Assembly (NCBI RefSeq): GCF_000504305.1
Contig: NZ_KI632512.1
Span: 404,388-468,387 of the forward strand
Length of the DNA: 64,000 nucleotides
From: Nitratidesulfovibrio termitidis HI1
GTDB taxonomy: Bacteria; Desulfobacterota; Desulfovibrionia; Desulfovibrionales; Desulfovibrionaceae
Reading direction: 5' to 3'
The position numbers and the translations under genes are program-made. Positions 1-64,000 of the stretch are shown here, piece by piece (position 1 is the stretch's first letter; every line of letters starts with the position of its first letter). The notes under the pieces are model-generated. The model saw only the letters and a list, made by a program, of their open reading frames with translations. It was not told the DNA's origin and made no database searches.

Positions 1-752
1 CGCGAGGGAAAGACCTTGCTGAACATGTCGCGCACCTGCGAACCCACGTCTTCCAGCCCTGGCATGGACAGCACGCCCACCTGCGGCCCGCCGGATTCCT
101 CCACCTCCATGTCCACCTCGCGGTCGTCCAGCTTGCCGCCGTGCCACAGGGTGCGCAGCTTTTCGCGCGTGGAGGAGCGGCTGTCCGGGGTAGAGCCGGT
201 GCCCGTGGGGGGGGATGCGTGGGGGGCATCGGCTTGCGCCGGGGGCTGGGGGATGGCCTGCCCGGAGACAAGATCGAAGGTCAGGCCGCCCATGCCTTGT
301 GCAGACTGACCGGACTGTGAAGCGGGCTGGGGCGCGCCGCCGGGCAGCAGCAGGTCCAGCAGGCGTTCTTCCGCGCGGGCCTCGGCCTTCACGCGGACCT
401 TCTCGTTTTCCTCGGCCCGCACCAGGGCGATGCCGATTTCCATCAGGTCGCGCACCATGGATTCCACGTCGCGGCCCACGTAGCCCACCTCGGTGAACTT
501 GGTGGCCTCCACCTTGATGAACGGCGATGCGGAAAGCTTGGCCAGCCGCCGGGCGATCTCGGTCTTGCCGACGCCGGTGGGGCCCATCATGATGATGTTC
601 TTGGGGGCTATCTCGTCGCGCAGGGCCGGGTCCAGTTGCTGGCGACGCCAGCGGTTGCGCATGGCCACGGCCACCATGCGCTTGGCGGCGTTCTGGCCCA
701 CGATGTATTTGTCCAGTTCCGAAACGATTTCACGGGGGGTGAGGTTGCTCAT
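1..752 (-). CDS. hslU: HslU, ATPase subunit of the HslUV protease (C-terminus outside window)
   Basis: AAA+ unfoldase that feeds substrates to the HslV peptidase in the cytoplasm. About 250 N-terminal residues are visible from the ATG at 750-752; the C-terminal half lies beyond base 1. The N-terminus ([20 protein letters not shown]) is diagnostic, and the Walker A motif GPTGVGKT sits at residues 57-64. The inserted I-domain, which differs among HslU proteins, here carries an Ala/Pro/Ser/Gly-rich stretch of about 45 residues between roughly residues 145 and 190. I see no good ribosome binding site upstream, so the start rests on homology. It begins a minus-strand series of stress genes with the HtrA protease and S1 protein upstream. 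Confidence 0.95.
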
Positions 753-1000
753 GATGGATATGCGCGAAGGCGGGTTGTTCGTTCTGACGGAAGACCGCCG
801 CGCCCTGCGGTGATGGAAGGCGTGGGCGTGGGCGCGGTGCGGGGCACGATACCAGCGCGGACGGCGAAAGCCAACGCCCGGAAAGGGGGCGGCGGTGGGC
901 CGGGCGTGCCGGGCCGGAAACGGAAGGGCCGGAAACGGAAGGGGAGGGGGCGCGTGCGCGCCTCCTCCCCGTTCTTGCGATCGTGTGCGCGCGGTGCGCG
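753..1000. other. Spacer between hslU and the HtrA protease gene
   Basis: This spacer must hold the hslU leader and the end of the protease transcript. It is very G-rich on the plus strand (runs such as GGAAACGG repeated around 910-945). I could not pick out a convincing promoter or terminator. Confidence 0.4.
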
Positions 1001-2446
1001 CTATTCCAGGGGCACGGTGCGGAAGAAGGTCTGGCCGCGGCGCATCAATTGCAGCATCACCGCGCCGCGCTTCTTGCCGTCCTGCTCGATGACCTTGGTG
1101 AGGTCGGCGGGGGTGTTCACCGGCTTCAGGTTGGCCAGCAGGATGATGTCGCCAGCGCGGATGTCCGCTTCTGCCGCGGGCTTGCCGCCCTCGACGGAAA
1201 CCACCAGCAGGCCGCGCGCGTCTTCCAGTTTCAGATTGCGGGCGTCTTCCGCGCTTACGGGGCGTACGCTCATGCCAAGGCTGGCCGATGCCTGTTCCTT
1301 GCCGCCCTTTTCGGGGGCGGCATCGCCGCGCTGGGCGGTCAGGTGTTCCGCCGTGCGTTCGCCAAGGGTCAGGTTGACGGTCTTGGTCTGGCCGTTGCGC
1401 CACAGGGTCAGCCTGGTGGTATCGCCGGGTTTCAACGCGGCGATGCGGCGCAGCAGTTGGCTGGAACCGGGCACGTCGTCGCCGTCAACCTTCAGCACGA
1501 TATCCCCGGCCTTCAACCCCGCCTTGTCGGCCGGTTCGCCGGGCATGACGGAGCCCACCAGCGCGCCGCGCGGCTCGCCAAGCCCCAGGGCGCGGGCCGT
1601 GGCCTCGTCAACGTCCTGGATGGTCACGCCGATCCAGCCGCGCCGCACCTTGCCCTCGGCGCGCAACTGGGCGATGACCCGCTCGGCCATGCTGCTGGGA
1701 ATGGCGAAGCCGATGCCCTGGCCGGAGGCGACGATGGCGGTGTTGATGCCGATGACCTGGCCGTCCATGTTCAGCAGCGGGCCGCCGCTGTTGCCGGGGT
1801 TGATGGAGGCGTCGGTCTGCAGGAAGTTGTCGAACGGGCCGGAGCGGATGTCGCGCCCCTTGGCGCTCAGGATGCCCGCGGTCACCGAATGGTCGAGGCC
1901 GAAGGGGTTGCCGATGGCCAGCAGCCATTCGCCCACTTCCAGTTTGTCGGAATCACCGAAGCGCAGCACCGGCAGCGAGTTGCCCGCGTTGATCTTCAGC
2001 AGGGCAAGGTCGGTCTCTTCGTCGGTGCCGATGACGTTGGCCACGTACGAGTTGGACTTGCCGCTGGCGCCCTGCAGGTTCACGCGGATCACGTCCGCTT
2101 CGGCCACCACGTGGTTGTTGGTGACGATGTACCCGTCGGTCGAAATGATGAAGCCGGAACCCAGCGAGCGCTGCTTTTGCGGACGCTGCTGGCGGCCATG
2201 GAATTTTTCGAACTGGTCGAAAAACTTGTCGAAGGGGGTGCCGGGCGGCATGTTGCGGAACAGTTCATTGAACGGGTTTTCCGCTGCCTGCACGGTTTTT
2301 TCGGTGCTGATGTTGACCACGGCATCGCCCGACTGCTTCGCCAGTTCGCGAAAATCGGGCAGCATGGGCGCGGCCTGGGCGGCGGCTGCAAGCACAAGGC
2401 ACAGCGCCAGCGCGGCGGCGAGGGTACGGGAAAGTGAACGTGCCAT
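1001..2446 (-). CDS. HtrA/Do-type periplasmic serine protease with two PDZ domains
   Basis: Envelope quality-control protease that degrades or refolds damaged periplasmic proteins. The 481-residue product starts at the ATG at 2444-2446, preceded by AAGGAG at good spacing. Residues 1-26 form a Sec signal peptide ([20 protein letters not shown], then AQA). The trypsin-like domain follows, with catalytic His112 (TNNHVV), Asp146 (TDLALL) and Ser220 (GNSGGPLL). Two PDZ domains occupy roughly residues 265-355 and 385-475. Length and order match the DegP/MucD family. A sigma-70-like promoter lies about 85 bases upstream. It could be named degP, degQ or mucD; the sequence does not decide which. Confidence 0.94.
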
Positions 2447-2530
2447 GTAGGGCTCCTTGGCAGGGGGAGTTTGCAGGCGGCGACGTGCCCGCGGCAACGG
2501 CCCCCGTATTCGCGGGGCCGACTGGGTGAG

Positions 2531-2558
2531 ATAATAGGGCATACCGGTACGATGTAAA
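2531..2558 (-). promoter_or_regulatory. Sigma-70-type promoter of the HtrA protease gene
   Basis: On the minus strand TTTACA (2558-2553) and TATTAT (2536-2531) are separated by 16 bases. Transcription would start near 2524, giving a leader of about 75 bases before the protease ATG at 2446. Confidence 0.6.
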
Positions 2559-2614
2559 CACCGTAACGCCATTTTTTGTCCGTGTGGCGCAAGGCGTGGC
2601 CGGACACGGGCGCG

Positions 2615-2647
2615 AAAAAACGGGGGAACGCGTACGCGCCCCCCCGT
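2615..2647 (-). terminator. Rho-independent terminator after the S1 protein gene
   Basis: On the minus strand a G/C stem (ACGGGGG...CCCCCGT) with an inner CGCGTACGCG palindrome is followed by six T residues (complement of 2615-2620). It lies just after the stop codon of the S1 gene and separates it from the HtrA protease promoter. Confidence 0.8.
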
Positions 2648-2669
2648 TTCGTTGCCGGTAGACGTACGG

Positions 2670-4376
2670 TTATTTCTTGCGCTTTTCCAGGGCGGCCTGC
2701 AGGGCGCTGCCCAGGCTGCCGAAGCCGCTGGAATCGCCCGACACCACGGTGGCCGGGGCAGAGGAACGCGAGCCGCGACCGCCGTCGCGGTTCCAGTCAC
2801 GCCCGCCGTCGCGCCCGCCATCACGGCTGCCGCCGCGACCTTCACGCGGTTCGCGCTTCTGGGGCTGGGCAAGCTTGCGCCATTCGCCGTCGTCCTCGCC
2901 GGTGGCGTCTGCCGGGGCCAGCGAGATGCGGCGGGCCTTCACGTCCAGGTCGCGCACCACCAGCGAGACTTCCGCGCCGGGGTTCAGCCCGGCGTAGGTC
3001 TTGGACTGGGGCGAGGTGGCGGCCACGGCGTTGGGCAGAAGCCCGGTGACGCCGGGGGCCAGGTTCACGAACAGGCCGAAGGGCGCGCGCTTTTCCACGG
3101 TGCCGGTGACGGTGGAACCGGCGGGGAAGCGTTCTTCCACCGTGGCCCACGGGTCGCCTTCCGCATCGCGCAGGCTCAGGGACAGCCGCTTGCGGGCGGG
3201 GTCCAGTTCCTTGATCTTCACGGACACGGTTTCGCCGGGGGTCACGGCCTCTTCGGGCTTGTTGATGCGGCGGGTCCAGGACATTTCGGAAAGGTGCACC
3301 AGGCCTTCCACGCCGGGCAGCACCTCGATGAAGGCGCCGAACGGGGCGAGGCGGGTGACCTTGCCGGTCAGGATCTGGTCGGCGTCGAGGCGATCGGCCA
3401 CATCCTGCCACGGGTCGCCGGACACCTGGCGGATGGACAGGGAAATGCGCGGACCCTTGCGGGAATCCTTGCCGCCCTTGCCTTCTTCCGCACCGGCAAT
3501 GCCCAGCACCTTCACGCGCACCTTGTCGCCCACGCTCACGGCCTCGTCGGGCTGCTGCACGCGCGACCACGAAAGTTCGGAAACATGCACCATGCCTTCA
3601 AGGCCCGGGGCGATTTCCACAAAGGCGCCGAACGGGGCAAGGCGGGCCACGGCGCCTTCCAGCACGTCGCCTTCCTTCACGTTTTCCATGAGGGCGCTCA
3701 GCGATTCGGCCTGCTCGCGTTCCAGCAGCATGCGGCGAGAAACCACGATGTTGCGGCCGTTCTGCTCCAGGCGGGTGATCAGGAACTGGAAGGTCTGGCC
3801 GGTGAACGAGTCGGGCTCGGCACCGGGGCGCAGGTCCATCTGGCTGGCCGGGCAGAAGGCGCGGCGCTTCAGGACTTCGACGTTGAAGCCGCCCTTGCAG
3901 GGGCCGGTAACCTTGCCCTCGATGGGGATGCCCGCATTCAGGGCGTCTTCCATCTGGGCCAGGCCCACCTGGCCGCCCATGGCGCGGGACAGCTTTATTT
4001 CATTGGCGTTGGCCGAAACCACGTACAGTTCCAGCACGTCGCCCACGGCCACGGGCAGGTTGCCTTCGGCGTCTTCCAGTTCCTTGCGGTCCACAAGACC
4101 GTCCACCTTGGCTCCGGTGGCGACGAAGACGGTGTCCTCGCCGATGGCCACCACGGTGGCCTTCACCCGTTCGCCGGTGCGCACGGTTTCAGCCGCGCCG
4201 GAATGTGCCTCCAGCAGGTCCGCGAAGCTGGCGTTCTCGTCGAATGCGTCGTCACCAGCCATGTCCTGCGGGGCAGGGGCGGTGGCGGCTTCGGGGGCGG
4301 TGGCTTCCGCCTGTCCGGTTTCGGTGGTGGCCTCCGGGGTTTCCAGCCCGGTGGCTTCGGTGCGTTCACCAGTCAT
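2670..4376 (-). CDS. rpsA: Ribosomal protein S1-type RNA-binding protein, five S1 domains
   Basis: RNA-binding protein that helps 30S subunits bind mRNA. The reading frame stays open further upstream, but the start at 4374-4376 is favoured because AAGGAG lies 9 bases before it, giving 568 residues. After an acidic Ala/Thr/Glu-rich leader of about 55 residues there are five S1 modules; the repeated signature APFGAF(V/I)E followed by GLEGMVHVSE or GVEGLVHLSE is clear in the third and fourth. Bona fide S1 usually has six modules in E. coli and fewer elsewhere. The C-terminus has an unusual basic RDGG repeat region (RDGGRDGGRDWNRDGGRG), reminiscent of RGG RNA-binding tails. Another S1-like paralogue may exist elsewhere, so the symbol is tentative. 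Confidence 0.85.
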   Translation of the reverse strand: MTGERTEATGLETPEATTETGQAEATAPEAATAPAPQDMAGDDAFDENASFADLLEAHSGAAETVRTGERVKATVVAIGEDTVFVATGAKVDGLVDRKELEDAEGNLPVAVGDVLELYVVSANANEIKLSRAMGGQVGLAQMEDALNAGIPIEGKVTGPCKGGFNVEVLKRRAFCPASQMDLRPGAEPDSFTGQTFQFLITRLEQNGRNIVVSRRMLLEREQAESLSALMENVKEGDVLEGAVARLAPFGAFVEIAPGLEGMVHVSELSWSRVQQPDEAVSVGDKVRVKVLGIAGAEEGKGGKDSRKGPRISLSIRQVSGDPWQDVADRLDADQILTGKVTRLAPFGAFIEVLPGVEGLVHLSEMSWTRRINKPEEAVTPGETVSVKIKELDPARKRLSLSLRDAEGDPWATVEERFPAGSTVTGTVEKRAPFGLFVNLAPGVTGLLPNAVAATSPQSKTYAGLNPGAEVSLVVRDLDVKARRISLAPADATGEDDGEWRKLAQPQKREPREGRGGSRDGGRDGGRDWNRDGGRGSRSSAPATVVSGDSSGFGSLGSALQAALEKRKK

Positions 4377-4466
4377 CAGTCCGATCTCCTTGAAAAGTGC
4401 TGTGCGCCGCGTGGCGTTCACCCGCAATATCAGCGCCGAAGGGCAAGGGCAAGTGCGACGGCGTGG

Positions 4467-4495
4467 TTGCGTCGCCGTCCACGGCGTGCGATACT
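4467..4495 (+). promoter_or_regulatory. Sigma-70-type promoter of the small parvulin gene
   Basis: TTGCGT (4467-4472) and GATACT (4490-4495) are separated by 17 bases, and the likely start at about 4502 leaves a short leader before the AAGGAGG site and ATG at 4529. It lies in the divergent gap facing the S1 gene. Confidence 0.55.
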
Positions 4496-4528
4496 GTAGG
4501 GAAATCGCCATTTTCGCAAGGAGGTTTC

Positions 4529-4813
4529 ATGCTCAAAGCCAAGGCACGCCACATTCTCGTTGATACCGAGGATGCCTGCAACGAACTGAAGGCCCGCATT
4601 CTGGCGGGTGAAGACTTTGCCGAGGTGGCGCGCGCCCACTCCAAGTGCCCGTCGGGCCGCCGTGGCGGCGACCTGGGGGAATTCCCCCGTGGCGCCATGG
4701 TGCCCGAATTCGACGAAGTCGTGTTTACCGGCGAAGTGGGCACCGTGCTCGGCCCGGTGCGCACCCAGTTCGGCCATCATCTGATTGAAGTGACGGCGCG
4801 CTCCGGCAGCTAG
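4529..4813 (+). CDS. Small PpiC/parvulin peptidyl-prolyl cis-trans isomerase
   Basis: Catalyses cis-trans isomerisation of peptidyl-proline bonds during protein folding. The 94-residue product is a single parvulin domain with no signal peptide or membrane segment, so it should be cytoplasmic, like E. coli PpiC. Recognisable features are KARHILV at the start, FAEVARAHSKCPSG in the middle, GGDLGEFPRGAMVPEFD, and the C-terminal QFGHHLIEV. The start follows AAGGAGG at ideal spacing. It is transcribed divergently from the S1 gene and sits between chaperone and protease genes, consistent with a folding role. Confidence 0.93.
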   Translation: MLKAKARHILVDTEDACNELKARILAGEDFAEVARAHSKCPSGRRGGDLGEFPRGAMVPEFDEVVFTGEVGTVLGPVRTQFGHHLIEVTARSGS

Positions 4814-5186
4814 GGGCCGGAACATCCTGATCCGGACACAGCCCGTGTGACTCCCGCCCGGGAGTGGCCTTTCCGCCGCCCTCTGGACGGGGCAACGCCC
4901 CGGTCTTATTCAAACAGACAGGCGGTTGCGGTCCGGCAGGGGCACGCCGCGCTCCATCGTTCATGCAGAGAACCGCAACCCGGCCGGGGCGGCTGCCCCG
5001 CAAGGCGCCGCCCCGGCTGTCCGTTTTCCTGCCGGTGAAAGCCCGGCCCCGTCGGCCCGCGTGGGCCGCATGGGCCGGTCAGACCATTTGGACCATCCAG
5101 GCAGCGGCGCACCGCGCCGCGCGGGAGGCACGCCGGACCCACCGGCCCGCCCGCTCCTTGCCCCCCCATTTCCGGAGGTCATCCGC
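4814..5186 (+). other. Gene-free spacer before the Hsp20 gene
   Basis: High-GC spacer of about 370 bases. It contains a short GGGGC-AAC-GCCCC hairpin near 4888. I looked for a heat-shock-type promoter and did not find a convincing one; the long open frame here has no start with a ribosome binding site. Confidence 0.4.
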
Positions 5187-5615
5187 ATGGCCAACTTCAA
5201 GTTGTGGAAAAGCGAGGAATTGCAGCGCCTGAGAAGCGAGAGCGACCGGATGTTCGACCGGTTGTGCTCGGAACTGGGCCTGCCCTCGGTCTGCCAGCCG
5301 CTGATGGAACCGGCGCTGCGCATGATCGACACCCCCGATGCGGTGGTGGTCGAGGCGCAGTTGCCGGGTGTCACCGCCGAAGACCTGGACATCGTCATCA
5401 CCGGCACCGTGCTCATCGTGCGTTGCGCCCAAAGCGCCACCTGCGGCATCGGTGAATCCAGCAGCCGGTATGAAAGCCGCTTCATCCTGCCGTGCAAGAT
5501 CCGCACGGAAGACGTGGAGGCGGAACTGGACGAGGGCGTCTTGCGCATCACCATGCCCAAGTGCCGCAGGCCCGAAGCCCGCCGCGTTCCCGTCAGGACC
5601 GGCCGGGCCGGTTGA
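5187..5615 (+). CDS. Hsp20/alpha-crystallin family small heat shock protein
   Basis: ATP-independent holdase chaperone that keeps unfolding proteins soluble. The frame is open upstream, but the ATG at 5187 is chosen because GGAGG precedes it by 8 bases, giving 142 residues. The alpha-crystallin domain runs from about residue 45 (MIDTPDAVVVEAQLPGVTAEDLDI) to the conserved end GVLRITMPK. The usual A-x-x-x-n-G-v-L motif is present as AELDEGVLRI. The short N-terminal arm (MANFKLWKSEELQRLRSESDRMFDRL) is helical. The LonB-type protease starts 16 bases after its stop, so the two are probably co-transcribed. Confidence 0.92.
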   Translation: MANFKLWKSEELQRLRSESDRMFDRLCSELGLPSVCQPLMEPALRMIDTPDAVVVEAQLPGVTAEDLDIVITGTVLIVRCAQSATCGIGESSSRYESRFILPCKIRTEDVEAELDEGVLRITMPKCRRPEARRVPVRTGRAG

Positions 5616-5631
5616 GAAACAAGGAGGCACC

Positions 5632-8217
5632 ATGACTACCACCAAGAAAGCGACCAAACGCACCGCTGCCTCTTCCGTATCTTCGACTTCGTCCGCCCCC
5701 GCGCCCCAGGCGGGCGGCGGGGCGCTGCCTGCTCCGCTGGCGCCCGAACAACTGCGCTGGACGCTGGACCCCGCAACGCTGCCCTTCGCCCATACCGGCG
5801 AGGTGGACGAGCAGACCGACATCATCGGCCAGCGGCGGGGGGTGGATGCCTTTCGCTTCGGCATGGGCATGCAGGGCAAGGGCTACAACATCTTCGTCAC
5901 CGGGGCCGTGGGCATCGGCAAGCTGTCCATGGTCAAGCGGCTGCTGGGCAACGGCGCGCGGGGCGAGGCCACGCCCGACGACCTGTGCTTCGTGAACAAC
6001 TTCAAGACGCCCGAAGAACCGATCCTGTTGCGCTTTCCCGCCGGGAAGGGCCGCGCCTTCAAGGCAGACGTGCAGGCTTTCCTGGACACGGTGAAGCGCG
6101 ACATCCCCCAACTGTTCGAAAGCCAGGAATACATCGCCAGCAAGAACGAGATCATCGAGGCGCACGACAGGAAAACCCGCGAGTTCTTCAAGAACCTGGA
6201 AACCAAGGTGCGCGATTCCGGCTTCGTGCTGGTGAACATGCAGATGGGCCAGATCCAGCGGCCGGACATCGTGCCTATTGTGGACGGCGAGCCGGTGCAC
6301 CTGCTGAAGCTGGAGGAAATGGCCTCCAAGGGGCGCTTTCCGCACGAGGAACTGGAAAAACTTCAGGAAACCTACAAGACCCTGAAGGAAGAGATCGACG
6401 CCATCTTCCTGGACGTGCGCGAACTGCAAAAGGAAGTGAAGCGCAAGACCGAAGAGGTGGACCGGCTCATGTTCATGAGCTCGGCCCGCGACCTCGCCAA
6501 GCCGCTGCTGGAAGGCTACGACGACCCCAAGGTGCAGAAGCACATAGAGGCCGTGCTGGCCGACATGGCGGAAAACCTGGACGGCCTGAAGGTGATGGGC
6601 CAGCAGGTGCAGGGGCCCATGGGCATGTTCGTGCCCGCCCCGGCGGAAGCGGTGCTGCATCCCTACCAGGTCAACCTGCTGGTGGATAACGCGGAACTGG
6701 AAGGACCGCCGGTGATCGTGGAATCGTTCCCCAACTACCGCAACCTGTTCGGCTCCATCGAGCGGGTCATGGACCGTTCCGGCCTGTGGCGCACCGATTT
6801 CACCAAGATCAACGCCGGGTCGTTCGTCAAGGCCAACGGCGGCTACCTGGTGCTGAACCTGATGGACGCCATCATGGAACCGGGGGTGTGGCAGACCCTC
6901 AAGCGCGCCCTGAAGACCTCGGAAATGGAGATCCAGACCTTCGACCCCTACTACTTCGTCACGACCACGGGCATCAAACCCGAATCCATCAAGATGGAGG
7001 TCAAGGTGGTGGTCATGGCCACGCCGCAGCTGTACCACATGCTGCGCCACTACGACCCGGACGTGCAGAAGATCTTCAAGGTGTGGGCGGACTTCGATTC
7101 GTCCATGCCGCTGGACGAGGTGTGCGTCACCGAGGTGGCCAAGCTGATGAAGTCTTTCGTGGCGGCGCGCAGCCTGCGCCAGTTCGACGCCACCGCCGTG
7201 GCCGCCCTGCTGGAACACGGCGTGCGCATGACCGGACGGCGCGAAAAGCTGAGCACCTCGTTCCCGGTGTTGCGCGACATCATGGAAGAGGCCGACTACA
7301 TCGCCCGCGAGGCCGGGGCGGACATGGTGTCCGCCGCGCACGTGACCCAGGCGGTGGACGGGCGGCAGTACCGTGCCGGGCTCATCGAGGAAAAGGTGCA
7401 GGAGATGATCGACCGAGGCAGCGTGTTCATCGACACCGACGGCGAGGTCGTCGGGCAGGTGAACGGGCTGGCCGTGTACGCCATGGGCGACCACATGTTC
7501 GGCAAGCCTTCGCGCATTACCGCCACCACCTCCATGGGGCGCGAGGGCATCATCAACATCGAGCGCGAATCGGACCTGTCCGGGGCCATCCACAACAAGG
7601 GCATGCTCATCCTTTCCGGCTACCTGCGCCGGGCCTTCGCCCAGGACAAGCCGCTGACCCTGGCGGCGTCCATTGCCTTCGAGCAGTCCTACGGCGGGGT
7701 GGACGGCGATTCGGCATCGTCCACCGAACTGTATGCGCTGCTTTCCAGCCTGTCGGGCGTACCCATCCGGCAGGGCCTTGCGGTCACCGGATCGGTGAAC
7801 CAGAAGGGCGAGGTGCAGCCCATCGGCGGGGTGAACGAGAAGATCGAAGGCTTCCACGAAGTGTGCAAGCGCAAGGGGCTGACCGGCGGGCAGGGCGTGC
7901 TGATACCCGCCGCCAACGTCAATGACCTGATGCTGAAGCCGGAAGTGCTGGATTCCGTCCGCGCGGGCACGTTCCGCATCTGGGCGGTGCGCACGGTGGA
8001 CGAAGGCATCGAACTGCTGACCGGCGTGCCCGCCGGGGTGCGGGGCGCGGACGGCAGCTACCCGGCCGATACCGTGTACGGCAAGGTGGACGCCAGGCTG
8101 AGCGAACTGGCCGAAGGGCTGCGCAGCTTTGGCGACAAGAAGGAAGAAAACGGCAACGGCAAGGGCACGGGCAAGCGAGCCAAGCCCGCCAAGAAGCCGG
8201 AAGACAAAAAGAAATAG
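5632..8217 (+). CDS. LonB-like ATP-dependent protease (AAA_32 plus Lon proteolytic domain)
   Basis: Predicted cytosolic ATP-dependent serine protease of the Lon-like group that carries an N-terminal AAA_32 module. The start at 5632 follows AAGGAGG; the product has 861 residues. A Thr/Ser/Pro/Ala-rich leader covers the first 30 residues. The nucleotide-binding loop GAVGIGKLSM is degenerate: the residue after GK is Leu, not Ser/Thr, as often seen in this family. A coiled-coil region lies near residues 220-290. The C-terminal Lon domain has the catalytic Ser in GVDGDSASSTEL and the Lys in GGVNEKIEGF. The tail is Lys-rich. It lies 16 bases after the Hsp20 gene, suggesting a holdase-protease operon. 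Confidence 0.92.
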   Translation: MTTTKKATKRTAASSVSSTSSAPAPQAGGGALPAPLAPEQLRWTLDPATLPFAHTGEVDEQTDIIGQRRGVDAFRFGMGMQGKGYNIFVTGAVGIGKLSMVKRLLGNGARGEATPDDLCFVNNFKTPEEPILLRFPAGKGRAFKADVQAFLDTVKRDIPQLFESQEYIASKNEIIEAHDRKTREFFKNLETKVRDSGFVLVNMQMGQIQRPDIVPIVDGEPVHLLKLEEMASKGRFPHEELEKLQETYKTLKEEIDAIFLDVRELQKEVKRKTEEVDRLMFMSSARDLAKPLLEGYDDPKVQKHIEAVLADMAENLDGLKVMGQQVQGPMGMFVPAPAEAVLHPYQVNLLVDNAELEGPPVIVESFPNYRNLFGSIERVMDRSGLWRTDFTKINAGSFVKANGGYLVLNLMDAIMEPGVWQTLKRALKTSEMEIQTFDPYYFVTTTGIKPESIKMEVKVVVMATPQLYHMLRHYDPDVQKIFKVWADFDSSMPLDEVCVTEVAKLMKSFVAARSLRQFDATAVAALLEHGVRMTGRREKLSTSFPVLRDIMEEADYIAREAGADMVSAAHVTQAVDGRQYRAGLIEEKVQEMIDRGSVFIDTDGEVVGQVNGLAVYAMGDHMFGKPSRITATTSMGREGIINIERESDLSGAIHNKGMLILSGYLRRAFAQDKPLTLAASIAFEQSYGGVDGDSASSTELYALLSSLSGVPIRQGLAVTGSVNQKGEVQPIGGVNEKIEGFHEVCKRKGLTGGQGVLIPAANVNDLMLKPEVLDSVRAGTFRIWAVRTVDEGIELLTGVPAGVRGADGSYPADTVYGKVDARLSELAEGLRSFGDKKEENGNGKGTGKRAKPAKKPEDKKK

Positions 8218-8674
8218 GCTGCGTGGTTGGTGCGGCTGTCCTGATCAGGTCTGACCCGTCACGCATGGTCAGAACGTGACCTGGGGATTGCCGTACGCCA
8301 CCCCATCGGATGATTGAACGGGCGGCCCTTTCCTGCGGGAAGGGGCCGCCCTTTGCGTGGTTGCGCAAGGAGTGTGCTGGCGGGACCCGTGCAGATCGAG
8401 GGTTCCTGCCGATGCATCGTCCGGAATCGCATTGATGGCTGATTGTTCAAACATCGGATTGTCTGTAATTATTTATTTCACAATGGAGTCGGACAGGCGT
8501 CCTCAGCGCATCTTTCACGGAAAAAAGACAATGGCGTGTCACGTAGCACACCGAAGAAACAGCTAGTCCCGCAAATGCACAATGTCCGGCCATTCCGTGC
8601 GCCGCATCTTGAACGGGAAGCATCATGTGATAAGAGGTGGCGAACCCTCTCCCGTAACGGCCAAAGGAGGACGC
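8218..8674 (+). other. Gene-free spacer containing the LonB terminator and a possible promoter
   Basis: About 460 bases without a credible gene. The first part carries the terminator of the protease gene. The middle is AT-richer (8440-8480), where TTGTTC (8443-8448) and TAATTA (8466-8471), 17 bases apart, could form a weak promoter for the small gene at 8675. Confidence 0.4.
8320..8354 (+). terminator. Rho-independent terminator after the LonB-type protease gene
   Basis: GGGCGGCCCTTTCC and GGAAGGGGCCGCCC form a long stem with a TGCG loop, followed by a short T run. It lies about 100 bases after the protease stop codon. Confidence 0.75.
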
Positions 8675-8914
8675 ATGACCAACGAAGAGTACCCGTACGA
8701 CCTGATGCAGGTCGTGCTTGTGACGCGCGACGGCAGGCGGCTGGAGATAGAGGCGCGGGTGGGGGCGCTGTTGTTCGTCGATGTCGAACATGAAAACTGT
8801 TGCGTCAGTTGCGATGCGCAATCGTGGGGCGATGTGCCGGGCATGCGCCGCCGCGCGGTGCGCCGCATGATGGATGCGCTGCACGAGACGGTGCCGTTGC
8901 TGGCCGGGCAGTGA
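8675..8914 (+). CDS. Small protein of unknown function, 79 residues
   Basis: I do not recognise this family. The start follows AAAGGAGG at ideal spacing and a terminator follows the gene, so it is very likely expressed. The product begins MTNEEYPYDLMQVVLVTRDGRRLEIEA, which looks like a beta-strand-rich fold, and contains two Cys in HENCCVSCDAQSW, spaced as C-C-x-x-C. The C-terminal third is an Arg-rich helix (MRRRAVRRMMDAL). No signal peptide or membrane segment is seen. It is a single-gene unit between the protease and the symporter operon. Confidence 0.7.
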   Translation: MTNEEYPYDLMQVVLVTRDGRRLEIEARVGALLFVDVEHENCCVSCDAQSWGDVPGMRRRAVRRMMDALHETVPLLAGQ

Positions 8915-9412
8915 CGTGCGCCGGGAATGGTGCAAGACCCTTCGGCAGTGCCGAAGGGGTGTTGTTGGGGGATGTCGTGTGACGCGGCATCCCTTTTTTG
9001 TTGTCGAGCGGCGGGAACGGCAGCGGCGCCCTGGCGGCGTATGGTTCGGAAGATGGCTTGGGTACGCATAGGGTTCGGGTTGAATGGCGCGCGGGCCGGG
9101 GCGTGCGGCGCGTGGTAGCCGGTGAACGACGTGTGGTGGTGCTGCTTTTTTCGGATGTGCCGCCTTTGTCTGTGTGTCGCCGATGAACGGCAAACGGTGT
9201 TGCAGGCGGTTCCGATCGGTCCTTTTTCCGTTTTTTGCGCGTTTGCGGCGGCATGAGCGTCGTTCACCGAAAGTGGTGTGGCGCTCTTGCATCGTGGCCG
9301 TACAACGGAGCCATCGACACCGGCGGCACCGTGGCGGCACGGGCGCCCCGACCGGGTAAACGACCGCGATGCGGGCCACATCCGCACGCGGGCACATGCA
9401 AGGAGGCTCCAC
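8915..9412 (+). other. Gene-free spacer with two hairpins
   Basis: Nearly 500 bases without a credible gene. CCCTTCGGCA-GTGCCGAAGGG at 8938-8958 is a perfect short hairpin without a T tail; a better terminator follows it. The remaining 400 bases should contain the promoter of the DUF485/symporter pair, but I cannot point to it. Confidence 0.4.
8968..8999 (+). terminator. Rho-independent terminator after the 79-residue protein gene
   Basis: GGGATGTCG and CGGCATCCC pair around a short loop and are followed by six T residues (8994-8999). Confidence 0.75.
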
Positions 9413-9793
9413 ATGGCCACGATCACCGAGACCGCGGAACACATGGGCATGACCATGGACAGCCTTCCGGAGGCTCCGCATTCCTCACTGTGCGACGACG
9501 AACCGTTCATGGAACTGGTGCGCGCGCACCGGAGCGTTTCGCTCATTCTCACCACGGCCATGCTGGCCATCTACTTCGGATTCATCATGGTGCTGGCCTT
9601 CCGGCGCGACCTGCTGCAGGTGGCGGAGTCGGGCGGCATGCCCCTGGGCATCCCGGTGGGGTTCGGCATCATCCTCACCGCATCGGCGCTCACCGGCATG
9701 TACGTGTGGTGGGCCAACCGGTCATACGACGGCGCGGTGCGGCGCATCGTGGCCACGTTGCAGCCGCAGGGGAGGGCGCGCCATGCCCAGTGA
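9413..9793 (+). CDS. DUF485 membrane protein, symporter partner (YjcH-like)
   Basis: Small integral membrane protein of 126 residues that typically accompanies acetate/solute:sodium symporters. The start follows AAGGAGG. Two transmembrane helices are visible, [21 protein letters not shown] (about residues 44-64) and a second starting at [15 protein letters not shown] (about 80-102), separated by a short loop, as in DUF485 proteins. The N-terminus is an acidic cytoplasmic extension. Its last 11 bases overlap the start of the symporter gene, so the pair is translationally coupled. Confidence 0.9.
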
Positions 9794-11342
9794 ATTCTCG
9801 TCCACCATCGGGCAGCCCAACGCGCTGTCCATCGGCTTCTTTTTCCTGTTCGTGGCGTTTACCCTGGGGGTGACGTGGTGGGCGGCCCGGCGCAGCCGTT
9901 CGGCGGCGGAATTCTATGCAGCCGGGCGCAGCGTCACCGGGTTCCAGAACGGGCTGGCCCTGGCGGGTGATTACATGAGCGCGGCATCGTTCCTGGGCAT
10001 TGCCGGGCTGGTGGCGCTGAAGGGCTACGACGGCCTCATCTATTCCATCGGCTTCCTGGTGGGCTGGCCGGTGATGATGTTCCTCATCGCCGAGCCGTTG
10101 CGAAACCTGGGCAAGTACACCTTCGCCGACGTGGTGGCCTATCGCCTGCGGCAAAAGCCCGTTCGCGTGGCGGCCTCGTGCGGTTCGCTGATGACGGTGG
10201 CCTTCTACCTCATCGCCCAGATGGTGGGTTCCGGTTCGCTGGTGCACCTGATGTTCGGCCTGCCGTACGAGGCGGCGGTGCTGGTGGTGGGCGCGGTGAT
10301 GATCGCGTACGTGCTGTTCGGCGGCATGCTGGCCACCACCTGGGTGCAGATCATCAAGGCCGTGCTGCTGCTGGGCGGGGCCAGCGTGATGGTGTTCTTC
10401 GTGTTGCAGAACTTCGGCTTCAGCCCGGCTGAACTCTTCCGTGCATCGGCTGCGCGTTACGGCGACAAGGTGCTGGCCCCCGGCGGCCTCGTGTCCAACC
10501 CGTGGGACGCCCTGTCGCTGGGCATGGCGCTGATGTTCGGCACGGCGGGGCTGCCGCATATCCTGATGCGCTTCTATACCGTGCCGGACGCCCAGGCCGC
10601 CCGGAAATCGGTGTTCTACGCCACGGGCCTCATCTCGTATTTCTACGTGCTCACCTTCATCATCGGCTTTGGGGCCATGGTGCTGGTGGGGCAGGATATC
10701 GTTTCCGGGTTCGACAAGGGCGGCAACATGGCTGCGCTGCTGCTGGCCGAAGTGACCGGCGGCACCATGTTCCTGGGCTTCATCGCCGCCGTGGCCTTCG
10801 CCACCATCCTGGCCGTGGTGGCCGGGCTGACACTGGCGGGCGCCACCACCTACGCCCATGACCTGTACGCCAATGTGTTCCGGCGCGGGCAGTCCACGGA
10901 GGCCGACGAGGTGCGCATGGCCAAGCGGGCCACCGTGGCGCTGGGCGTGCTGGCCGTGGCCCTGGGCATCGCCTTCAAGGGACAGAACGTGGCCTTCATG
11001 GTGGGGCTGGCCTTCGCCATCGCCGCCAGCGCCAACTTCCCCGCGCTGCTCATGTCCATCCTGTGGAAGCGGTTTTCCACCTTCGGGGCGGTGTGCTCCA
11101 TCGCCACCGGGGCCACGCTGGCCGTGGGGCTGATCATGCTCAGCCCCACCGTGTGGGTGGACGTGCTGCATTCGCCGTGGGGCATGGCCGCACCGTTCGC
11201 GCTCAAGAACCCCGCGCTGTTCTCCATGCCCGCAGCCTTTGCGGCGGGATGGCTGGGGTCGGTGCTGCGGCCGGAACAGGACGCCGAAGCACGTTACGCC
11301 GCCCAGAAGGTGCGCAACTATCTGGGGGTGGGCGCGGAGTAG
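9783..11342 (+). CDS. actP: Sodium:solute symporter, acetate permease (ActP) type
   Basis: Inner-membrane SSF-family transporter of 519 residues, likely moving acetate or another small monocarboxylate with sodium. About 13 hydrophobic helices are seen. Family signatures include [30 protein letters not shown] near residues 40-75 and [24 protein letters not shown] near 250, both typical of the ActP/YjcG branch. It overlaps the DUF485 gene by 11 bases. Substrate cannot be read from sequence; acetate or pyruvate is plausible in an incomplete oxidiser that handles acetate. The gene ends before a strong terminator. Confidence 0.88.
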
Positions 11343-11402
11343 GACAAAAGGAAATCCGGGAAGGCAGAAGCCTTCCCGGATCGCTACCGAGGCAATATGA
11401 AA

Positions 11403-11444
11403 CCGGGTCGTTCCGCGCCATGTGCGGAACGACCCGGCGCTTTT
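11403..11444. terminator. Bidirectional terminator between the symporter and Fe-S protein genes
   Basis: CCGGGTCGTTCCGC pairs with GCGGAACGACCCGG and is followed on the plus strand by CGCTTTTTCG. A second perfect hairpin lies just before it at 11354-11381 (ATCCGGGAAGGC and GCCTTCCCGGAT). Together they can stop the symporter transcript and the converging Fe-S protein transcript. Confidence 0.75.
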
Positions 11445-11447
11445 TCG

Positions 11448-11957
11448 TTATCTTTCCGCCAGAACCCGCTGCGGCGCGCGCTTGCGCTGTTCCTCGTAGC
11501 GGGGGTCGTCCTGGCCGACCAGCGCAAGCGCATGGGTGGTGCAGCCGGTGACGCAGGCGGGCTTCAGCCCGGCGTCGATGCGGTCCATGCACAGGTCGCA
11601 CTTCACGGCCTTGTCGCCGTCCTCGTTCCACTGGGGAATGTGCCAGGGGCAGGCTTCCAGGCAGGCGCCGCAGCCGATGCAGTCGTCGGCCTCTACATAT
11701 ACTATGCCGTCGGCCTCGCGCTTGGTCATGGCCCCGGTGGGGCACACGTCCACGCATTCCGGCTCCTCGCAGTGGAAGCAGGGCATGTACAGGGTGCGGT
11801 AGGCAGGCGCGCCGTTCGGACCGGGCACGGGGCCTTCGGTGAAGTGCTCGCCCAGCTTGATGCCCACGGGCATGGCGTTCTTGACCTTGCAATGGACTTC
11901 GCACGCCTTGCAGCTGATGCAGCGGCGTTCGTCGGTGACGATGCAGTAGGTGCTCAT
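11448..11957 (-). CDS. Four-cluster ferredoxin subunit of a molybdopterin oxidoreductase (PhsB/DmsB-like)
   Basis: Electron-transfer subunit of 169 residues with four cysteine groups for [4Fe-4S] clusters: CISCKACEVHC, CFHCEEPECVDVCP, CIGCGACLEACP and CDLCMDRIDAGLKPACVTGC. This is the PhsB/PsrB/DmsB pattern. No signal peptide is seen. The start at 11955-11957 follows GGGGA at 6 bases. It lies 9 bases after the stop of the catalytic subunit gene and is clearly in one operon with it. No membrane-anchor (NrfD/PsrC) gene follows, so its partner outside the complex is unknown. Confidence 0.92.
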   Translation of the reverse strand: MSTYCIVTDERRCISCKACEVHCKVKNAMPVGIKLGEHFTEGPVPGPNGAPAYRTLYMPCFHCEEPECVDVCPTGAMTKREADGIVYVEADDCIGCGACLEACPWHIPQWNEDGDKAVKCDLCMDRIDAGLKPACVTGCTTHALALVGQDDPRYEEQRKRAPQRVLAER

Positions 11958-11966
11958 GTGTGTCCC

Positions 11967-14069
11967 CTATGCCCTGGCCGCGGCCTTGCGCACGGCGACG
12001 AAGTGTTCCTGCATGGAGATGCCGCCCCCGGCGCGGTCGTAGCGTTCAAGCCCGCCGGGCATCAGTTCCTGGTCGGCCACGCCCTTGCCCCGCGCCCGCG
12101 ATTCCACCGGCAGCCGGTGGCCGAAGCCGTGCACCATGAACAGTGCCTCGGGGTGCACGAAGTCGGTGACGAAGGCGCGGATGCGCCCGGCGGCGGTGCC
12201 CTTGGCGTCCAGCACTTCCAGCATCTCGCCGTCGGCAATGCCCAGTTCCGCCGCCCGTGCGGTGTTGATCCAGGCCACGTTGGTGGCCATCTGCTCGGCC
12301 AGCAGCGGGTTGTTCACGGTGTGGCCCTGCGTGTGCAGCGCCGTGCGCCCGAAGGCGATACGGAACATGCCCTGCGGCGGCGCGGGGGGCGCGGCATAGG
12401 GGCGCAGGCTGGGTTCCCCGGCCTTGGTCCACTTGGGGCTGATCATCTCCAGTTTGCCGGAGCCGGTGCCGAACTTCAGTTCCGCGTCCTCGCGGTACCT
12501 GGGTGCATCGCACAGTTCCACGAAGCCCTTGGCGTCGAAGTCGGCCACGGTCACGCCCGTGGGCTGCAACTGGTACTCCCAGATGTCCTCGATGCGTTCG
12601 AAGGCCAGTTTGTTCATGCCCAGCCGCCTGGCAAGGCCGCACAGGATTTCCCAGTCGGCCCTGGTGTCCAGCGTGGGCTGCATGGCCCGCTTGCGCACGA
12701 AGAACTGCGGCTTCAGCCCGCCCTTGGAGGCGATGATGCTCTCGCGCGAAAGGTAGGTGGACAGGGGCAGCACCACGTCGGAATGCCACGCCGTGTCCGA
12801 CCACGAGAAGGTCACGCTGACCAGCAGGTCCAGCCCTTCCCACTTGCGCTTCATGGCTTCCGCGTCGGGCATGGCCATCAGCGGGTCGTGCCGGTAGCAG
12901 ATGTACGCCTTGACCGGGTACGGATCACCCGTGGCTATGGCGTCGTAGGCCAGGTTGATCAGGCCGGGGCCGCCGTCGAACTGGGTATGCCGCCAGCCCA
13001 CGCCGTCGGCGCGCTTCTCTTCGGGGGCGGGGTACAGGTCCACCAGCTTCTTCAGGCCCTTGCGGCCCACGTCGCCGGGCTTGTTGGCGATGGGCAGGCC
13101 GCCCTTGGCCCCGATGGAGCCGAGCAGGGCGTTGATGATGTACGCGGTGCGACAGACGTGGAACGAATCGTCGTAGCGGGCCACCATCCAGCCGGGGTGC
13201 CAGATGACGTTGGGCGCGGCCTCGGCCAGTTGGCGGGCCAGCGCGGTGATGGCAGCGGCGGGCACGCCGGTTTCGGCCTCGGCCCACTGCGGGGTGCAGG
13301 CGGCCACATGCTGGGTCAGCGCGTCCAGGTCCTGCACGTGCGCTTCGACGTAGGGCTTGTTGTACAGCCCCTCGTTGATCAGCACGTGGATGACGGCCAG
13401 GTTGAAGGCCAGGTCGCTGCCGGGGCGCACCATGTAGAAATTGTCGGCCTTGCCCGCGGTGAAGGTGGCGCGGATATCCACCACGCTGAGCTTGCAGCCC
13501 TTTTCAAGGCCGTCGAGCACCGCGTTGGCCTCAGCCACGTTGATGGCCTCGAGGATATTGCGGGTCTGCAACACCAGGTGCTTGCAGTTGCGGTAGTCGT
13601 AGACCACTTCCTTGCGGCCGATGCCCATCACCGACTTGGCGGCGTGCTGCACGTTGCGCGCGCAGGCGCTGTCGTGGTTGCAGTAGTTGGGCGAACCAAG
13701 GCCGCGCACGAACGCCTGGTGCAGGTCCACGAAGGGGCCGCCCCGGTCGGAAAAGAGCACGCTGCGCCCGCCGTGGGCGGCGGTGATGTCCTTCAGCTTT
13801 CCGGCCACGTAGTCCAGGGCCTCGTCCCACGAGGCTTCGCGCCACTTGCCTTCGCCGCGCTCACCCACGCGGATCAGCGGACGCTGCGGACGTTCCGTAT
13901 CCATTTCAAGGGCGATGCCCGCCGCGCCGCGCGCGCACAGCGAACCCTTGAGGGGCGACTTGGGGTTGCCCTCGATGCGAACGGCCTTGCCGTCCTCCAC
14001 CTCGACCACGATGGGACAGCGCACGCTGCACATGCCGCATACACTGTACACCTGTTGCCTGCCTGCCAT
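11967..14069 (-). CDS. Molybdopterin oxidoreductase catalytic subunit (PhsA/PsrA-like)
   Basis: Catalytic subunit of 700 residues of the DMSO reductase superfamily, probably reducing a sulfur or other oxyanion compound. The N-terminal [4Fe-4S] motif is CGMCSVRCPIVVEV...GSLCARG. The residue in the usual Mo-ligand region is Cys in DSACARN, which fits the thiosulfate/polysulfide reductase branch more than the Ser type. The ATG at 14067-14069 is preceded by GGAGG; neither this start nor the longer frame has a twin-arginine signal. With the four-cluster ferredoxin subunit it forms an apparently soluble, cytoplasmic two-subunit enzyme, which is unusual for this branch. Substrate is unknown; thiosulfate or polysulfide is a guess. 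Confidence 0.88.
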   Translation of the reverse strand: MAGRQQVYSVCGMCSVRCPIVVEVEDGKAVRIEGNPKSPLKGSLCARGAAGIALEMDTERPQRPLIRVGERGEGKWREASWDEALDYVAGKLKDITAAHGGRSVLFSDRGGPFVDLHQAFVRGLGSPNYCNHDSACARNVQHAAKSVMGIGRKEVVYDYRNCKHLVLQTRNILEAINVAEANAVLDGLEKGCKLSVVDIRATFTAGKADNFYMVRPGSDLAFNLAVIHVLINEGLYNKPYVEAHVQDLDALTQHVAACTPQWAEAETGVPAAAITALARQLAEAAPNVIWHPGWMVARYDDSFHVCRTAYIINALLGSIGAKGGLPIANKPGDVGRKGLKKLVDLYPAPEEKRADGVGWRHTQFDGGPGLINLAYDAIATGDPYPVKAYICYRHDPLMAMPDAEAMKRKWEGLDLLVSVTFSWSDTAWHSDVVLPLSTYLSRESIIASKGGLKPQFFVRKRAMQPTLDTRADWEILCGLARRLGMNKLAFERIEDIWEYQLQPTGVTVADFDAKGFVELCDAPRYREDAELKFGTGSGKLEMISPKWTKAGEPSLRPYAAPPAPPQGMFRIAFGRTALHTQGHTVNNPLLAEQMATNVAWINTARAAELGIADGEMLEVLDAKGTAAGRIRAFVTDFVHPEALFMVHGFGHRLPVESRARGKGVADQELMPGGLERYDRAGGGISMQEHFVAVRKAAARA

Positions 14070-14226
14070 GGCTGCCTCCGGTGTTTGCCTGCCGTTGGAT
14101 ATCTGGTTGAGCATGCCCCGCCTATCAGCGGTAGTCCGCAACAGGCAAGCGAAGCCCCGCATGTGTCGTTTGTAACAGGAACACGCATTTCGATACACGC
14201 GTGACCGTGAAAAATCGAGAGGGTTT

Positions 14227-14242
14227 CGTGAAAACAATCACG
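14227..14242. promoter_or_regulatory. CRP/FNR-type operator candidate
   Basis: CGTGA-AAACAA-TCACG is a perfect dyad with the 5-6-5 spacing typical of CRP/FNR-family sites (TGTGA-N6-TCACA). It lies 11 bases upstream of the -24-like element of the adh promoter candidate. Which regulator binds is unknown. Confidence 0.5.
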
Positions 14243-14252
14243 ATTTGCAGGA

Positions 14253-14268
14253 TTGGCGTGCTTATTGT
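14253..14268 (+). promoter_or_regulatory. Sigma-54 promoter candidate of the alcohol dehydrogenase gene
   Basis: TTGGCGTG (14253-14260), four bases, then TTGT (14265-14268) fits the sigma-54 layout TTGGCACG-N4-TTGC with one weak position in the -12 element (T for C). A start near 14280 would give a 315-base leader. The cluster encodes a sigma-54 activator at 27650-29059, which supports but does not prove the assignment. Confidence 0.42.
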
Positions 14269-14283
14269 GCTTTTTCTAGCACA
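14266..14283. promoter_or_regulatory. Inverted repeat over the predicted adh transcription start
   Basis: TGTGCT-N6-AGCACA is a perfect 18-base dyad that overlaps the end of the -12-like element. It could be a second operator or a small leader hairpin. Confidence 0.4.
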
Positions 14284-14595
14284 TGTAGCATTTCGACCCA
14301 ACCTGGCCCGTGGGGTGGCCCATTCTGTCCCGTGTCCCGCCAGCCCGCGCCATACCTTGGCCTGCGCAGGTCCATAGGCACGAAAACATGCTGTATCGTG
14401 CCCGATGGGCGGGTGTGTCCGTGCGTGACCGGGCCAGTAGTCACCAGTCGCACCAGCGTCAAATAATGCAGTATAACGGAATAACAGGAGAAGAGACTTT
14501 GGCCCCGTCCTTGCTCTAGTGGGGGCAGGAGTGTTCGCGGGGATTACGGGCCCCGCGATGACGTCGCTAACCCCAACTCAGCGAGGTAGGCAGAC

Positions 14596-15777
14596 ATGGC
14601 AGTTCAGGAACAGGTTTACGGGTTCTTCATTCCCAGCGTTACCCTGATCGGCATTGGCGCTTCCAAGGCCATCCCCGAAAAGATCAAGGCGCTCGGCGGG
14701 TCCAAGCCGCTCATCGTCACCGACATGGGCATCGTCAAGGCGGGCATCCTGAAGCAGATCACCGACCTGCTGGACGCCGCCAAGATGGCCTACAGCGTGT
14801 ACGACGAAACCATTCCCAACCCCACCGACGACAACGTCCACAAGGGTGTGGAAGTCTACAAGAAGAACAAGTGCGACAGCCTGATCACCCTGGGTGGCGG
14901 CAGCTCGCACGACTGCGGCAAGGGCATCGGCCTTGTCATCGCCAACGGCGGCAAGATTCACGACTTCGAAGGCGTGGACAAGTCGTCCAAGCCCATGCCG
15001 CCCTACGTGGCCGTGAACACCACGGCGGGCACCGCCTCGGAAATGACCCGTTTCTGCATCATCACCGACACCAGCCGCAAGGTGAAGATGGCCATTGTTG
15101 ACTGGCGCGTGACCCCCACCATCGCCCTGGACGACCCGCTGCTGATGATGGGCATGCCCCCGGCGCTGACCGCCGCCACCGGCATGGACGCCCTGACCCA
15201 CGCCGTGGAAGCCTACGTTTCCACCATCGCCACCCCCATGACCGACGCCTGTGCCGAGCAGGCCATCTCGCTCATCGCCACCTTCCTGCGCCGCGCCGTG
15301 GCCAACGGGCGCGACATCGAGGCCCGCGAACGCATGTGCTTCGCCCAGTACCTGGCGGGCATGGCCTTCAACAACGCCAGCCTCGGCCACGTGCACGCCA
15401 TGGCCCACCAGCTTGGCGGCTTCTACGATCTGCCGCACGGCGAATGCAACGCCATCCTGCTGCCGCACGTCTCGCAGTTCAACCTTATCGCCAAGCTGGA
15501 CCGCTTTGCCCGCATCGCCGAACTGCTGGGCGAGAACATCAGCGGTCTTTCGGTGCGCGACGCGGCGGAAAAGGCCATCTGCGCCATCAAGCGCCTGTCG
15601 GCGGACGTGGGCATTCCTGCCGGCCTGGTGGCCCTTGGCAAGCGTTACGGCAAGGACGTGAAGGCCAAGGACATCGCCATCATGACCAAGAACGCCCAGA
15701 AGGATGCCTGCGGTCTGACCAATCCGCGTTGTCCTACCGATGCTGATGTCGCGGCCATTTACGAAGCGGCCATGTAA
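14596..15777 (+). CDS. adh: Iron-containing alcohol dehydrogenase (type III)
   Basis: NAD-dependent, Fe-containing alcohol dehydrogenase of 393 residues, expected to interconvert ethanol and acetaldehyde in the cytoplasm. The dinucleotide-binding motif LGGGSSHDCGKGIG is near residue 95. Metal ligands are visible in GMDALTHAVEAYVS (Asp and His near 195-200), HAMAHQLGG and DLPHGECNA. The start follows GAGG at 9 bases. This gene precedes hdrCBA-flx in the same orientation, as described in D. vulgaris, where the encoded Adh and Flx-Hdr proteins are linked to ethanol metabolism. Candidate sigma-54 and CRP-type sites lie upstream. A hairpin after the stop may separate its transcript from hdrC. Confidence 0.95.
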   Translation: MAVQEQVYGFFIPSVTLIGIGASKAIPEKIKALGGSKPLIVTDMGIVKAGILKQITDLLDAAKMAYSVYDETIPNPTDDNVHKGVEVYKKNKCDSLITLGGGSSHDCGKGIGLVIANGGKIHDFEGVDKSSKPMPPYVAVNTTAGTASEMTRFCIITDTSRKVKMAIVDWRVTPTIALDDPLLMMGMPPALTAATGMDALTHAVEAYVSTIATPMTDACAEQAISLIATFLRRAVANGRDIEARERMCFAQYLAGMAFNNASLGHVHAMAHQLGGFYDLPHGECNAILLPHVSQFNLIAKLDRFARIAELLGENISGLSVRDAAEKAICAIKRLSADVGIPAGLVALGKRYGKDVKAKDIAIMTKNAQKDACGLTNPRCPTDADVAAIYEAAM

Positions 15778-15843
15778 GGGGTACAGACAAAGCCGGGCGT
15801 GGTCCTTTTCAGGGTGACGGCGGGCAACCCCACCTGCAGACCG

Positions 15844-15878
15844 GCCCGCGCGGGGGATGCACCAACATTCCCGCGCGG
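15844..15878 (+). terminator. Strong hairpin between adh and hdrC
   Basis: CCCGCGCGGGGGATG pairs with (C)ATTCCCGCGCGGG around a short loop. There is no T tract, so it may be an attenuating or stabilising structure rather than a full terminator; it could allow adh to be made in excess over hdr-flx. Confidence 0.5.
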
Positions 15879-15973
15879 GCACATGAAGGCCCCCCACGCT
15901 GGTCCCTTCCTTCATATGAAGTGACCAGATCGGCCCGACCGGTTTTGTGACACTATCCCCACTTGCGCTTTCA

Positions 15974-16015
15974 GCCGCTGCGGGAAGGAGAGTTCCTTCC
16001 CCTTCCCGCGGCGGC
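15974..16015 (+). promoter_or_regulatory. Possible alternative-hairpin leader of hdrC
   Basis: GCCGCTGCGGGAAGG (15974-15988) can pair over 15 positions, with one wobble, with CCTTCCCGCGGCGGC (16001-16015). The inner part GGGAAGGA (15982-15989) can instead pair with TCCTTCCC (15994-16001). The two structures exclude each other. They end 38 bases before the hdrC start codon. Confidence 0.45.
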
Positions 16016-16053
16016 ACCCGTAAGCGCGCAACCGCAACGTGCCGGGAAACGAC

Positions 16054-16614
16054 ATGGACGTGACCAACCTTGAAACTGTTCGCGACGACGACTTCATCCA
16101 TGCTGTCATGGAGGAGAGCGGGCAGGATCTTACGCACTGTTACCAGTGCGGCAACTGTACGGCGGGGTGTCCGTGCGGGTTCGCCTACGACATCCAGGTC
16201 AGCCAGATCATGCGCAACCTGCAGGCGGGCCGGAAGGACAAGGTGCTGAACAGCCGTTCCATCTGGCTGTGCCTGTCCTGCTCCAGCTGCACCACCCGCT
16301 GTCCCAACAACATCGACGTGGCGCGTGTGATGGACGTTCTGCGCCACATAGCCCGGCGCGAGGGCCGGGTGGCCGAGAAGGGCGTGACCACTTTCTGGGA
16401 TGCCTTCCTCGCTTCCGTGCGCAAGCACGGCAGGGTCTACGAACTGGGCGTGGTGGCCAACTACGTGGCCCGCACCGGCAGGGTGTGGACCGACATAGAC
16501 CTTCTGCCGCGCATTGCGCCCAAGGGCAAACTTTCCCCCATGCCGCACGACATCAAGGGCCGGGACGAGATCGCCCGTATCTTCCAGCGTTACGAGGAGG
16601 AAAGGACGCGATGA
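16054..16614 (+). CDS. hdrC: HdrC, heterodisulfide reductase Fe-S subunit
   Basis: Electron-transfer subunit of 186 residues linking HdrA to HdrB. Two [4Fe-4S] motifs are clear, CYQCGNCTAGCPC near residue 30 and CLSCSSCTTRCP near residue 75. It is soluble, without a membrane domain, so it belongs to the HdrABC (not HdrDE) type. The ATG at 16054 is chosen; an in-frame GTG at 16039 lacks a ribosome binding site. The stop overlaps the hdrB start as ATGA, so the two are translationally coupled. Confidence 0.94.
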   Translation: MDVTNLETVRDDDFIHAVMEESGQDLTHCYQCGNCTAGCPCGFAYDIQVSQIMRNLQAGRKDKVLNSRSIWLCLSCSSCTTRCPNNIDVARVMDVLRHIARREGRVAEKGVTTFWDAFLASVRKHGRVYELGVVANYVARTGRVWTDIDLLPRIAPKGKLSPMPHDIKGRDEIARIFQRYEEERTR

Positions 16615-17582
16615 ATCTCGCCTACTACCCCGGCTGTTCGGGGCTCGGCACCTCGCGCGAGTACGAACGCTCCACCAGGGCCGCCTGCGCGGCGCTGGGC
16701 GTGAAGCTGACGGATATTCCGGACTGGAGCTGCTGCGGCTCCACTCCGGCCCACGCGCTGGAGCACGCCCTGTCGGGCGCGTTGTCGGCCCGCAATCTGG
16801 TGGGCGCGGCCCGCGCGGGCTGCGACACCGTGGCCACCCCTTGCCCGAGCTGTCTTTCCAACCTCAAGACCGCCCGCCACCGCATGGCCGACGACGGCTT
16901 TCGCGCCAAGGTCGGTCGCCTGCTGGACGAATCTGCCGACAAGCTGGCCGACCTGCCCGACGTCCAGTCGGTGCTGGAAACGCTGGTGACCCGCGTGGGC
17001 CTGGACGCCATTCGCGCCAAGGTGCGCCAGCCCCTCGCCGGGCTGCGCGTGGCCCCCTATTACGGCTGCATCATGACCCGCCCGGCGGACGTCATGCGCT
17101 TTGACGATCCGGAAAACCCCACCTCCATGGACGACCTGCTCACGGCGCTGGGCGCCGAGGTGGTACCCTTCCCCTACAAGGTGGAATGCTGCGGGGCCTC
17201 GTACGGCGTCACGCGGCGGGACATCGTGGCCCGGCTGTCCGGGCGGCTGCTGGGCGCGGCGCGCGACGCCGGTGCCCACGCCGTGGTGGTGGCCTGCCCG
17301 CTGTGCCAGATGAACCTGGACCTGCGCCAGACGCAGGTGGAATGGCCCGGCGGCAATGCCGTGGACATGCCGGTGTTCTACTTCACCCAGTTGCTGGGGC
17401 GCGCCCTGGGCGTGCCGGATGCGGAACTGGGGCTGGAACAGCTGTGCGTGGACCCGGCCATCGCCTTCCGCCGCGCGGCGCAGGCCGTTGCGGCGCGGCA
17501 GGCCGAAGAGGCCGCCAAGGCGGCGCGCTCGGTGAAGGCCCATGCAGGGCAGACTGAACGGGCCGAAGGGGGCAGGGCATGA
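16611..17582 (+). CDS. hdrB: HdrB, heterodisulfide reductase catalytic subunit
   Basis: Catalytic subunit of 323 residues with two CCG domains, which in methanogens bind the noncubane [4Fe-4S] clusters that reduce disulfides. First motif: CGSTPA preceded by SC, then CPSC near residue 81. Second: ECCGASYG near residue 195, then ACPLC near 230. The N-terminus AYYPGCSGLGTSREYE is diagnostic. The C-terminal tail is Ala/Lys-rich. The physiological disulfide in sulfate reducers is not settled; DsrC trisulfide or a small thiol has been proposed. Both ends overlap neighbours by 4 bases (ATGA), so hdrC, hdrB and hdrA form a tightly coupled set. Confidence 0.95.
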   Translation: MNLAYYPGCSGLGTSREYERSTRAACAALGVKLTDIPDWSCCGSTPAHALEHALSGALSARNLVGAARAGCDTVATPCPSCLSNLKTARHRMADDGFRAKVGRLLDESADKLADLPDVQSVLETLVTRVGLDAIRAKVRQPLAGLRVAPYYGCIMTRPADVMRFDDPENPTSMDDLLTALGAEVVPFPYKVECCGASYGVTRRDIVARLSGRLLGAARDAGAHAVVVACPLCQMNLDLRQTQVEWPGGNAVDMPVFYFTQLLGRALGVPDAELGLEQLCVDPAIAFRRAAQAVAARQAEEAAKAARSVKAHAGQTERAEGGRA

Positions 17583-19537
17583 GAATAGGTGTTTTCGTCT
17601 GCCACTGCGGCAGCAACATCGGCGGCACCGTGGACGTGCCCGGCGTGGCCGAGGTGGCCCGCGCCTACCCCGACGTGGTCTTTTCTTCCGACACCATGTA
17701 CGCGTGCTCCGAACCGGGGCAGGCAGCCATCGTGGACGCCATCAAGGAACATGCGCTGGACGGCGTGGTGGTTGCCTCGTGCACCCCGCGCATGCACGAG
17801 CCCACCTTCCGCCGCACGGTGGAACGGGCCGGGTTGAACCGCTACATGTTCGAAATGGCTAACATCCGCGAGCATGTCTCGTGGATCGGCAAGGACCGTG
17901 AGGCCAACAGCAACAAGGCGGCGGAACTGGTCCGCATGGCCGTGGAAAAGCTGCGCCTGAACGCGCCGCTGTACCCCAAGTCGTTCGACGTGACCAAGCG
18001 CGTGCTGGTCATCGGCGGCGGGGTGGCTGGCATCCAGGCCGCGCTGGACTGCGCCGACGGCGGCATCGAAGTGGTGCTGGTGGAACGCGAATCGACCATC
18101 GGCGGCAAGATGGCCAAGCTGGACAAGACCTTCCCCACCGTGGACTGTTCCAGCTGCATCCTTGGCCCCAAGATGGTGGACGTGTCGCAGCACCCCAACA
18201 TCCGCCTGTACGCCCATGCCGAGGTCGAGAAGATCGGCGGCTACGTGGGCAACTTCAAGGTGGATGTGCGGCGCAAGGCAACCTACGTGGACTGGGAACT
18301 GTGCACCGGCTGCGGCCTGTGCATGGAAAAGTGCCCCAGCAAGAAGTCGCCCGATGCGTTCAACGAGCATGTGGGCGTTACCACTTCCATCAACATCCCG
18401 TTCCCGCAGGCCATCCCCAAGAAGGCCATCATCGATCCCACGTCCTGCCGCCAGTTCGTCAAGGGCAAGTGCGGCGTGTGCGCCAAGGTGTGTCCCACCG
18501 GGGCCATCCGCTACGACATGGAAGATCAGGTGGTGACTGAAGAAGTGGGGGCCATCATCACGGCCACGGGCTACGATCTGTTCGACTACACCAGGTACGC
18601 GGAATACGGCGGCGGGCGCTACCCGGACGTGATCACCTCGCTCCAGTACGAGCGGCTGCTGTCGGCGTCCGGCCCCACGGGCGGGCATGTCAAGCGCCCG
18701 TCCGACGGAAAAGAGCCCAAGACAGTGGTGTTCATCCAGTGCGTGGGCTCGCGTGACCGTTCGGTGGACCGCCCGTACTGCAGCGGCTTCTGCTGCATGT
18801 ACACCGCCAAGCAGGCGGTGCTGACCAAGGACCACATCCCCGATTCGCGCAGCTACGTGTTCTACATGGACATTCGCGCCAACGGGAAGATGTACGAGGA
18901 GTTCACCCGCCGGGCCATGGAAGAGTACGGCGTGCAGTACGTGCGCGGCCGCGTGTCCATGATCGTCCCGCAGGGCGACACCTACCTGGTGCGCGGGGTA
19001 GACACGCTGCTTGGCGAACAGGTGGAGGTGCCCGCCGACCTGGTGGTGCTGGCCGTGGGGGCGGAATCGTCCCACGGGGCGCCGCAATTGGCCGAAAAGC
19101 TGCGCATTTCGTACGACAACTACGGCTTTTTCATGGAAAGCCATTGCAAGCTGCGCCCGGTGGAAACCAATACCGCGGGGGTCTACCTTGCCGGTGCGTG
19201 CCAGGGCCCCAAGGATATTCCGTCCTCGGTGGGGCAGGGCAGCGCGGCGGCGGCTAAGGTGCTGGGCCTTTTCTCGCGCGGCAGGCTGGAAAGCGACCCG
19301 CAGATATCGCAGGTGGACGTGCGCCGCTGCGTGGGCTGCGGCAAGTGCATCACCACCTGCCCTTACGGGGCCATCGAATGGATGGAACTGCGCGGCGAGA
19401 TGAAGGCCCGCGTCATTGAAACGGTGTGCCAGGGCTGCGGTATCTGCACGGTCACCTGTCCTCAGGGTGCCGTCCAGCTGCAGCACTTCACCGACAACCA
19501 GATCCTCGCGGAGGTCAACGCACTATGCCTGTCCTGA
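17579..19537 (+). CDS. hdrA: HdrA, FAD and Fe-S subunit of heterodisulfide reductase
   Basis: Flavoprotein of 652 residues proposed to be the site of electron bifurcation in Flx-Hdr. The N-terminal domain starts RIGVFVCHCGSNIGGTV. The FAD-binding GGGVAGIQAALD is near residue 142, followed by the HdrA-type cysteine run DCSSCILGPKM. Four cluster motifs follow: CTGCGLCMEKCP, CGVCAKVCPTGA, CVGCGKCITTCP and CQGCGICTVTCP. Length fits classical HdrA, with no selenocysteine codon. It overlaps hdrB by ATGA and the flxD part of the next gene by 13 bases. Confidence 0.95.
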   Translation: MRIGVFVCHCGSNIGGTVDVPGVAEVARAYPDVVFSSDTMYACSEPGQAAIVDAIKEHALDGVVVASCTPRMHEPTFRRTVERAGLNRYMFEMANIREHVSWIGKDREANSNKAAELVRMAVEKLRLNAPLYPKSFDVTKRVLVIGGGVAGIQAALDCADGGIEVVLVERESTIGGKMAKLDKTFPTVDCSSCILGPKMVDVSQHPNIRLYAHAEVEKIGGYVGNFKVDVRRKATYVDWELCTGCGLCMEKCPSKKSPDAFNEHVGVTTSINIPFPQAIPKKAIIDPTSCRQFVKGKCGVCAKVCPTGAIRYDMEDQVVTEEVGAIITATGYDLFDYTRYAEYGGGRYPDVITSLQYERLLSASGPTGGHVKRPSDGKEPKTVVFIQCVGSRDRSVDRPYCSGFCCMYTAKQAVLTKDHIPDSRSYVFYMDIRANGKMYEEFTRRAMEEYGVQYVRGRVSMIVPQGDTYLVRGVDTLLGEQVEVPADLVVLAVGAESSHGAPQLAEKLRISYDNYGFFMESHCKLRPVETNTAGVYLAGACQGPKDIPSSVGQGSAAAAKVLGLFSRGRLESDPQISQVDVRRCVGCGKCITTCPYGAIEWMELRGEMKARVIETVCQGCGICTVTCPQGAVQLQHFTDNQILAEVNALCLS

Positions 19538-21018
19538 AGGGGAAGGAACTCCGCGTCGTAGGGTTCCTGTGCAACTGGTGCTCGTACGGCGGTGCCGACA
19601 CCGCCGGGGTCGGGCGATTCTCGCAGCCCACGGACCTGCGCATCATCCGCGTGCCCTGTTCGGGCCGCGTGGATCCCATGTTCGTGGTAAAGGCGCTGCT
19701 TGGCGGCGCGGACGGCGTGCTGGTTTCCGGCTGCCACCCGCGCGACTGTCACTACAGCCAGGGCAACTTCTACGCCCGACGTCGGCTTGAAACGCTGAAG
19801 ACCTTCCTGCCCGCCCTCGGCATCGACCCGGACCGCTTCCAGTACACCTGGGTGTCCGCGTCGGAAGGGCAGCGCTGGAAGAACGTCGTATCGAACTTCG
19901 TGGAAAAGGTGCACCAGCTGGGGCATGCCCCGCGCATAGAGGAAGCCGCTCCGTACCTGCCGCTGGCAGAAAAGGGCGACACCCCGCGCGCGCCACTGCG
20001 TCCGCTTGCCTACCCGGCGGCGGGAACGCTGGCGGCATCGCTGGAGCAACTGCGCGAAAAGATTCGCGCGGCGTTGCCGGAACTGGAATGCGTGATCGGC
20101 TGGCAGCAGGGCTTTGATGCGCTGCACGCCACGCCGCTGTTCATGCGCAAGCCCGAGGACGTGGACAAGCTGACCTGGGGTCCGCTGAACGTGCACAACC
20201 TGGCCACCTACCTGCCGCAGTTCAAGAACCGCAAGGTGGGCGTGGTGGTGAAGGGGTGCGACAGCCGCTCGGTCATCGAGCTGTTGCAGGAAAAGCTGGT
20301 GGAGCCCGACAACGTGCGGGTGTTCGGCATGCCCTGCGAGGGCGTGGTGGACATGACCCGCGTGCAGAAGGCGCTGGACGGCACCGGTAACGCGGATGGC
20401 GCAATCTGCGCCGACACGGCGCCTTCTTCGGTAGGCGTTGACGGCGACAACCTGTCCTTTGAAGGCGAAGCCCCCGCCCGGCTCAAGCTGACCGACATGG
20501 TGGCCGAAAAGTGCCGCACCTGCGACACCCCGGTGCCCCTGCTGGGCGACGTGGTGGAGGGCAGCGCCTCCGCCTCGGCGGGCCCCGCGCCCGACGCGCC
20601 GCCCAGTCTCGAAGCCCTGGACGCCATGACCCCGGAACAGCGGCGCGGCTTCTGGCGCGCCCAGATGAGCCGTTGCCTGCGCTGCTACGCCTGCCGCAAC
20701 GCCTGTCCCATGTGCGTGTGCCGCGACCACTGCATCGCCGAAAGCCGCGACCCGCACTGGACCACCCAGGAAGGCAACGTGCGCGAGAAGTTGCAGTTCC
20801 AGGTCATCCATGCCCTGCACCTGGCCGGGCGCTGCACCGAATGCGGCGAATGCCAGCGGGCCTGCCCGGTGAACATTCCGGTGCTGGCCCTCAAGCAGTG
20901 GATGAACCGTTCGGTGCGCACCCTGTTCGACTACCGCGCCGGCGTTGACGTGGACGCGGTGCCGCCGCTGCTGGCCTTTGCCGTGGAAGAAAAGAACATC
21001 AAGGAGCATGGGCTGTGA
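19525..21018 (+). CDS. flxD/flxC: FlxD-FlxC fusion protein (MvhD-like domain plus Fe-S domain)
   Basis: A single 497-residue frame carrying two Flx modules. Residues 1-135 are MvhD/FlxD-like, with Cys16, Cys19 (FLCNWCS), Cys45 (RVPCSG), Cys70 and Cys75 (SGCHPRDCHY), the ligands of a [2Fe-2S] cluster that passes electrons to HdrA. An Ala/Pro-rich linker follows (about 136-175). Residues 176-497 match FlxC: KGCDSRSV near 244, CRTC at 330-333, CLRCYACRNACPMCVC at 384-399 and CTECGECQRACP at 437-447. I see no stop or shift between the modules. FlxC and FlxD are named as separate subunits in D. vulgaris, so this looks like a natural fusion. GGAGG lies 10 bases before the ATG. Confidence 0.85.
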   Translation: MPVLKGKELRVVGFLCNWCSYGGADTAGVGRFSQPTDLRIIRVPCSGRVDPMFVVKALLGGADGVLVSGCHPRDCHYSQGNFYARRRLETLKTFLPALGIDPDRFQYTWVSASEGQRWKNVVSNFVEKVHQLGHAPRIEEAAPYLPLAEKGDTPRAPLRPLAYPAAGTLAASLEQLREKIRAALPELECVIGWQQGFDALHATPLFMRKPEDVDKLTWGPLNVHNLATYLPQFKNRKVGVVVKGCDSRSVIELLQEKLVEPDNVRVFGMPCEGVVDMTRVQKALDGTGNADGAICADTAPSSVGVDGDNLSFEGEAPARLKLTDMVAEKCRTCDTPVPLLGDVVEGSASASAGPAPDAPPSLEALDAMTPEQRRGFWRAQMSRCLRCYACRNACPMCVCRDHCIAESRDPHWTTQEGNVREKLQFQVIHALHLAGRCTECGECQRACPVNIPVLALKQWMNRSVRTLFDYRAGVDVDAVPPLLAFAVEEKNIKEHGL

Positions 21019-22109
21019 TGAGCTTCGCACGATACATCGCGCGCGGCGAGCTTGCCCGCGCCCTCGACGACATGGCGCGGGGCCGCGTGACGTATGCGCC
21101 CCGCAGGGAAGGCGATGCCGTGGTCTTCCGCCCCCGCGCGGAAGGCGAGGAACCGCTGCTGGCCCGCGCCACGGTGCCGCCCAAGGGCGTCATCTTTCCG
21201 CAGAGCGAGCGGCTGTTCGCCTTCATCCGCGAAAAGGATCCCAACGACCCCGGTCGCACCACGGTGCGGCTGGATTCCAGCGTGGACATCGAACCGGCGC
21301 TGATCTTCGGCAGTCGCCCGTGCGACGCACGCGGCTTCCACATCTTCGACAGGGTCTATCTGAACGGCCCCCACCGCGACCCGTACTACGCGGCGCGGCG
21401 CGAAGCCACCGTGGTGGTCACCATGGCCTGTACCAAGGCCGGGTCCACCTGCTTCTGTCACTGGACCGGCTGCGGCCCGGCGGACGCCACCGGCTCGGAC
21501 ATCCTGCTGACCCCCGTGGGCAGTGGCGCTGATGCCGGTTTCGTGGCAATGGCCGTCACCGAGCGCGGCGGTGCCGTGCTGGAACAGGCCAACCTGCCGG
21601 AAGCCGACGCCGCCCGTGCGGACGCCGCCCAGGCCGTGCACGCGGCCACCCTGGCGGCGCTGGATGCGCAAAGCCCGGCCCCGGACCTGTCCGCCACGCC
21701 TGCCCGGCTGCTGGAACGCTTCGGCGATTCCGGCTTCTGGCGCGACATGTCGGACAAGTGCCTGTCCTGCGGGGCGTGCACCTACCTGTGCCCCACCTGC
21801 TACTGCTTCAACATCACCGACGAGAACGACGGCGGCGACGGCATGCGCGGCAGGCGGCTGCGCAGCTGGGACAACTGCATGTCCTCGCTGTTCACCCGCG
21901 AGGCCAGCGGCCACAACCCGCGCATGGGCAAGGCCCTGCGCCTGCGCAACCGCGTGGGCCACAAGTTCTCGTACTATCCGCAACTGCACGAGGGCGTTGT
22001 GTCGTGCAACGGCTGTGGCCGCTGCATCACCGGCTGCCCGGTATCCGTGGACATCCGCGAGATGGTGGTGCGCGCCACCGAAGCCAACGAGGAGACCCCC
22101 AATGCCTGA
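21018..22109 (+). CDS. flxB: FlxB, Fe-S subunit of the Flx NADH oxidoreductase
   Basis: Iron-sulfur protein of 363 residues related to the beta subunit of sulfhydrogenases, expected to carry electrons from FlxA toward FlxC/FlxD. A first cysteine group lies in CTKAGSTCFCHWTGCG near residue 137. Two further cluster motifs are CLSCGACTYLCPTCYC near 248 and CNGCGRCITGCPVSVD near 335. The ATG at 21018 overlaps the preceding stop as TGATG; a GTG at 21015 has slightly better spacing to AAGGAG (8 against 11 bases) and is equally possible. The 3' end overlaps flxA by 8 bases. Confidence 0.92.
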   Translation: MSFARYIARGELARALDDMARGRVTYAPRREGDAVVFRPRAEGEEPLLARATVPPKGVIFPQSERLFAFIREKDPNDPGRTTVRLDSSVDIEPALIFGSRPCDARGFHIFDRVYLNGPHRDPYYAARREATVVVTMACTKAGSTCFCHWTGCGPADATGSDILLTPVGSGADAGFVAMAVTERGGAVLEQANLPEADAARADAAQAVHAATLAALDAQSPAPDLSATPARLLERFGDSGFWRDMSDKCLSCGACTYLCPTCYCFNITDENDGGDGMRGRRLRSWDNCMSSLFTREASGHNPRMGKALRLRNRVGHKFSYYPQLHEGVVSCNGCGRCITGCPVSVDIREMVVRATEANEETPNA

Positions 22110-22989
22110 TGCCATCACCCCGCAAGCGGGCGCGCACGCCACCACCCTGGGCACGGGGTTCACCGACAACCCCTACCTGCCCGACGTGGCCACCGTGCTG
22201 GAAACCGTGCAGGAAACCCCGGCCATCAAGACCCTGCGCGTGCGCATTGACGACCCTGCGCGCATGGAAGCCTTCCGTTTCAACCCCGGCCAGGTGGGCC
22301 AGCTTTCGCTGTTCGGCGTGGGCGAATCCACCTTTGTCATCAATTCGCCGCCCACCCGCATGGACTACCTGCAGTTCAGCATCATGCGCGCAGGCGAGGT
22401 GACCGCCGCCCTGCACGGGCTGAAGCCCGGCGACAAGGTGGGCGTGCGCGCCCCGCTGGGCAACTGGTTTCCGTTCGAGGACATGCGCGGCAAGGATATC
22501 GTGTTCGTAGGTGGGGGCATCGGCATGGCTCCGCTGCGCACGCTGCTGCTGTACATGCTGGACAACCGCGCCGACTACGGCAACATCACGCTGCTGTACG
22601 GCGCGCGCACGCCCACGGACATGGCCTTCCGCGACGACGTGCAGGAATGGCTGGGCCGCAGCGACATGCAGACCACGCTGACCGTGGACCAGGCCCCGGA
22701 AGACTGGCCGCACCGCGCGGGGCTGATTCCCCACGTGCTGCTGGACCTTGCCCCGTCCAACGCGAACAGCGTGGCCGTGCTGTGCGGCCCGCCCATCATG
22801 ATCAAGTTCACGGTGGAGGCGCTGAAGAAGCTGCACTTCGCCGACGAGCAGATCTACACCACGCTGGAGCGGCGCATGAAGTGCGGCATCGGCATCTGCG
22901 GGCGCTGCAACATCGGCACGAAGTACGTGTGTGTGGACGGGCCGGTGTTTACCTACGCCGAACTGCGCGACTTGCCCAACGAACTCTAG
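22102..22989 (+). CDS. flxA: FlxA, FAD/NAD(P)H-binding subunit of the Flx complex
   Basis: NAD(P)H dehydrogenase subunit of 295 residues with the ferredoxin-NADP reductase fold, as in sulfhydrogenase gamma subunits. The FAD domain covers roughly residues 25-130 (FNPGQVGQLSLFGVGESTF). The NAD-binding domain has VFVGGGIGMAPLRTLL near residue 135 and LCGPPIMIKFT near 230. The end has a four-Cys [2Fe-2S] motif, MKCGIGICGRCN then KYVC. GGAG lies 7 bases before the ATG, inside flxB. Together Flx-Hdr would oxidise NADH and bifurcate electrons to ferredoxin and a disulfide acceptor. It is the last gene of the operon. Confidence 0.94.
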   Translation: MPDAITPQAGAHATTLGTGFTDNPYLPDVATVLETVQETPAIKTLRVRIDDPARMEAFRFNPGQVGQLSLFGVGESTFVINSPPTRMDYLQFSIMRAGEVTAALHGLKPGDKVGVRAPLGNWFPFEDMRGKDIVFVGGGIGMAPLRTLLLYMLDNRADYGNITLLYGARTPTDMAFRDDVQEWLGRSDMQTTLTVDQAPEDWPHRAGLIPHVLLDLAPSNANSVAVLCGPPIMIKFTVEALKKLHFADEQIYTTLERRMKCGIGICGRCNIGTKYVCVDGPVFTYAELRDLPNEL

Positions 22990-23035
22990 GCGGTGCCGCC
23001 ACAAGGTGCTTTTTGCCCTCTGCCTTCGTCAGATC

Positions 23036-23088
23036 GCCTTTTCATTCCGGTCAGATACGACAAGAGTATCCTCCCTCCATGAAAAGGC
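23036..23088 (-). repeat. Copy B of a structured intergenic motif (33-nt core inside a stem)
   Basis: GCCTTTTCAT (23036-23045) and ATGAAAAGGC (23079-23088) form a perfect 10-bp stem around a 33-base interior. Read on the minus strand, 27 of the 33 interior bases match copy A at 39324-39356, whose enclosing stem has a different sequence. The interior contains a small ATAC/GTAT hairpin with loop TCTTGTC. It lies between flxA and the rubrerythrin-like gene. Confidence 0.7.
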
Positions 23089-23238
23089 TCTCTTCCTCGG
23101 CAGAGAACAAAAATCCCACTTGTGACGACACCCCCTGAAGAGAAGAAGGGGCACGGTTCGCAGAGCGGATTCGCTTCCAACAGACAGTCCACAAGCCCCC
23201 GGCGCGGAAGCGCCGCGCCGGGGACCTACGGAGAGCAT

Positions 23239-23727
23239 ATGGCCGAGTTCTTCAACGCAGCAGACGTCACCGCCGCCGCCATCCGCATCGAGCAGCGCGG
23301 CCAGGACGTGTACAATCAGGCCGTGGCCATGGCCACCAAGCCAGAGGTCAAGGCGCTGTTCCAGCACCTGGCCGCCGAAGAGGCCAGGCACGAGGCAACC
23401 TTCCGCGCCATGGCCGACCGCGTCGGCCCCGTGGAACTGCCCGCCTGGAGCATTGCCGCCGAGTACGTGGAATATCTGCACGCGCTGCTCGATTCGCACG
23501 CGCTGTTTACCCAGGCCGGTACCCTGACTGCGCTCAAGGGGGCCGCCGACGACCATGCCGCCGCCCTGCGCATGGCCATCCAGTTCGAGAAGGACACTCT
23601 GCTGTTCTTCACCGAAATGCGCGAACTGGTGCCCGCTCAGGAAAAGGCGGCGGTGGATGCCTGCATTGCGGAAGAACGCGCCCATCTGCGCGCCCTTACC
23701 GCCATGCTGGCGCAAGTGCACGCATAG
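23239..23727 (+). CDS. Rubrerythrin-like ferritin-fold protein without rubredoxin domain
   Basis: Four-helix protein of 162 residues with diiron motifs AAEEARHEATFRAM near residue 50 and IAEERAHLRAL near 145, plus a further Glu in QFEKDTL. It lacks the C-terminal rubredoxin-type CxxC site of full rubrerythrins, so it resembles the erythrin/ferritin-like domain group that handles peroxide or iron. The start at 23239 follows GGAGAG. The frame extends upstream but without a start signal. It follows the flx operon by 250 bases, a gap that holds the structured motif. A role in protecting oxygen-sensitive enzymes is plausible but not shown. Confidence 0.85.
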   Translation: MAEFFNAADVTAAAIRIEQRGQDVYNQAVAMATKPEVKALFQHLAAEEARHEATFRAMADRVGPVELPAWSIAAEYVEYLHALLDSHALFTQAGTLTALKGAADDHAAALRMAIQFEKDTLLFFTEMRELVPAQEKAAVDACIAEERAHLRALTAMLAQVHA

Positions 23728-23838
23728 CCCTTTGCGCACCAGCGGCCGCTGGTGCACGCATGTTCCGCGCGCGACGACTGACGCAACGGCGCGCGCGGGG
23801 CCGGTCCGCACCGGGTGCGGTCCGGCGCAATGGAGGGG

Positions 23839-23870
23839 CGGACGGCCGGAAAGAGGCACCCGGCCGTCCG
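23839..23870 (+). terminator. Hairpin after the rubrerythrin-like gene
   Basis: CGGACGGCCGG and CCGGCCGTCCG form an 11-bp stem with a 10-base loop; the following TCATCTCC is only weakly T-rich. Confidence 0.55.
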
Positions 23871-23991
23871 TCATCTCCATGGTCAGCGTCGCATGACCGC
23901 CCTGTGCAGCCTCCCGCGGGCGGCGGATACAGCCTGGCAGTGTGCCACGGCGCGTTGTCGTCCGTGCCGCCCGCCAGTACGGGAGGCCCTG

Positions 23992-24879
23992 GTGTTGCAA
24001 GCATCCCCCTTCGATTCCTCTCCCCTGGGTGATCCGGACATGGCCCCGGCGTCCTCCGGTTTTCGCGCGGTTCAGTCCGGCGGTGTTCCCGCGTGGAGCA
24101 TTGCCGACGAGCGTGTCTTTCTGGATCATATCCCCTCGCTGTTCCTGGCATCCGACCTGTTCGCCGCCGCCTATCTGCGCGCGGAACGCCATTGCCTGCG
24201 CCCGGTGACGCCGCTGGCGCTTTCCGCCGCCGTCACCTGCGAGGGGCCGTGGCTGGACCAGAGTGATCTGGACGTCTACCTGGCCTGCCTGCTGCTGGCC
24301 CTGCGCCAGGGCGGACGTGCCCCCCGGCTGCGCTGCCCGGCGGACGAACCCGCCCGGCTGGCCGGGCTTGGGGGCAGGGCAGGGGCGGCACGCTTTGCCA
24401 CGCGGCTGCACCGCCTGCACGAGGCCCGCATGGCCTGCGATGATGGCCGGTTTGCGGCACGCATGCAGCTTGTGTCCGCCGTGGTGCGCGATGAGGCATC
24501 CGGCACCCTGCGCATCGAGTTCGGCCCCGAGCCCTTCGAGGCGCTGTGCCATGCGCCGGGTGCTGCGCGTTTCATCGCGGACAGGGCCACGCTGGGCCGC
24601 GACGGTCTGGGCAAGTGGCTGATGGGCGTGGCCTGGACCCTGCGCGAAACCTGCCTGATCGATCCCCAACGCCTGCGGGCCCTGGCGCCCGGGGGAAAGG
24701 GCCGGGATATCCTGCCGCTGTTGCAGGAATTCGCCCGGCGTGGTTATATCCGCGACATGGTCACCCGTTCTGACGGGCTCGTGATCGTTCAGCCGGGCCA
24801 TCGCCCCGGCGGCTCGCATGCTGCCGTGTGCGGGCACGGCGGCGAGAGCATGCCCCAGCTGTGCAGGTTGCTGACATAG
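23992..24879 (+). CDS. TrfA-like (plasmid replication initiator family) protein
   Basis: A 295-residue product if the GTG at 23992 is used (GGGAGG 5 bases upstream); an ATG at 24040 would give 279 residues. By eye it follows the winged-helix layout of TrfA: ASDLFAAAYLRAERH, then GPWLDQSDLDVYLACLLLALRQGG, a helical LHRLHEARMA segment, and a second winged helix with LPLLQEFARRGYI near the end. TrfA of RK2 has the equivalent TARSALFTTRNKKI, LRADDDELVWQQVLEYAKR and LSRLQ segments. No plasmid functions surround it; it sits between the rubrerythrin-like gene and the second adh. It may be a domesticated DNA-binding regulator or a remnant of an integrated plasmid. The family call is an inference. Confidence 0.6.
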   Translation: MLQASPFDSSPLGDPDMAPASSGFRAVQSGGVPAWSIADERVFLDHIPSLFLASDLFAAAYLRAERHCLRPVTPLALSAAVTCEGPWLDQSDLDVYLACLLLALRQGGRAPRLRCPADEPARLAGLGGRAGAARFATRLHRLHEARMACDDGRFAARMQLVSAVVRDEASGTLRIEFGPEPFEALCHAPGAARFIADRATLGRDGLGKWLMGVAWTLRETCLIDPQRLRALAPGGKGRDILPLLQEFARRGYIRDMVTRSDGLVIVQPGHRPGGSHAAVCGHGGESMPQLCRLLT

Positions 24880-25132
24880 CGGGGATGAGCGGGTGACAGT
24901 GCCGCACCGCTGCCATGGGCGGCTGCGCGGCAGCCCCGCGCGCGACGTTGTGGGACGACGCGCGCGGTGACGTGGGCCTGTACGGGCTTGCCCGTGCATT
25001 GCCCATACCGGTACGCCGGGCCTGGCCGCCCAAGGTGGGCAGACTGGCCAGCCCGGTGAGATTGTCCGGCGAGACAGACATACAGGGCAGGCGACGCCCC
25101 GCCGTGCGCGCGGGCTTCGGGAGCAGGGACAC

Positions 25133-26275
25133 ATGCGGATCACCAAATTCGCCATTCCGGAGGTCATCTTCGGGCATGGCAGCCTTGATCATCTTGCGCC
25201 GTGCGCGCGCAGGCTGGGTGCCTCGCGCGTGTTGCTGGTCAGCGACAAGGGCCTGGAATCCAGCGGCTGGGTAGAACGGGTCATGGACATCCTGAGCGGC
25301 AACGGCCTCGAATGGGTGTACTTTTCCGATTGCAGTTCCAACCCGCGCGACCATCAGGTGCACGAGGGCGCGCGAATCTACCGCGAGGAACGCGCCGACG
25401 TGGTCATCGCCCTGGGCGGCGGCAGTCCCATGGACACGGCCAAGGGCATCGGCACCATCGTCGGCAACGGCGGACGCATCAGCGACTACGAGGGGGCCAA
25501 CAAGATCATGCGGCCCCTGCCGCCCATGATCTTTCTGCCCACCACGGCGGGCAGCGGGTCGGACATCTCGCAGTTCTGCATCATCACCGACGTGGAACGC
25601 CGCCTGAAGATGTCCATCATCAGCAGGTCGCTGATTCCCAACGTGTCCATCATCGACCCGCAGGTGCTGCTGACCAAGAGCGAGGAACTGATCATCGCCT
25701 CGGCCATCGACGCCTTTGCTCATGCCGTGGAATCGTACCTGTCGCTGCTGGCCTCGCCGTTCACGGACCATCAGGCCCTGCGCGCCATGGAGCTTATCAT
25801 GGCCAACCTGATGCCCGCCGTGGAACGGCGCGACCCACAGGCGCTGGAGCAGCTCAGCATCGCCAGCACGGCGGCGGGCATGTCGTTCAGCAATGCGGGC
25901 CTCGGCATCGGCCATTCGCTGGCCCATTCGCTGGGGGGCATGTTCGATGTGCTGCACGGCTTGGTGCACCCGGTGCTGCTGCCGCATGTGATGCGCTACA
26001 ACCTGCCGGTGAGCGTGGACCGGCTGGCGGCCATCGGGCGCATCGTGGTGGGGCCGCGCGTGGCCAGCGCGGATAGCATTGCCCGCGCGGGCATAGAGCG
26101 GCTGGGCGAATTCTTTGCCGGGCTGGGTGTGCCGGTGCGGCTGGGGCAGTTGCTGCCCGACCGGTCGGCGCTGGAGACCATTGCCCGCACGGCGGTCAAC
26201 GACGCCTGCACCCTGACCAACCCGCGCGCGGTGACCTGGCAGGACCTGCTGACCATCTGCGAAGAGGCGTGGTGA
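25133..26275 (+). CDS. Second iron-containing alcohol dehydrogenase
   Basis: Type III Fe-dependent alcohol dehydrogenase of 380 residues, paralogous to the one at 14596-15777. The NAD-binding motif LGGGSPMDTAKGIG is near residue 95. Metal ligand segments are AIDAFAHAVESYLS, GHSLAHSLGG and HGLVHPV. The substrate need not be ethanol. It is followed after one base by a histidine kinase gene and then by a sigma-54 activator gene, all in one direction, so the three are likely an operon in which the regulators may sense the state of alcohol metabolism. Confidence 0.93.
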   Translation: MRITKFAIPEVIFGHGSLDHLAPCARRLGASRVLLVSDKGLESSGWVERVMDILSGNGLEWVYFSDCSSNPRDHQVHEGARIYREERADVVIALGGGSPMDTAKGIGTIVGNGGRISDYEGANKIMRPLPPMIFLPTTAGSGSDISQFCIITDVERRLKMSIISRSLIPNVSIIDPQVLLTKSEELIIASAIDAFAHAVESYLSLLASPFTDHQALRAMELIMANLMPAVERRDPQALEQLSIASTAAGMSFSNAGLGIGHSLAHSLGGMFDVLHGLVHPVLLPHVMRYNLPVSVDRLAAIGRIVVGPRVASADSIARAGIERLGEFFAGLGVPVRLGQLLPDRSALETIARTAVNDACTLTNPRAVTWQDLLTICEEAW

Positions 26276-26276
26276 C

Positions 26277-27644
26277 ATGACCCAGGGGACCAGCCTCGAC
26301 GACCTCATCGGCATAGAGCACAGCAAGCTGGGCTTCTTTCAGGAACTGCGCCAGACCATCGAGCAGCTGAAGGCCGCGCACCGTGAATCGGAGCGCAACC
26401 GCCTGGAGATAGAGGCCATCCTGGACGGCATCACCGACCTGATGATGGTGCTTTCCAAGGACTTGCGTATCATTGCCGTGAACCACGTGTTTTACGAGAT
26501 TCTGGGCGTGCGCGAGCCGGAAGGGCGCTACTGCTACGAAATTTTCCGCCAGCAGGACCACCCCTGCCCGGAATGCCCGGCGCACCGCTCGTTCGTCACG
26601 GACGAGGTGTGCCGCGAAACGTCCATCTTCCGCATCAACGGGCGCAAGTTGCAGTTCGAGATGGTGGCCTCGCCCATCAAGGATCCGGCCACCCAGGATC
26701 GTCAGATCCTCATCTTCAAGCGCGACGTGACCCTGGAAAAGGAATTCCAGGCCAAGTTCCACCAGGCCGAAAAGATGGCCACCGTGGGCATGCTGGCCGC
26801 CGGGGTGGCGCACGAGGTGAACAACCCGCTTACGGCCATCCACGGCTTTGCAGAGGGCATCCTGCGCCGGGTGGAGCGGTTGCGCGGCGTCGTGGACCCG
26901 GAGATGCACGCGGACCTTGCGGACTATGCCGGGACCATCCTGGGCGAATGCGGCCGTTGCCAGGAAATCGTCCATTCGCTGCTGACTTTCAGCAGGCCGC
27001 ATTCCTCGGAATTTTCCCCCGTGAACCTCAATTGCGTCGTGGGCGACACCCTGAAGCTGCTGCACAACCATCTGAAGCAGCCCAAGTACCGCCGCGTGCG
27101 CATTGATGCCCGGCTGTGCCCCACGGCCCCGGTGATACTTGGCTGCGAGGCGCAACTGAAGCAGGTGATGCTGAACCTGCTGGTGAACGCGCTGGATGCC
27201 TTTGACGGGGCATCCGGGTCGGATGGCGAGCGGTGCACTCCGAAGGGAGGCGCGGGCGGCGCTGTAGGCGATGCAGGCGACGGAACAGGCAGCGGCGGAG
27301 GAGACTCCGCAGCCCGCAACGCGGCGGGCAGGCCGGATGGCAGGGCGGCGGGCATGGCGGACGACAGCGCTGCGGGCGAGGCCCCGGTCATCACCGTCAC
27401 TCCGTTCCGCGACGGACGCCACGCCGGGTTCGTCGTGCACGACACGGGCTGCGGCATCCCGCCGGAACATCTCGATTCGCTGTTCGAGCCGTTCTTCACC
27501 ACCAAGCCGGTGGGCCGGGGCATCGGCATCGGGCTGTCCACCTGTTATACCATCGTCACGGAACACGGCGGGGACATTCGCGTGGAAAGCCGGGTCGGCG
27601 AAGGCTCCACGTTCACCGTCACGCTGCCGCTTCCGCCGGAGTAA
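26277..27644 (+). CDS. PAS-domain sensor histidine kinase
   Basis: Cytoplasmic sensor kinase of 455 residues with no membrane segments. An N-terminal coiled coil (QTIEQLKAAHRESERNRLEI) leads into a PAS domain (about 40-150) that carries a cysteine cluster, CYEIF then HPCPECPAH. The H-box is AAGVAHEVNNPLTAIHGF, the N-box QVMLNLLVNALDAF, the G-boxes HDTGCGIPPEHL and GRGIGIGLSTC. Between the N-box and first G-box there is an insertion of about 60 Gly/Ala/Asp-rich residues (roughly 315-375), unusual inside an ATPase domain. It starts one base after the adh stop and is followed by its probable cognate regulator. Confidence 0.93.
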   Translation: MTQGTSLDDLIGIEHSKLGFFQELRQTIEQLKAAHRESERNRLEIEAILDGITDLMMVLSKDLRIIAVNHVFYEILGVREPEGRYCYEIFRQQDHPCPECPAHRSFVTDEVCRETSIFRINGRKLQFEMVASPIKDPATQDRQILIFKRDVTLEKEFQAKFHQAEKMATVGMLAAGVAHEVNNPLTAIHGFAEGILRRVERLRGVVDPEMHADLADYAGTILGECGRCQEIVHSLLTFSRPHSSEFSPVNLNCVVGDTLKLLHNHLKQPKYRRVRIDARLCPTAPVILGCEAQLKQVMLNLLVNALDAFDGASGSDGERCTPKGGAGGAVGDAGDGTGSGGGDSAARNAAGRPDGRAAGMADDSAAGEAPVITVTPFRDGRHAGFVVHDTGCGIPPEHLDSLFEPFFTTKPVGRGIGIGLSTCYTIVTEHGGDIRVESRVGEGSTFTVTLPLPPE

Positions 27645-27649
27645 TCGAC

Positions 27650-29059
27650 GTGCGCACCACCTACACCGTGCTGGCCGTGGACGATGAACCGTCCATCGGC
27701 AAGCTGCTGGAAAAGGAGCTTTCCACCCCCACCCGTGCCGTGCACGTGGCCACCAGCGCCCGGCAGGCGCGCGAACGGCTGCGCCGCGCCACGTACGAGG
27801 TGGTGGTGCTGGACATCCGCCTGCCGGATGCCGACGGCATCGAATTCATGGTGGAACTGCGCCAGCGATACCCGGAGACCGAGGTCATCCTGATCACCGG
27901 GCACGGCAACATCGACAACGCCGTGGAGGCCATGAAGCTGGGCGCCTACGACTACATCACCAAGCCGTTCAACCTGACGGAACTGGAAGTGGTGGTGGAG
28001 CGCGCCTATCAGCGGGCCTTTCTGCGCAACGAGAATCGCGCCCTGCGCCACGCGCACGACGGCGCGCGCCCGGCGGTGACCCTGATCGGCAATTCGCAGG
28101 GCATCAAGGAAGTGCGCTACCTGATCGAAAAGGTGGCCCCCACCGACGTGCCCGTGCTGATCACCGGCGAGAGCGGGGCGGGCAAGGAGGTGGCGGCGCA
28201 CGCCCTCCAGTCGCTGGGCAACCGGGCGGACAAGTCCTTCATCATCAAGAACTGCGCCACGTTGCAGAAGGAGCTGGCCCGCAGCGAACTGTTCGGCCAT
28301 GTGCGCGGGTCGTTCACCGGCGCGCTGGAAAACCGCGACGGGCTGATGGCCTTCGCCAACAAGGGCACCCTGTTTCTGGACGAGATAGGCGAGTTGCCGG
28401 TGGAGGTACAGGCGTCGCTGTTGCGTGTGCTGGAAAACAAGACCTACCGTCGGGTGGGCGAAAAGGACCACCGCAGCTGTGACATCCGGCTGATCTTCGC
28501 CACCAACCGTTCACTGGCTGGCGAGGTGGAGGCCGGGCGCTTTCACGAGGCGCTGTACCACCGCATCAACGTGTTCAATATCGAAATGCCCCCCCTGCGC
28601 GAGCGCAAGGAGGACATTCCGTTGTTGGCCGAATTCTTTCTGGCCCGTCTGGGCAACGGGCGCGACGATCTGCGCATTTCCGACCGGGCCATGGCCTGCC
28701 TGATGCAGTACGCCTGGCCCGGCAACGTGCGTGAACTGCGCAACGTGCTGGAACGCAGCATCATACTGGCGGAAAACAATTTGATTACCGAGCATGCCCT
28801 GCCGCGCGAACTGGCGGGGCTTGCAGGGGGAACTGGCGGGGCTGGCGGGGGCGCAGGCGTCGGAACGGGAAGCGGCGCGTCGGGGCTGCATGGCGCAAGC
28901 GGCGAATCGCAGGGGCCGCTGACGCTGGAGGCCATGGAGCGCGAACACATCGCCCGGATTCTGGAATTCTACGACAACAACCGCTCGCTGGCCGCCACGG
29001 CGCTGGGCATCAGCCGCAAGACGCTGTACCGGAAGATGCGGGAGTATGACATCGGGTAG
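27650..29059 (+). CDS. Sigma-54-dependent response regulator (NtrC family)
   Basis: Activator of 469 residues starting at a GTG preceded by GGAG at 8 bases. The receiver domain (1-125) has the acidic pocket VDDE, the phosphorylation Asp in VVLDIRLPD and the Lys in TKPFN. The AAA+ domain has GESGAGKE (Walker A), the sigma-54 contact loop GSFTGA (a variant of GAFTGA) and GTLFLDEIGEL (Walker B). A Gly-rich linker precedes the Fis-type helix-turn-helix (NRSLAATALGISRKTLYRKM). It is paired with the kinase gene 5 bases upstream. A sigma-54-like site in front of adh at 14253 is a candidate target. Confidence 0.95.
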   Translation: MRTTYTVLAVDDEPSIGKLLEKELSTPTRAVHVATSARQARERLRRATYEVVVLDIRLPDADGIEFMVELRQRYPETEVILITGHGNIDNAVEAMKLGAYDYITKPFNLTELEVVVERAYQRAFLRNENRALRHAHDGARPAVTLIGNSQGIKEVRYLIEKVAPTDVPVLITGESGAGKEVAAHALQSLGNRADKSFIIKNCATLQKELARSELFGHVRGSFTGALENRDGLMAFANKGTLFLDEIGELPVEVQASLLRVLENKTYRRVGEKDHRSCDIRLIFATNRSLAGEVEAGRFHEALYHRINVFNIEMPPLRERKEDIPLLAEFFLARLGNGRDDLRISDRAMACLMQYAWPGNVRELRNVLERSIILAENNLITEHALPRELAGLAGGTGGAGGGAGVGTGSGASGLHGASGESQGPLTLEAMEREHIARILEFYDNNRSLAATALGISRKTLYRKMREYDIG

Positions 29060-29106
29060 AGGGGCGGTCTAATGATTGGCATGCTATGAGCCTGTGCGAG
29101 GTGAAT

Positions 29107-29607
29107 ATGGCAAAGCGGAAAGTAGGGTTGAGTGAGGTGCAACATAAATTTGTAAGCTCCACGCTTGAGGATGCATGTCGTACAATATATGATATAAATA
29201 TTGATATCATACTGTATTACGGTCCAAAAAGCCCTATTGCGAAAATATCAAGAAAAGTTTTTTGGTCCTTGCTAGACGTTCTTCGGAACATTCCTGTTTT
29301 TACTGATTACGGTGATTCGAATGTTGATACAGAGAATGTGTTAAGAGATCATGCAGGGAGGCGTAGGGCAATATTCGATTATGATAAGCATTGTGCTGTT
29401 GGGGTAGATTTGAATGCTTTATTTGAGAAGATGTGTGTTGTTGCACGGTGTTTCGATTTTGCATATGCCAAAAGCAATTCTGTAAATAAAAAGTTTAATT
29501 TATACCTTAAGAATGTTGTACGACTGACTAGTGCTTTGGGATTTCGGTTTAAGGACGATTGTTTTAAAGGAGAGAATAATGTTGAAGCATCTCCTTATTC
29601 GCTGTGA
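29107..29607 (+). CDS. Orphan protein encoded in a low-GC island
   Basis: I do not recognise this family. The 166-residue product begins MAKRKVGLSEVQHKFVSSTLEDACRT and has no membrane segments or clear motifs; it is Lys/Asp/Asn/Ile-rich, unlike its neighbours. The ATG at 29107 follows GAGG closely; an ATG at 29086 would add seven residues. Base and codon use change sharply at about 29060 and return to high GC at about 29680, which points to recent acquisition. It sits immediately before the ADP-ribosylglycohydrolase homologue; whether the two arrived together cannot be told. Confidence 0.65.
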   Translation: MAKRKVGLSEVQHKFVSSTLEDACRTIYDINIDIILYYGPKSPIAKISRKVFWSLLDVLRNIPVFTDYGDSNVDTENVLRDHAGRRRAIFDYDKHCAVGVDLNALFEKMCVVARCFDFAYAKSNSVNKKFNLYLKNVVRLTSALGFRFKDDCFKGENNVEASPYSL

Positions 29608-29663
29608 GTTACGTGTAACGAGGAGTGGGCGAAACCCGTTAGCGACTCCTAGGAGCGTTTTTA

Positions 29664-30749
29664 ATGTCTGTTGTTGATGCTATGCATAACCGCGCCGCCG
29701 GGGCGCTGATGGGCGCGTGGATCGGTGACGGGTTGGGCCTTGGCCCGCACTGGTACTATGACCTTGCCGAACTGCGGCGTGACTACGGCGACTGGATCAG
29801 CGGGTACACCGACCCGAAGCCGGGCCGCTACCACGACGGCATGAAGGCCGGGCAACTGTCGCAGGCAGGGTTCATCCTGAAGCTGATGGTGCGCTCGCTG
29901 GTGGAGCGGGGCGACTACGACCAGGCCGATTTTTGCCGCCGCATGGACGAGGAGCTGTTTCCGCTGCTCAACGGGCAGCCGGTGAGCGGACCGGGCAACT
30001 ACACCAGCCAGTCCATCCGCGAGGCATGGCGGCGCAGGGTGGAGCAGGGGCTGCCATGGGGGCAGACCGCAGGCCACGCGGACACCACCGAGGCCATCGA
30101 GCGTACCCTGGCCATAGCGGTGCGTTACGCCACGCAACCCGCCCGACTGGCCGCCGCCGTCATCGGTAACGCAGCGTTGACCCAGGGCGACGACGTGGTG
30201 CTGTCGCTCACGGTGGCCTATGGCGCGGTGCTGGCCCTGCTGGTGCAAGGGCACCGGCTGACCCCGGAAATTTCCGAAACGTTAATGCATCAGGTTAAGG
30301 ATGGGGTGTTGCCGTTTCATGCGGTAACCCGCGACGGCTTGCAGGCCCCGCGTCCCGGCGACCCGGACCCGCCGCGCGCCGGGCGGTTTGCCTCGCCCGA
30401 TGCGCTGCTGTCGCCCGGCTACATGGCGGCGGCAGCGGCGGACCCGGACATCCGTATCGAACCGGCGTGGAAGGTTTCGCTGGTGTATGGCATGCCTTGC
30501 GCCATCTACCACATGCTTCCGGCGGCCTACTATCTTGCGGCGCGCTTTCACGACGACTTCGAGTCCGCCGTGCTGCACGCGGTGAACGGTGGCGGGCAGA
30601 ACCAGGTGCGCGCCATTCTGACAGGGGCGCTGGTAGGGGCACAGGTGGGCTTGGCCGGTATTCCGCAGCGGTTCATCGACGGCTTGGAAGAGGGCGAGGA
30701 TCTGCGCGCACTGGCCATGCGACTGGCCGGGCAGGTGACGGCGGGATAG
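29664..30749 (+). CDS. ADP-ribosylglycohydrolase family protein, metal-ligand motif missing
   Basis: All-helical ADP-ribosylglycohydrolase (DraG/ARH) homologue of 361 residues; the family removes ADP-ribose from proteins or nucleic acids. The N-terminal motif GALMGAWIGDGLG is intact. The C-terminal motif, usually GGDTDT-type and supplying Mg ligands, reads NGGGQNQVRAILTGALVGA, so the Asp/Thr/Asp residues are absent. It may be inactive, or use another chemistry. AGGAG lies 8 bases before the ATG, inside the end of the low-GC island. The stop codon lies within a 19-base copy of tRNA-Arg sequence. Confidence 0.82.
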   Translation: MSVVDAMHNRAAGALMGAWIGDGLGLGPHWYYDLAELRRDYGDWISGYTDPKPGRYHDGMKAGQLSQAGFILKLMVRSLVERGDYDQADFCRRMDEELFPLLNGQPVSGPGNYTSQSIREAWRRRVEQGLPWGQTAGHADTTEAIERTLAIAVRYATQPARLAAAVIGNAALTQGDDVVLSLTVAYGAVLALLVQGHRLTPEISETLMHQVKDGVLPFHAVTRDGLQAPRPGDPDPPRAGRFASPDALLSPGYMAAAAADPDIRIEPAWKVSLVYGMPCAIYHMLPAAYYLAARFHDDFESAVLHAVNGGGQNQVRAILTGALVGAQVGLAGIPQRFIDGLEEGEDLRALAMRLAGQVTAG

Positions 30750-30771
30750 AGCGATAGCCTCCCAGGCTGCA
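30744..30771 (+). repeat. tRNA-Arg fragment overlapping the ADP-ribosylglycohydrolase stop codon
   Basis: GGATAGAGCGATAGCCTCC (30744-30762) is identical to the D-arm/anticodon-stem part of the tRNA-Arg at 31005-31081 (bases 31022-31040), and the next bases (GCTG, AGG) still match in part. It has no acceptor stem, so it is a fragment, not a tRNA gene. It resembles an attachment-site duplication. Confidence 0.75.
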
Positions 30772-30962
30772 GGTGACTGCTTGGTTTTTTGTCGCGACGT
30801 TCCGGAAAAGCAGGCGGATGCGCGGAATCTGTTGTGGATTCTTGCTGGCTGAATGTCGTGCCAAGGGGTTTTGGTTGCCCGTAGGTTGCCCAGCATCCTC
30901 AGATGCCATGAGCCAAAGATGCGTTTTTGCGTGCGTGTAGCCGCGCGCCGTCGATGTTGACC

Positions 30963-30990
30963 TTGACAATGCGCTACGGCATCGTCTAGA
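30963..30990 (+). promoter_or_regulatory. Promoter candidate of tRNA-Arg
   Basis: TTGACA (30963-30968) is followed after 16 bases by TCTAGA (30985-30990), which is a weak -10. The position, about 15 bases before the tRNA, is reasonable. Confidence 0.45.
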
Positions 30991-31004
30991 CACCTTCGAT
31001 TCCT

Positions 31005-31081
31005 GCGCCCGTAGCTCAGTCGGATAGAGCGATAGCCTCCTAAGCTGTAGGCCACAGGTTCGATTCCTGTCGGGCGCACCA
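31005..31081 (+). tRNA. tRNA-Arg (anticodon CCT)
   Basis: Full cloverleaf: acceptor GCGCCCG with CGGGCGC, D-arm GCTC/GAGC, anticodon arm ATAGC-CTCCTAA-GCTGT with anticodon CCT, T-arm ACAGG-TTCGATT-CCTGT, and encoded CCA at 31079-31081. It reads AGG codons. The surrounding DNA (29060-31200) shows low-GC segments and a duplicate fragment, typical of a tRNA used as an integration site. Confidence 0.95.
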
Positions 31082-31087
31082 GAACGC

Positions 31088-31124
31088 AAGAGGATACGAG
31101 ATGGTTGTCTCGTATCCTCTTTGT
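31088..31124 (+). terminator. Terminator of tRNA-Arg
   Basis: AAGAGGATACGAGA and TCTCGTATCCTCTT form a 14-bp stem directly after the tRNA. Confidence 0.85.
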
Positions 31125-31293
31125 CGTTTCAGGGGCTACGTATTGATCGTTTGTTTGTTGTTCGTTTGTTGATTTTATATCTATCCAATAATACATGATA
31201 TTTTGTGCGAGAAAAAGCGGTGACAGCCTGACCGCCTCACGTTTTCCTGTACCATCCTTGACATTCCCGGCAGAAGGTGATGCCGCTACGGGC

Positions 31294-32520
31294 ATGACGC
31301 TTCAGGATTCCTCTTCAATGCCGCAAGGCTGTCGCCCATCATCCGCAGCGTCCGCAGACCGCTCCGGGTGTCTGATAACCGCAGTGCCGGACCTGGCCCG
31401 CCCCGTACGTGGACGCCTGGCCCCCAGTCCCACCGGGCACATTCATCTCGGCAATGCCGCGTCCTTTCTGATGGCGTGGCTGTGCGCCCGCGCCGCCGGG
31501 GGGCAAATGGTGCTGCGCATGGAAGACATCGACCCGGACCGGTCACGCCCGGAATTCGCGGCGGACATGGTTCGCGATCTGTTGTGGCTGGGACTGGACT
31601 GGGACGAAGGACCCGAGTGTCCCGAACTGCCTGATCTGCCTGATCTGCCCGATCTGCCTGATCTGGCCGCTCCGCTGCCCGCCACCCCGTCAGCCAGGAC
31701 TCCCGCCCCGGTGATCATGCCGCCACCCGGCGCGTGCGCTGCCCCCAGCCGTACCCACATGCCGGGTCGCGGCGGCCCCCACGGGCCGTATTCCCAGAGC
31801 GAGCGCCTTGCCCTGTATGCCGCTGCGCTGGCCCGGCTGGAACGGGAAGGGCATGTCTATCCCTGCTTCTGCACCCGCAAGGAATTGCGCTTGCTGGCGT
31901 CCGCCCCGCACCCCGGGGAATGCGGCCCCGCCTATCCGGGAACCTGCCGCGACCTTGGTCCGCAGGACCGCGCCCGGCGACTGGCCGAAGGACGCCGCCC
32001 GGCCATGCGGGTGCGCTGCGACGACACGATGATCGCCTTCACCGACCGTATCGCCGGGCCGCAGCGCATGTTGCTGGCCGCGTGCGGGGGCGACTTCGCG
32101 GTGCTCCGTTCCGACGGGGTGTTCGCCTACCAACTGGCGGTGGTGGTGGACGACATCGCCATGGGCATCACCCAGGTGGTGCGCGGTGACGACATCCTGG
32201 CCAGCACGCCGCGTCAGATATGGCTGTACCACCTGCTGGGCGCGCCGGTGCCGGAATACGTGCACGTGCCCCTGCTGCTGGATCACGAGGGCGAACGGCT
32301 GGCCAAGCGGCATGGTTCGCTGGCCGTGGCCGCCTTGCGCACGGCGGGCGTGTCGCCATGGGCCATCGTGGGGTATCTTGCCTGGCGGCTGGGCCTGCGC
32401 GATGCGCCGGAACTGGCGACGCCGCGCGAACTTGCCGGGGAATTCGACCTGGAAAGGGTGGTTCGCCAGCCGGTGATCCTGCCCGTGGCTGTCGCCGATG
32501 TGCTGGGCCGGATGGGGTAG
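31294..32520 (+). CDS. gluQ: Glutamyl-Q tRNA(Asp) synthetase
   Basis: Truncated glutamyl-tRNA synthetase paralogue that attaches glutamate to queuosine in tRNA-Asp. The core starts at RGRLAPSPTGHIHLG (HIGH-type motif HLG) and includes RMEDIDPDRSR, the zinc-type cysteines CFC and YPGTC, and the KMSKS-like LAKRHGS. No anticodon-binding domain is present, as expected. The start is uncertain: ATG at 31294 gives 408 residues, but 31195, 31318 or a GTG at 31384 are possible, and none has a good ribosome binding site. About 45 extra residues with an (LPD)n repeat and Pro/Ala-rich sequence interrupt the domain between DWDEGPE and GPYSQSERL. Confidence 0.85.
   Translation: MTLQDSSSMPQGCRPSSAASADRSGCLITAVPDLARPVRGRLAPSPTGHIHLGNAASFLMAWLCARAAGGQMVLRMEDIDPDRSRPEFAADMVRDLLWLGLDWDEGPECPELPDLPDLPDLPDLAAPLPATPSARTPAPVIMPPPGACAAPSRTHMPGRGGPHGPYSQSERLALYAAALARLEREGHVYPCFCTRKELRLLASAPHPGECGPAYPGTCRDLGPQDRARRLAEGRRPAMRVRCDDTMIAFTDRIAGPQRMLLAACGGDFAVLRSDGVFAYQLAVVVDDIAMGITQVVRGDDILASTPRQIWLYHLLGAPVPEYVHVPLLLDHEGERLAKRHGSLAVAALRTAGVSPWAIVGYLAWRLGLRDAPELATPRELAGEFDLERVVRQPVILPVAVADVLGRMG
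31623..31667 (+). repeat. In-frame 9-base repeats in gluQ coding Leu-Pro-Asp
   Basis: Repeats of the type CTGCCTGATCTGCC(C/T)GAT encode consecutive LPD units (LPDLPDLPDLPDL). This is a likely slippage-prone, variable tract. Confidence 0.7.
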
Positions 32521-32872
32521 GGGGCAATGAAGGGTATTTTCCGGGCCGCGCCTCGGGCCGCGTTTCGGAACGTGCCGGGGGCAGCCGGGGGTACTGGGCG
32601 GGGCAGGGTATGGGGCGGGTACGGGCCGGACTGGGGTGCTCTGGCATCCCCGGCCCCGCTTTGTAAGGGACTTGCTTCGCCGCCCCGTGCATGCTAGCCA
32701 GATTTTTCACGAACTCCGCCAATGGCAAGGGGTTCCGCCGCCCGGCCCTGCGCGCCGGGACCGTTTTTCGCTCCATGGGCGCATGTGTCCATCCGTTCCG
32801 GAAGGCACGCCGCGCACTGACGGGGTATCGATTCAGCGCCGCCAGCCACTGCCGCGAAAAGGGAGAACAGCG
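32521..32872 (+). other. Gene-free spacer after gluQ
   Basis: About 350 bases of G-rich spacer. I see no convincing terminator or promoter; open frames here have no ribosome binding site. Confidence 0.35.
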
Positions 32873-33265
32873 ATGCCCACCACCAGCAGCGAATGCATCT
32901 TCACCCCCCAACGGCTTGCCGCCATGTTTCCGCCAGAGCGGGCGAACGCCTTTTTCGACGCCCTGTATGGCGACGCGGAAGACGGCGCCTACGACATCGC
33001 CCTGACCTTCGAAGGCGAGCACGCCAACGGCATGGAATTTTCGTTCCGGCTCACCCAGCGCCCCGGCCACTGTCTGGCCTGCAATCTTACCTACGGCTTG
33101 CCGCAGGTGTTCGAGCGGCACCCCGTCATCGATCTGCCCGGTGTGGTGGCCAAGATTGCTGGCGCCCTGGACAAGACCGAAGGCGCGCTGCAATGGCGCC
33201 TGCTGCCCACCCGCGAGATGTCGCGCACGTTGCACGTCATTCCGCTGCTGGTGACCTTCGGCTGA
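32873..33265 (+). CDS. Conserved-looking small protein of unknown function, 130 residues
   Basis: I do not recognise the family. The ATG at 32873 follows GGGAG at 7 bases. The product is soluble and mixed alpha/beta: SECIFTPQRLAAMFPPERANAFFDALYGDAEDGAYDI is followed by beta-like segments (IALTFEGE, GMEFSFRLT) and a CLACN pair of cysteines. A terminator follows the gene and the TetR gene converges from the other side. Confidence 0.72.
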   Translation: MPTTSSECIFTPQRLAAMFPPERANAFFDALYGDAEDGAYDIALTFEGEHANGMEFSFRLTQRPGHCLACNLTYGLPQVFERHPVIDLPGVVAKIAGALDKTEGALQWRLLPTREMSRTLHVIPLLVTFG

Positions 33266-33341
33266 TCTCTCCCCTCGTGCGGTTCCGGCAGATGGGGAGC
33301 ATGCCGCCTGAGTCCCTGTCACCATGGTGACGACTGACGAC

Positions 33342-33373
33342 AAGAAGCCGAGCCCGGTGGGTTCGGCTTCTTT
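33342..33373 (+). terminator. Terminator after the 130-residue protein gene
   Basis: AAGAAGCCGA and TCGGCTTCTTT pair around an 11-base loop and end in T residues. Confidence 0.8.
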
Positions 33374-33383
33374 GCGTTGCAAC

Positions 33384-33407
33384 GAAAAACCGCCCCGAAC
33401 GGGGCGG
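33384..33407 (-). terminator. Terminator of the TetR regulator gene
   Basis: On the minus strand CCGCCCC-GTTC-GGGGCGG is followed by five T residues (complement of 33384-33389), 30 bases after the TetR stop codon. Confidence 0.82.
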
Positions 33408-33435
33408 CTTCGTTTCGATTCCGGGAGTAGGGCGC

Positions 33436-34011
33436 CTAGGGGGCAATGCTGCGCGAAATGAAGCGGATGGCCTCTTCGTACAGGTTCGGCGGCGCATAGG
33501 GGGTCAGCAGGCGGGTACGGTTGGCGCCGACCATCATGGAAATGATCACCTGGGCAGTTTCATGCACCGGCAATTGACGGATGGAGCCATCTTCCACGCC
33601 GCGACGCAGTTGGGTTTCCAGTTCGCGGGGGACCTGGTTGAACTTTTCGTACATCAGGTCGCGATCGGTCTTGGTCTTCATGTCGCTGTAGGGCGAACAC
33701 CGCACAAGCACCAGCCAGTTGGAGGTCTTGTCCACGGAGAAGTCGAGGTAGGCGGTGCAGAAGTTGATGACCGATTCGTACCCGTTCTTGCCCCTGGCGG
33801 AGGCGTCGCGCAGCACGCCAAGAAACTGTTCGAGCACGTCTATGCCCGCGGCAAGGAACAGCTTTTCCTTGTTGCCGTAATGGTGCGTCAGCAGCCCAAG
33901 GGCCACGCCGGCGCGTTCGGAAATCTTCTTGAAGGTGGTGTCGGCATAGCCGTATTCACCAAAAAGCTCTTTTGCCGCATGAAGCAGTGCTTCTTTTTTC
34001 GAGATGCTCAT
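33436..34011 (-). CDS. TetR/AcrR family transcriptional regulator
   Basis: Homodimeric repressor-type regulator of 191 residues. The DNA-binding domain is at the N-terminus: KKEALLHAAKELFGEYGYADTTFKKISERAGVALGLLTHHYGNKEKLF. The C-terminal helical ligand domain contains hydrophobic and Cys-containing segments. The start at 34009-34011 is chosen by domain boundary; the ribosome binding site is weak. A 10-base palindrome TGTATATACA lies 28 bases upstream and is a candidate operator. No target gene is obvious: neighbours are an acyltransferase and two small RNA candidates. Confidence 0.88.
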   Translation of the reverse strand: MSISKKEALLHAAKELFGEYGYADTTFKKISERAGVALGLLTHHYGNKEKLFLAAGIDVLEQFLGVLRDASARGKNGYESVINFCTAYLDFSVDKTSNWLVLVRCSPYSDMKTKTDRDLMYEKFNQVPRELETQLRRGVEDGSIRQLPVHETAQVIISMMVGANRTRLLTPYAPPNLYEEAIRFISRSIAP

Positions 34012-34038
34012 ATCAACGGCCCGTGGTAGTGCTTGAGG

Positions 34039-34048
34039 TGTATATACA
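34039..34048. promoter_or_regulatory. Palindrome TGTATATACA upstream of the TetR gene
   Basis: Perfect 10-base palindrome in the leader of the TetR gene, a position typical for autoregulation. Short and AT-rich, so chance occurrence cannot be excluded. Confidence 0.4.
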
Positions 34049-34360
34049 GGGGCTCCGCATCCGAACGGGCGGATGCTCGTCGTGGAGCCGCAGAAGAACC
34101 GTCGGACCCGCACCCGACGGAACACCGGGAACACTTGAACCTTCGCTGACGGCCCGGCGAGGGGCCACGAAGGGCTGCACCTGTGTAGCTTACATGCATG
34201 GGGCAGTCAACGCCGCCTGTGCGCACAGTGAAAATGTTGGCGCGGGTTTTGTCAACTAGATTCCTCGGAAATGTTGCATTGCCCTGGGCTGTAGTAACAC
34301 GTGCATTTGAATGGTTGATCAATTCAATTTCATTTGTCGTGCTCTGACAGCAAGGTGGCG

Positions 34361-34394
34361 CAAAAAACGAAGACGGCCCCACAATGGGGCCGTC
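34361..34394 (-). terminator. Terminator of candidate small RNA B
   Basis: On the minus strand GACGGCCCC-ATTGT-GGGGCCGTC is followed by TTCGTTTTTT. Confidence 0.85.
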
Positions 34395-34506
34395 TCGTGA
34401 GGAGTGTTCCGTTGCTCACCTTGCGCACCGAGGGCGCCGACGAACCTGTCCAGGAAAGCGTGAAGGAGGCAGGCGGAGTGCGTCGGGCCGGTTTGTTTGG
34501 CCAAGC
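34361..34506 (-). ncRNA. Candidate small RNA B
   Basis: No protein gene occupies 34012-34859, yet on the minus strand a promoter-like pair (TTGACG, 17 bases, TAGCTA) is followed about 145 bases later by a strong terminator. The last part of the transcript contains ACACTCCTC, then CGAG and the terminator stem, the same order as in candidate A. ACTCCTC is complementary to a Shine-Dalgarno sequence, typical of small RNAs that block ribosome binding. Ends are predicted, not measured. Confidence 0.55.
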
Positions 34507-34512
34507 AATCAA

Positions 34513-34541
34513 TAGCTAGCATCGTGAGGGCGACACGTCAA
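34513..34541 (-). promoter_or_regulatory. Promoter candidate of small RNA B
   Basis: TTGACG (34541-34536) and TAGCTA (34518-34513) are separated by 17 bases on the minus strand; the -10 is weak. Confidence 0.45.
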
Positions 34542-34670
34542 GGGCGGCAGGGTGTGCCGTTTGGTGGCGGGGGCTGTGCCTTGTCTGGAGATAGCGGCGC
34601 TGAGATGTGCACTTTTCCTGACGCGGGCAGTTGGGGAAGCCGGTTTGGCATACCGCGAATTGACTGATTA

Positions 34671-34705
34671 AACAAACAAGACGGCTCCCGTGAAAGGGAG
34701 CCGCC
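34671..34705 (-). terminator. Terminator of candidate small RNA A
   Basis: On the minus strand GGCGGCTCCC-TTTCAC-GGGAGCCGTC is followed by TTGTTTGTTT. It could also stop read-through from the acyltransferase gene. Confidence 0.85.
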
Positions 34706-34810
34706 TCGGAGAGGAGTGTACTGATGCCAGGAGAGCTTGACCGGTAGGTGCATACCGGAGGGTGGATGGTGCAGATCGCGCCCTAAGCTGACTGGGTAAT
34801 CAATCAGTGC
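34672..34810 (-). ncRNA. Candidate small RNA A
   Basis: A near-consensus sigma-70 promoter on the minus strand predicts a transcript starting near 34810 and ending at the terminator at 34671-34705, about 138 bases. It contains an internal hairpin CCGGTA-TGCACC-TACCGG (34758-34741), then a C/U-rich single-stranded stretch with CTCTCC and ACACTCCTCTCC, then the terminator stem. No start codon with a ribosome binding site is seen. The 3' part is homologous to candidate B, which lies downstream on the same strand, suggesting duplication. Confidence 0.62.
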
Positions 34811-34816
34811 GAAGAA

Positions 34817-34845
34817 ACTATAGTACCCACTCGGGTGGGTGTCAA
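34817..34845 (-). promoter_or_regulatory. Strong promoter with operator-like palindrome, small RNA A
   Basis: TTGACA (34845-34840) and TATAGT (34822-34817) are spaced by 17 bases. The spacer is almost entirely the dyad ACCCAC-TCGG-GTGGGT (34825-34840), the position where a repressor would block RNA polymerase. The nearby TetR protein is one candidate binder, but its own upstream region does not show this dyad. Confidence 0.72.
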
Positions 34846-34859
34846 CACTTCACCGCCTG

Positions 34860-35717
34860 TCAAGATGAAATTGCACGAATTTCATTGCGCCATTCGGCAA
34901 GGCAGCCTTCTATGAAGGCGTACACGGCGGCCTGCTCCTCCTTGCCGTTGCCGGAAACGGCAAGGGGGGCGGCAAAGCGGAAGTGCACCGTGCGCTGGGG
35001 GCGGATGGGGCCAAAATCCTTGATGGGCCAGCCGGTGCCCCAGGCATCGCTCTTCAGGGCCAGCGGCACCACGGGCACACCGGCACGGCGCGCCAGCTTG
35101 ACCCCGATGGAGTTGAAGGTCTTCGGGTCCAGGGTGTCGCTGCGCGTGGCCTGCGGAAAGATGATGACGGAAATTCCTCGCTTCAGCCGTTCCTCGCCGC
35201 CTTCCAGCACGGCAGCCAGATCGTCGCGCGGGTTCACGCGTCCCACGGTGATAGGATCGCGCGTGCGCAGCACATGCTTGAACACAGGGTAGTCGGCCAG
35301 GCTCTGCTTGACCACGAAGGTCACATCCTTGTGCGGCTGGATGATGGAGGGCAGCACGAAGGTTTCCAGCGTGCTCATGTGGTTGCCCACGAACACGCAC
35401 GGCCCTTCCAGGCGTGTGAAATGTTCCATGCCTTCTATGAGCAGGCGCACCCCGGTGCGCTCCAGCGCGCGGACCACCTCCAGACTGCTGCCCACCCACG
35501 CCGCAGCAGGATATTCCCCACGCACGGCCGCTGCCGCCGCGCGGCACACGATGCCTGCCATCATCGGGTAGTAGGCAAGTGTGGGAAACATCCGGGCGAT
35601 GGGGCCAGCCGCGTCGGCAGGGGTGGTGTATGTATCGCCCTTGAACGGCACGGGCATGTCAGGCACGGGTATGTTGGGCACGGGCATGTTGGGAGTGGGG
35701 ATGTCGGCGTTGGTCAT
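34860..35717 (-). CDS. Lysophosphatidic acid acyltransferase (PlsC) family protein
   Basis: Membrane-associated acyltransferase of 285 residues, expected to acylate 1-acylglycerol-3-phosphate in phospholipid synthesis. The catalytic motif reads NHMSTLE, i.e. HX4E where HX4D is usual. The substrate motif reads FPQATRSDT where FPEGTRS is usual. GRVNPRDD and GVPVVPLAL are also seen. The N-terminus has a short MPVPNIPVPDMPVP repeat. The start at 35715-35717 is chosen over a much longer open frame because GGGA precedes it by 8 bases and the domain fits. It may be a divergent acyltransferase rather than canonical PlsC. Confidence 0.85.
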   Translation of the reverse strand: MTNADIPTPNMPVPNIPVPDMPVPFKGDTYTTPADAAGPIARMFPTLAYYPMMAGIVCRAAAAAVRGEYPAAAWVGSSLEVVRALERTGVRLLIEGMEHFTRLEGPCVFVGNHMSTLETFVLPSIIQPHKDVTFVVKQSLADYPVFKHVLRTRDPITVGRVNPRDDLAAVLEGGEERLKRGISVIIFPQATRSDTLDPKTFNSIGVKLARRAGVPVVPLALKSDAWGTGWPIKDFGPIRPQRTVHFRFAAPLAVSGNGKEEQAAVYAFIEGCLAEWRNEIRAISS

Positions 35718-35983
35718 GTAGGTATCCCTTTGCGGTCTTGTCGGCACGTGGCGCGCGGCTGCGGCATGAACTGGAGCGGAAAACGTGCGCTGCACCGCCG
35801 TATATCCCGGCGGCAGGGAAAGGAAAATACCTTTTGCGGGCGGTTGGATGGCTGATGGATACCGCAGGGGCATTCGCCGGGGCGCGGCGTTTTCCGGTTC
35901 CTTCTTCACTTGCCGGAAATTCAGGCCGCCCGCGATTGACGAACGGGATTCGTTCGGTCGGTCAAAGCCATACCGGCGTGCGG
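35718..35983 (-). pseudogene. Spacer holding a duplicated end of the glycosyltransferase gene
   Basis: Bases 35884-35933 match 35991-36040, the 3' coding end of the neighbouring glycosyltransferase gene, at 45 of 50 positions. The copy would encode the same GGLNFRQVKKE peptide but has no gene around it. It is a partial tandem duplication in the leader of the acyltransferase gene. Confidence 0.65.
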
Positions 35984-36655
35984 TCAGGACGCGGCGCTTT
36001 CCTGCTCCTTTTTCACTTGCCGGAAATTCAGCCCGCCCGCGTCCAGACCCCGCCCGGAATCGTAGATGCCCACGGTGCGGTCGGTGAACTGCACGCTGCG
36101 GGCGCGGCGGTAATAGCGCAGCATGTTGCGATAGTCCGCCTCGTAGCTGCGACCCTGCCAGCCTTCGCAACGCACCACGGCAAGCTCGCGGGTCATGCAC
36201 AGGCACAGCGGGTCGATGTTGCTCTGCCACACCGGATCGCGTCCTTCCTCGATCACCGGCAGGTAGGCGGCCTTGTGGGCCAGGCTTACGTCGATGCGCG
36301 CGATGAGCAGGTCCACGTCCGGGTATGCTTCATAGATGAGGAATGCTTCCGGCGTCAGCGAGTTGTCGTCGTCCAGGAACAGGATGCGCCTGCCGCGCGC
36401 GGCCCGCAGCAGGCCATTGCGGATGGCGTTGCCGTAGTCCTTGTCGGGCCGGAAGTCGAACCAGCGCACGAAGCCGTCGGGCCGCACCCGTTCACCCTTC
36501 ACGCCGTCAAAGCCGATCAGCATTTCCGTGTCGCCGGGGGCCAACTCGGCCCGTTCCATGGCCGCCCGCACGCTGTCGATGGCCAGCCCCAAGGCTACCG
36601 GACGGTCGCCTCTGCTGGGGGTGATGATGGAATATCGCGGCGTGGTTTCGGGCAT
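35984..36655 (-). CDS. Glycosyltransferase family 2-like protein
   Basis: GT-A-fold protein of 223 residues. The N-terminus YSIITPSRGDRPVALGLAIDSV is the nucleotide-sugar binding strand, and GRRILFLDDDNSLTPEAF carries the DDD metal-binding motif. An aromatic WFDFRPDKDYGNAIRNG segment lies between. It lacks membrane helices. The start at 36653-36655 fits the domain, but no ribosome binding site is seen; the frame is open to 36730. Acceptor and sugar cannot be deduced. A duplicate of its 3' end lies just downstream. Confidence 0.82.
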   Translation of the reverse strand: MPETTPRYSIITPSRGDRPVALGLAIDSVRAAMERAELAPGDTEMLIGFDGVKGERVRPDGFVRWFDFRPDKDYGNAIRNGLLRAARGRRILFLDDDNSLTPEAFLIYEAYPDVDLLIARIDVSLAHKAAYLPVIEEGRDPVWQSNIDPLCLCMTRELAVVRCEGWQGRSYEADYRNMLRYYRRARSVQFTDRTVGIYDSGRGLDAGGLNFRQVKKEQESAAS

Positions 36656-36748
36656 GGGAGGTTCCGGCGGGTTTGGCGCGTCGTGCGGTTGCGGTGGGCG
36701 GTGCGTCCGGTCTGGCAAGCCGGGTGGCAATGCGGCGTTGCGGGGCCG

Positions 36749-37975
36749 CTACTCGCTGCGCGGCTTGCGCTGGCGGACCAGCCTGCGCCACCAGTTGGAC
36801 AACCGCTGCTCGTCGCCATGTTCCTTGGGCTGGTAGAAACGGCGTTCCGTCAGGCCGTCGGGCAGGTAGTCCTGCTCTATCCAGCCGTCCGGATAGTTGT
36901 GGGGGTACTTGTACCCCTTGCCGTAGCCCCAGTCCTTCTGCAGCTTGGTGGCGGCGTTGCGCAGGTGCATGGGCACGGGCTGCGGGCCGTTCAGCTTTAC
37001 CTCTCGCGCGGCGTTGAGGTAGGCGGCGTAGCTGGAATTGCTCTTGCGGGCCAGCGCCAGGTGCACCACGGTCTGGGCCATGGGAATGAACCCTTCCGGC
37101 ATGCCCACGAATTCAACGGCCTGCTGGCAGGCCACGGCCAGCGGCAGGGCCTGCGGGTCGGCCAGGCCCACGTCTTCCGACGCGGAAAGAATCAGCCTGC
37201 GGCACACGAAGCGCGGATCCTCGCCGCCTTCCAGCAGGCAGGCCAGGTAATACAGGGCCGCGTCCGGGTCGCTGCCGCGTATGGACTTGATGAGTGCGGA
37301 AGCCAGTTCGTAGTGGCTGTCGCCGTCCTTGTCGTGACGGCTGACGATTTCCGGCATGGCGGCGCGCACGCCGTCCAGCCCCCGGTTTTCTTCGGGCAGC
37401 CCGGCCACGTATTCCACCAGGTTCAGCATGGCGCGGGCGTCGCCGTGGGCCATGCCGGACAGAAAGTCCAGCACGTCGTCAGTCAGCGGGGCTTCCTGGG
37501 CAGTGCCGCCGCGCCTGCCGAGTTCCATCAGTTCCTCGCGGCCCAGCGGACGCAACCGCATGACATGCAGCCGCGACAGCAACTGGCGGGTCACGCTGAA
37601 GGACGGATTTTCGGTGGTGGTGGCGATCATGGTGATTTCGCCGCTTTCCAGGATGGGCAGGAAAAAGTCCTGCTGGGCCTTGGAGAAGCGGTGCAACTCG
37701 TCCAGCACCAGCACGTCCACCCCGGACAGCGCGCGGCGCAGTTGCTGCAATCCGGCCTCGGGCGCGCTAAGGCGCAACACCTTGGTGCCGTGGGCATTGG
37801 CCAGCAGCAGGGCCAGCGTGGATTTGCCGCACCCCGGCGGGCCGAACAGCAGCAGGCTGGGCAGGCGTTCGGCACGCAGCAATGCGGCAATGCGCGGCGT
37901 AAGGTGGGTCTGGCCCACGAAGCCGTCAAGGGTGCTGGGCCGGATGCGCTCCGGCAGGGGCTGCTTCAACGTCAC
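36749..37975 (-). CDS. rarA: RarA/MgsA, replication-associated recombination ATPase
   Basis: Clamp-loader-like AAA+ ATPase of 408 residues that acts at stalled replication forks. Start is a GTG at 37973-37975 with GGAG upstream. N-terminal RPSTLDGFVGQTHL, Walker A LLLFGPPGCGKST, Walker B LVLDELHRF, sensor TTENPSF. The C-terminal tetramerisation domain is clear (SDPDAALYYLACLLEGGEDP, AASEDVGLADPQAL-like segment, YKYPHNYPDGWIEQDYLP). The gene order rarA-rsmE on one strand is likely an operon only in part, since 324 bases separate them. Confidence 0.95.
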   Translation of the reverse strand: MTLKQPLPERIRPSTLDGFVGQTHLTPRIAALLRAERLPSLLLFGPPGCGKSTLALLLANAHGTKVLRLSAPEAGLQQLRRALSGVDVLVLDELHRFSKAQQDFFLPILESGEITMIATTTENPSFSVTRQLLSRLHVMRLRPLGREELMELGRRGGTAQEAPLTDDVLDFLSGMAHGDARAMLNLVEYVAGLPEENRGLDGVRAAMPEIVSRHDKDGDSHYELASALIKSIRGSDPDAALYYLACLLEGGEDPRFVCRRLILSASEDVGLADPQALPLAVACQQAVEFVGMPEGFIPMAQTVVHLALARKSNSSYAAYLNAAREVKLNGPQPVPMHLRNAATKLQKDWGYGKGYKYPHNYPDGWIEQDYLPDGLTERRFYQPKEHGDEQRLSNWWRRLVRQRKPRSE

Positions 37976-38299
37976 GTCATGGTCTCCGGAAATGTGAGGC
38001 GGGCCGGGCGGGTGCCGGGCGTGAACACGATTGGTCGGGGATGCATGGCCGGGCCTGCGCATGCAGGAGCAGGCACCCGGCCTGCTTGCGGACGGATGGT
38101 GCCGGGCAAGCCGGACCTGCGGCCTCGGTCCTGTGTATCAGTCCCGCTGCACAAGGAAAAGGTGGGTGCGCAACTCGGGACCGCGGAGTCTGGTGACCAA
38201 AGCCGCCCGATGGATGGCCCAATGAGCGGGGCTTTCGTGAGGGAAGGGCCGGTGCGGCATGCGGGCTGCCCGCGCATCCGTCGCAGACTGCGCCGGTTG
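37976..38299 (-). other. Gene-free spacer between rsmE and rarA
   Basis: About 320 high-GC bases. I see no clear terminator, promoter or small gene. Confidence 0.35.
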
Positions 38300-39019
38300 C
38301 TACTGCCCCTGCCGGGCCCACCAGTGCAGCCCCAGGCAGAGCATGGCCGCCGTCTCCCAGCGCAGCACCCGGTTGCCAAGGCTGACGGCCTGCATGCCGG
38401 AATCCAGCAGCGCGGCCACCTCGCGGTCGGAGAAACCGCCTTCCGGGCCCACCACGAACAGGGTGCGCCCCGGCTGACCCAGATCCCCGGCGCCCAGCAG
38501 CACGCCGCCGGTGTCGCCTTCCCACAGGATGAACCGCTTGGCGAAATCGCGGCTGGCCTCGGCCAGTTCGGCCACGCCGCCGGGCAGGGTGCGCAGTTCC
38601 GGCAGCCACGGGTTGCGGCTCTGTTTGGCCCCTGCCTCCATCTGGGCGTGCCACGATTCTTTGGTTTCCTCGGGCACGCGCGACTGGCTGCGTTCGGCCT
38701 GCCACAGCCAGACGCCGCCCGCCTCAAGCTCCACCGCCTTTTCCATCAGCCAGCCCCGGCGCACTTCCTTGCCCCAGCCGATGGCCAGCACCGCCTGCGA
38801 TGCCGGGGCCGGGTGCTCGGTGATCGACACAGGTTCCAGGCGCACCAGGGCCTTTTCCGTGTCCGTGACCCGGAACTCGCCTTCGCGTCCCTGGCCGTCC
38901 AGCAGGCGCACCGTATCGCCCTCGCGCACCCGCACCACCTTGACCAGATGGCGGGCCTCCTGCCCTTCGAGCAGGTACGGTTCTGCCCAGCGTTCGGGCG
39001 GCAGGAAGAAGGTGCGCAT
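38300..39019 (-). CDS. rsmE: RsmE, 16S rRNA m3U1498 methyltransferase
   Basis: SPOUT methyltransferase of 239 residues that methylates U1498 of 16S rRNA. The N-terminal PUA-like domain begins MRTFFLPPERW and contains EARHLVKVVRVREGD. The SAM-binding knot has LFVVGPEGGFSDREV and VSLGNRVLRWETAA, where R(I/V)LR-ETA is the family signature with Trp in the usual Thr position. GGAG lies 8 bases before the ATG at 39017-39019. Its upstream region is filled with inverted repeats. Confidence 0.94.
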   Translation of the reverse strand: MRTFFLPPERWAEPYLLEGQEARHLVKVVRVREGDTVRLLDGQGREGEFRVTDTEKALVRLEPVSITEHPAPASQAVLAIGWGKEVRRGWLMEKAVELEAGGVWLWQAERSQSRVPEETKESWHAQMEAGAKQSRNPWLPELRTLPGGVAELAEASRDFAKRFILWEGDTGGVLLGAGDLGQPGRTLFVVGPEGGFSDREVAALLDSGMQAVSLGNRVLRWETAAMLCLGLHWWARQGQ

Positions 39020-39052
39020 GGTGATGCTCCGGGAGGTATGGATTGTAAGACG

Positions 39053-39148
39053 AACCGGGGAGGGGACCTTTTCGCTTTGCGGTCGCCATCCGTAAGGCTC
39101 GCGCAAGGCGCTCGCCTAACGGCTGCCGCAAAAGGTCTCCCTCCCCGG
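39053..39148. repeat. Large imperfect inverted repeat upstream of rsmE
   Basis: CCGGGGAGGGGACCTTTT near 39053 pairs with AAAAGGTCTCCCTCCCCGG ending near 39148; an inner CCGT...ACGG dyad lies between. It is followed by a second hairpin, CCCCCAAAC-TTTTTAA-TTGGGGG (about 39156-39179). The composite would form a cruciform or a long RNA hairpin in the rsmE leader. Confidence 0.65.
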
Positions 39149-39263
39149 ACCCCTCCCCCCCAAACTTTTTAATTGGGGGTATAGCAAACAACAGAAGCGA
39201 CGTAATGCCAACTGGCCTTCGCTGCGGCGTTTGACGCAGCCAGCAGGAAAAAGACGCCGCGCG

Positions 39264-39416
39264 CTAAGGGGCGGTTTTCAAATTAGGATTTTCGTTTGTT
39301 GGCAAGGAAAACAAGCCCGCCATGACGGGAGTATACTCTTATCGTATTCGACCGGAATGGCGGGTGAAGTTTGACGTAGCCAACGGGCGAAAGGACAATT
39401 TGAAAACAGCCCCTAG
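39264..39416. mobile_element. MITE-like element with terminal inverted repeats
   Basis: Left end CTAAGGGGCGGTTTTCAAA (39264-39282) and right end TTTGAAAACAGCCCCTAG (39399-39416) are imperfect inverted copies. The 153-base element encodes nothing and contains copy A of the 33-nt structured motif. The right end supplies the TAG stop codon of gcvT. A sequence homologous to the right end also begins at the stop codon of lapB at 57260-57295. Confidence 0.55.
39315..39365 (+). repeat. Copy A of a structured intergenic motif (33-nt core inside a stem)
   Basis: CCCGCCAT (39316-39323) and ATGGCGGG (39357-39364) form the stem, extended by one G-T pair. The 33-base interior has GGGAGTATACTC, an ATAC-TCTTATC-GTAT mini-hairpin, and ends GACCGGA. 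It matches copy B (23036-23088, opposite strand) at 27 of 33 positions with the same length, while the stems differ in sequence and remain paired. Confidence 0.7.
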
Positions 39417-40501
39417 GCCAGTTTGGTCCGCGCAGTCCCCTGCGTGTAAAACGGCAGTCCCACGCGGGTGGCTTCCAGTTCCACCTTGGCAGCCTTGACC
39501 ACGAAGGCCGGGGCCTCGGCATGGGCGGCGGCCACGCGGGCCAGCGCCACGGCGTAGCCCAGCGAGGGGCAGAACGACCCGCTGGTCACCACGCCCGCCA
39601 CGGTGCCGTCGGGCAGGGCCACCACGTCGCCGTGGCGGGCGCTGCGGCGTCCGGGGATGGACAACGCCACCAGCGGTTCGCGCACTTCGCGGTCCGCGCC
39701 CTTGCCCACGTAGTCGGCGGGGTTTGTCAGCATTCCGCCGTAGCCCGCTTCCGCAGGAGTGTGGGTGTCGTCCAGATCGTGGCCGTACAGGGGCAGGCCC
39801 ACTTCCAGACGCAGGGTGTCGCGCGCGCCAAGGCCCGCGGGCTTCACGCGCTCGTCGGCCAGCAGGGCGGTCCACAGGGCCTCGGCCTTGTCCCAGGGCA
39901 GGTACAGTTCCACGCCCAGTTCGCCGGTATACCCGGTGCGGCTGACCAGCAGCGGCGCGCCGCCGAAGGTCACGGAGCGGAAGCCGAAGTAGGGCAGGTC
40001 GCGGAAGCTTTCGCCCAGCACCGCTTCCAGCACGTCGAACGATTTCGGGCCTTGCAGGTCCAGCTTGGCGGTGCGGGCCGAGATGTCCTCGAAGGGCAGG
40101 GCGGCGGGCAGGCGCGAGCGCAGGGCGGCGAAATCGCTTTCCGTGCAGGCGCCGTTGACCACCAGCATGTAGTCGTCCTCGGCGATGCAGTACACGATGA
40201 GGTCGTCCAGAATGCCGCCCGCCTCGTTCAGCAGAAAGCCGTAGCGGCAACGGCCCGGCTTCAGCGTTTCCAGATTGTGGCTGACGGCGCGGGACAGCGC
40301 CTCGCGCGCGCCGGGGCCGCACAGGGTGAATTCGCCCATGTGGCAGATGTCGAACAGGGCGGCGGATTCACGCGTCTGCACATGCTCGGCGATGATGCCG
40401 GTGGGGTACTGGATGGGCATGTCCCACCCGGCAAAGGGGGCCATCTTGGCCCCGGCGGCCCGGTGCCACGCGGAAAGCGGGGTTTGCAGCAGGTCCGACA
40501 A
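39413..40501 (-). CDS. gcvT: GcvT, aminomethyltransferase of the glycine cleavage system
   Basis: T-protein that transfers the methylene group from the lipoyl H-protein to tetrahydrofolate, releasing ammonia. The 362-residue product is full length. The start is a TTG at 40499-40501 with GGAG 6 bases upstream; no ATG lies nearby. Signatures: AGWDMPIQYPTGIIAEHVQTRESAALFDICHMGEF near residue 25, DLQGPKSFDVL, SRTGYTGELGVELY and GLGARDTLRLEVGLPLYGHDL. No other gcv gene is in the window. Its stop codon is shared with the repeat element end. Confidence 0.93.
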   Translation of the reverse strand: MSDLLQTPLSAWHRAAGAKMAPFAGWDMPIQYPTGIIAEHVQTRESAALFDICHMGEFTLCGPGAREALSRAVSHNLETLKPGRCRYGFLLNEAGGILDDLIVYCIAEDDYMLVVNGACTESDFAALRSRLPAALPFEDISARTAKLDLQGPKSFDVLEAVLGESFRDLPYFGFRSVTFGGAPLLVSRTGYTGELGVELYLPWDKAEALWTALLADERVKPAGLGARDTLRLEVGLPLYGHDLDDTHTPAEAGYGGMLTNPADYVGKGADREVREPLVALSIPGRRSARHGDVVALPDGTVAGVVTSGSFCPSLGYAVALARVAAAHAEAPAFVVKAAKVELEATRVGLPFYTQGTARTKLA

Positions 40502-40847
40502 GGGGTGCTCCTTCGTGTCTCCGTTGGGGTTGGCGCGGTCATGTGGTATGGGGGCGCGCTGCGCCGGGGCAAGGCGGTCCTGCATCCGGCGCGGAAATTC
40601 GGTGCGCCGTGCGGCGCGCGCCAGAAATAGCGCGAGACGAGATTTGCGGCAACCGGCTGGCGACCGGTTGGGGGTGGACAGGATGGGCGCGTGACGGTTT
40701 GGACAGCCGGGGCGGTGGGCGGTGTTGCGGGCCGGGTATCCTCGCGCGCCGCATGCATCGCAGGTGCCGCATGCGGCCATACCGGGCGACCGGCGGCGCG
40801 CCATGCCGCACGGCATGGCCTGCGCTGCCGCGCAGGGCTGCGGTCCG
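40502..40847 (-). other. Gene-free spacer upstream of gcvT
   Basis: About 350 bases. A perfect hairpin GCCATGCCG-CA-CGGCATGGC lies at 40800-40819, just after the stop of the upstream unknown gene, without a T tract. No riboswitch-like glycine aptamer pair was recognised by eye. Confidence 0.4.
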
Positions 40848-42566
40848 CTACGCGGCGACCTTGCGGGTGCGCTGGATGGCCCGGAACTCGTCCACCAGCG
40901 CCACCAACTTGCCGTAGTTGCGCTTGATTTCGAGGCCGCCGGGGGTCAGTTCGTCGTCGCGCTTTTCAATGTAGGTGCGCAGCAGATAGCGGTCGTTGAG
41001 CATGTTTTCGCCAATGGCGATGACGCTGGAGACCAGCGTGTCGAAATAGCTGACGATTTCGAACTTCAGCCCGTGCAGCAGTTGCACCGCCTCTGCCAGC
41101 ATGCGCCGGTAGCCGATGCGTTCGCCCCGGTATTCGCGGTCCTGGATGTCCTCGAAGTAGCGCACCTTGCGGGCCTGCTGGATGTAGCTGTATTTGGCCC
41201 AGACCTCCTGGTAGAGCTCGTGCAGATGGCCGAAGGCCTCGTAGTTGTCCGGCGAGAGCAGGTAGTTGTCCAGCACCTTGATCACGTTGGCAAAGAATTC
41301 GTCGCTGTAGCCGATGATGCGCCGCTGGTGCTTGGACAGCCACGCGTACAGGAACTTCAGGCGTTTTTCGTCCGTATCGGTGTTTTCGACGATCTCGTTG
41401 CGCTTGAAGATGATCCTGCCCGTGTATTCGCCACGGGTTATGTCGTTCAGGCGCAGGAACATGTTGCTGGCGTCCTTGATGATGTTCAGGTCGCCCAGCG
41501 CCTGCCCGGTCACCGGGTGAATGACTTCCTGCGATTCCACGGACAGGGCGCGGTCCTGCCGCACGTTGTCGGGGTTGAACTTGTGCTGCCGGTAGGTCAC
41601 CCGCAGAATGACCACGCGCCGTTCGCGGTCCAGGAAATAGCCCGCCTCGTCGATGGCGCGCAGGGCCTCTTCCTGGTCGGCGTCCACGCGCACCAAGGCC
41701 AGCTTTTCCACGCGGGGGTAGGGGCGCGAATCGCCCTCGCCGATCATGGTGGTGATGGTGCGGTCCGACTGGCCCAGCACGCGGATCATGAAACGTTCGC
41801 CCATCTTGTGCAGCCGCCGCGCGAACAGCGCGCTGGAGGTGCGGCGTTCCGACACGATGGGAAAGCCGTACAGTTCCATCAGGTACTGGTACACGAACAG
41901 CCGGTTGCGTTCGTACATCTCGTTGTCGCCCACGTCGAACTTGCCGATGCGCATGCCGAAGCGCTTGATCTCGCTGTCGAGGTCGGACGGGAACGAGGCG
42001 TACACCCCGCCCAGATGGAAATGGCCGAAGCTGTCCAGCGCGAAGACCTGGGCGCGGTCCATGGCCAGCAGAAAGGGCATCAGGGCGGGGTAGTAGTCGA
42101 GCACGGAGGTGTCGAACCGCCCGAAGCGCTGGCGGAAGGATTCCTGAAAGGCCTTGGGCAGGCGGGTCTGCATGGCCTGCACGTTGCGGGCGATGACCTG
42201 CGATTCCAGCGGGCACGACGCGCCTTCCGCCACGCTGGCCGTATCCAGCACCGGGTGCAGGATGTCGAACTGGAAGACTTCCTGAAAGTAGTTGAGGGGC
42301 CGTTCGAAGGCCGCCATGCTGAAGCCGGGCAGGTGCTTGTATTCCCACAGGTCGGCTTCGAACGAAGGCAGCAACTCGCGCGATTCCACCAGCGGGTAGT
42401 CGGCGTGCTCGAAAAAGGGGCGCAACAGGCATTGCTTGACGTGCACCACGTCGAGAAAGCGCTTCAGCGCGGCAAGCGACGTAAGCTCCACCGGCTCGGA
42501 CAGCAGACCGTCCTCGCGGTAGATGAACTCTCCCTTGCTGAAGGCGTTTTTCAGGGTGATCTTCAT
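40848..42566 (-). CDS. Large protein of unknown function, 572 residues
   Basis: I do not recognise the family. The start at 42564-42566 has AGGA 7 bases upstream. The product is soluble and charged, starting MKITLKNAFSKGEFIYREDG; it is rich in aromatic and Arg residues and looks mainly alpha-helical in the last 250 residues (RRIIGYSDEFFANVIKVLDNYLLSPDNYEAFGHLHELYQEVW). No nucleotide-binding, metal or membrane motif stands out. The segment ERFMIRVLGQSDRTITTMIGEGD could be a ligand-binding loop. It is a single-gene unit facing the GAF-mreB operon. Confidence 0.8.
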   Translation of the reverse strand: MKITLKNAFSKGEFIYREDGLLSEPVELTSLAALKRFLDVVHVKQCLLRPFFEHADYPLVESRELLPSFEADLWEYKHLPGFSMAAFERPLNYFQEVFQFDILHPVLDTASVAEGASCPLESQVIARNVQAMQTRLPKAFQESFRQRFGRFDTSVLDYYPALMPFLLAMDRAQVFALDSFGHFHLGGVYASFPSDLDSEIKRFGMRIGKFDVGDNEMYERNRLFVYQYLMELYGFPIVSERRTSSALFARRLHKMGERFMIRVLGQSDRTITTMIGEGDSRPYPRVEKLALVRVDADQEEALRAIDEAGYFLDRERRVVILRVTYRQHKFNPDNVRQDRALSVESQEVIHPVTGQALGDLNIIKDASNMFLRLNDITRGEYTGRIIFKRNEIVENTDTDEKRLKFLYAWLSKHQRRIIGYSDEFFANVIKVLDNYLLSPDNYEAFGHLHELYQEVWAKYSYIQQARKVRYFEDIQDREYRGERIGYRRMLAEAVQLLHGLKFEIVSYFDTLVSSVIAIGENMLNDRYLLRTYIEKRDDELTPGGLEIKRNYGKLVALVDEFRAIQRTRKVAA

Positions 42567-43084
42567 GTGCCGTCCTGATGCACGTGGCGCTTCGCCATTC
42601 CCCTCCGGCATGGCGAGGCGGATTGCAGTTGCCCCTTTGCGATATCCAAGCCTATTTTTTTTTCTAAAAAAATTCTACCATAATGTGACGGACAAAGGTT
42701 CCGGCACAAGGGTTTCGCGGTGTCCACGCGCCGTGGGCGCCGCGGCGCGCGGGCCCAGGACGGGCGTGCGGCTGTTGCGGGAACCTGCCCGGCTTTGTTA
42801 AAGCACCGGTTGAAACGGAGCGATGGGCCGCAGCGGCATTGCCGCAGTGCGGCAACGCACGCCCCGGCCTGGCGCCTGTACGCTCGCGACGGTTCTGCCG
42901 CGACGGGTATTTTTTCTTCCCGTTCGCCATACGCCGCCCGTCCCCTTGCGGGCGGCATCGCGCGGGGATAGGCTGTCATCCGCCTTCGTTTCGTCCACCG
43001 CGCGCGCCACCGTGGGCTTCAGCCGGGCCGCACGCCATACGCCATGAACTCCGGGCCCCGCACGGGGCCGGAGAGGAACCGGAT
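42567..43084. other. Divergent spacer between the 572-residue protein gene and the GAF-mreB operon
   Basis: About 520 bases. An AT-rich patch at 42650-42680 (T9 followed by A7) probably marks the promoter of the minus-strand gene. A hairpin CTCCGG-CCCCG/CGGGG-CCGGAG at 43047-43073 lies over the ribosome binding site of the GAF gene. Confidence 0.45.
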
Positions 43085-44188
43085 ATGAACAGCCAACGTT
43101 GCCACGAACGCATTCTTGCCATCATTTGCAGCGTGTTCGACGCGTATTCCGCCGTGCTCTTTCTGCCGGACGGAACCAGCGCCGAAAGCACTGCCGACCT
43201 TTCGGCCGGCGCCGCCACGGCGGCGGCCACCGCCGCGCTGGACCGCGACAGCCAGTTGCACCGCCTTGCCGCCAGCTTCAGCCTGGGCGACATGGTGGAC
43301 ACGGGGACGGCCATCGCCCCGGGGCGCGGGCTGGTGGGCTGGATCATCCGCAACCGCGAGCCGCTGCTGGTCAACAACTTCGACCAGCGCCAGAGCCATC
43401 TTGGCTACTACCGCAGCAACGAGGAGGCCACCATCAAGGCCTTCATGGGCTGCCCGGTGCCGGGCGGCGGCGCGCTGTGCATCGACAGCAAGCGGCAGTA
43501 CTCCTTTTCCGACAAGGACCAGAAGATCCTGCAACTGTTCGCCGACCTCATTTCGGGGGTGCAGGGCGTGGTGTGCCAGGGGGCCGGACAGGCCAGCCTG
43601 ACCCGCTATTACGCGGCGTTGCAGGTAATCAGCGAACTGCGCGGGCGCATCAGCCGCTGGCCGCAATTCCTGGCCGAATTCCTGCGCCTGATGGCCGAGG
43701 CCACCGGCTTCGACCACGCGCTGTTCGCCGCCCGCGACGGCGACGGCCAGAACTACATCCTGGAAGGCGAAAGCCACCCGTTGCTGCTGGGCAAGGGCGA
43801 TGCGCCCATGTACCCCATCGGCAACGGCATCGTGGGCTGGGTGTTCCGCAACGACGCCCCGGTGTACACCGAGGGCACCGACGGCGCGCCCATGGCTCCG
43901 CTGTTCGGCAAGGGGGCGCACATGCCCGCCTTCCGTTCGGTCATGTGCCTGCCGCTGATGATCAACAAGGTCACGCGCGGGGTGCTGTGCCTGGGCCACG
44001 GCGAGCCATGCGTCATCCCCGACGACCTGCGCGCCTTCACCCGCATGTCGGTGGATCATCTGGCCCTGTTTCTGGAGAACCTGTACCTGAAGAGCAGGCT
44101 GCGCGAACTGTTGCCCAAGGCCCGGCTGGAACGCCGCGTGCCCGCGCCCGCCCCGCACGACCGCCCCGATTCCGACACCGACGACTGA
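43085..44188 (+). CDS. Protein with two GAF domains
   Basis: Cytoplasmic sensory-type protein of 367 residues with no effector domain. The first GAF domain covers about residues 8-160 (ILAIICSVFDAYSAVLFLP ... GRGLVGWIIRNREPLLVNNF ... ALCIDSKRQYSFSDKDQKIL); the second about 190-345 (GNGIVGWVFRNDAPVYTEG ... FRSVMCLPLMINKVTRGVLCLG). The start follows a GGAGAGGA-type site partly enclosed in a hairpin. It lies 50 bases before mreB and is probably co-transcribed, so it could modulate cell-shape functions; the ligand is unknown. Confidence 0.85.
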   Translation: MNSQRCHERILAIICSVFDAYSAVLFLPDGTSAESTADLSAGAATAAATAALDRDSQLHRLAASFSLGDMVDTGTAIAPGRGLVGWIIRNREPLLVNNFDQRQSHLGYYRSNEEATIKAFMGCPVPGGGALCIDSKRQYSFSDKDQKILQLFADLISGVQGVVCQGAGQASLTRYYAALQVISELRGRISRWPQFLAEFLRLMAEATGFDHALFAARDGDGQNYILEGESHPLLLGKGDAPMYPIGNGIVGWVFRNDAPVYTEGTDGAPMAPLFGKGAHMPAFRSVMCLPLMINKVTRGVLCLGHGEPCVIPDDLRAFTRMSVDHLALFLENLYLKSRLRELLPKARLERRVPAPAPHDRPDSDTDD

Positions 44189-44238
44189 CGCCGCCGACGG
44201 GCATCGTCGCCCGACACCGCAACCGCGAGAGCCACCAG

Positions 44239-45261
44239 ATGCTGCGCAGACTGTTCGGTTTCCTGGGCAAGGACCTTGCCATGGATCTGGGTACGGCCAA
44301 CACGCTGCTGTATACCCGTGCCGAGGGCATCGTGCTGAACGAGCCTTCGGTGGTCGCCCTGGAAACCGACCGCAACACCGTGCTCGCGGTGGGCCGCGAG
44401 GCCAAGGAATTCCTTGGCCGCACCCCCAGGCGCATCCGCGCCATCCGCCCCATGAAGGACGGCGTCATCGCCGACTTCGAGGTGACGCGGCAGATGATCG
44501 CCTTCTTCATCCGCAAGGTCATCAGCGGTTTTTCGCTGGTCAAGCCCGGCATCGTCATCTGCGTGCCCACGGGCATCACCCAGGTGGAGAAGCGCGCGGT
44601 CATCGAATCGGCCCACCAGGCTGGCGCGCGCGACGTGCGTCTGGTGGAGGAGCCCATGGCCGCGGCCATCGGGGCCAACCTGCCCATCCACGAGCCGCTG
44701 GGCAACATGGTGGTGGACATCGGCGGAGGCACCACCGAGGTGGCGGTGATCACCCTGTCCGCCATCGCCTACGCGGAATCGGTGCGGGTGGCGGGCGACG
44801 CCATGAACCAGGCGGTGCAACGCTACTTCAAGGAAGAATTCCAGCTGCTCATCGGCGAGAACACCGCCGAGCGCATCAAGATGGCCATCGGTTCCGCCTT
44901 TCCCCTGCCGGAACAGCTGATGGTAGAGGTGTCCGGCAAGGACATGGTGAGCGGCACCCCCAAGGTGGTGCGCGTTACCGACGGCCATGTGCGCGAGGCC
45001 TTGCAGGAGCCGGTGCGGGTGATCATCATGGCCATCCGCAAGGCGCTGGAAAAGACCCCGCCGGAACTTTCCGCCGACATCGCCAGCAACGGCATGCTGC
45101 TGGCGGGGGGCGGCGCACTGCTGAAGGGCCTGGGCGCGCTTGTTTCGCGCGAGACGCGCCTGAAGGTCATCATCGACGACGACCCGCTGACCACCGTGGT
45201 GCGCGGTACCGGGCGCACCCTGGACGACGGCAAGTTCTACCGCCGCGTGTACATCAACTAG
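44239..45261 (+). CDS. mreB: MreB, actin-like cell-shape protein
   Basis: Actin-like ATPase of 340 residues that organises elongation-phase peptidoglycan synthesis along the membrane. Signatures: DLAMDLGTANTLLY (phosphate-1), GIVICVPTGITQVEKRAVIESA, EEPMAAAIGANLPI, VVDIGGGTTEVAVI (phosphate-2) and LAGGGALLKGLG (adenosine). An amphipathic N-terminus (MLRRLFGFL) suits membrane binding. mreC, mreD and rod genes do not follow, which is a departure from the common mre operon; instead suhB follows 120 bases later. Confidence 0.95.
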   Translation: MLRRLFGFLGKDLAMDLGTANTLLYTRAEGIVLNEPSVVALETDRNTVLAVGREAKEFLGRTPRRIRAIRPMKDGVIADFEVTRQMIAFFIRKVISGFSLVKPGIVICVPTGITQVEKRAVIESAHQAGARDVRLVEEPMAAAIGANLPIHEPLGNMVVDIGGGTTEVAVITLSAIAYAESVRVAGDAMNQAVQRYFKEEFQLLIGENTAERIKMAIGSAFPLPEQLMVEVSGKDMVSGTPKVVRVTDGHVREALQEPVRVIIMAIRKALEKTPPELSADIASNGMLLAGGGALLKGLGALVSRETRLKVIIDDDPLTTVVRGTGRTLDDGKFYRRVYIN

Positions 45262-45381
45262 ACGTCGCCCGGCGGCGGGCGGGCCGGATCCTCCTTCCCC
45301 CAGGGGGGCGGCCCTGCACGCCCTCGGTCGTGCAGACGCCGCAAGCACGGGCGCGGTCACGCTCCCCCGCAACGAGCCATC

Positions 45382-46248
45382 ATGTCCAGCAAGCCTTCGT
45401 CACTTCCTTCCGGCAAGCCTTCATCAGTTCCTTCCGGTTCGTCTTCGGCATCCCCTTCCGGCCTTGCCGCTTCCCCCTTTGCCGGGCAGTTGCCCCGCAT
45501 TCTGGAGATCATCCGCGAAAGCGGCGCCCTGGTCATGGACCACTGGCGCAAGCCGCGCAACATCCGGCTCAAGGGGCGCATCGACCTGGTGACCGAAACC
45601 GACCTTGCGGTGGAGGCATTCCTCAAGGACCGCTTGAAGGACGTTGTGCCCGGCGTCACCTTCATGGCCGAGGAAAGCGCCACCTCGCGCACGCCGCAGG
45701 GCACCTGCTGGATCATCGACCCCATCGACGGCACCACCAACTTTGCGCATTCGCTGCCGTTCGTGGCCACCTCCGTGGGATTGTGGCACGAGGGGCGCGT
45801 GGTGCTGGGCGTCGTCAATGCGCCGGTGCTGGGCGAATGTTTCTGGGCGGTGCTGGGCGGCGGGGCGTTCTGCAACGGCGAACCGCTGCGCGTTTCCGAC
45901 CGCGAGCCGCTGGAGCAGGCCGTGGTGGCCACCGGCTTTCCCTACACCATCCGCGAGGACGTGGACACGGTGCTGGCGCGGCTGCGCAAGACCCTTGTCA
46001 CCACGCGCGGCGTGCGCCGTTGCGGTGCCGCGGCCATAGACCTGGCCTTCGTGGCGGCCGGACGGTTCGACGCCTTCTACGAGGCGGACCTGAAGCCGTG
46101 GGACACGGCGGCGGGCTGGCTGCTGGTGGAAGAGGCGGGCGGATGCGTGACCGGATTCGACGGCGCGCCGTACGATTTTGCCAACGAGGGCATTCTGGCC
46201 AGCAATGGCCGGGTGCACGAGGCCATGCGCGCGGTGCTGGCGCTGTAG
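45382..46248 (+). CDS. suhB: Inositol monophosphatase family protein (SuhB-like)
   Basis: Mg-dependent phosphatase of 288 residues of the IMPase family. Metal-binding motifs are AEESATS, WIIDPIDGTTNFAHSLPF and WDTAAGWLLVEEAGG. The first 35 residues form a Ser/Pro repeat (SLPSGKPSSVPSGSSSASPSG) and are probably not part of the fold. Family members dephosphorylate inositol phosphates or act on rRNA maturation and antitermination as SuhB. The minus-strand nudix gene converges on its end. Confidence 0.9.
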   Translation: MSSKPSSLPSGKPSSVPSGSSSASPSGLAASPFAGQLPRILEIIRESGALVMDHWRKPRNIRLKGRIDLVTETDLAVEAFLKDRLKDVVPGVTFMAEESATSRTPQGTCWIIDPIDGTTNFAHSLPFVATSVGLWHEGRVVLGVVNAPVLGECFWAVLGGGAFCNGEPLRVSDREPLEQAVVATGFPYTIREDVDTVLARLRKTLVTTRGVRRCGAAAIDLAFVAAGRFDAFYEADLKPWDTAAGWLLVEEAGGCVTGFDGAPYDFANEGILASNGRVHEAMRAVLAL

Positions 46249-46288
46249 GCGGGCTCGGGCCGGTTCGGATCATTTGGGCGCTCGGATC

Positions 46289-46348
46289 CGCGTCGACCGG
46301 TTCGAAGCAACGTCAGCCGGTTCGGAGCAGTGTCGGCCGATTCAGGAC
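46289..46348. repeat. Degenerate 20-base tandem repeats at the suhB/nudix junction
   Basis: Three units of about 20 bases share a CCGGTTCG core: GTCGACCGGTTCGAAGCAAC, GTCAGCCGGTTCGGAGCAGT and GTCGGCCGATTCAGGACGAT. The last unit runs into the 3' end of the nudix gene. No hairpin terminator is evident here. Confidence 0.5.
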
Positions 46349-47055
46349 GATTCGGGCAGTTCAGGCTCCATGGAGTGGGGCGGGGCCGGCATGTCGCGAA
46401 ACACGTCACCGCGCTCCGTGGCCCAGACCAGCGCTGGCGTCAGCATGTCCCGAAAGTGTTCAAGCAGCGCATCAAGTTCGTCGGCATCCACGAACATGCC
46501 GTCGGCCACTTCCTCGGGGTTGGGCTGGGGCGCTTCGCCCACGGGCCCGGCAGCGAACAGGGTGATGTGGGCGTAGCCGGTGGCCTCCGTGGCCGGAATT
46601 TCCGCCCTGCGTATCAGGCGCCCGGCGGCAATGCCCAGTTCTTCGCGCAGTTCGCGCAGGGCGGCGTCCTCGCGCGATTCTCCGGCCAGTACATGCCCGG
46701 TGGCCGAAAGGTCCCAGTGCCCGGGGTACAGATGCTTGGTCGCGGCGCGTTTTTGCAGGTACACGCGGCCTTCCGCGTCATGCAGCATGACCAGCACCAC
46801 CCGGTGGCGCAGCGGCTGGCGGCGCGCCTGGGCAATGGGCATGACCATCAGGGGCCGGTCGCGCTCGTCGGTAATTTCCAGGTATTCCACGCCATCAGCG
46901 GGGGGCGCGTCGTCCTGATGCCCTGGTCTGGCCCTGACGGAACGGCGGGGGGCCGTCCGGCCACGGGGTTTGGCGCGCCAGCCCTTGGCGATGGGTGAAG
47001 GACGGCGGGGTTCGACCGCATCGTCCGCAGTACGTGAAGGAGGGCGTTTGCCCAT
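46342..47055 (-). CDS. NUDIX hydrolase
   Basis: Nucleoside-diphosphate-X hydrolase of 237 residues. The Nudix box GHVLAGESREDAALRELREELGI fits GX5EX7REUXEEXGU exactly. The order of strands (RHRVVLVMLHDAEGRVYLQKRAATKHLYPGHWDLSATGHV) resembles IPP isomerase/YfcD-type nudix proteins. The first 60 residues are basic and Pro/Arg-rich. AGGAG lies 5 bases before the ATG at 47053-47055. This start codon overlaps that of rimI on the other strand in a shared CATG. Substrate is unknown. Confidence 0.88.
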   Translation of the reverse strand: MGKRPPSRTADDAVEPRRPSPIAKGWRAKPRGRTAPRRSVRARPGHQDDAPPADGVEYLEITDERDRPLMVMPIAQARRQPLRHRVVLVMLHDAEGRVYLQKRAATKHLYPGHWDLSATGHVLAGESREDAALRELREELGIAAGRLIRRAEIPATEATGYAHITLFAAGPVGEAPQPNPEEVADGMFVDADELDALLEHFRDMLTPALVWATERGDVFRDMPAPPHSMEPELPESS

Positions 47056-47614
47056 GCAGTCTCCTGTCTGTTCCGGATCCGGCGGGGGCCAGTGCGGCCC
47101 GAGAGCGGAATTTTTTCGCCTGGGCTCCGGCGACATCGCCGAAGTTGCCGAGTTGGAACGCCGGTGCTTTTCCACCCCGTGGAGCGAAGAGCAGTTTCAC
47201 CTGGCCTTCGAACGCAAGGTGTTTTCGGTGTTCGGCCTGCGCGATGCGGGGCGGCTTGTGGCGTACGTGGCTGTGTACCACCTGGCGGGAGAGCTGGAAA
47301 TACTCAACGTGGCCGTGCACCCCGACCAGCGGCGGCGCGGTCTGGGCCGCCGCCTGCTGGCCATCCTGTTGCAAGTGGGCGCCAAAATGGGCATACATAG
47401 GGCCGTGCTTGAGGTCCGCACTGGCAATGCACCGGCCATCGGCCTGTACGAAGGGCTGGGGTTCACCCGTGCGGGCGTGCGGCCGCACTACTACGGCGAT
47501 ACCGGCGAAGACGCCATCATCTACGAATGCGATCTTGCGGGCTGGACCTGCCGCGAGCCGGATTGCGCGGCCCCGAGCGGAGGGCATGCTCCCGGTGAGG
47601 CCGATGCTTCCTGA
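47054..47614 (+). CDS. rimI: RimI, ribosomal protein N-alanine acetyltransferase
   Basis: GNAT-family acetyltransferase of 186 residues that modifies ribosomal protein S18 in E. coli. The acetyl-CoA motif is AVHPDQRRRGLGRRLLAIL; LEVRTGNAPAIGLYEGLGFTRAGVRPHYY is characteristic of RimI. AAGGAGG lies 10 bases before the ATG at 47054-47056, inside the coding region of the divergent nudix gene. The first 18 residues are Gly/Ser/Pro-rich and extra to the fold. Confidence 0.9.
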   Translation: MQSPVCSGSGGGQCGPRAEFFRLGSGDIAEVAELERRCFSTPWSEEQFHLAFERKVFSVFGLRDAGRLVAYVAVYHLAGELEILNVAVHPDQRRRGLGRRLLAILLQVGAKMGIHRAVLEVRTGNAPAIGLYEGLGFTRAGVRPHYYGDTGEDAIIYECDLAGWTCREPDCAAPSGGHAPGEADAS

Positions 47615-47854
47615 TGGCGCTTGTCGGTGACGTCTGTTGATGATGCCCGGCGGTAATGCCCGGCGATGGTATTAAAGACGCCGGGCCGGGCGAGATCGCC
47701 ATGGATTTCGGCACGGCTTGATTTTGCGGCCTTCCTGCGTCCCGCCGTCGGCATTCGGTCGGCACCGGGTGCGGTACCGGACAGGCAGATATTTCGGACG
47801 GGCACACCCGTCCGCCACCGTTCACCTTTCACGCAACACCGTCCGGAGACCCGC

Positions 47855-48610
47855 ATGAAGAAGCTCATGGCCGCCAACTGGAAGATGTACAAGACCGCCG
47901 GGGAAGCGCGGACCACCGCCGCCTCGCTGGCGGCGCTGACGGCGGACACGCTGCCGGACGACCGCGAGGTGGTGATCTTTCCGCAGTTCACCGCGCTGTC
48001 GCCCGTGGCCGATGCGTTGCGCCATGCCGAGGGCTTTTCGGTCGGCGGGCAGGATGTGTATCCGGCGGCGGAAGGAGCCTACACCGGCGAGATTTCGCCC
48101 GGCATGCTCATAGATTGCGGCTGCACCTGGGTGCTCACCGGCCATTCGGAGCGGCGCCACATCATCGGCGAGAGTGATGAACTGGTGGGCGCCAAGACCG
48201 CGTTCAGCATCAATGCCGGGCTCAAGGTAGTGCTGTGCATTGGCGAAACCATCGAGGAGCGTGAGGCGGGCCGTCTGGGCGAGGTGCTGGAACGCCAGCT
48301 GGCCACCGGCCTTGCCGGGGTGAAGGGAGATGCCGTGCCGGATGCCATTGCCGTGGCTTATGAACCCGTGTGGGCCATCGGCACGGGCAAGGTGGCCGGA
48401 CCGCCGGAAATCGTGGAGGCCCATGCCCTGGTGCGCCAGTTGCTGGTGACCCGCTACGGCCAGGCGGGCAGTGCGGTGCGCATCCTGTACGGCGGCAGCG
48501 TCAAGCCCGAGAACGCCCGTGAAATCATTGCCCTTGACAATGTGGACGGTGTCTTGGTAGGAGGCGCTTCTTTGCAGGCTGACTCGTTCAGCCGCATCAT
48601 TCTGGCGTAA
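47855..48610 (+). CDS. tpiA: Triosephosphate isomerase
   Basis: Glycolytic enzyme of 251 residues interconverting dihydroxyacetone phosphate and glyceraldehyde-3-phosphate. All catalytic segments are present: AANWKMYK (Lys and Asn), TGHSERRH (His), VAYEPVWAIGTGK (Glu and flexible loop) and LYGGSVKPEN. GGAG is at good spacing before the ATG. The gene is followed 38 bases later by secG, the common tpiA-secG arrangement. Confidence 0.97.
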   Translation: MKKLMAANWKMYKTAGEARTTAASLAALTADTLPDDREVVIFPQFTALSPVADALRHAEGFSVGGQDVYPAAEGAYTGEISPGMLIDCGCTWVLTGHSERRHIIGESDELVGAKTAFSINAGLKVVLCIGETIEEREAGRLGEVLERQLATGLAGVKGDAVPDAIAVAYEPVWAIGTGKVAGPPEIVEAHALVRQLLVTRYGQAGSAVRILYGGSVKPENAREIIALDNVDGVLVGGASLQADSFSRIILA

Positions 48611-48648
48611 GCCGTGCCCCGGCGCGGAGTTTTCACAAGGAGAGTACG

Positions 48649-48984
48649 GTGCAGACCCTGATCCTGACCCTGCATGTGGTCGCGTGTCTTGCCCTGATCG
48701 TGCTGGTGCTGCTGCAGTCCGGCAAGGAAGGCATGGGCGTGATCTTCGGCGGCGGCAACACCTCGCTGTTCGGCAGCACTGGCGCTGGCGGCATGCTTGC
48801 CAAGCTGACCGCGTTTCTGGCGGTTCTGTTCATCATCACGTCGCTGTCGTACAACGTGCTCACCAGCAGCCGCAAGTCGGACGATTCGACCATCCTTGAC
48901 GTGAAGCTGGAAGACGTGCAGCCCGCTCCGGCGGCCCCTGCCGTGCCTGCTCCCGCCGCTCCGGCCGAACAGAAGTCCAACTAG
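48649..48984 (+). CDS. secG: SecG, preprotein translocase subunit
   Basis: Inner-membrane component of the SecYEG channel, 111 residues. Start is a GTG at 48649 with AAGGAG upstream. Two membrane helices, ILTLHVVACLALIVLVLLQ and AKLTAFLAVLFIITSLSYN, flank the conserved GKEGMGVIFGGGNTSLFGSTG loop. The C-terminal tail is Ala/Pro-rich. It follows tpiA and precedes a tRNA-Leu gene. Confidence 0.95.
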   Translation: MQTLILTLHVVACLALIVLVLLQSGKEGMGVIFGGGNTSLFGSTGAGGMLAKLTAFLAVLFIITSLSYNVLTSSRKSDDSTILDVKLEDVQPAPAAPAVPAPAAPAEQKSN

Positions 48985-49020
48985 CAGCGCAAGTTTCGGC
49001 GCGCCCTGCGCCAACCCCGT

Positions 49021-49107
49021 GCCGAGGTGGTGGAATTGGTAGACACGCTATCTTGAGGGGGTAGTGGGAGAAATCCTGTAAGGGTTCGAGTCCCTTCCTC
49101 GGCACCA
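49021..49107 (+). tRNA. tRNA-Leu (anticodon GAG)
   Basis: Class II tRNA with acceptor GCCGAGG/CCTCGGC, anticodon arm CTATC-TTGAGGG-GGTAG with anticodon GAG, a variable arm (TGGGAGAAATCCTGTA), T-arm AGGG-TTCGAGT-CCCT and encoded CCA. It reads CUC/CUU codons. A GC drop starts on its 3' side. Confidence 0.95.
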
Positions 49108-49131
49108 TCGGAGTATCGCGCAGGCGAGCGG

Positions 49132-49157
49132 AAAAGGCCCCATATGGGGCCTTTTCG
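49132..49157 (+). terminator. Terminator of tRNA-Leu
   Basis: AAAAGGCCCC-AT-ATGGGGCCTTTT is a near-perfect palindrome ending in T residues and can act in both directions. Confidence 0.88.
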
Positions 49158-49167
49158 CGTTTCCAGT

Positions 49168-50352
49168 CTATTCGAGAGGGGGCTTGATGTTATCCCTGAT
49201 TTCTTTTTTTGCGTCTTCGGGTGTATTGTCATTGAAGTCGATAGAGATACCTTTGTCCTTGTCTATACTAACCCGTTTCACATGTTTTCCAAGGTGAGCA
49301 GGCAAGGAAGCGACGAATTTGGCGGTGAGTTGATCTGCGCTATCGTCATTGTGGAAGATTTTTTTTGCCCCCCACACGACAAGGCAGACTCCCCCGGCCA
49401 CGGCAAAGGCTGGAATGAAGAACGGCATTTGGGAACTCCCTAGTTTATAATTAAAACGCAGTATACTATACATGGTATAAATAGGATTATCAATAGGAAG
49501 GCGTAGTGCTTGATGGGGTAACTCTGGATCGGCGGGGCGGAGGTGGGGGCAGTTGCGTTCTTCCGGGAATGAACCGGACGGAAAATACGGGGAATAGGGC
49601 TGCACCATGCGGGCGAAATCGCTGGCGCCCGGACTGCCACCGTTGCAGCGCAGGGCATCCAGGGTGGATTGCAGGCGGTCCAGCAGGGCGCTGTCAACGT
49701 CGGGGTTGAACGCCATGTACAGGTCCAGCTTCTGGAGCACCATGGAGACGGTGTATTCCGCGCTGTCGATGTTACCCTGTTCCATCATGTACAGGGTGGA
49801 ATGGATGTTGAAAGCCAGCACGTCCACTCTTCCGGCGACCAGCATGCGCACCGCATCGCCTGGGGTGGTTGCGGCGTGCAACATGGCGGAGGGCACCCCC
49901 TGCTCGATCAGCAGCTGTTCCCCTACGGTATTACGCACCGTGCCCACGCGCAGGCCCTGCAGATCGCGCCATTTCCGGGGAGACAGGCGGCTGTTCTTGC
50001 GTACCACGGTACCAACGGTAACCCGCATGACCGGCCCTACCCATTTGAACAGTTTTTCGCGTTCCGGCGTGCGCGCGGCGCAGAACAGCAGGGCATCGGG
50101 GGTATTGAGGGCAAGCTGGAAGGCCCTGGGCCAGGGCAACACCCGGATGTCTCCGGGAGATGCGCCAAGGCCGTTGCGGCGCAGGACTTCCATGACGATA
50201 TCCACGCCGGGGCCACGTGCCGCATTGTCCTGAACGAAGTTGAAGGGAGGAAGGTCTTCCGTGAGCAGGGTAAATGCATCGGCAGGGGGTGGGCAGACAA
50301 TGCACACGCACAATACGGCCCACACGCACAACACGGCGCGCAAGCTCAACAT
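49168..50352 (-). CDS. Solute-binding-protein-like protein with C-terminal membrane anchor and low-GC tail
   Basis: Extracytoplasmic amino-acid-type substrate-binding fold (SBP_bac_3-like), about 394 residues if the ATG at 50352 is used. That start places a signal peptide at the N-terminus (MLSLRAVLCVWAVLCVCIVC then PPADA); further in-frame ATGs at 50418-50442 and 50523 exist and no ribosome binding site decides. The binding domain (FTLLTEDLPPFNFVQDNAARGPGVDIVMEVL ... VDVLAFNIHSTLYMMEQG) covers about residues 27-270. A membrane helix (FFIPAFAVAGGVCLVVWGA) and an 80-residue charged tail follow. The tail and helix are in low-GC DNA next to tRNA-Leu, so the 3' end looks foreign. Confidence 0.7.
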   Translation of the reverse strand: MLSLRAVLCVWAVLCVCIVCPPPADAFTLLTEDLPPFNFVQDNAARGPGVDIVMEVLRRNGLGASPGDIRVLPWPRAFQLALNTPDALLFCAARTPEREKLFKWVGPVMRVTVGTVVRKNSRLSPRKWRDLQGLRVGTVRNTVGEQLLIEQGVPSAMLHAATTPGDAVRMLVAGRVDVLAFNIHSTLYMMEQGNIDSAEYTVSMVLQKLDLYMAFNPDVDSALLDRLQSTLDALRCNGGSPGASDFARMVQPYSPYFPSGSFPEERNCPHLRPADPELPHQALRLPIDNPIYTMYSILRFNYKLGSSQMPFFIPAFAVAGGVCLVVWGAKKIFHNDDSADQLTAKFVASLPAHLGKHVKRVSIDKDKGISIDFNDNTPEDAKKEIRDNIKPPLE

Positions 50353-50829
50353 GGCGCAATGAGGCAACACGGTCAGACAGGTGCGCAGCGCGCGGGCACA
50401 GGCACGGGCAAGAAGCATGGGTGGCATGGCCCTGGGCGCCATTGTGGGGCAAGGGCACGGCGTGGAGCCCACAGGCGGCTCGCCCGCGGCGCTGGATGGG
50501 GAGGGGATAGTGCTGCCTGGCATAAGCGAACGACCATGGGACGGATGCCCGAGGGGCTGACCGGGTACAGGGCTTGCGTGGGTATGTACGCGGCGTTTAC
50601 GGTTTGTCGATACTATCACCAGGCGCGGGGGGCGGGTCAATGCTGGTGCGCCCTGCACATAGACGGGGAAAAGGTGGGGATGTCTGGGGGGAGGCTACGC
50701 ACCAGGGCAGGGTGAAGGCGTCCCGGCGGCCCGCCGCGTGGTGTGGCGACGGGCCGCGCCCGGTGGAGCCGGGATTTCGGGGCGGGCAGGTGCGTGGTGA
50801 AGCCGCAGCGGGAGGCGCAACACGCCGTC
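50353..50829 (-). other. Region upstream of the solute-binding protein gene
   Basis: About 480 bases. Its left part may be additional N-terminal coding sequence of the solute-binding protein (the frame stays open to 50658). The rest is a G-rich spacer with no clear promoter or gene. Confidence 0.35.
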
Positions 50830-50994
50830 CTAGTTCAGGCGGTTGATGTCGAGGGGGGCGCCGCAGCAGGGGCAGATGTCCACGCGCTTGCCGCTGAAGC
50901 AGGTACCGGCAAAGAACATGGTGCGGAACTTGCGTTCGATGGAGCTGTACAGAACCCAGAGCTGATGGCCGCAGGTGCAGAAACGCTGTTGCAT
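50830..50994 (-). CDS. Zinc-ribbon microprotein, 54 residues
   Basis: Small protein with two Cys pairs, CTCGH near residue 6 and CPCCG near residue 42, spaced as in a zinc ribbon. The middle is aromatic and basic (LWVLYSSIERKFRTMFFAG). GGAG lies 6 bases before the ATG at 50992-50994. An 18-base sequence identical to the one in front of the CI-like repressor gene lies 45 bases upstream and covers a TATAAA element, so it is very probably controlled by that repressor. Function is unknown; phage and plasmid genomes often carry such small ribbons. Confidence 0.75.
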   Translation of the reverse strand: MQQRFCTCGHQLWVLYSSIERKFRTMFFAGTCFSGKRVDICPCCGAPLDINRLN

Positions 50995-51038
50995 GACGGT
51001 CTCCCTGATGAGGCGGCGGGGCATGCCGCCCGTTGATG

Positions 51039-51056
51039 TGTTTATAAAAGTGAACA
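51039..51056. promoter_or_regulatory. Repressor operator O1, in front of the zinc-ribbon gene
   Basis: TGTTTATAAAAGTGAACA is identical over 18 bases to the inverted copy at 51913-51930. It has the symmetry TGTTYA-N6-TRAACA. On the minus strand it contains TATAAA, a -10 element for the zinc-ribbon gene. Confidence 0.72.
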
Positions 51057-51064
51057 TGCCGGAT

Positions 51065-51082
51065 AAAAAAGGGGGTTACCCC
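51065..51082 (-). terminator. Terminator spanning the repressor stop codon
   Basis: On the minus strand GGGG-TAA-CCCCC is followed by TTTTTT; the loop is the TAA stop codon of the repressor gene. Confidence 0.65.
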
Positions 51083-51843
51083 AGTTCCCGGCACAGCCAG
51101 ACAACCCGGCCAATGACGCGGAACTGTTCCAGTTCGTCGCCACGCACGCGGATGGGCGAGTACGCGGGGTTGTCGCTGACAAGGGCAAGGCCGTCCGGGG
51201 TGCGCATGATGCGCTTGACCAGCACGGCATCTTCCAGGCCCACGGCATAGATCTGGCCGAAGCGCAGGTCTTCGGTGGCGCGGTCCACCAGTACGGTGTC
51301 GCCGTCGCGGATTTCCGGTTCCATGCTGTCACCCACCACATCCATGAGCACCATGGCCGAAGGGGTACCCTTGCGGGCCAGCCAGGCATGCGCGAAGGGC
51401 TGGCCGCCCACGGGCATGGCCTGCACCTCGAACGAGCCGCCGCCAGCGCTCAGGCGGGCACGGACCTTGGGCACCATGTGCACGGCGGGGGGCAGATCCG
51501 CAAGGGGCGAGGCAGGCATGGCCGGGCGCAATGCTGCCGTACGTCCGCGAACCGCCCCGGCGGCAGCCAGCGGCGCGGGGTGAACCGTTCCGTGTGCCGC
51601 TGCCGCGAAGGTCTGCGCCAGTGGAGCAGGGCGAGGGGTGCCGCGCCCGTATTCCAGCCAGTCGGGTGACAGTCCGTACACCCGTGAGAGCCGCAGAATC
51701 CATTTCTGCGGGATGGCATCGCGGTTCTTGGCCTGGGTGATGGCGCTACGGTTCACCCCCAGCACGCGGGCAAGAGCCTGCTGCGTGGTGATGTCCGTGC
51801 CCTGCATGACCCGGGCGAAGAAAGTGTCGAAGGCATCCGGCAT
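51076..51843 (-). CDS. CI-like phage repressor with S24 peptidase domain
   Basis: Phage-type transcriptional repressor of 255 residues. The N-terminal helix-turn-helix is TTQQALARVLGVNRSAITQAKNRDAIP, followed by WILRLSRVYGLSPDWLEYG as in Bac_CI_repr proteins. After an Ala/Pro-rich linker, the LexA/S24-type domain has the Ser in VVGDSMEPEIRDGD and the Lys in AVLVKRIMRTPDG, so self-cleavage chemistry is possible; AAAGAV in the linker is a candidate cleavage site. AGGA precedes the start. No other phage genes are nearby except the zinc-ribbon microprotein, with which it shares an operator sequence. Confidence 0.88.
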   Translation of the reverse strand: MPDAFDTFFARVMQGTDITTQQALARVLGVNRSAITQAKNRDAIPQKWILRLSRVYGLSPDWLEYGRGTPRPAPLAQTFAAAAHGTVHPAPLAAAGAVRGRTAALRPAMPASPLADLPPAVHMVPKVRARLSAGGGSFEVQAMPVGGQPFAHAWLARKGTPSAMVLMDVVGDSMEPEIRDGDTVLVDRATEDLRFGQIYAVGLEDAVLVKRIMRTPDGLALVSDNPAYSPIRVRGDELEQFRVIGRVVWLCRELG

Positions 51844-51912
51844 GGTGGTGTCCTGTGCTGGCGGTTTTGCCGCCTGTGGTGCAATGGCTGCGTGAGGCTG
51901 TTCCGGCCGTCG

Positions 51913-51950
51913 TGTTCACTTTTATAAACAAGATTCCGTGCCGGGTGCAA
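51913..51950 (-). promoter_or_regulatory. Operator O2 and promoter of the CI-like repressor gene
   Basis: TGTTCACTTTTATAAACA (51913-51930) is the exact inverse of O1. On the minus strand TTGCAC (51950-51945) and TATAAA (51926-51921) lie 18 bases apart, and the -10 is inside the operator. This suggests autorepression. Confidence 0.65.
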
Positions 51951-52007
51951 GCAAAAATTCGTCGAGCGCAAGCAAGAATTTGCCGGGTGCAGGCAAGAAT
52001 TTGACTG
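51945..52007. repeat. Three 21-base tandem repeats (iteron-like)
   Basis: Units at 51945-51965, 51966-51986 and 51987-52007 share the core GCA(A/G)GCAA(A/G)AATT. They are followed by an AT-rich segment. The layout resembles iterons or multiple regulator-binding sites. Confidence 0.65.
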
Positions 52008-52089
52008 ACGAGCGCTGTTTAAATTTATTCTTTTAAATTGGTATGATGGCCGTAGTTCCGTGCGCGCGGCGTCTGTCCCGGCAATGCGA

Positions 52090-52112
52090 AAGGGGGTCCG
52101 CAGGACCCCCTT
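52090..52112 (-). terminator. Terminator of lysA
   Basis: AAGGGGGTCC and GGACCCCCTT form a 10-bp stem with a 3-base loop, T-rich on the minus strand. A second hairpin, GGCGCACAG...CTGTGCGCC, lies nearer the lysA stop at 52136-52162. Confidence 0.75.
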
Positions 52113-52168
52113 GATGGTGCTTGCATGCCCGTCCGGGCGCACAGGCGCAAGGCTGTGCGCCTGGAGGT

Positions 52169-53419
52169 TCACTCTTCCGCGTGCAGTTCCGGGGCCACCA
52201 GATCGGCCAGGGTCTCGCGCTTGCGGATGCACCGCGCCGTTGCCCCGTCCACCAGCACCTCGGCTGCGCGGGGGCGCGAGTTGTAGTTGGAGCTCATGGA
52301 AAAGCCGTACGCCCCGGCGGAGAACACCGCCAGCAGGTCGCCCTGCTGCATGCCCGGCAGGATGCGGTCGCGCGCCAGAAAGTCGCCCGATTCGCAGATG
52401 GGGCCCACCACGTCGGCGGTGATCTCGTCGCGCCCGGCGGGCTGCACCTCTGCGATGCGGTGGTACGACTGGTACAGCGAGGGGCGGACAAGGTCGTTCA
52501 TGGCCGCGTCCGCGATGATGAAGTTCTTGCTGGGCGTGGACTTGGTGTAGATTACCCGGCCCACCAGAATGCCGGCGTTGCCCGCGATGACCCGCCCCGG
52601 CTCCAGGATCAGCGACAACCCGCGCCCGCGCAGCCGTTCGGAGACGGCCTCGCCGAATTCCTTGGGATGGGGCGGGGTTTCCTCCCCATAGGTGATGCCG
52701 AGTCCGCCGCCAAGGTCCAGATGGGTGATGGCAAGCCCCAGGTCGCGCAGCCGTTCGTGGAAGTCCAGCACCCGGTCCAGCGCTTCCAGGAACGGGGCCA
52801 GGGTGGTGAGCTGCGAGCCGATGTGGCAGTCGATGCCCACGGGCACGACGTTGGGCAGGTCGCGGGCCAGCAGGTAGGCCGCCTGGGCCTGTTCCATGTC
52901 CAGCCCGAACTTGTTGTTGCGCATGCCCGTGGAGATGTACGGGTGGGTCTTCGGGTCCACGTCCGGGTTGATGCGCACGCCGATGCGGGCGGTGCGGCCC
53001 ATCTGCCCGGCCACGGCGTCGATGCGTTCCAGTTCCTGCATCGATTCCACGTTGAACAGCAGGATATCCGCTTCCAGTGCGGCGCGGATTTCGTCGTCGC
53101 GCTTGCCGACCCCGCTGTACACGATGCGCTGGCCGGGCACCCCGGCGGCGAGTGCGCGGTGCAGTTCGCCCCCGGACACGATGTCCATGCCCGCGCCCAT
53201 CTCCGACAGCAGGCGCAGCAGGTGCACGTTGGAGTTGGCCTTGACCGAATAGCAGGTCAGGTGGCCGACGCCGGTGAACGCGCTGTCGAAGGCCTGGAAA
53301 TGGCGGCGCAGCGTGGCCGCCGAATAGATGTACAACGGGGTGCCGTAGCGACTGGCCAGTTCGCGCACCGGCACGTCTTCGGCGTGCAGTTCGCCGTCAC
53401 GGTACTGGAAGTGGTGCAT
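52169..53419 (-). CDS. lysA: Diaminopimelate decarboxylase
   Basis: PLP enzyme of 416 residues that makes lysine from meso-diaminopimelate. Signatures: CYSVKANSNVHLL with the PLP Lys, GMDIVSGGELHRAL, HIGSQLT, LDLGGGLGITY, LEPGRVIAGNAGILV and the active-site Cys in GPICESGDFLA. AGGAG lies before the ATG at 53417-53419. It begins a minus-strand run with the lipoprotein and mutS genes upstream. Confidence 0.96.
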   Translation of the reverse strand: MHHFQYRDGELHAEDVPVRELASRYGTPLYIYSAATLRRHFQAFDSAFTGVGHLTCYSVKANSNVHLLRLLSEMGAGMDIVSGGELHRALAAGVPGQRIVYSGVGKRDDEIRAALEADILLFNVESMQELERIDAVAGQMGRTARIGVRINPDVDPKTHPYISTGMRNNKFGLDMEQAQAAYLLARDLPNVVPVGIDCHIGSQLTTLAPFLEALDRVLDFHERLRDLGLAITHLDLGGGLGITYGEETPPHPKEFGEAVSERLRGRGLSLILEPGRVIAGNAGILVGRVIYTKSTPSKNFIIADAAMNDLVRPSLYQSYHRIAEVQPAGRDEITADVVGPICESGDFLARDRILPGMQQGDLLAVFSAGAYGFSMSSNYNSRPRAAEVLVDGATARCIRKRETLADLVAPELHAEE

Positions 53420-53534
53420 GCGGTTCTCCTGTCATAAGCAGGGCTGGCAAAGCACGGCTGACGTGGGGCAGGTCAGCCGGGCGGGGCGCCAGGCGGGCAT
53501 GCCGCAAGCCGCGTGCGGTTTCGGGCTCCGGATG

Positions 53535-54152
53535 CTACGGAACCACGATTTCGGTCTGCTGCTGGGGCCGGGTATCTTCCACCGGCAGTTCGAGGCCGGG
53601 GGCGTTGGGGTCTACCACCAGCGTCTGCACCTTGCCCAGGGCATGCGCGAAACGGGTCAGCACGTTTACGCCCACCATGCGCCAGCGATAGGCCGGGGCC
53701 TTGCGATCGGGGCACATGGTCACTTCCACGATGGCGGTACCCTGCGGGGTGATCTGTTTTTCTGGCCAGAATTCCTGACGTGCCGTGGCCTGGAAGGGGC
53801 ACCCGGCGCAGCTGTCCGCGCTGCCGTCTATCGGCTGGATTTCGAGGATCACCGAGGCCATGTTGTCCACGTTGCCCTGGGCCTCGCCCCGTGCGGCGAT
53901 GCAGCCGTTGGTCGTGGCCGTGGCCGTGACGCTGCGCCACGAGAACAGTTCGCGGTGGTCCTGGGGTACCGGCATGATCTTCTTGCCGCACGCGGCCCCA
54001 AGCGCCAGCACCGCGCACAGGGCAGCGACGGCGGCCACGCGGCGGGCACGGGGCGTGCGCCGTGCGGATGCGTCTGTCAGGACGGGGGCGTCTGTCAGGA
54101 CGGATGCGTCTGTCAGGACGGGGGCGTCAGGCAGGGCGGAGGCGTCAGGCAC
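53535..54152 (-). CDS. Predicted lipoprotein of unknown function with repeat-coded N-terminus
   Basis: I do not recognise the mature domain. A lipoprotein signal is clear: RRTPRARRVAAVAALCAVLALGAAC, with lipobox LGAAC, then GKKIMPVPQDHREL. The mature part (about 140 residues) has a CAGC pair and looks beta-rich (ASVILEIQPIDGS, AIVEVTMCPDRKAPAYRWRMVGVNVLT). The GTG at 54150-54152 has GGGAG 6 bases upstream and overlaps the mutS stop by 8 bases, so coupling is likely. With this start about 45 residues, made of VLTDAP/VLTDAS repeats, precede the signal peptide, which is odd; a later start cannot be ruled out. Confidence 0.7.
   Translation of the reverse strand: MPDASALPDAPVLTDASVLTDAPVLTDASARRTPRARRVAAVAALCAVLALGAACGKKIMPVPQDHRELFSWRSVTATATTNGCIAARGEAQGNVDNMASVILEIQPIDGSADSCAGCPFQATARQEFWPEKQITPQGTAIVEVTMCPDRKAPAYRWRMVGVNVLTRFAHALGKVQTLVVDPNAPGLELPVEDTRPQQQTEIVVP
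54066..54137. repeat. 18-base tandem repeats in the lipoprotein gene
   Basis: Four units alternate between GGATGCGTCTGTCAGGAC and GGGGGCGTCTGTCAGGAC types (54066-54083, 54084-54101, 54102-54119, and a diverged 54120-54137). They code in frame for VLTDAS and VLTDAP. Unit number is likely to vary among strains. Confidence 0.75.
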
Positions 54153-57100
54153 GGTCGTCTCCCGGCGCTGCCGGGGGCTGGTCGGGAACGGTATCTTCGG
54201 CATGGGCTGGGCCTCCCCAGAGCAGTTTCCATTCGTTGAGCAGTTGCAGCGCCCCCATGGGCGTCAGGTGGTCGGTATCCAGGTCGCGCAGGGTGGTAAG
54301 CAGCGGATGGGCCACCGGTTCCGCCCGCGCGGCAAGCAGGGCGCGCGGTTTGGCGGCCTGTTTCGGTTCGGGCATGTCCAGCCCCGGCAACACGGCGCGC
54401 GCGGCGCGGGGGGCATCCCCCCTGCCGTCGCGGGTCTTTTCCAGTTCGTGCAGCAGTTCCCGTGCGCGCTGTACCACCGGCTGCGGCACCCCGGCAAGCC
54501 GGGCCACCTCGATGCCGTAGCTGCGGTCGGACGGGCCGGGCACCAGGCGGCGCAGGAACACGATTTCGCCGCCCCATTCGCGGATGGCGATGTTCATGTT
54601 GTGCACGCCGGGGATGCGCCCTTCCAGTGCCGTCAGCTCGTGGTAATGGGTGGCGAACAGGGTGCGGATGGTGCCGCCAGCGCGGCGGGCCAGTTCTTCC
54701 ACCACGGCCCAGGCCAGGGCCAGGCCGTCGAAGGTGCTGGTGCCGCGCCCTATCTCGTCCAGGATGACCAGACTGCGCTTGCCCGCCTGACGCAGGATGC
54801 GCGCGGTTTCCATCATTTCCACCATGAAGGTGGACTGCCCCTGCGCCAGGTTGTCCGATGCCCCCACCCGCGAGAATACCCGGTCGGCGATGCCCAGGCG
54901 CGCCTCGCGCGCGGGCACGAACGAGCCCATCTGGGCCAGCAGGCAGATGATGGCCGTCTGGCGCAGCACGGTGGATTTGCCCGCCATGTTGGGGCCGGTG
55001 ATCAGCAGCAGCCGCCGGGCCTCGTCCATGCGCAGGTCGTTGGGGATGAAGTTGGCGCTGCCCTGCATGGCCTCCACCACGGGGTGGCGGCCTTCGCGGA
55101 TCAGGATGTCGGTATCCTGCGCCAGCACGGGGCGGGTCCAGTTCCAGCGGCGGGCCGTTTCCGCAAGGCTCTGCCAATAATCGAACCCTGCCAGCAGATC
55201 GGCCATGAACAGCACGCGGGGGCGCGCCTCGGACACGGTTTCGCGCAGCTTCTGGAACAATTTGTATTCCAGCGACTTGCGGCGGTCGCTGGCCGAAACC
55301 AGCTTTTCTTCCAGTTCTTTCAGGCGGGGGGTGGTGAAACGTTCCGCGTTGGCCAGGGTCTGGCGGCGCACGAAGTGCTCGGGCACGGCGTCGGACGCGG
55401 TGCGCGGCAGTTCGAAGTAGTAGCCGAACACCCGGTTGAAGCCCAGCTTGAGCCGGGGCAGCCCGCTGGAGGCCTGTTCCTCGGCCAGCAGTTGCTGCAG
55501 CATGTTCTCGCCGTGTTCGGTAAGGTCCAGCAGTTCGTCCAGTTCGGCGTGAAAGCCGGGCCGGAACAGCCCGCCTTCGGTGACCAGGTGGGGCGGGCTG
55601 TCCACCAGCGCGCGTTCCAGCAGGTCGAAATAGTCGGACAGGTCGTCCCAGCCCTTCAGCGCCGCGCGCAGGAAGGGCGGGCGGCCATCGCCGCGTGCCT
55701 CGCCGTCGGTGGGGTAGCTGCCGTGGGGCGTTTCCGGCCGTTCCAGCACGCCGCGCACCCTGGGCAGGGCGGCCAGGCTCTGGCGCAGGGCCACGTAATC
55801 CTTGGGGGCGGCGCGGTTCAGGAAGATGCGCGTGGTCAGCCGTTCAAGGTCGTACACCTCGTCCAGCCCGGCCCGCAGGTCGCGCCGGGTGTCGTCGCGT
55901 TCGAACAGCCAACTTACCGCCGCCTGGGTTTCCTCTATGGGCCCCATCTCGCGCCAGGGGTGGCGCAGGCGTTCTTCCAGCAGGCGGCCGCCCATGGGGG
56001 TCTGGGTGTGGTCCAACACGTGCCACAGCGTGCCCGGACCCTTGCGGCCATCCAGGCGGCGGAAGATTTCCAGGTTGCGCTCCGTCACTTCATCGACGAG
56101 GAGGTGGCGGCCCAGGTTCAGGGGGCGGAACGGGGCAAGGTGGATGATGTCCTGCTTCTGGGTCTGCACCACGTAGGCCAGCAGCGCCCCGCACGAGCGG
56201 ACGAGTTCATCCTTTCCTTCAAGGCCCAGCGCGCCGGTGTCGCGCACGCCCTGGGCGTGCAGCAGCCGTTCCGTGGCGGCCTTGAGGTCGAAGGGCGCCC
56301 GGCCCGGCACCCGCACCACCTGGGTGGAGGTGAGCGACATGGACGAGGGCACCTGCGCGCTTTCGGTCACCAGCAGTTCGCGGGGCTGCATCTTGCGCAC
56401 CCACTGCCACAGGTCGGCGGCCTTTTTCGCGTGCAGGCCAGACCATTCGCCGGTGGAAAAATCGAGCCAGGCAAAGCCGCCCGCCTCCTTGTCCTCGTCC
56501 CAGAACAGCGCGCCCAGGTAGTTGTGGCCCTTGGCGTCGAGGTTGGCGTCCTCCACCACCGTGCCGGGGGTCAGCACGCGGGTGACGGCGCGCTTGACCA
56601 GCCCCTTGGCCTCGCGCGGGTCTTCTATCTGGTCGCACAGGGCCACCTTGAAGCCCTTTTCCAGCAGTTGGGTGATGTACCCTTCCACAGAATGGTGGGG
56701 CACGCCGCACATGGGCACGCGCAGGTCGGCGTTGGGGTTGCGGCAGGTGAGGGCGATTTGCAGTTCGCGCGCCGCCGTTTCCGCATCGTCGAAGAACATT
56801 TCGTAGAAATCGCCCATGCGGTAGAGCAGCAGCGCATCCGGATAGTCGTCCTTGATGCGCAGGTACTGCTCGAACATGGGGGTGAGCTTCGACGGATTGG
56901 CACGGGCTGTGGCCGCCGTGGTGGCCCCGGCCAGGCGCGAGGCGTTGCGCGGCATGGCGGAAGTGGAGCCCGGAGTGGTGTCGGAGATGACGCCGGAAGT
57001 GGAGCCCATGCTGGCGGCATCGCCGGGCACGTCGCAATCGCAGGTGCCGTCGGCGGCAGTCGGCGCGAGTTCGGTGGCGTCAACAGATGCGACATCGGAT

Positions 57101-57156
57101 GCGACATCGGATGCGGCTGGGGGCTGGGCGTGCGGGAAGCGGGAGGTGTCTGTCAT
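54145..57156 (-). CDS. mutS: MutS, DNA mismatch recognition protein
   Basis: Mismatch repair ATPase of 1003 residues. The mismatch-binding motif is YRMGDFYEMFFDDA (Phe and Glu of FYE); the ATPase has LLITGPNMAGKSTVLRQ (Walker A), SLVILDEIGRGTSTFDG (Walker B) and THYHEL. The fold begins at KLTPMFEQYLRIK, about 95 residues in; the extra N-terminus is a Ser/Thr/Ala/Asp-rich leader with ASDVASDVAS repeats. The ATG at 57156 has no ideally spaced ribosome binding site, so translation may start later. The lipoprotein gene overlaps its stop. Confidence 0.95.
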   Translation of the reverse strand: MTDTSRFPHAQPPAASDVASDVASVDATELAPTAADGTCDCDVPGDAASMGSTSGVISDTTPGSTSAMPRNASRLAGATTAATARANPSKLTPMFEQYLRIKDDYPDALLLYRMGDFYEMFFDDAETAARELQIALTCRNPNADLRVPMCGVPHHSVEGYITQLLEKGFKVALCDQIEDPREAKGLVKRAVTRVLTPGTVVEDANLDAKGHNYLGALFWDEDKEAGGFAWLDFSTGEWSGLHAKKAADLWQWVRKMQPRELLVTESAQVPSSMSLTSTQVVRVPGRAPFDLKAATERLLHAQGVRDTGALGLEGKDELVRSCGALLAYVVQTQKQDIIHLAPFRPLNLGRHLLVDEVTERNLEIFRRLDGRKGPGTLWHVLDHTQTPMGGRLLEERLRHPWREMGPIEETQAAVSWLFERDDTRRDLRAGLDEVYDLERLTTRIFLNRAAPKDYVALRQSLAALPRVRGVLERPETPHGSYPTDGEARGDGRPPFLRAALKGWDDLSDYFDLLERALVDSPPHLVTEGGLFRPGFHAELDELLDLTEHGENMLQQLLAEEQASSGLPRLKLGFNRVFGYYFELPRTASDAVPEHFVRRQTLANAERFTTPRLKELEEKLVSASDRRKSLEYKLFQKLRETVSEARPRVLFMADLLAGFDYWQSLAETARRWNWTRPVLAQDTDILIREGRHPVVEAMQGSANFIPNDLRMDEARRLLLITGPNMAGKSTVLRQTAIICLLAQMGSFVPAREARLGIADRVFSRVGASDNLAQGQSTFMVEMMETARILRQAGKRSLVILDEIGRGTSTFDGLALAWAVVEELARRAGGTIRTLFATHYHELTALEGRIPGVHNMNIAIREWGGEIVFLRRLVPGPSDRSYGIEVARLAGVPQPVVQRARELLHELEKTRDGRGDAPRAARAVLPGLDMPEPKQAAKPRALLAARAEPVAHPLLTTLRDLDTDHLTPMGALQLLNEWKLLWGGPAHAEDTVPDQPPAAPGDDRA

Positions 57157-57259
57157 GCCTCGTGTGTACACCGCGAAGGGGTGGGGATGGAAGTACCGGG
57201 CGCGGGGCCGGACGTGAATGCGGCGCTGGCCGCGCCAACCGCTGGTGTGCGGTGCGCGG

Positions 57260-57295
57260 CCAGCGAACGAAAGGACAAGTTGGAAACGGCCCCTA
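57260..57295 (-). repeat. Repeat starting at the lapB stop codon
   Basis: On the minus strand the lapB stop is TAG of TAGGGGCCGTTTCCAACTTG, continuing TCCTTTCG. It matches the sequence that starts at the gcvT stop (39415-39380) at about 30 of 36 positions. No inverted partner was found near this copy. Confidence 0.6.
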
Positions 57296-58474
57296 ATCCT
57301 GCAAGGACAGCCTGAACGTGGCCGAATGCCAGCTGCGGCAGCGCGGGCACACGCTGAAGGTGTGCTCGCGGCGCAGGCCGCAGGACCCGCACACGAAACG
57401 CTTTACCTTGCGGGCGTGCTCGATGAAATATTCCAGCTGGCTGCGGAATACCGGCGACAGATGCTGCTGCTCCATGGACAGCGACAGCAGTTCCAGCCGG
57501 GCCGCCCAGAAATCGGGGCGCAGCACCATGGCCTTGGCCAGCCAGTTGCCTGCCTCTTCGCGGTTGCCGCAGCGCAGCAGGAACAGCGCCCCGTAGTATT
57601 GCAGCAGCAGGTCCGGCTCCTGCGCCTCTATGGCGGCAAGCACCGTGGCGCAACGCTTTTCCTCGAAGTCCGCGTTGCCCGCCCCGTTTGCACCGTTCGC
57701 ACTCGCTCCGCCGGGTTTGGCGGCACCGTTGTCGTTGCGCAGGGCGGGGACTTCAAGTTCAAGCAATCCTTCAAGCAGCAGAAAGCGGATGGAGGCGGGC
57801 ACCCGTTCCAGTCCTTCGCGCAGCAACTTGCCCGCACGCCGCCATTCGCCCGCGCGGGCCGCCATGACCAGCCGCGCCCGCCAGGCCTCCACCGCGCCGG
57901 GGTAGACCTTTACGGCCTTGGCCAGCAGCGTCCTGGCCTCGTCGGGCCGCCCGCAGCGGTCCAGGTCTTCGGCATGGCGGACCATGTAATGGGCCTGCGC
58001 CGGGCGGAAGCCCAGCCGCGCGTACTGCGCCGCCGCTTCCTGAAAGGCGCCGCTGTCCGCATGCAGCAGGGCAAGTTCATAGGTGATCTGCTCCGGATCG
58101 GCCCCGAGCGCCCGCGCCTCGTCAAAGGCGGCAAGGGCCCGGTCCATGACCCCGCCACGCCGGTAGTCGCGGCCCAGTTCGAACAGGGCGCGCGCCTTGA
58201 ACTGCGGGTCCAGTCCGGACCGTACAATGAGGCTGCTGCGGATCTGTACGGCGCGTTCGATGTCGCCGCGCAGGCGGTACAGGTTGCCGAGGGCAAGGTA
58301 GATCTCCACCGCGTCCGGGTCGTTGCGCACCACCCGGCTCAGTTCCTGGATGGCCGACAGCGCATCGCGCGCGCCGGGAGATTCGGCATCCGGCCCCATG
58401 GGCGAAAGGATGTCGGCACGCCGGTGGCCCAGCAGGGTGCGCGCGCCCGCCTTCAGTCTGTCCAGCAGCGTCAC
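57293..58474 (-). CDS. lapB: LapB-like TPR protein with C-terminal rubredoxin-type zinc site
   Basis: Tetratricopeptide protein of 393 residues. TPR units run from about residue 35 to 330 (AVEIYLALGNLYRLRGDIERAVQIRSSLI, FKARALFELGRDYRRGGVMDRALAAFDEARAL, ITYELALLHADSGAFQEAA). The C-terminus has CGSCGLRRE and CPRCRSWHS, the metal-binding tail of LapB (YciM), which controls LpxC turnover and lipopolysaccharide assembly in E. coli. The start is a GTG with GGGAG 6 bases upstream. It lies 12 bases after the lapA gene, the conserved lapA-lapB order. Confidence 0.88.
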   Translation of the reverse strand: MTLLDRLKAGARTLLGHRRADILSPMGPDAESPGARDALSAIQELSRVVRNDPDAVEIYLALGNLYRLRGDIERAVQIRSSLIVRSGLDPQFKARALFELGRDYRRGGVMDRALAAFDEARALGADPEQITYELALLHADSGAFQEAAAQYARLGFRPAQAHYMVRHAEDLDRCGRPDEARTLLAKAVKVYPGAVEAWRARLVMAARAGEWRRAGKLLREGLERVPASIRFLLLEGLLELEVPALRNDNGAAKPGGASANGANGAGNADFEEKRCATVLAAIEAQEPDLLLQYYGALFLLRCGNREEAGNWLAKAMVLRPDFWAARLELLSLSMEQQHLSPVFRSQLEYFIEHARKVKRFVCGSCGLRREHTFSVCPRCRSWHSATFRLSLQD

Positions 58475-58486
58475 GGAGTCTCCCGC

Positions 58487-58882
58487 CTAGCCGGCCTTGG
58501 CCGGGGTGGGTTCCGCAGCGGCAACGGGGGCCGGGGTAGTGGCCGTCACCGGTTCCGGAGTCTTGCGCGCGGTTTCCAGCGGCAGGTTGCGCAGCGAATT
58601 CAGTTCCTTTTCCAGCACGCGGATGCGCTTGTTGGCACGGCGCAGGGCGGCCCCGGCACGCAGGCGGCTGACCATGAGCAGCAGCATGGTACACAGCGCG
58701 CCCAGCAGAAAGGCACACAGGATCATGAAGTAGAACGGCAGTTCGATGGAACTCCACGCGGTGTCGAAGAACAGGTCGAGCTTCAGGGTGACGGCCTGCG
58801 ACAGCACCGCGTTGTTCTGCACGAAGAACATCATGGAGATGAAGAACACCAGTACCAGAACGAGAACCTTGACGAAGCGCAT
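58487..58882 (-). CDS. lapA: LapA-domain (DUF1049) membrane protein
   Basis: Inner-membrane protein of 131 residues with two helices, VLVLVLVFFISMMFFVQNNA and a second containing FYFMILCAFLLGALCTMLLL, then a basic coiled coil (RRANKRIRVLEKELNSL) and a Pro/Thr/Ala tail. FVQNN between the helices is the LapA signature. GGAGG lies 7 bases before the ATG. It immediately precedes lapB, with which it probably forms a complex in lipopolysaccharide assembly. Confidence 0.88.
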   Translation of the reverse strand: MRFVKVLVLVLVFFISMMFFVQNNAVLSQAVTLKLDLFFDTAWSSIELPFYFMILCAFLLGALCTMLLLMVSRLRAGAALRRANKRIRVLEKELNSLRNLPLETARKTPEPVTATTPAPVAAAEPTPAKAG

Positions 58883-58892
58883 GTCGGCCTCC

Positions 58893-59390
58893 TTACCGTC
58901 CCGCGCGGGGCAGGCGGTCGAACAGGGGTTTCAGGGCATGATACGTGGAATGCAGATGCTCGGGAATGACCCGTGTTTCGCTCATCACCGCCATGAACGA
59001 CGAATCGCCGTTCCAGCGCGGCACAAGGTGGAAATGCAGATGTTCGCGGATGCCCGCCCCGGCGGCCTCGCCCAGGTTCAGCCCCACGTTGATGCCCTGC
59101 GGGTTGAAGCGCTGGCGCAGCATGGTGGTGCAGGTCTGGATAAGGTCCATCATTTCGTGGGCTTCGTCCGGTTCCAGCGCGGCAAGGTCCATGACGTGCC
59201 GGAACGGCGTGACCATGAGGTGGCCGTTGTTGTACGGGAACTTGTTCATGATCACGAAATTGTGCCGCCCCCGGTACAGGACCAGGCGTGCCTCGTCCTC
59301 GTCGGTGTGCTCGGGCAGGCAGAACACGCAGCTGTCGGGCTTGGGGCCCAGGATGTAGTCGAGGCGCCACGGCGCCCAGAGGGTTTCCAT
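58893..59390 (-). CDS. HIT-family hydrolase
   Basis: Histidine-triad nucleotide hydrolase of 165 residues of the AP4A-hydrolase type. The active-site motif is HLHFHLVPRW. The start METLWAPWRLDYILGPK and the CVFC pair are typical of this subgroup. FNPQGINVGLNLGEAAGAGIREHLH precedes the triad. Start at 59388-59390, with GGAA upstream; a GTG at 59426 is an alternative. It lies 10 bases upstream of lapA in the same direction. Confidence 0.93.
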   Translation of the reverse strand: METLWAPWRLDYILGPKPDSCVFCLPEHTDEDEARLVLYRGRHNFVIMNKFPYNNGHLMVTPFRHVMDLAALEPDEAHEMMDLIQTCTTMLRQRFNPQGINVGLNLGEAAGAGIREHLHFHLVPRWNGDSSFMAVMSETRVIPEHLHSTYHALKPLFDRLPRAGR

Positions 59391-59643
59391 GATCCGTTCC
59401 GTCTCCTGAAGCACGGTGCGCCCCACTGTTTGTGTGCATGCGCAACGTGCCGTATTTCCGATTGAAATTCGACCGGTCAGATGTGCTTACACCCTAGGGC
59501 CTTGCGGGGCAAGGGGGGCGGGCCGCCGGAGCCGATGTTTGTGGCGCTGGCGGGCGCTGCATTGCCGCTCACGCCCGGTCTGGTGCCAACGGAGATCGGT
59601 TGGGACCGGTCGCGGTTTCCGGGCCGCCCCGTCCCAGCGACCG

Positions 59644-62600
59644 TCAGCCCTCCGGCGTTCCGGTGGCGCCGCCCGTTTCGCTGCCGGTTCCGGGCGTGTC
59701 CTGTCCAGCCTTTTCCGCCTGTCCGGACGTTCCTTCCTGCCTGCTCACTCCTTCCCGTTCGTCCTGTCCGTTCCGAAGTTCACGCCAGCCCGCAGGCCTG
59801 TGCCGCCTGGCGCCGGAGGTCATGTTCTGGCCCTGGGCCACGCAGGCGGCTTCGGCGTCCTGCCCGTCGCCAGCCTGTCCGTCATCAGCCATCGCCCCTC
59901 CAGCCGCTGCCGCGGTTTCATCTTCCCCGCCGGGTCCGGCATCCGCCGCAAGGGCCTCGCGCGCGGTTTCCTCGCGCAGCAGTTCGTGGGCCAGGTCCAG
60001 TTGCGCGGCGCGGGTGCGGGCCAGGCCGTCCAGCTTGGCCGCCAGCACCCGGCGCAGCACGCGACCGTAGGCGGGCCCCGCCGGAATGCCCATGGCCAGC
60101 AGGTCGTTGCCGGTGATGTCGGGCGTTTCGCCGCGCAGGCGAGTGAGATAGTACGAGATATGCTTGCGTGCGTCCTCGGACTTGGCGCGGGCCATCAGGT
60201 ACAGGATGCCTTCCGGCGCGATGGGCGAAAGCAGGTTGTTCAGCCCGCTCATGGAGCCGTCGCGCTGCATCCACAGGTTGAGCAGGTTGTACACCTCGCG
60301 CACGTTCTCCCGCAGCGTCAGAAAGTCCTGCCGGACCTTGCGCGAGAAGGCCAGCCGGTCGGTGACGGCGGCCACGTCCAGGTACTTGCCGTTGCCGCAC
60401 AGCCCCAGCAGATAGAGCATCCACGGTTCCGGCGCGGGCGAAAGGTACAGCAGCCGGTACCAGTGCAGCACCCGCTCAAGCTCGGTCAGCACGTCCATCT
60501 TGGCCGGATTCAGTTTCAGCAGCGGGTGGATCAGGCGCAGGATGTCGAAGTCCTCCATGCGGCGGATGCACGGCAGGGGGGCCTTTTCGTCGAAGATCAG
60601 CTTCAGTTCGTGGAACAGCCGCGCCCCGGACAGGCGATCCATCATGCCCAGTTGCAGGGCGTTCTTGATGAGCCGCTCGCACTGCGCCCCGATGCGGAAA
60701 TCGTAGCGCTTCTCGAAGCGGATGGCGCGCAGGATGCGGGTGGGGTCTTCCACGAAGGACAGCGAGTGCAGCACGCGGATGACCTTGTCCTTCATGTCGC
60801 GCTGCGCGCCGAAGAAGTCCACCAGCCGCCCGAAGTGCGCGCCGTTCAACTGCACGGCCTGGGCGTTGATGGTGAAGTCGCGTCGGTACAGGTCCATCTT
60901 GATGGACGACAGCTCGACTGTGGGCAGTGCCGCTGGATATTCGTAGTATTCCAGGCGGGCCGTGGCCACGTCGATGCGCTGTTCCGGCCGTGCGGCGGCG
61001 CGGTGGGCCGCTTCCGCCGTGGCCTCGTCGGAGGCATTGCCCGCAACGGGGAGGGCGGGCGGGGTGATGGTGGCGCCGGAAATCTCCGTGGCGGGGAGGA
61101 CGTTCAGGGTGACGTCCTGTGCGGCATCGGGCGCGGCGTCGGGACGACCGTTGCCGCCGCGCGTCTTTTCCGATTCCCATGCGGGAAAGATGACCACGGC
61201 GGTCTTGAACTTGTGGTGCGCGCGCATGCGCCCGCCCAGTTCATCGGCCAGGGCGCGGGCAAAGGCGATGCCGTCGCCTTCAACCACCACATCAAGGTCC
61301 AGGTTGGGCCGCCCCAGCAGAATGTCCCGCACGAAGCCGCCCACGGCGTACACCGGCACGTCCAGCCGGTCGCCCAGCCTGCCCGCCAGTTCCAGCAGGC
61401 GAAAGTGGGTGTCGGGCAGGCGTTCCTGCAGCAGGGAGCGGATGTTCTTTTCGCGCCGGGATTCGGGCAGCAGCGTTTCCGGAATGCGGGCGGGTTCTTC
61501 CACCAGGGTGTTGATGAGGTCGGTGCGGGTGATGACCCCCACCACGTCTCCCGCTTCCTCGTCGCTGTCGGCGGCGTGTGAGCCGGACGGGCCGGATGAG
61601 GGGGACGGGCCGGATGAGGGGGGCGGGGGCGTGCGGTCCACGCCGTAGCTGCCCGCCAGATGCGGCGCGGGTACCCTGTCTACCACGGGCACCAGGCGCT
61701 GGCGCTGGCCCACGATGATTTCCATGACCTTGTACAGGTCCTCGTTGGGGGTCACGGTCTGCACCCGGCGGTGCATGTATTCCGTCACGCCCATGTGCCC
61801 CAGCCCGTGCGCGATGGCCCGCGCGGCGGTCTGCTGTTCCAGATAACCCACGCACCGCCGGGTGCCCGTGGCGAACACGGGCACGGCCTTCAGGCCGTAG
61901 CGGGTCATGGTTTCCTCGGCATCGGCGATGGAGCGGTCGTCGTCCACGCCCACCACGGGCGAGGACATCAGGTCGCGCACCCGCATCTGCGGGTTGACGG
62001 CGGAAAAGAGCAGGGCGAACAGTTCGTCGCGCACCTGTTGCAGGGTCTTGTCCTTGACCGAGGCCGAGGCCGCGTACGGGTGCCCCCCGCCCCCGAGCGA
62101 GGTGCACACCTGGGCCACGTCCACTTCGGCCAGACGGCTTCGGGCCACCACCTGCACCCTGTCGCCCATGCGGCACAGGGCGAACAGCACCTTGATGTTC
62201 TCCATGTCCATCATCTTGTGCGCCAGCAGCGCAAAGTCGCCCATGTAGGTTTCCAGGGACGCCTCGGCGATGGTCACCAGGGTGCCGTTGATGTCGTGGG
62301 TGGTGGCCGATTCCAGCAGGGCGTTGAGGATGCCCACCTGCTCGCTGGTCAGGTCGCGGGCAATGAGCTCGGCGATGGCGTTCAGGTCCATGCCCTGGGT
62401 CTTCAGCCAGCCCGCGGCGGAAAAGTCGTGTTCGGTGGTGGAGGCAAAGGTGAACGAGCCGGTATCCTCGAAGATGCCGAGGCCGAGCATGGTGGCTTCA
62501 TCGCCGGAAAGCGTCAGCCCCCGCTCGCGGATCTCGGCCACGATGATGGCCGTGGTGGAGCCCCACGGGAACACCCGGCTGAACGCGGCGGGAATGTCTT

Positions 62601-62937
62601 CGGGGGTATCCGGATGGTGGTCCCAGAGGTGCACGGTAACCCCGGCCCGGGCCAGCACATTGTGCACGTGGGGCACCCGCGAATGCTGGCGGGTATCCAC
62701 GATGACCAGGGTCTGCACGCTTTCCGGATCGATGTCGCGCGCCTGCCGGAAGTTGAACATGTAGGTGGCGCTTTCGATGAAGAAATTGCGCAGGGTGCGT
62801 TCCTGGCTGCCGGGAAACACCAGCACCGCGCCGGGGTACAGCTTGCCCGCCGCCACCATGGCGGCCAGCGCGTCGAAGTCTGCGTTGGCATGGGCGGTGA
62901 TCAGCACCGGCGCGGCGATTTTGGGGGGCTGCTGCAT
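59644..62937 (-). CDS. DHH-CBS-poly(A) polymerase/tRNA nucleotidyltransferase multidomain protein
   Basis: Protein of 1097 residues. The N-terminal DHH phosphoesterase domain (ITAHANADFDALAAM, VDTRQHSR, WDHHPDTPEDIP, and GGGGHPYAASASV of DHHA1) covers residues 1-310. Two CBS domains follow (about 315-510), interrupted by a Pro/Ser-rich loop. The class II nucleotidyltransferase domain has YAVGGFVRDILLGRPNLDLDVVVEGDG and DLYRRDFTINAQA. In bacteria with split CCA synthesis such enzymes are A-adding. A 60-residue insertion sits between the strand motifs and a low-complexity tail of about 110 residues ends the protein. The start at 62937 lacks a good ribosome binding site. Confidence 0.9.
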   Translation of the reverse strand: MQQPPKIAAPVLITAHANADFDALAAMVAAGKLYPGAVLVFPGSQERTLRNFFIESATYMFNFRQARDIDPESVQTLVIVDTRQHSRVPHVHNVLARAGVTVHLWDHHPDTPEDIPAAFSRVFPWGSTTAIIVAEIRERGLTLSGDEATMLGLGIFEDTGSFTFASTTEHDFSAAGWLKTQGMDLNAIAELIARDLTSEQVGILNALLESATTHDINGTLVTIAEASLETYMGDFALLAHKMMDMENIKVLFALCRMGDRVQVVARSRLAEVDVAQVCTSLGGGGHPYAASASVKDKTLQQVRDELFALLFSAVNPQMRVRDLMSSPVVGVDDDRSIADAEETMTRYGLKAVPVFATGTRRCVGYLEQQTAARAIAHGLGHMGVTEYMHRRVQTVTPNEDLYKVMEIIVGQRQRLVPVVDRVPAPHLAGSYGVDRTPPPPSSGPSPSSGPSGSHAADSDEEAGDVVGVITRTDLINTLVEEPARIPETLLPESRREKNIRSLLQERLPDTHFRLLELAGRLGDRLDVPVYAVGGFVRDILLGRPNLDLDVVVEGDGIAFARALADELGGRMRAHHKFKTAVVIFPAWESEKTRGGNGRPDAAPDAAQDVTLNVLPATEISGATITPPALPVAGNASDEATAEAAHRAAARPEQRIDVATARLEYYEYPAALPTVELSSIKMDLYRRDFTINAQAVQLNGAHFGRLVDFFGAQRDMKDKVIRVLHSLSFVEDPTRILRAIRFEKRYDFRIGAQCERLIKNALQLGMMDRLSGARLFHELKLIFDEKAPLPCIRRMEDFDILRLIHPLLKLNPAKMDVLTELERVLHWYRLLYLSPAPEPWMLYLLGLCGNGKYLDVAAVTDRLAFSRKVRQDFLTLRENVREVYNLLNLWMQRDGSMSGLNNLLSPIAPEGILYLMARAKSEDARKHISYYLTRLRGETPDITGNDLLAMGIPAGPAYGRVLRRVLAAKLDGLARTRAAQLDLAHELLREETAREALAADAGPGGEDETAAAAGGAMADDGQAGDGQDAEAACVAQGQNMTSGARRHRPAGWRELRNGQDEREGVSRQEGTSGQAEKAGQDTPGTGSETGGATGTPEG

Positions 62938-62964
62938 GCGTGGGTGTCCGTGGGGTGCGCCGGG

Positions 62965-64000
62965 TCAGGAGCGCGAGCGGGGGTGATGGGCGCGGTGCAC
63001 CTGGCGCAGCCGGTCGGCCTGCACGTGGGTGTAGATTTCCGTGGCGGCGATGTCGGCGTGGCCCAGCAGCATCTGCACGGTGCGCAGGTCGGCACCTCCG
63101 TCCAGCAGGTGAGTGGCGAAGGAATGGCGAAAGGTGTGCGGCGAAATGTCCTTGCGGATGCCCGCCTCGGCCACGTGGCGCTTGACCATCTTCCACACCG
63201 CCTGGCGGGTCAGCCCTTTGCCGGAACGGTTCAGGAACAGGGCGTCCTCCACCGGGCGGAAGGCGGGTCGCCAGTCGCGGATGTAGGCCGCCAGCAGTTT
63301 GGCCGCCGTGTCGTGCACCGGCACGATGCGTTCCTTGGACCCCTTGCCGAATACCCGCACCAGGCCGGTCATGGGGTCGAAGTCCAGCGGGCGCAAGCCG
63401 CACAGTTCGGAGACGCGCAGGCCGGAGGCGTACAGCAGCTCCAGCATGGTGCGGTCGCGAAAGCCCAGCCGGTCGGAAAGGTCGGGCCGGGCCAGTACGG
63501 CGGACATTTCCTCGCGGGTCAGCACGTCGGGCAGGGTGCGCGGCAGCTTGGGGTTTTCCAGATAGCGCAGCGGGTCTGTCGCAAGCTGGCCCTCTGCCAC
63601 GCCGTGGGCGAACAGTCCGCGCAGGGCGGACAGATGGCGGGACAGGGTGCGGCTGGTCAGGCTGCGTCGCCGCAAGTCTACAATATACAGGAACAGGGTC
63701 TGTTCCGTGGCGGCTTCAAGGTTGACGCCGCCCTGCGCGAGAAACCCGGCAAAGTCGGACAGGTCCGCCGCGTAGGCGGCCAGGGTGTTTTCCGCAAGGC
63801 CGCGCTCGATGAGCAGGTATTCCAGATACCCGTCGATGAGCGGGTGCGAGGCCTTGGGCGCGCCATCCTGCCCGGCGCGGGGTGCCGGAGTGCGCCGGGC
63901 GCGCGTGGCAGGCTCGGCGGGATGTGTCGTTTTGGTCGGTTTGCTGCCGCGACGGGCGGGCGCTGCCCTGGCGGATTCGCCGGGGGCGGTGGCGACTGAG
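62965..64000 (-). CDS. Tyrosine recombinase of the XerC/XerD type (5' end outside window)
   Basis: Site-specific recombinase, about 345 residues visible, frame open through the window edge. All catalytic residues are present: Arg in YASGLRVSELCGL, Lys in GKGSKERIVPV, HTFRHSFATHLL (His-x-x-Arg), His in LLGHADIAATEIYTH and the Tyr in the same segment. The N-terminal SAM-like domain (LIDGYLEYLLIERGLAENTLAAYAADLSDFAGFL) is preceded by about 45 basic Ala/Thr/Pro-rich residues with no start codon. It matches housekeeping XerD better than a phage integrase, but the dif partner is not in the window. Confidence 0.9.
   Translation of the reverse strand, partial: SVATAPGESARAAPARRGSKPTKTTHPAEPATRARRTPAPRAGQDGAPKASHPLIDGYLEYLLIERGLAENTLAAYAADLSDFAGFLAQGGVNLEAATEQTLFLYIVDLRRRSLTSRTLSRHLSALRGLFAHGVAEGQLATDPLRYLENPKLPRTLPDVLTREEMSAVLARPDLSDRLGFRDRTMLELLYASGLRVSELCGLRPLDFDPMTGLVRVFGKGSKERIVPVHDTAAKLLAAYIRDWRPAFRPVEDALFLNRSGKGLTRQAVWKMVKRHVAEAGIRKDISPHTFRHSFATHLLDGGADLRTVQMLLGHADIAATEIYTHVQADRLRQVHRAHHPRSRS

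Follow-up and report, generated by a model that had tools for sequence, protein, structure and literature searches.

A mobile hairpin repeat with a strongly conserved fold lies mostly in one orientation at stop codons in Nitratidesulfovibrio termitidis

Two intergenic regions of the window, by which we mean the whole stretch of 64,000 nucleotides of Nitratidesulfovibrio termitidis HI1 analysed here, carry similar 33-nt cores enclosed by stems that differ in sequence. This raises the question of what kind of element keeps its pairing while its sequence changes. Both cores and their inner stems exist as the initial annotation had stated: the sites were re-read, and both stems form. Allowing up to 3 mismatches, the shared core TACTCTTRTCGTATNNGACCGGAATG occurs twice in the window and in none of 100 dinucleotide shuffles. 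Folding energies, expressed relative to shuffled sequences, gave z values of −6.3 and −4.5 for the inner hairpins, and of −9.3 (copy 1, 106 nt) and −10.5 (copy 2, 150 nt) for longer stretches. A covariance model of the family, run over the window at E up to 0.1, recovered both copies and no others (123.5 and 106.7 bits).

The stems described at first are real, but they are only the innermost part of the structure, as the cores are the tips of longer elements (Table 1). One copy had been placed in a MITE-like element and the other not; this contrast was wrong, because both copies lie in long hairpins. The two regions had also been called unrelated, and in one respect they are not: both elements adjoin a TAG stop codon and are oriented alike relative to it, which is the rule described below for the whole genome. 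Copy 2 sits between the 3′ half of an older family member and the gcvT stop codon. It is flanked on its 5′ side by TA and then one more A (39265-39267) and on its 3′ side by TA at 39414-39415, and the G of the gcvT stop is the last C of copy 2 on the plus strand.

Table 1. Positions in the window of the two copies and of the features that adjoin them.
Feature	Position	Strand	Remark
Copy 1, whole element	22989..23135	-	3′ end on folded (minus) strand at 22989; 5′ end, at about 23135, deduced from outer stem GGGGGTGTCGTCACAAG/CTTGTGGCGGCACCGCC
Copy 1, inner hairpin and apical core	23036..23088	-	as in the initial annotation
TAG stop of oxidoreductase gene (NAD_binding_1, DHODB_Fe-S_bind)	22987..22989	+	adjoins copy 1
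Copy 2, whole element, GGGGCGG...CAGCCCC	39268..39413	+	
Copy 2, inner hairpin and apical core	39316..39364	+	
TAG stop of gcvT (GCV_T, GCV_T_C)	39413..39415	-	adjoins copy 2 3′ end
3′ half of older family member	39224..39266	+	entire in G066 and G136, same place

A pattern search of the genome returned 31 matches, and the reversed control none. Alignment A1 holds 25 of these 31 (the six omitted are five that carry inserted repeats and one that lacks a locus), and covariance model R1 was likewise built from 25 of the 31. In the 4.26-Mb genome, R1 gave 95 matches at E up to 0.01, 27 of them at least 160 nt long. The search of related genomes that the initial annotation had proposed gave further copies, with R1 matches in 57 of the 199 genomes of the family, belonging to 14 of its 44 genera. 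With a second model, R2, built from 41 sequences and applied at E up to 1e-4, there were matches in 86 of the 297 genomes of the order and in 66 of the 395 genomes of the phylum. Copy numbers in these large searches are lower bounds, because few candidates were scored per genome. The exact core pattern was present in 61 stretches of named genomes, whose carriers include Desulfovibrio sp. A2, Nitratidesulfovibrio oxamicus, N. liaohensis and several Desulfovibrio MAGs. A MAG titled Betaproteobacteria (WRKB01 contigs; L311, L319) carries the core too, and its title is probably wrong. Tandem copies were seen at three loci: five copies about 152-160 nt apart in L112 (G102), two copies 147 nt apart in L115 (G011) and four copies about 146-153 nt apart in L263 (G040).

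The element was also compared with existing collections. The Rfam comparison that had been suggested gave no gathering-score match for either copy: at gathering scores the window contains two tRNAs only, around copy 1 a single microRNA model matches at chance level (20.1 bits, the threshold being 100), and around copy 2 there is no match at E up to 1. Copy 2 had no match in a plasmid or a phage collection, and a plasmid or phage origin was rejected on this basis. No description of this element was found in the open-access papers searched, which does not prove absence.

The repeat is non-coding, about 120-150 nt in size with a conserved part of 117 nt in the model, and consists of a single long interrupted hairpin. 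From the foot, the outer stem, which is variable, is followed by an AGGA/GAC loop, then by a second stem that keeps a tandem U.G step (in 26 and 33 of 41 rows), a nearly constant CAAGGA/UGACG loop, a freely varying inner stem and finally the apical core, GGGAG-hairpin-CGACC. Both internal loops vary little. In the copies of N. termitidis, the middle loop reads C[AG]AGGA in 83 of 89 and, on the opposite side, UGAC[GAC] in 85 of 89. Sixteen copies from the phylum search were read, 14 of which come from other families. All 14 have CAAGG and 11 have CAAGGA, while the remaining 3 have CAAGGC with AAC opposite, that is, by reading, a loop changed on both sides. The apical core differs in the copies from other families. 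The loops may form tandem G.A steps (GGA against GAC). A kink-turn reading of the middle loop was tried on paper and does not fit.

Covariation was measured on alignment A4, made without structure from 23 of 30 matches and 18 own copies (omitted were the L112 copies at 1653, 1805, 1957 and 2117, L115:1354, L105:1702 and L116:280). Changes on both sides were found for 29 of the 34 pairs, against 19.9 in shuffles. Compensating-change cells numbered 262, compared with 65 in shuffles and at most 59 with a slid structure, and the proportion of paired cells was 96.3%, compared with 77.9% (shuffled) and at most 52.3% (slid). None of 500 shuffles reached any of the five covariation measures. Compensating changes exceed the controls, as in a structured family, and we conclude that the fold is kept by compensating base changes. 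The proposal of a conserved nucleic-acid structure with compensating stems is therefore strongly supported by the covariance-model test that came with it (95 genome matches, paired changes). A chance origin of the repeat was rejected by the shuffles of the core together with those of the covariation analysis.

In an alignment fitted to the model, and counting columns with G.U at most 12%, the folded strand has 82 G.U against 25 A.C cells; 20 columns have more G.U and 6 have more A.C. Smaller sets yielded G.U/A.C ratios of 14/14 (A4) and 11/5 (A1). From these counts we hold, with moderate confidence, that the folded strand would be the favoured one. Relative to the adjoining gene, the strand that folds is antisense. 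With the favoured strand opposed to the gene in this way, a cis-regulatory RNA in the mRNA of the neighbour becomes less likely, and what is recognised would rather be one strand of DNA in folded form, or else a transcript made independently of the gene.

The position of the element relative to genes was scored on 89 of the 95 genome matches (the six weakest were omitted, and three extra right-strand matches were not used), with genes called by a codon model at a score of 25 or more. A stop codon was found within 32 nt of the 3′ end of the core in 69 of the 89 copies and of the 5′ end in 1, compared with 1.5% at random positions. Ten more copies, which have an inserted repeat in their 3′ half, have the stop 79-90 nt out, which brings the count to 79 of 89. 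Two further copies pass the test at a score of 15, and eight copies are outside these groups (L066, L078, L080, L082, L137 (first copy), L138, L143 and L026). A gene context was obtained for 81 of the 89 copies, one of them inside a gene. In the frame of the element, codon-model calls were -E- for 53, +E- for 22, +E+ for 4 and -E+ for 1 (n=80). The antisense genes on the 3′ side end at most 19 nt from the core end in 58 cases out of 75 (an example is ATC-TAG/GGGCTG, the slash marking the junction), and none of the 26 sense genes on the 5′ side ends less than 24 nt from the core. Most of the junctions read have the stop at the hairpin foot; in some (L122, L162) it lies about 10 nt off. The initial annotation could see neither this placement at stop codons and its fixed orientation, nor the outer stems and the loops that interrupt them, nor how widely the family is distributed.

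The stop codons beside elements (n=79) are TAG in 67 cases, TAA in 7 and TGA in 5; in genes away from elements (n=115, sampled from loci of the same genome) the figures are 63 TAG, 30 TGA and 22 TAA. TAG is commoner (p 1e-5) and TGA rarer (p 0.0005) in the genes adjoining an element than in distant ones. The excess of TAG may simply come from the G that the element contributes. The stop is preceded by C in 36 copies, by T in 17, by G in 16 and by A in 4 (n=73). TAG is the commonest stop even away from elements, which is unexpected in a GC-rich genome.

A less specific open-frame test gave, in the same genome, 73 copies with a stop on the right and 25 on the left among 89 (random level 6%), and miscounted at least one copy (L080, site C). 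The codon-scored test was run because of this miscount and of the high figure on the left. In other genera, the open-frame test found 25 of 37 on the right and 8 on the left (p 1e-4). In other families, 7 of 20 were on the right and 3 on the left, with p 0.27 between sides, the right side being above the random level of 3.75%. Longest-ORF calls outside the genus, in which the 3′-side gene was antisense in 26 of 37 cases in the family and in 9 of the 18 with a gene called outside it, were noisy and were replaced by the open-frame test. The enrichment at stop codons could reflect selection rather than targeting. Element orientation differs between genome halves (p 0.002); such a replication-strand effect is uninformative, because the orientation of the elements goes with that of the genes, and the loci sampled give a noisy GC skew. 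Read-through of the stop into the element was considered by reading, and a shared reading frame is unlikely, because the stems vary freely and lengths differ.

Comparison within the genus allowed us to ask whether the element moves. At the gcvT-rsmE locus, genomes G100, G124 and G038 are without the element, G066 and G136 hold an older, different member, and N. termitidis, G112 and G085 carry copy 2 between the older member (whole or in part) and the stop. The G085 site reads GCGCGC-TA-GGGG...CCCC-TA-GACCAG, compared with GCGCGCTAGATCAG in G066. At the copy-1 locus, the copy in G100 is orthologous, and its core shows paired changes. In G085 and G066 this stop codon is occupied by a different member; G038 has a member of the G085/G066 type with two further hairpins inside, which are inserts of the kind of the second repeat described below. 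Four further sites (A to D) were read. Filled and empty orthologous sites were thus obtained at gcvT-rsmE, A, B and C, as for a mobile element, and at B and D the N. termitidis member lies at the 3′ end of the remains of an older one. In 3 of the 6 loci, the newer member is set between the older one and the stop codon. We conclude that the element moves, and that it inserts both at new places and at places held by older members. Some older members appear, by eye, to have lost the apical part and kept the outer stem and a CAAGGA-like loop (gcvT locus of G085, L176; site D in G100, G085 and G038, L252, L250 and L253).

The target and the possible movers were then considered. Among the sites read, only gcvT in G085 has a clean TA duplication; at A and B it is degraded, and at C it is absent. 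By automatic boundaries, which over-extend, TA is present at both ends in 4 of 73 copies (1.25 in shifted controls), solely at the 3′ end in 32 and solely at the 5′ end in 6. Empty sites already contain the TA of the stop. A search for IS630-type transposases, made with the DDE_3 model (PF13358) alone, found it absent in 8 of 8 genomes of the genus and present in 36 of 199 of the family. For Y1_Tnp (PF01797), there was no match in the N. termitidis genome, 2 of 8 genomes of the genus had one, both weak, and 74 of 199 did in the family. Insertions differ among the 8 genomes of the genus despite the absence of DDE_3 from all of them and of Y1_Tnp from 6.

The initial annotation had left three options: a cis-regulatory RNA, a small RNA, or a mobile repeat recognised as a hairpin. 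The last fits best, given the empty and re-occupied sites, the approximately 95 copies and the spread through the family, and the first has become less likely. The explanation that we favour, and to which we give an even chance, is that these mobile, non-coding repeats are REP/ERIC-like and that an enzyme probably recognises one strand of their DNA in its folded, single-stranded form. This strand, and not the mRNA of the gene, would be recognised via the constant loops, and the enzyme would join the element at the TA of the stop codon. The resulting TA/GGGG junction would restore TAG, the stop surviving insertion because the element begins with G in the direction of the gene. Effects on the neighbouring mRNA, if any, would be secondary. 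The same insertion could be imagined at the RNA level, as an entry between the second and third base of the stop codon in the ribosomal A site, followed by copying into DNA; RelE is described as cutting after the second base of stop codons (PMC5224514). If true, such termination-coupled insertion would explain the stop-codon targets and the TA/G junction, as well as the scarcity of TGA and the fixed polarity, without a DNA-site-specific transposase, and we see only a slim chance for it.

An ordinary TA-targeting MITE, moved in trans by an IS630/Tc1-type DDE transposase as proposed for RUP, and ERIC-like, is unlikely. It would account for the TA duplication at the gcvT site in G085, for the 5′-TA-3′ at the 3′ end of many copies and for the ends GGGGCTGTT/AACAGCCCC common to young copies, the fold resulting from inverted repeats or persisting for mRNA effects. 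However, TA is mostly missing at the 5′ end, the constant internal loops, the fixed polarity and the stop-codon position are left unexplained, and an IS630-type mover is disfavoured by the absence of DDE_3 across a genus in which insertions differ. ERIC and RUP, as described in PMC2229807, do resemble the element in being intergenic, about 100-200 bp long, with a long mispaired stem-loop, TA ends and no need of coding content. The element differs in an inner structure that covaries between subfamilies across genera and in the lack of an IS630-type (DDE_3) transposase in the genus, and may differ in its one-sided attachment to stop codons. Less likely again is a 3′-untranslated RNA element that protects, processes or terminates the adjoining mRNA, with selection keeping its position and orientation. 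The position just past stop codons in one orientation and the very stable folding agree with it, and ERIC in Yersinia is described as acting on mRNA in an orientation-dependent manner (PMC2229807). In that mRNA, however, A.C mismatches take the place of G.U pairs, and pyrimidine loops that of G.A-rich loops, the other strand appearing favoured; moreover, the adjoining genes are of different kinds, and close relatives differ in whether they carry the element at a given site.

Small RNAs or ribonucleoprotein RNAs transcribed from the folded strand are improbable, and rank just after the mRNA element. The excess of G.U over A.C on this strand, the possible tandem G.A pairs in the loops and the wide conservation are what they would produce, but both flanking genes oppose the folded strand in 53 of 80 copies, a conserved promoter-like sequence was not seen in the arms on reading by eye, and neither mobility nor the stop-codon position is expected of them. 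We consider it highly improbable that the repeat is a long form of GTAG REP moved by a RAYT (Y1) transposase, although TAG is found at the hairpin foot. GTAG REPs are likewise dispersed mobile hairpins at gene 3′ ends whose foot TAG is the stop of the neighbour, and they are described as often supplying the TAG stop of neighbouring ORFs (PMC3733652). Against this, the base before the stop is G in only 16 of 73 copies and most often C, the TA of the stop pre-exists in empty sites, and such a mover is disfavoured by the absence of Y1_Tnp from the genome itself. The element is also much longer, about 120-150 nt against 20-40 in the same description (PMC3733652), and has several constant internal loops and no fixed GTAG; neither the 20-40 bp length with an unpaired GTAG tag nor, in this genome, the RAYT of these REPs was found. 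Equally improbable is an origin without structural selection, in which template switching during replication repairs imperfect palindromes and so keeps complementarity. The stems are indeed nearly all Watson-Crick, but repair would also erase the mismatched loops, yet these are nearly constant, and it would not favour G.U over A.C on one strand; this explanation is already disfavoured.

Integron attC sites keep structure over sequence, with one strand folded and recognised, and lie at the 3′ end of an ORF. The element would share these three traits, but its copies are dispersed and do not form gene-cassette arrays, and a pair of R-boxes in the order of the attC consensus was not seen by eye in the copies read. 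CGTC REPs have CGTC at the hairpin foot, and no dedicated transposase is known for them in the account given (PMC3733652). The middle loop of the element, in the direction of the gene, is CGTC...TCC, a likeness to this description that may be due to chance. Its CGTC lies mid-way along a long rod, in contrast to the stems of 8-9 bp and loops of 4-5 nt of these REPs (PMC3733652), and in size and in the traits other than CGTC (stem, loop and CCA tail) it differs from them. Multicopy sequences have also been described in Geobacter metallireducens (PMC2700814).

The present family combines a strongly conserved fold with relatives across a phylum and a single orientation at stop codons. Many bacteria carry dispersed hairpin repeats. 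The mobilising enzyme has been identified for few of them, and their placement beside genes is usually ascribed to selection against harm. Neither of the two transposase types tested explains the repeat in this genus, so that the mover of orphan repeats, and the way in which they find gene ends, become directly testable. The covariance model can also be used for annotating many intergenic regions in Desulfovibrionaceae.

A second hairpin repeat was observed during this work. It consists of CCGTTAGGCGAGC-TTGC-GAGCCTTACGG with arms, and is found alone in the window at about 39079-39131 (plus strand). Related forms of it are nested in the loops of the large hairpin, at two recurrent places: the apical core (L045, L060), and the 3′ side of the middle loop after TTTGAC (L034, L046, L027, L158, L163 and L165-L167).
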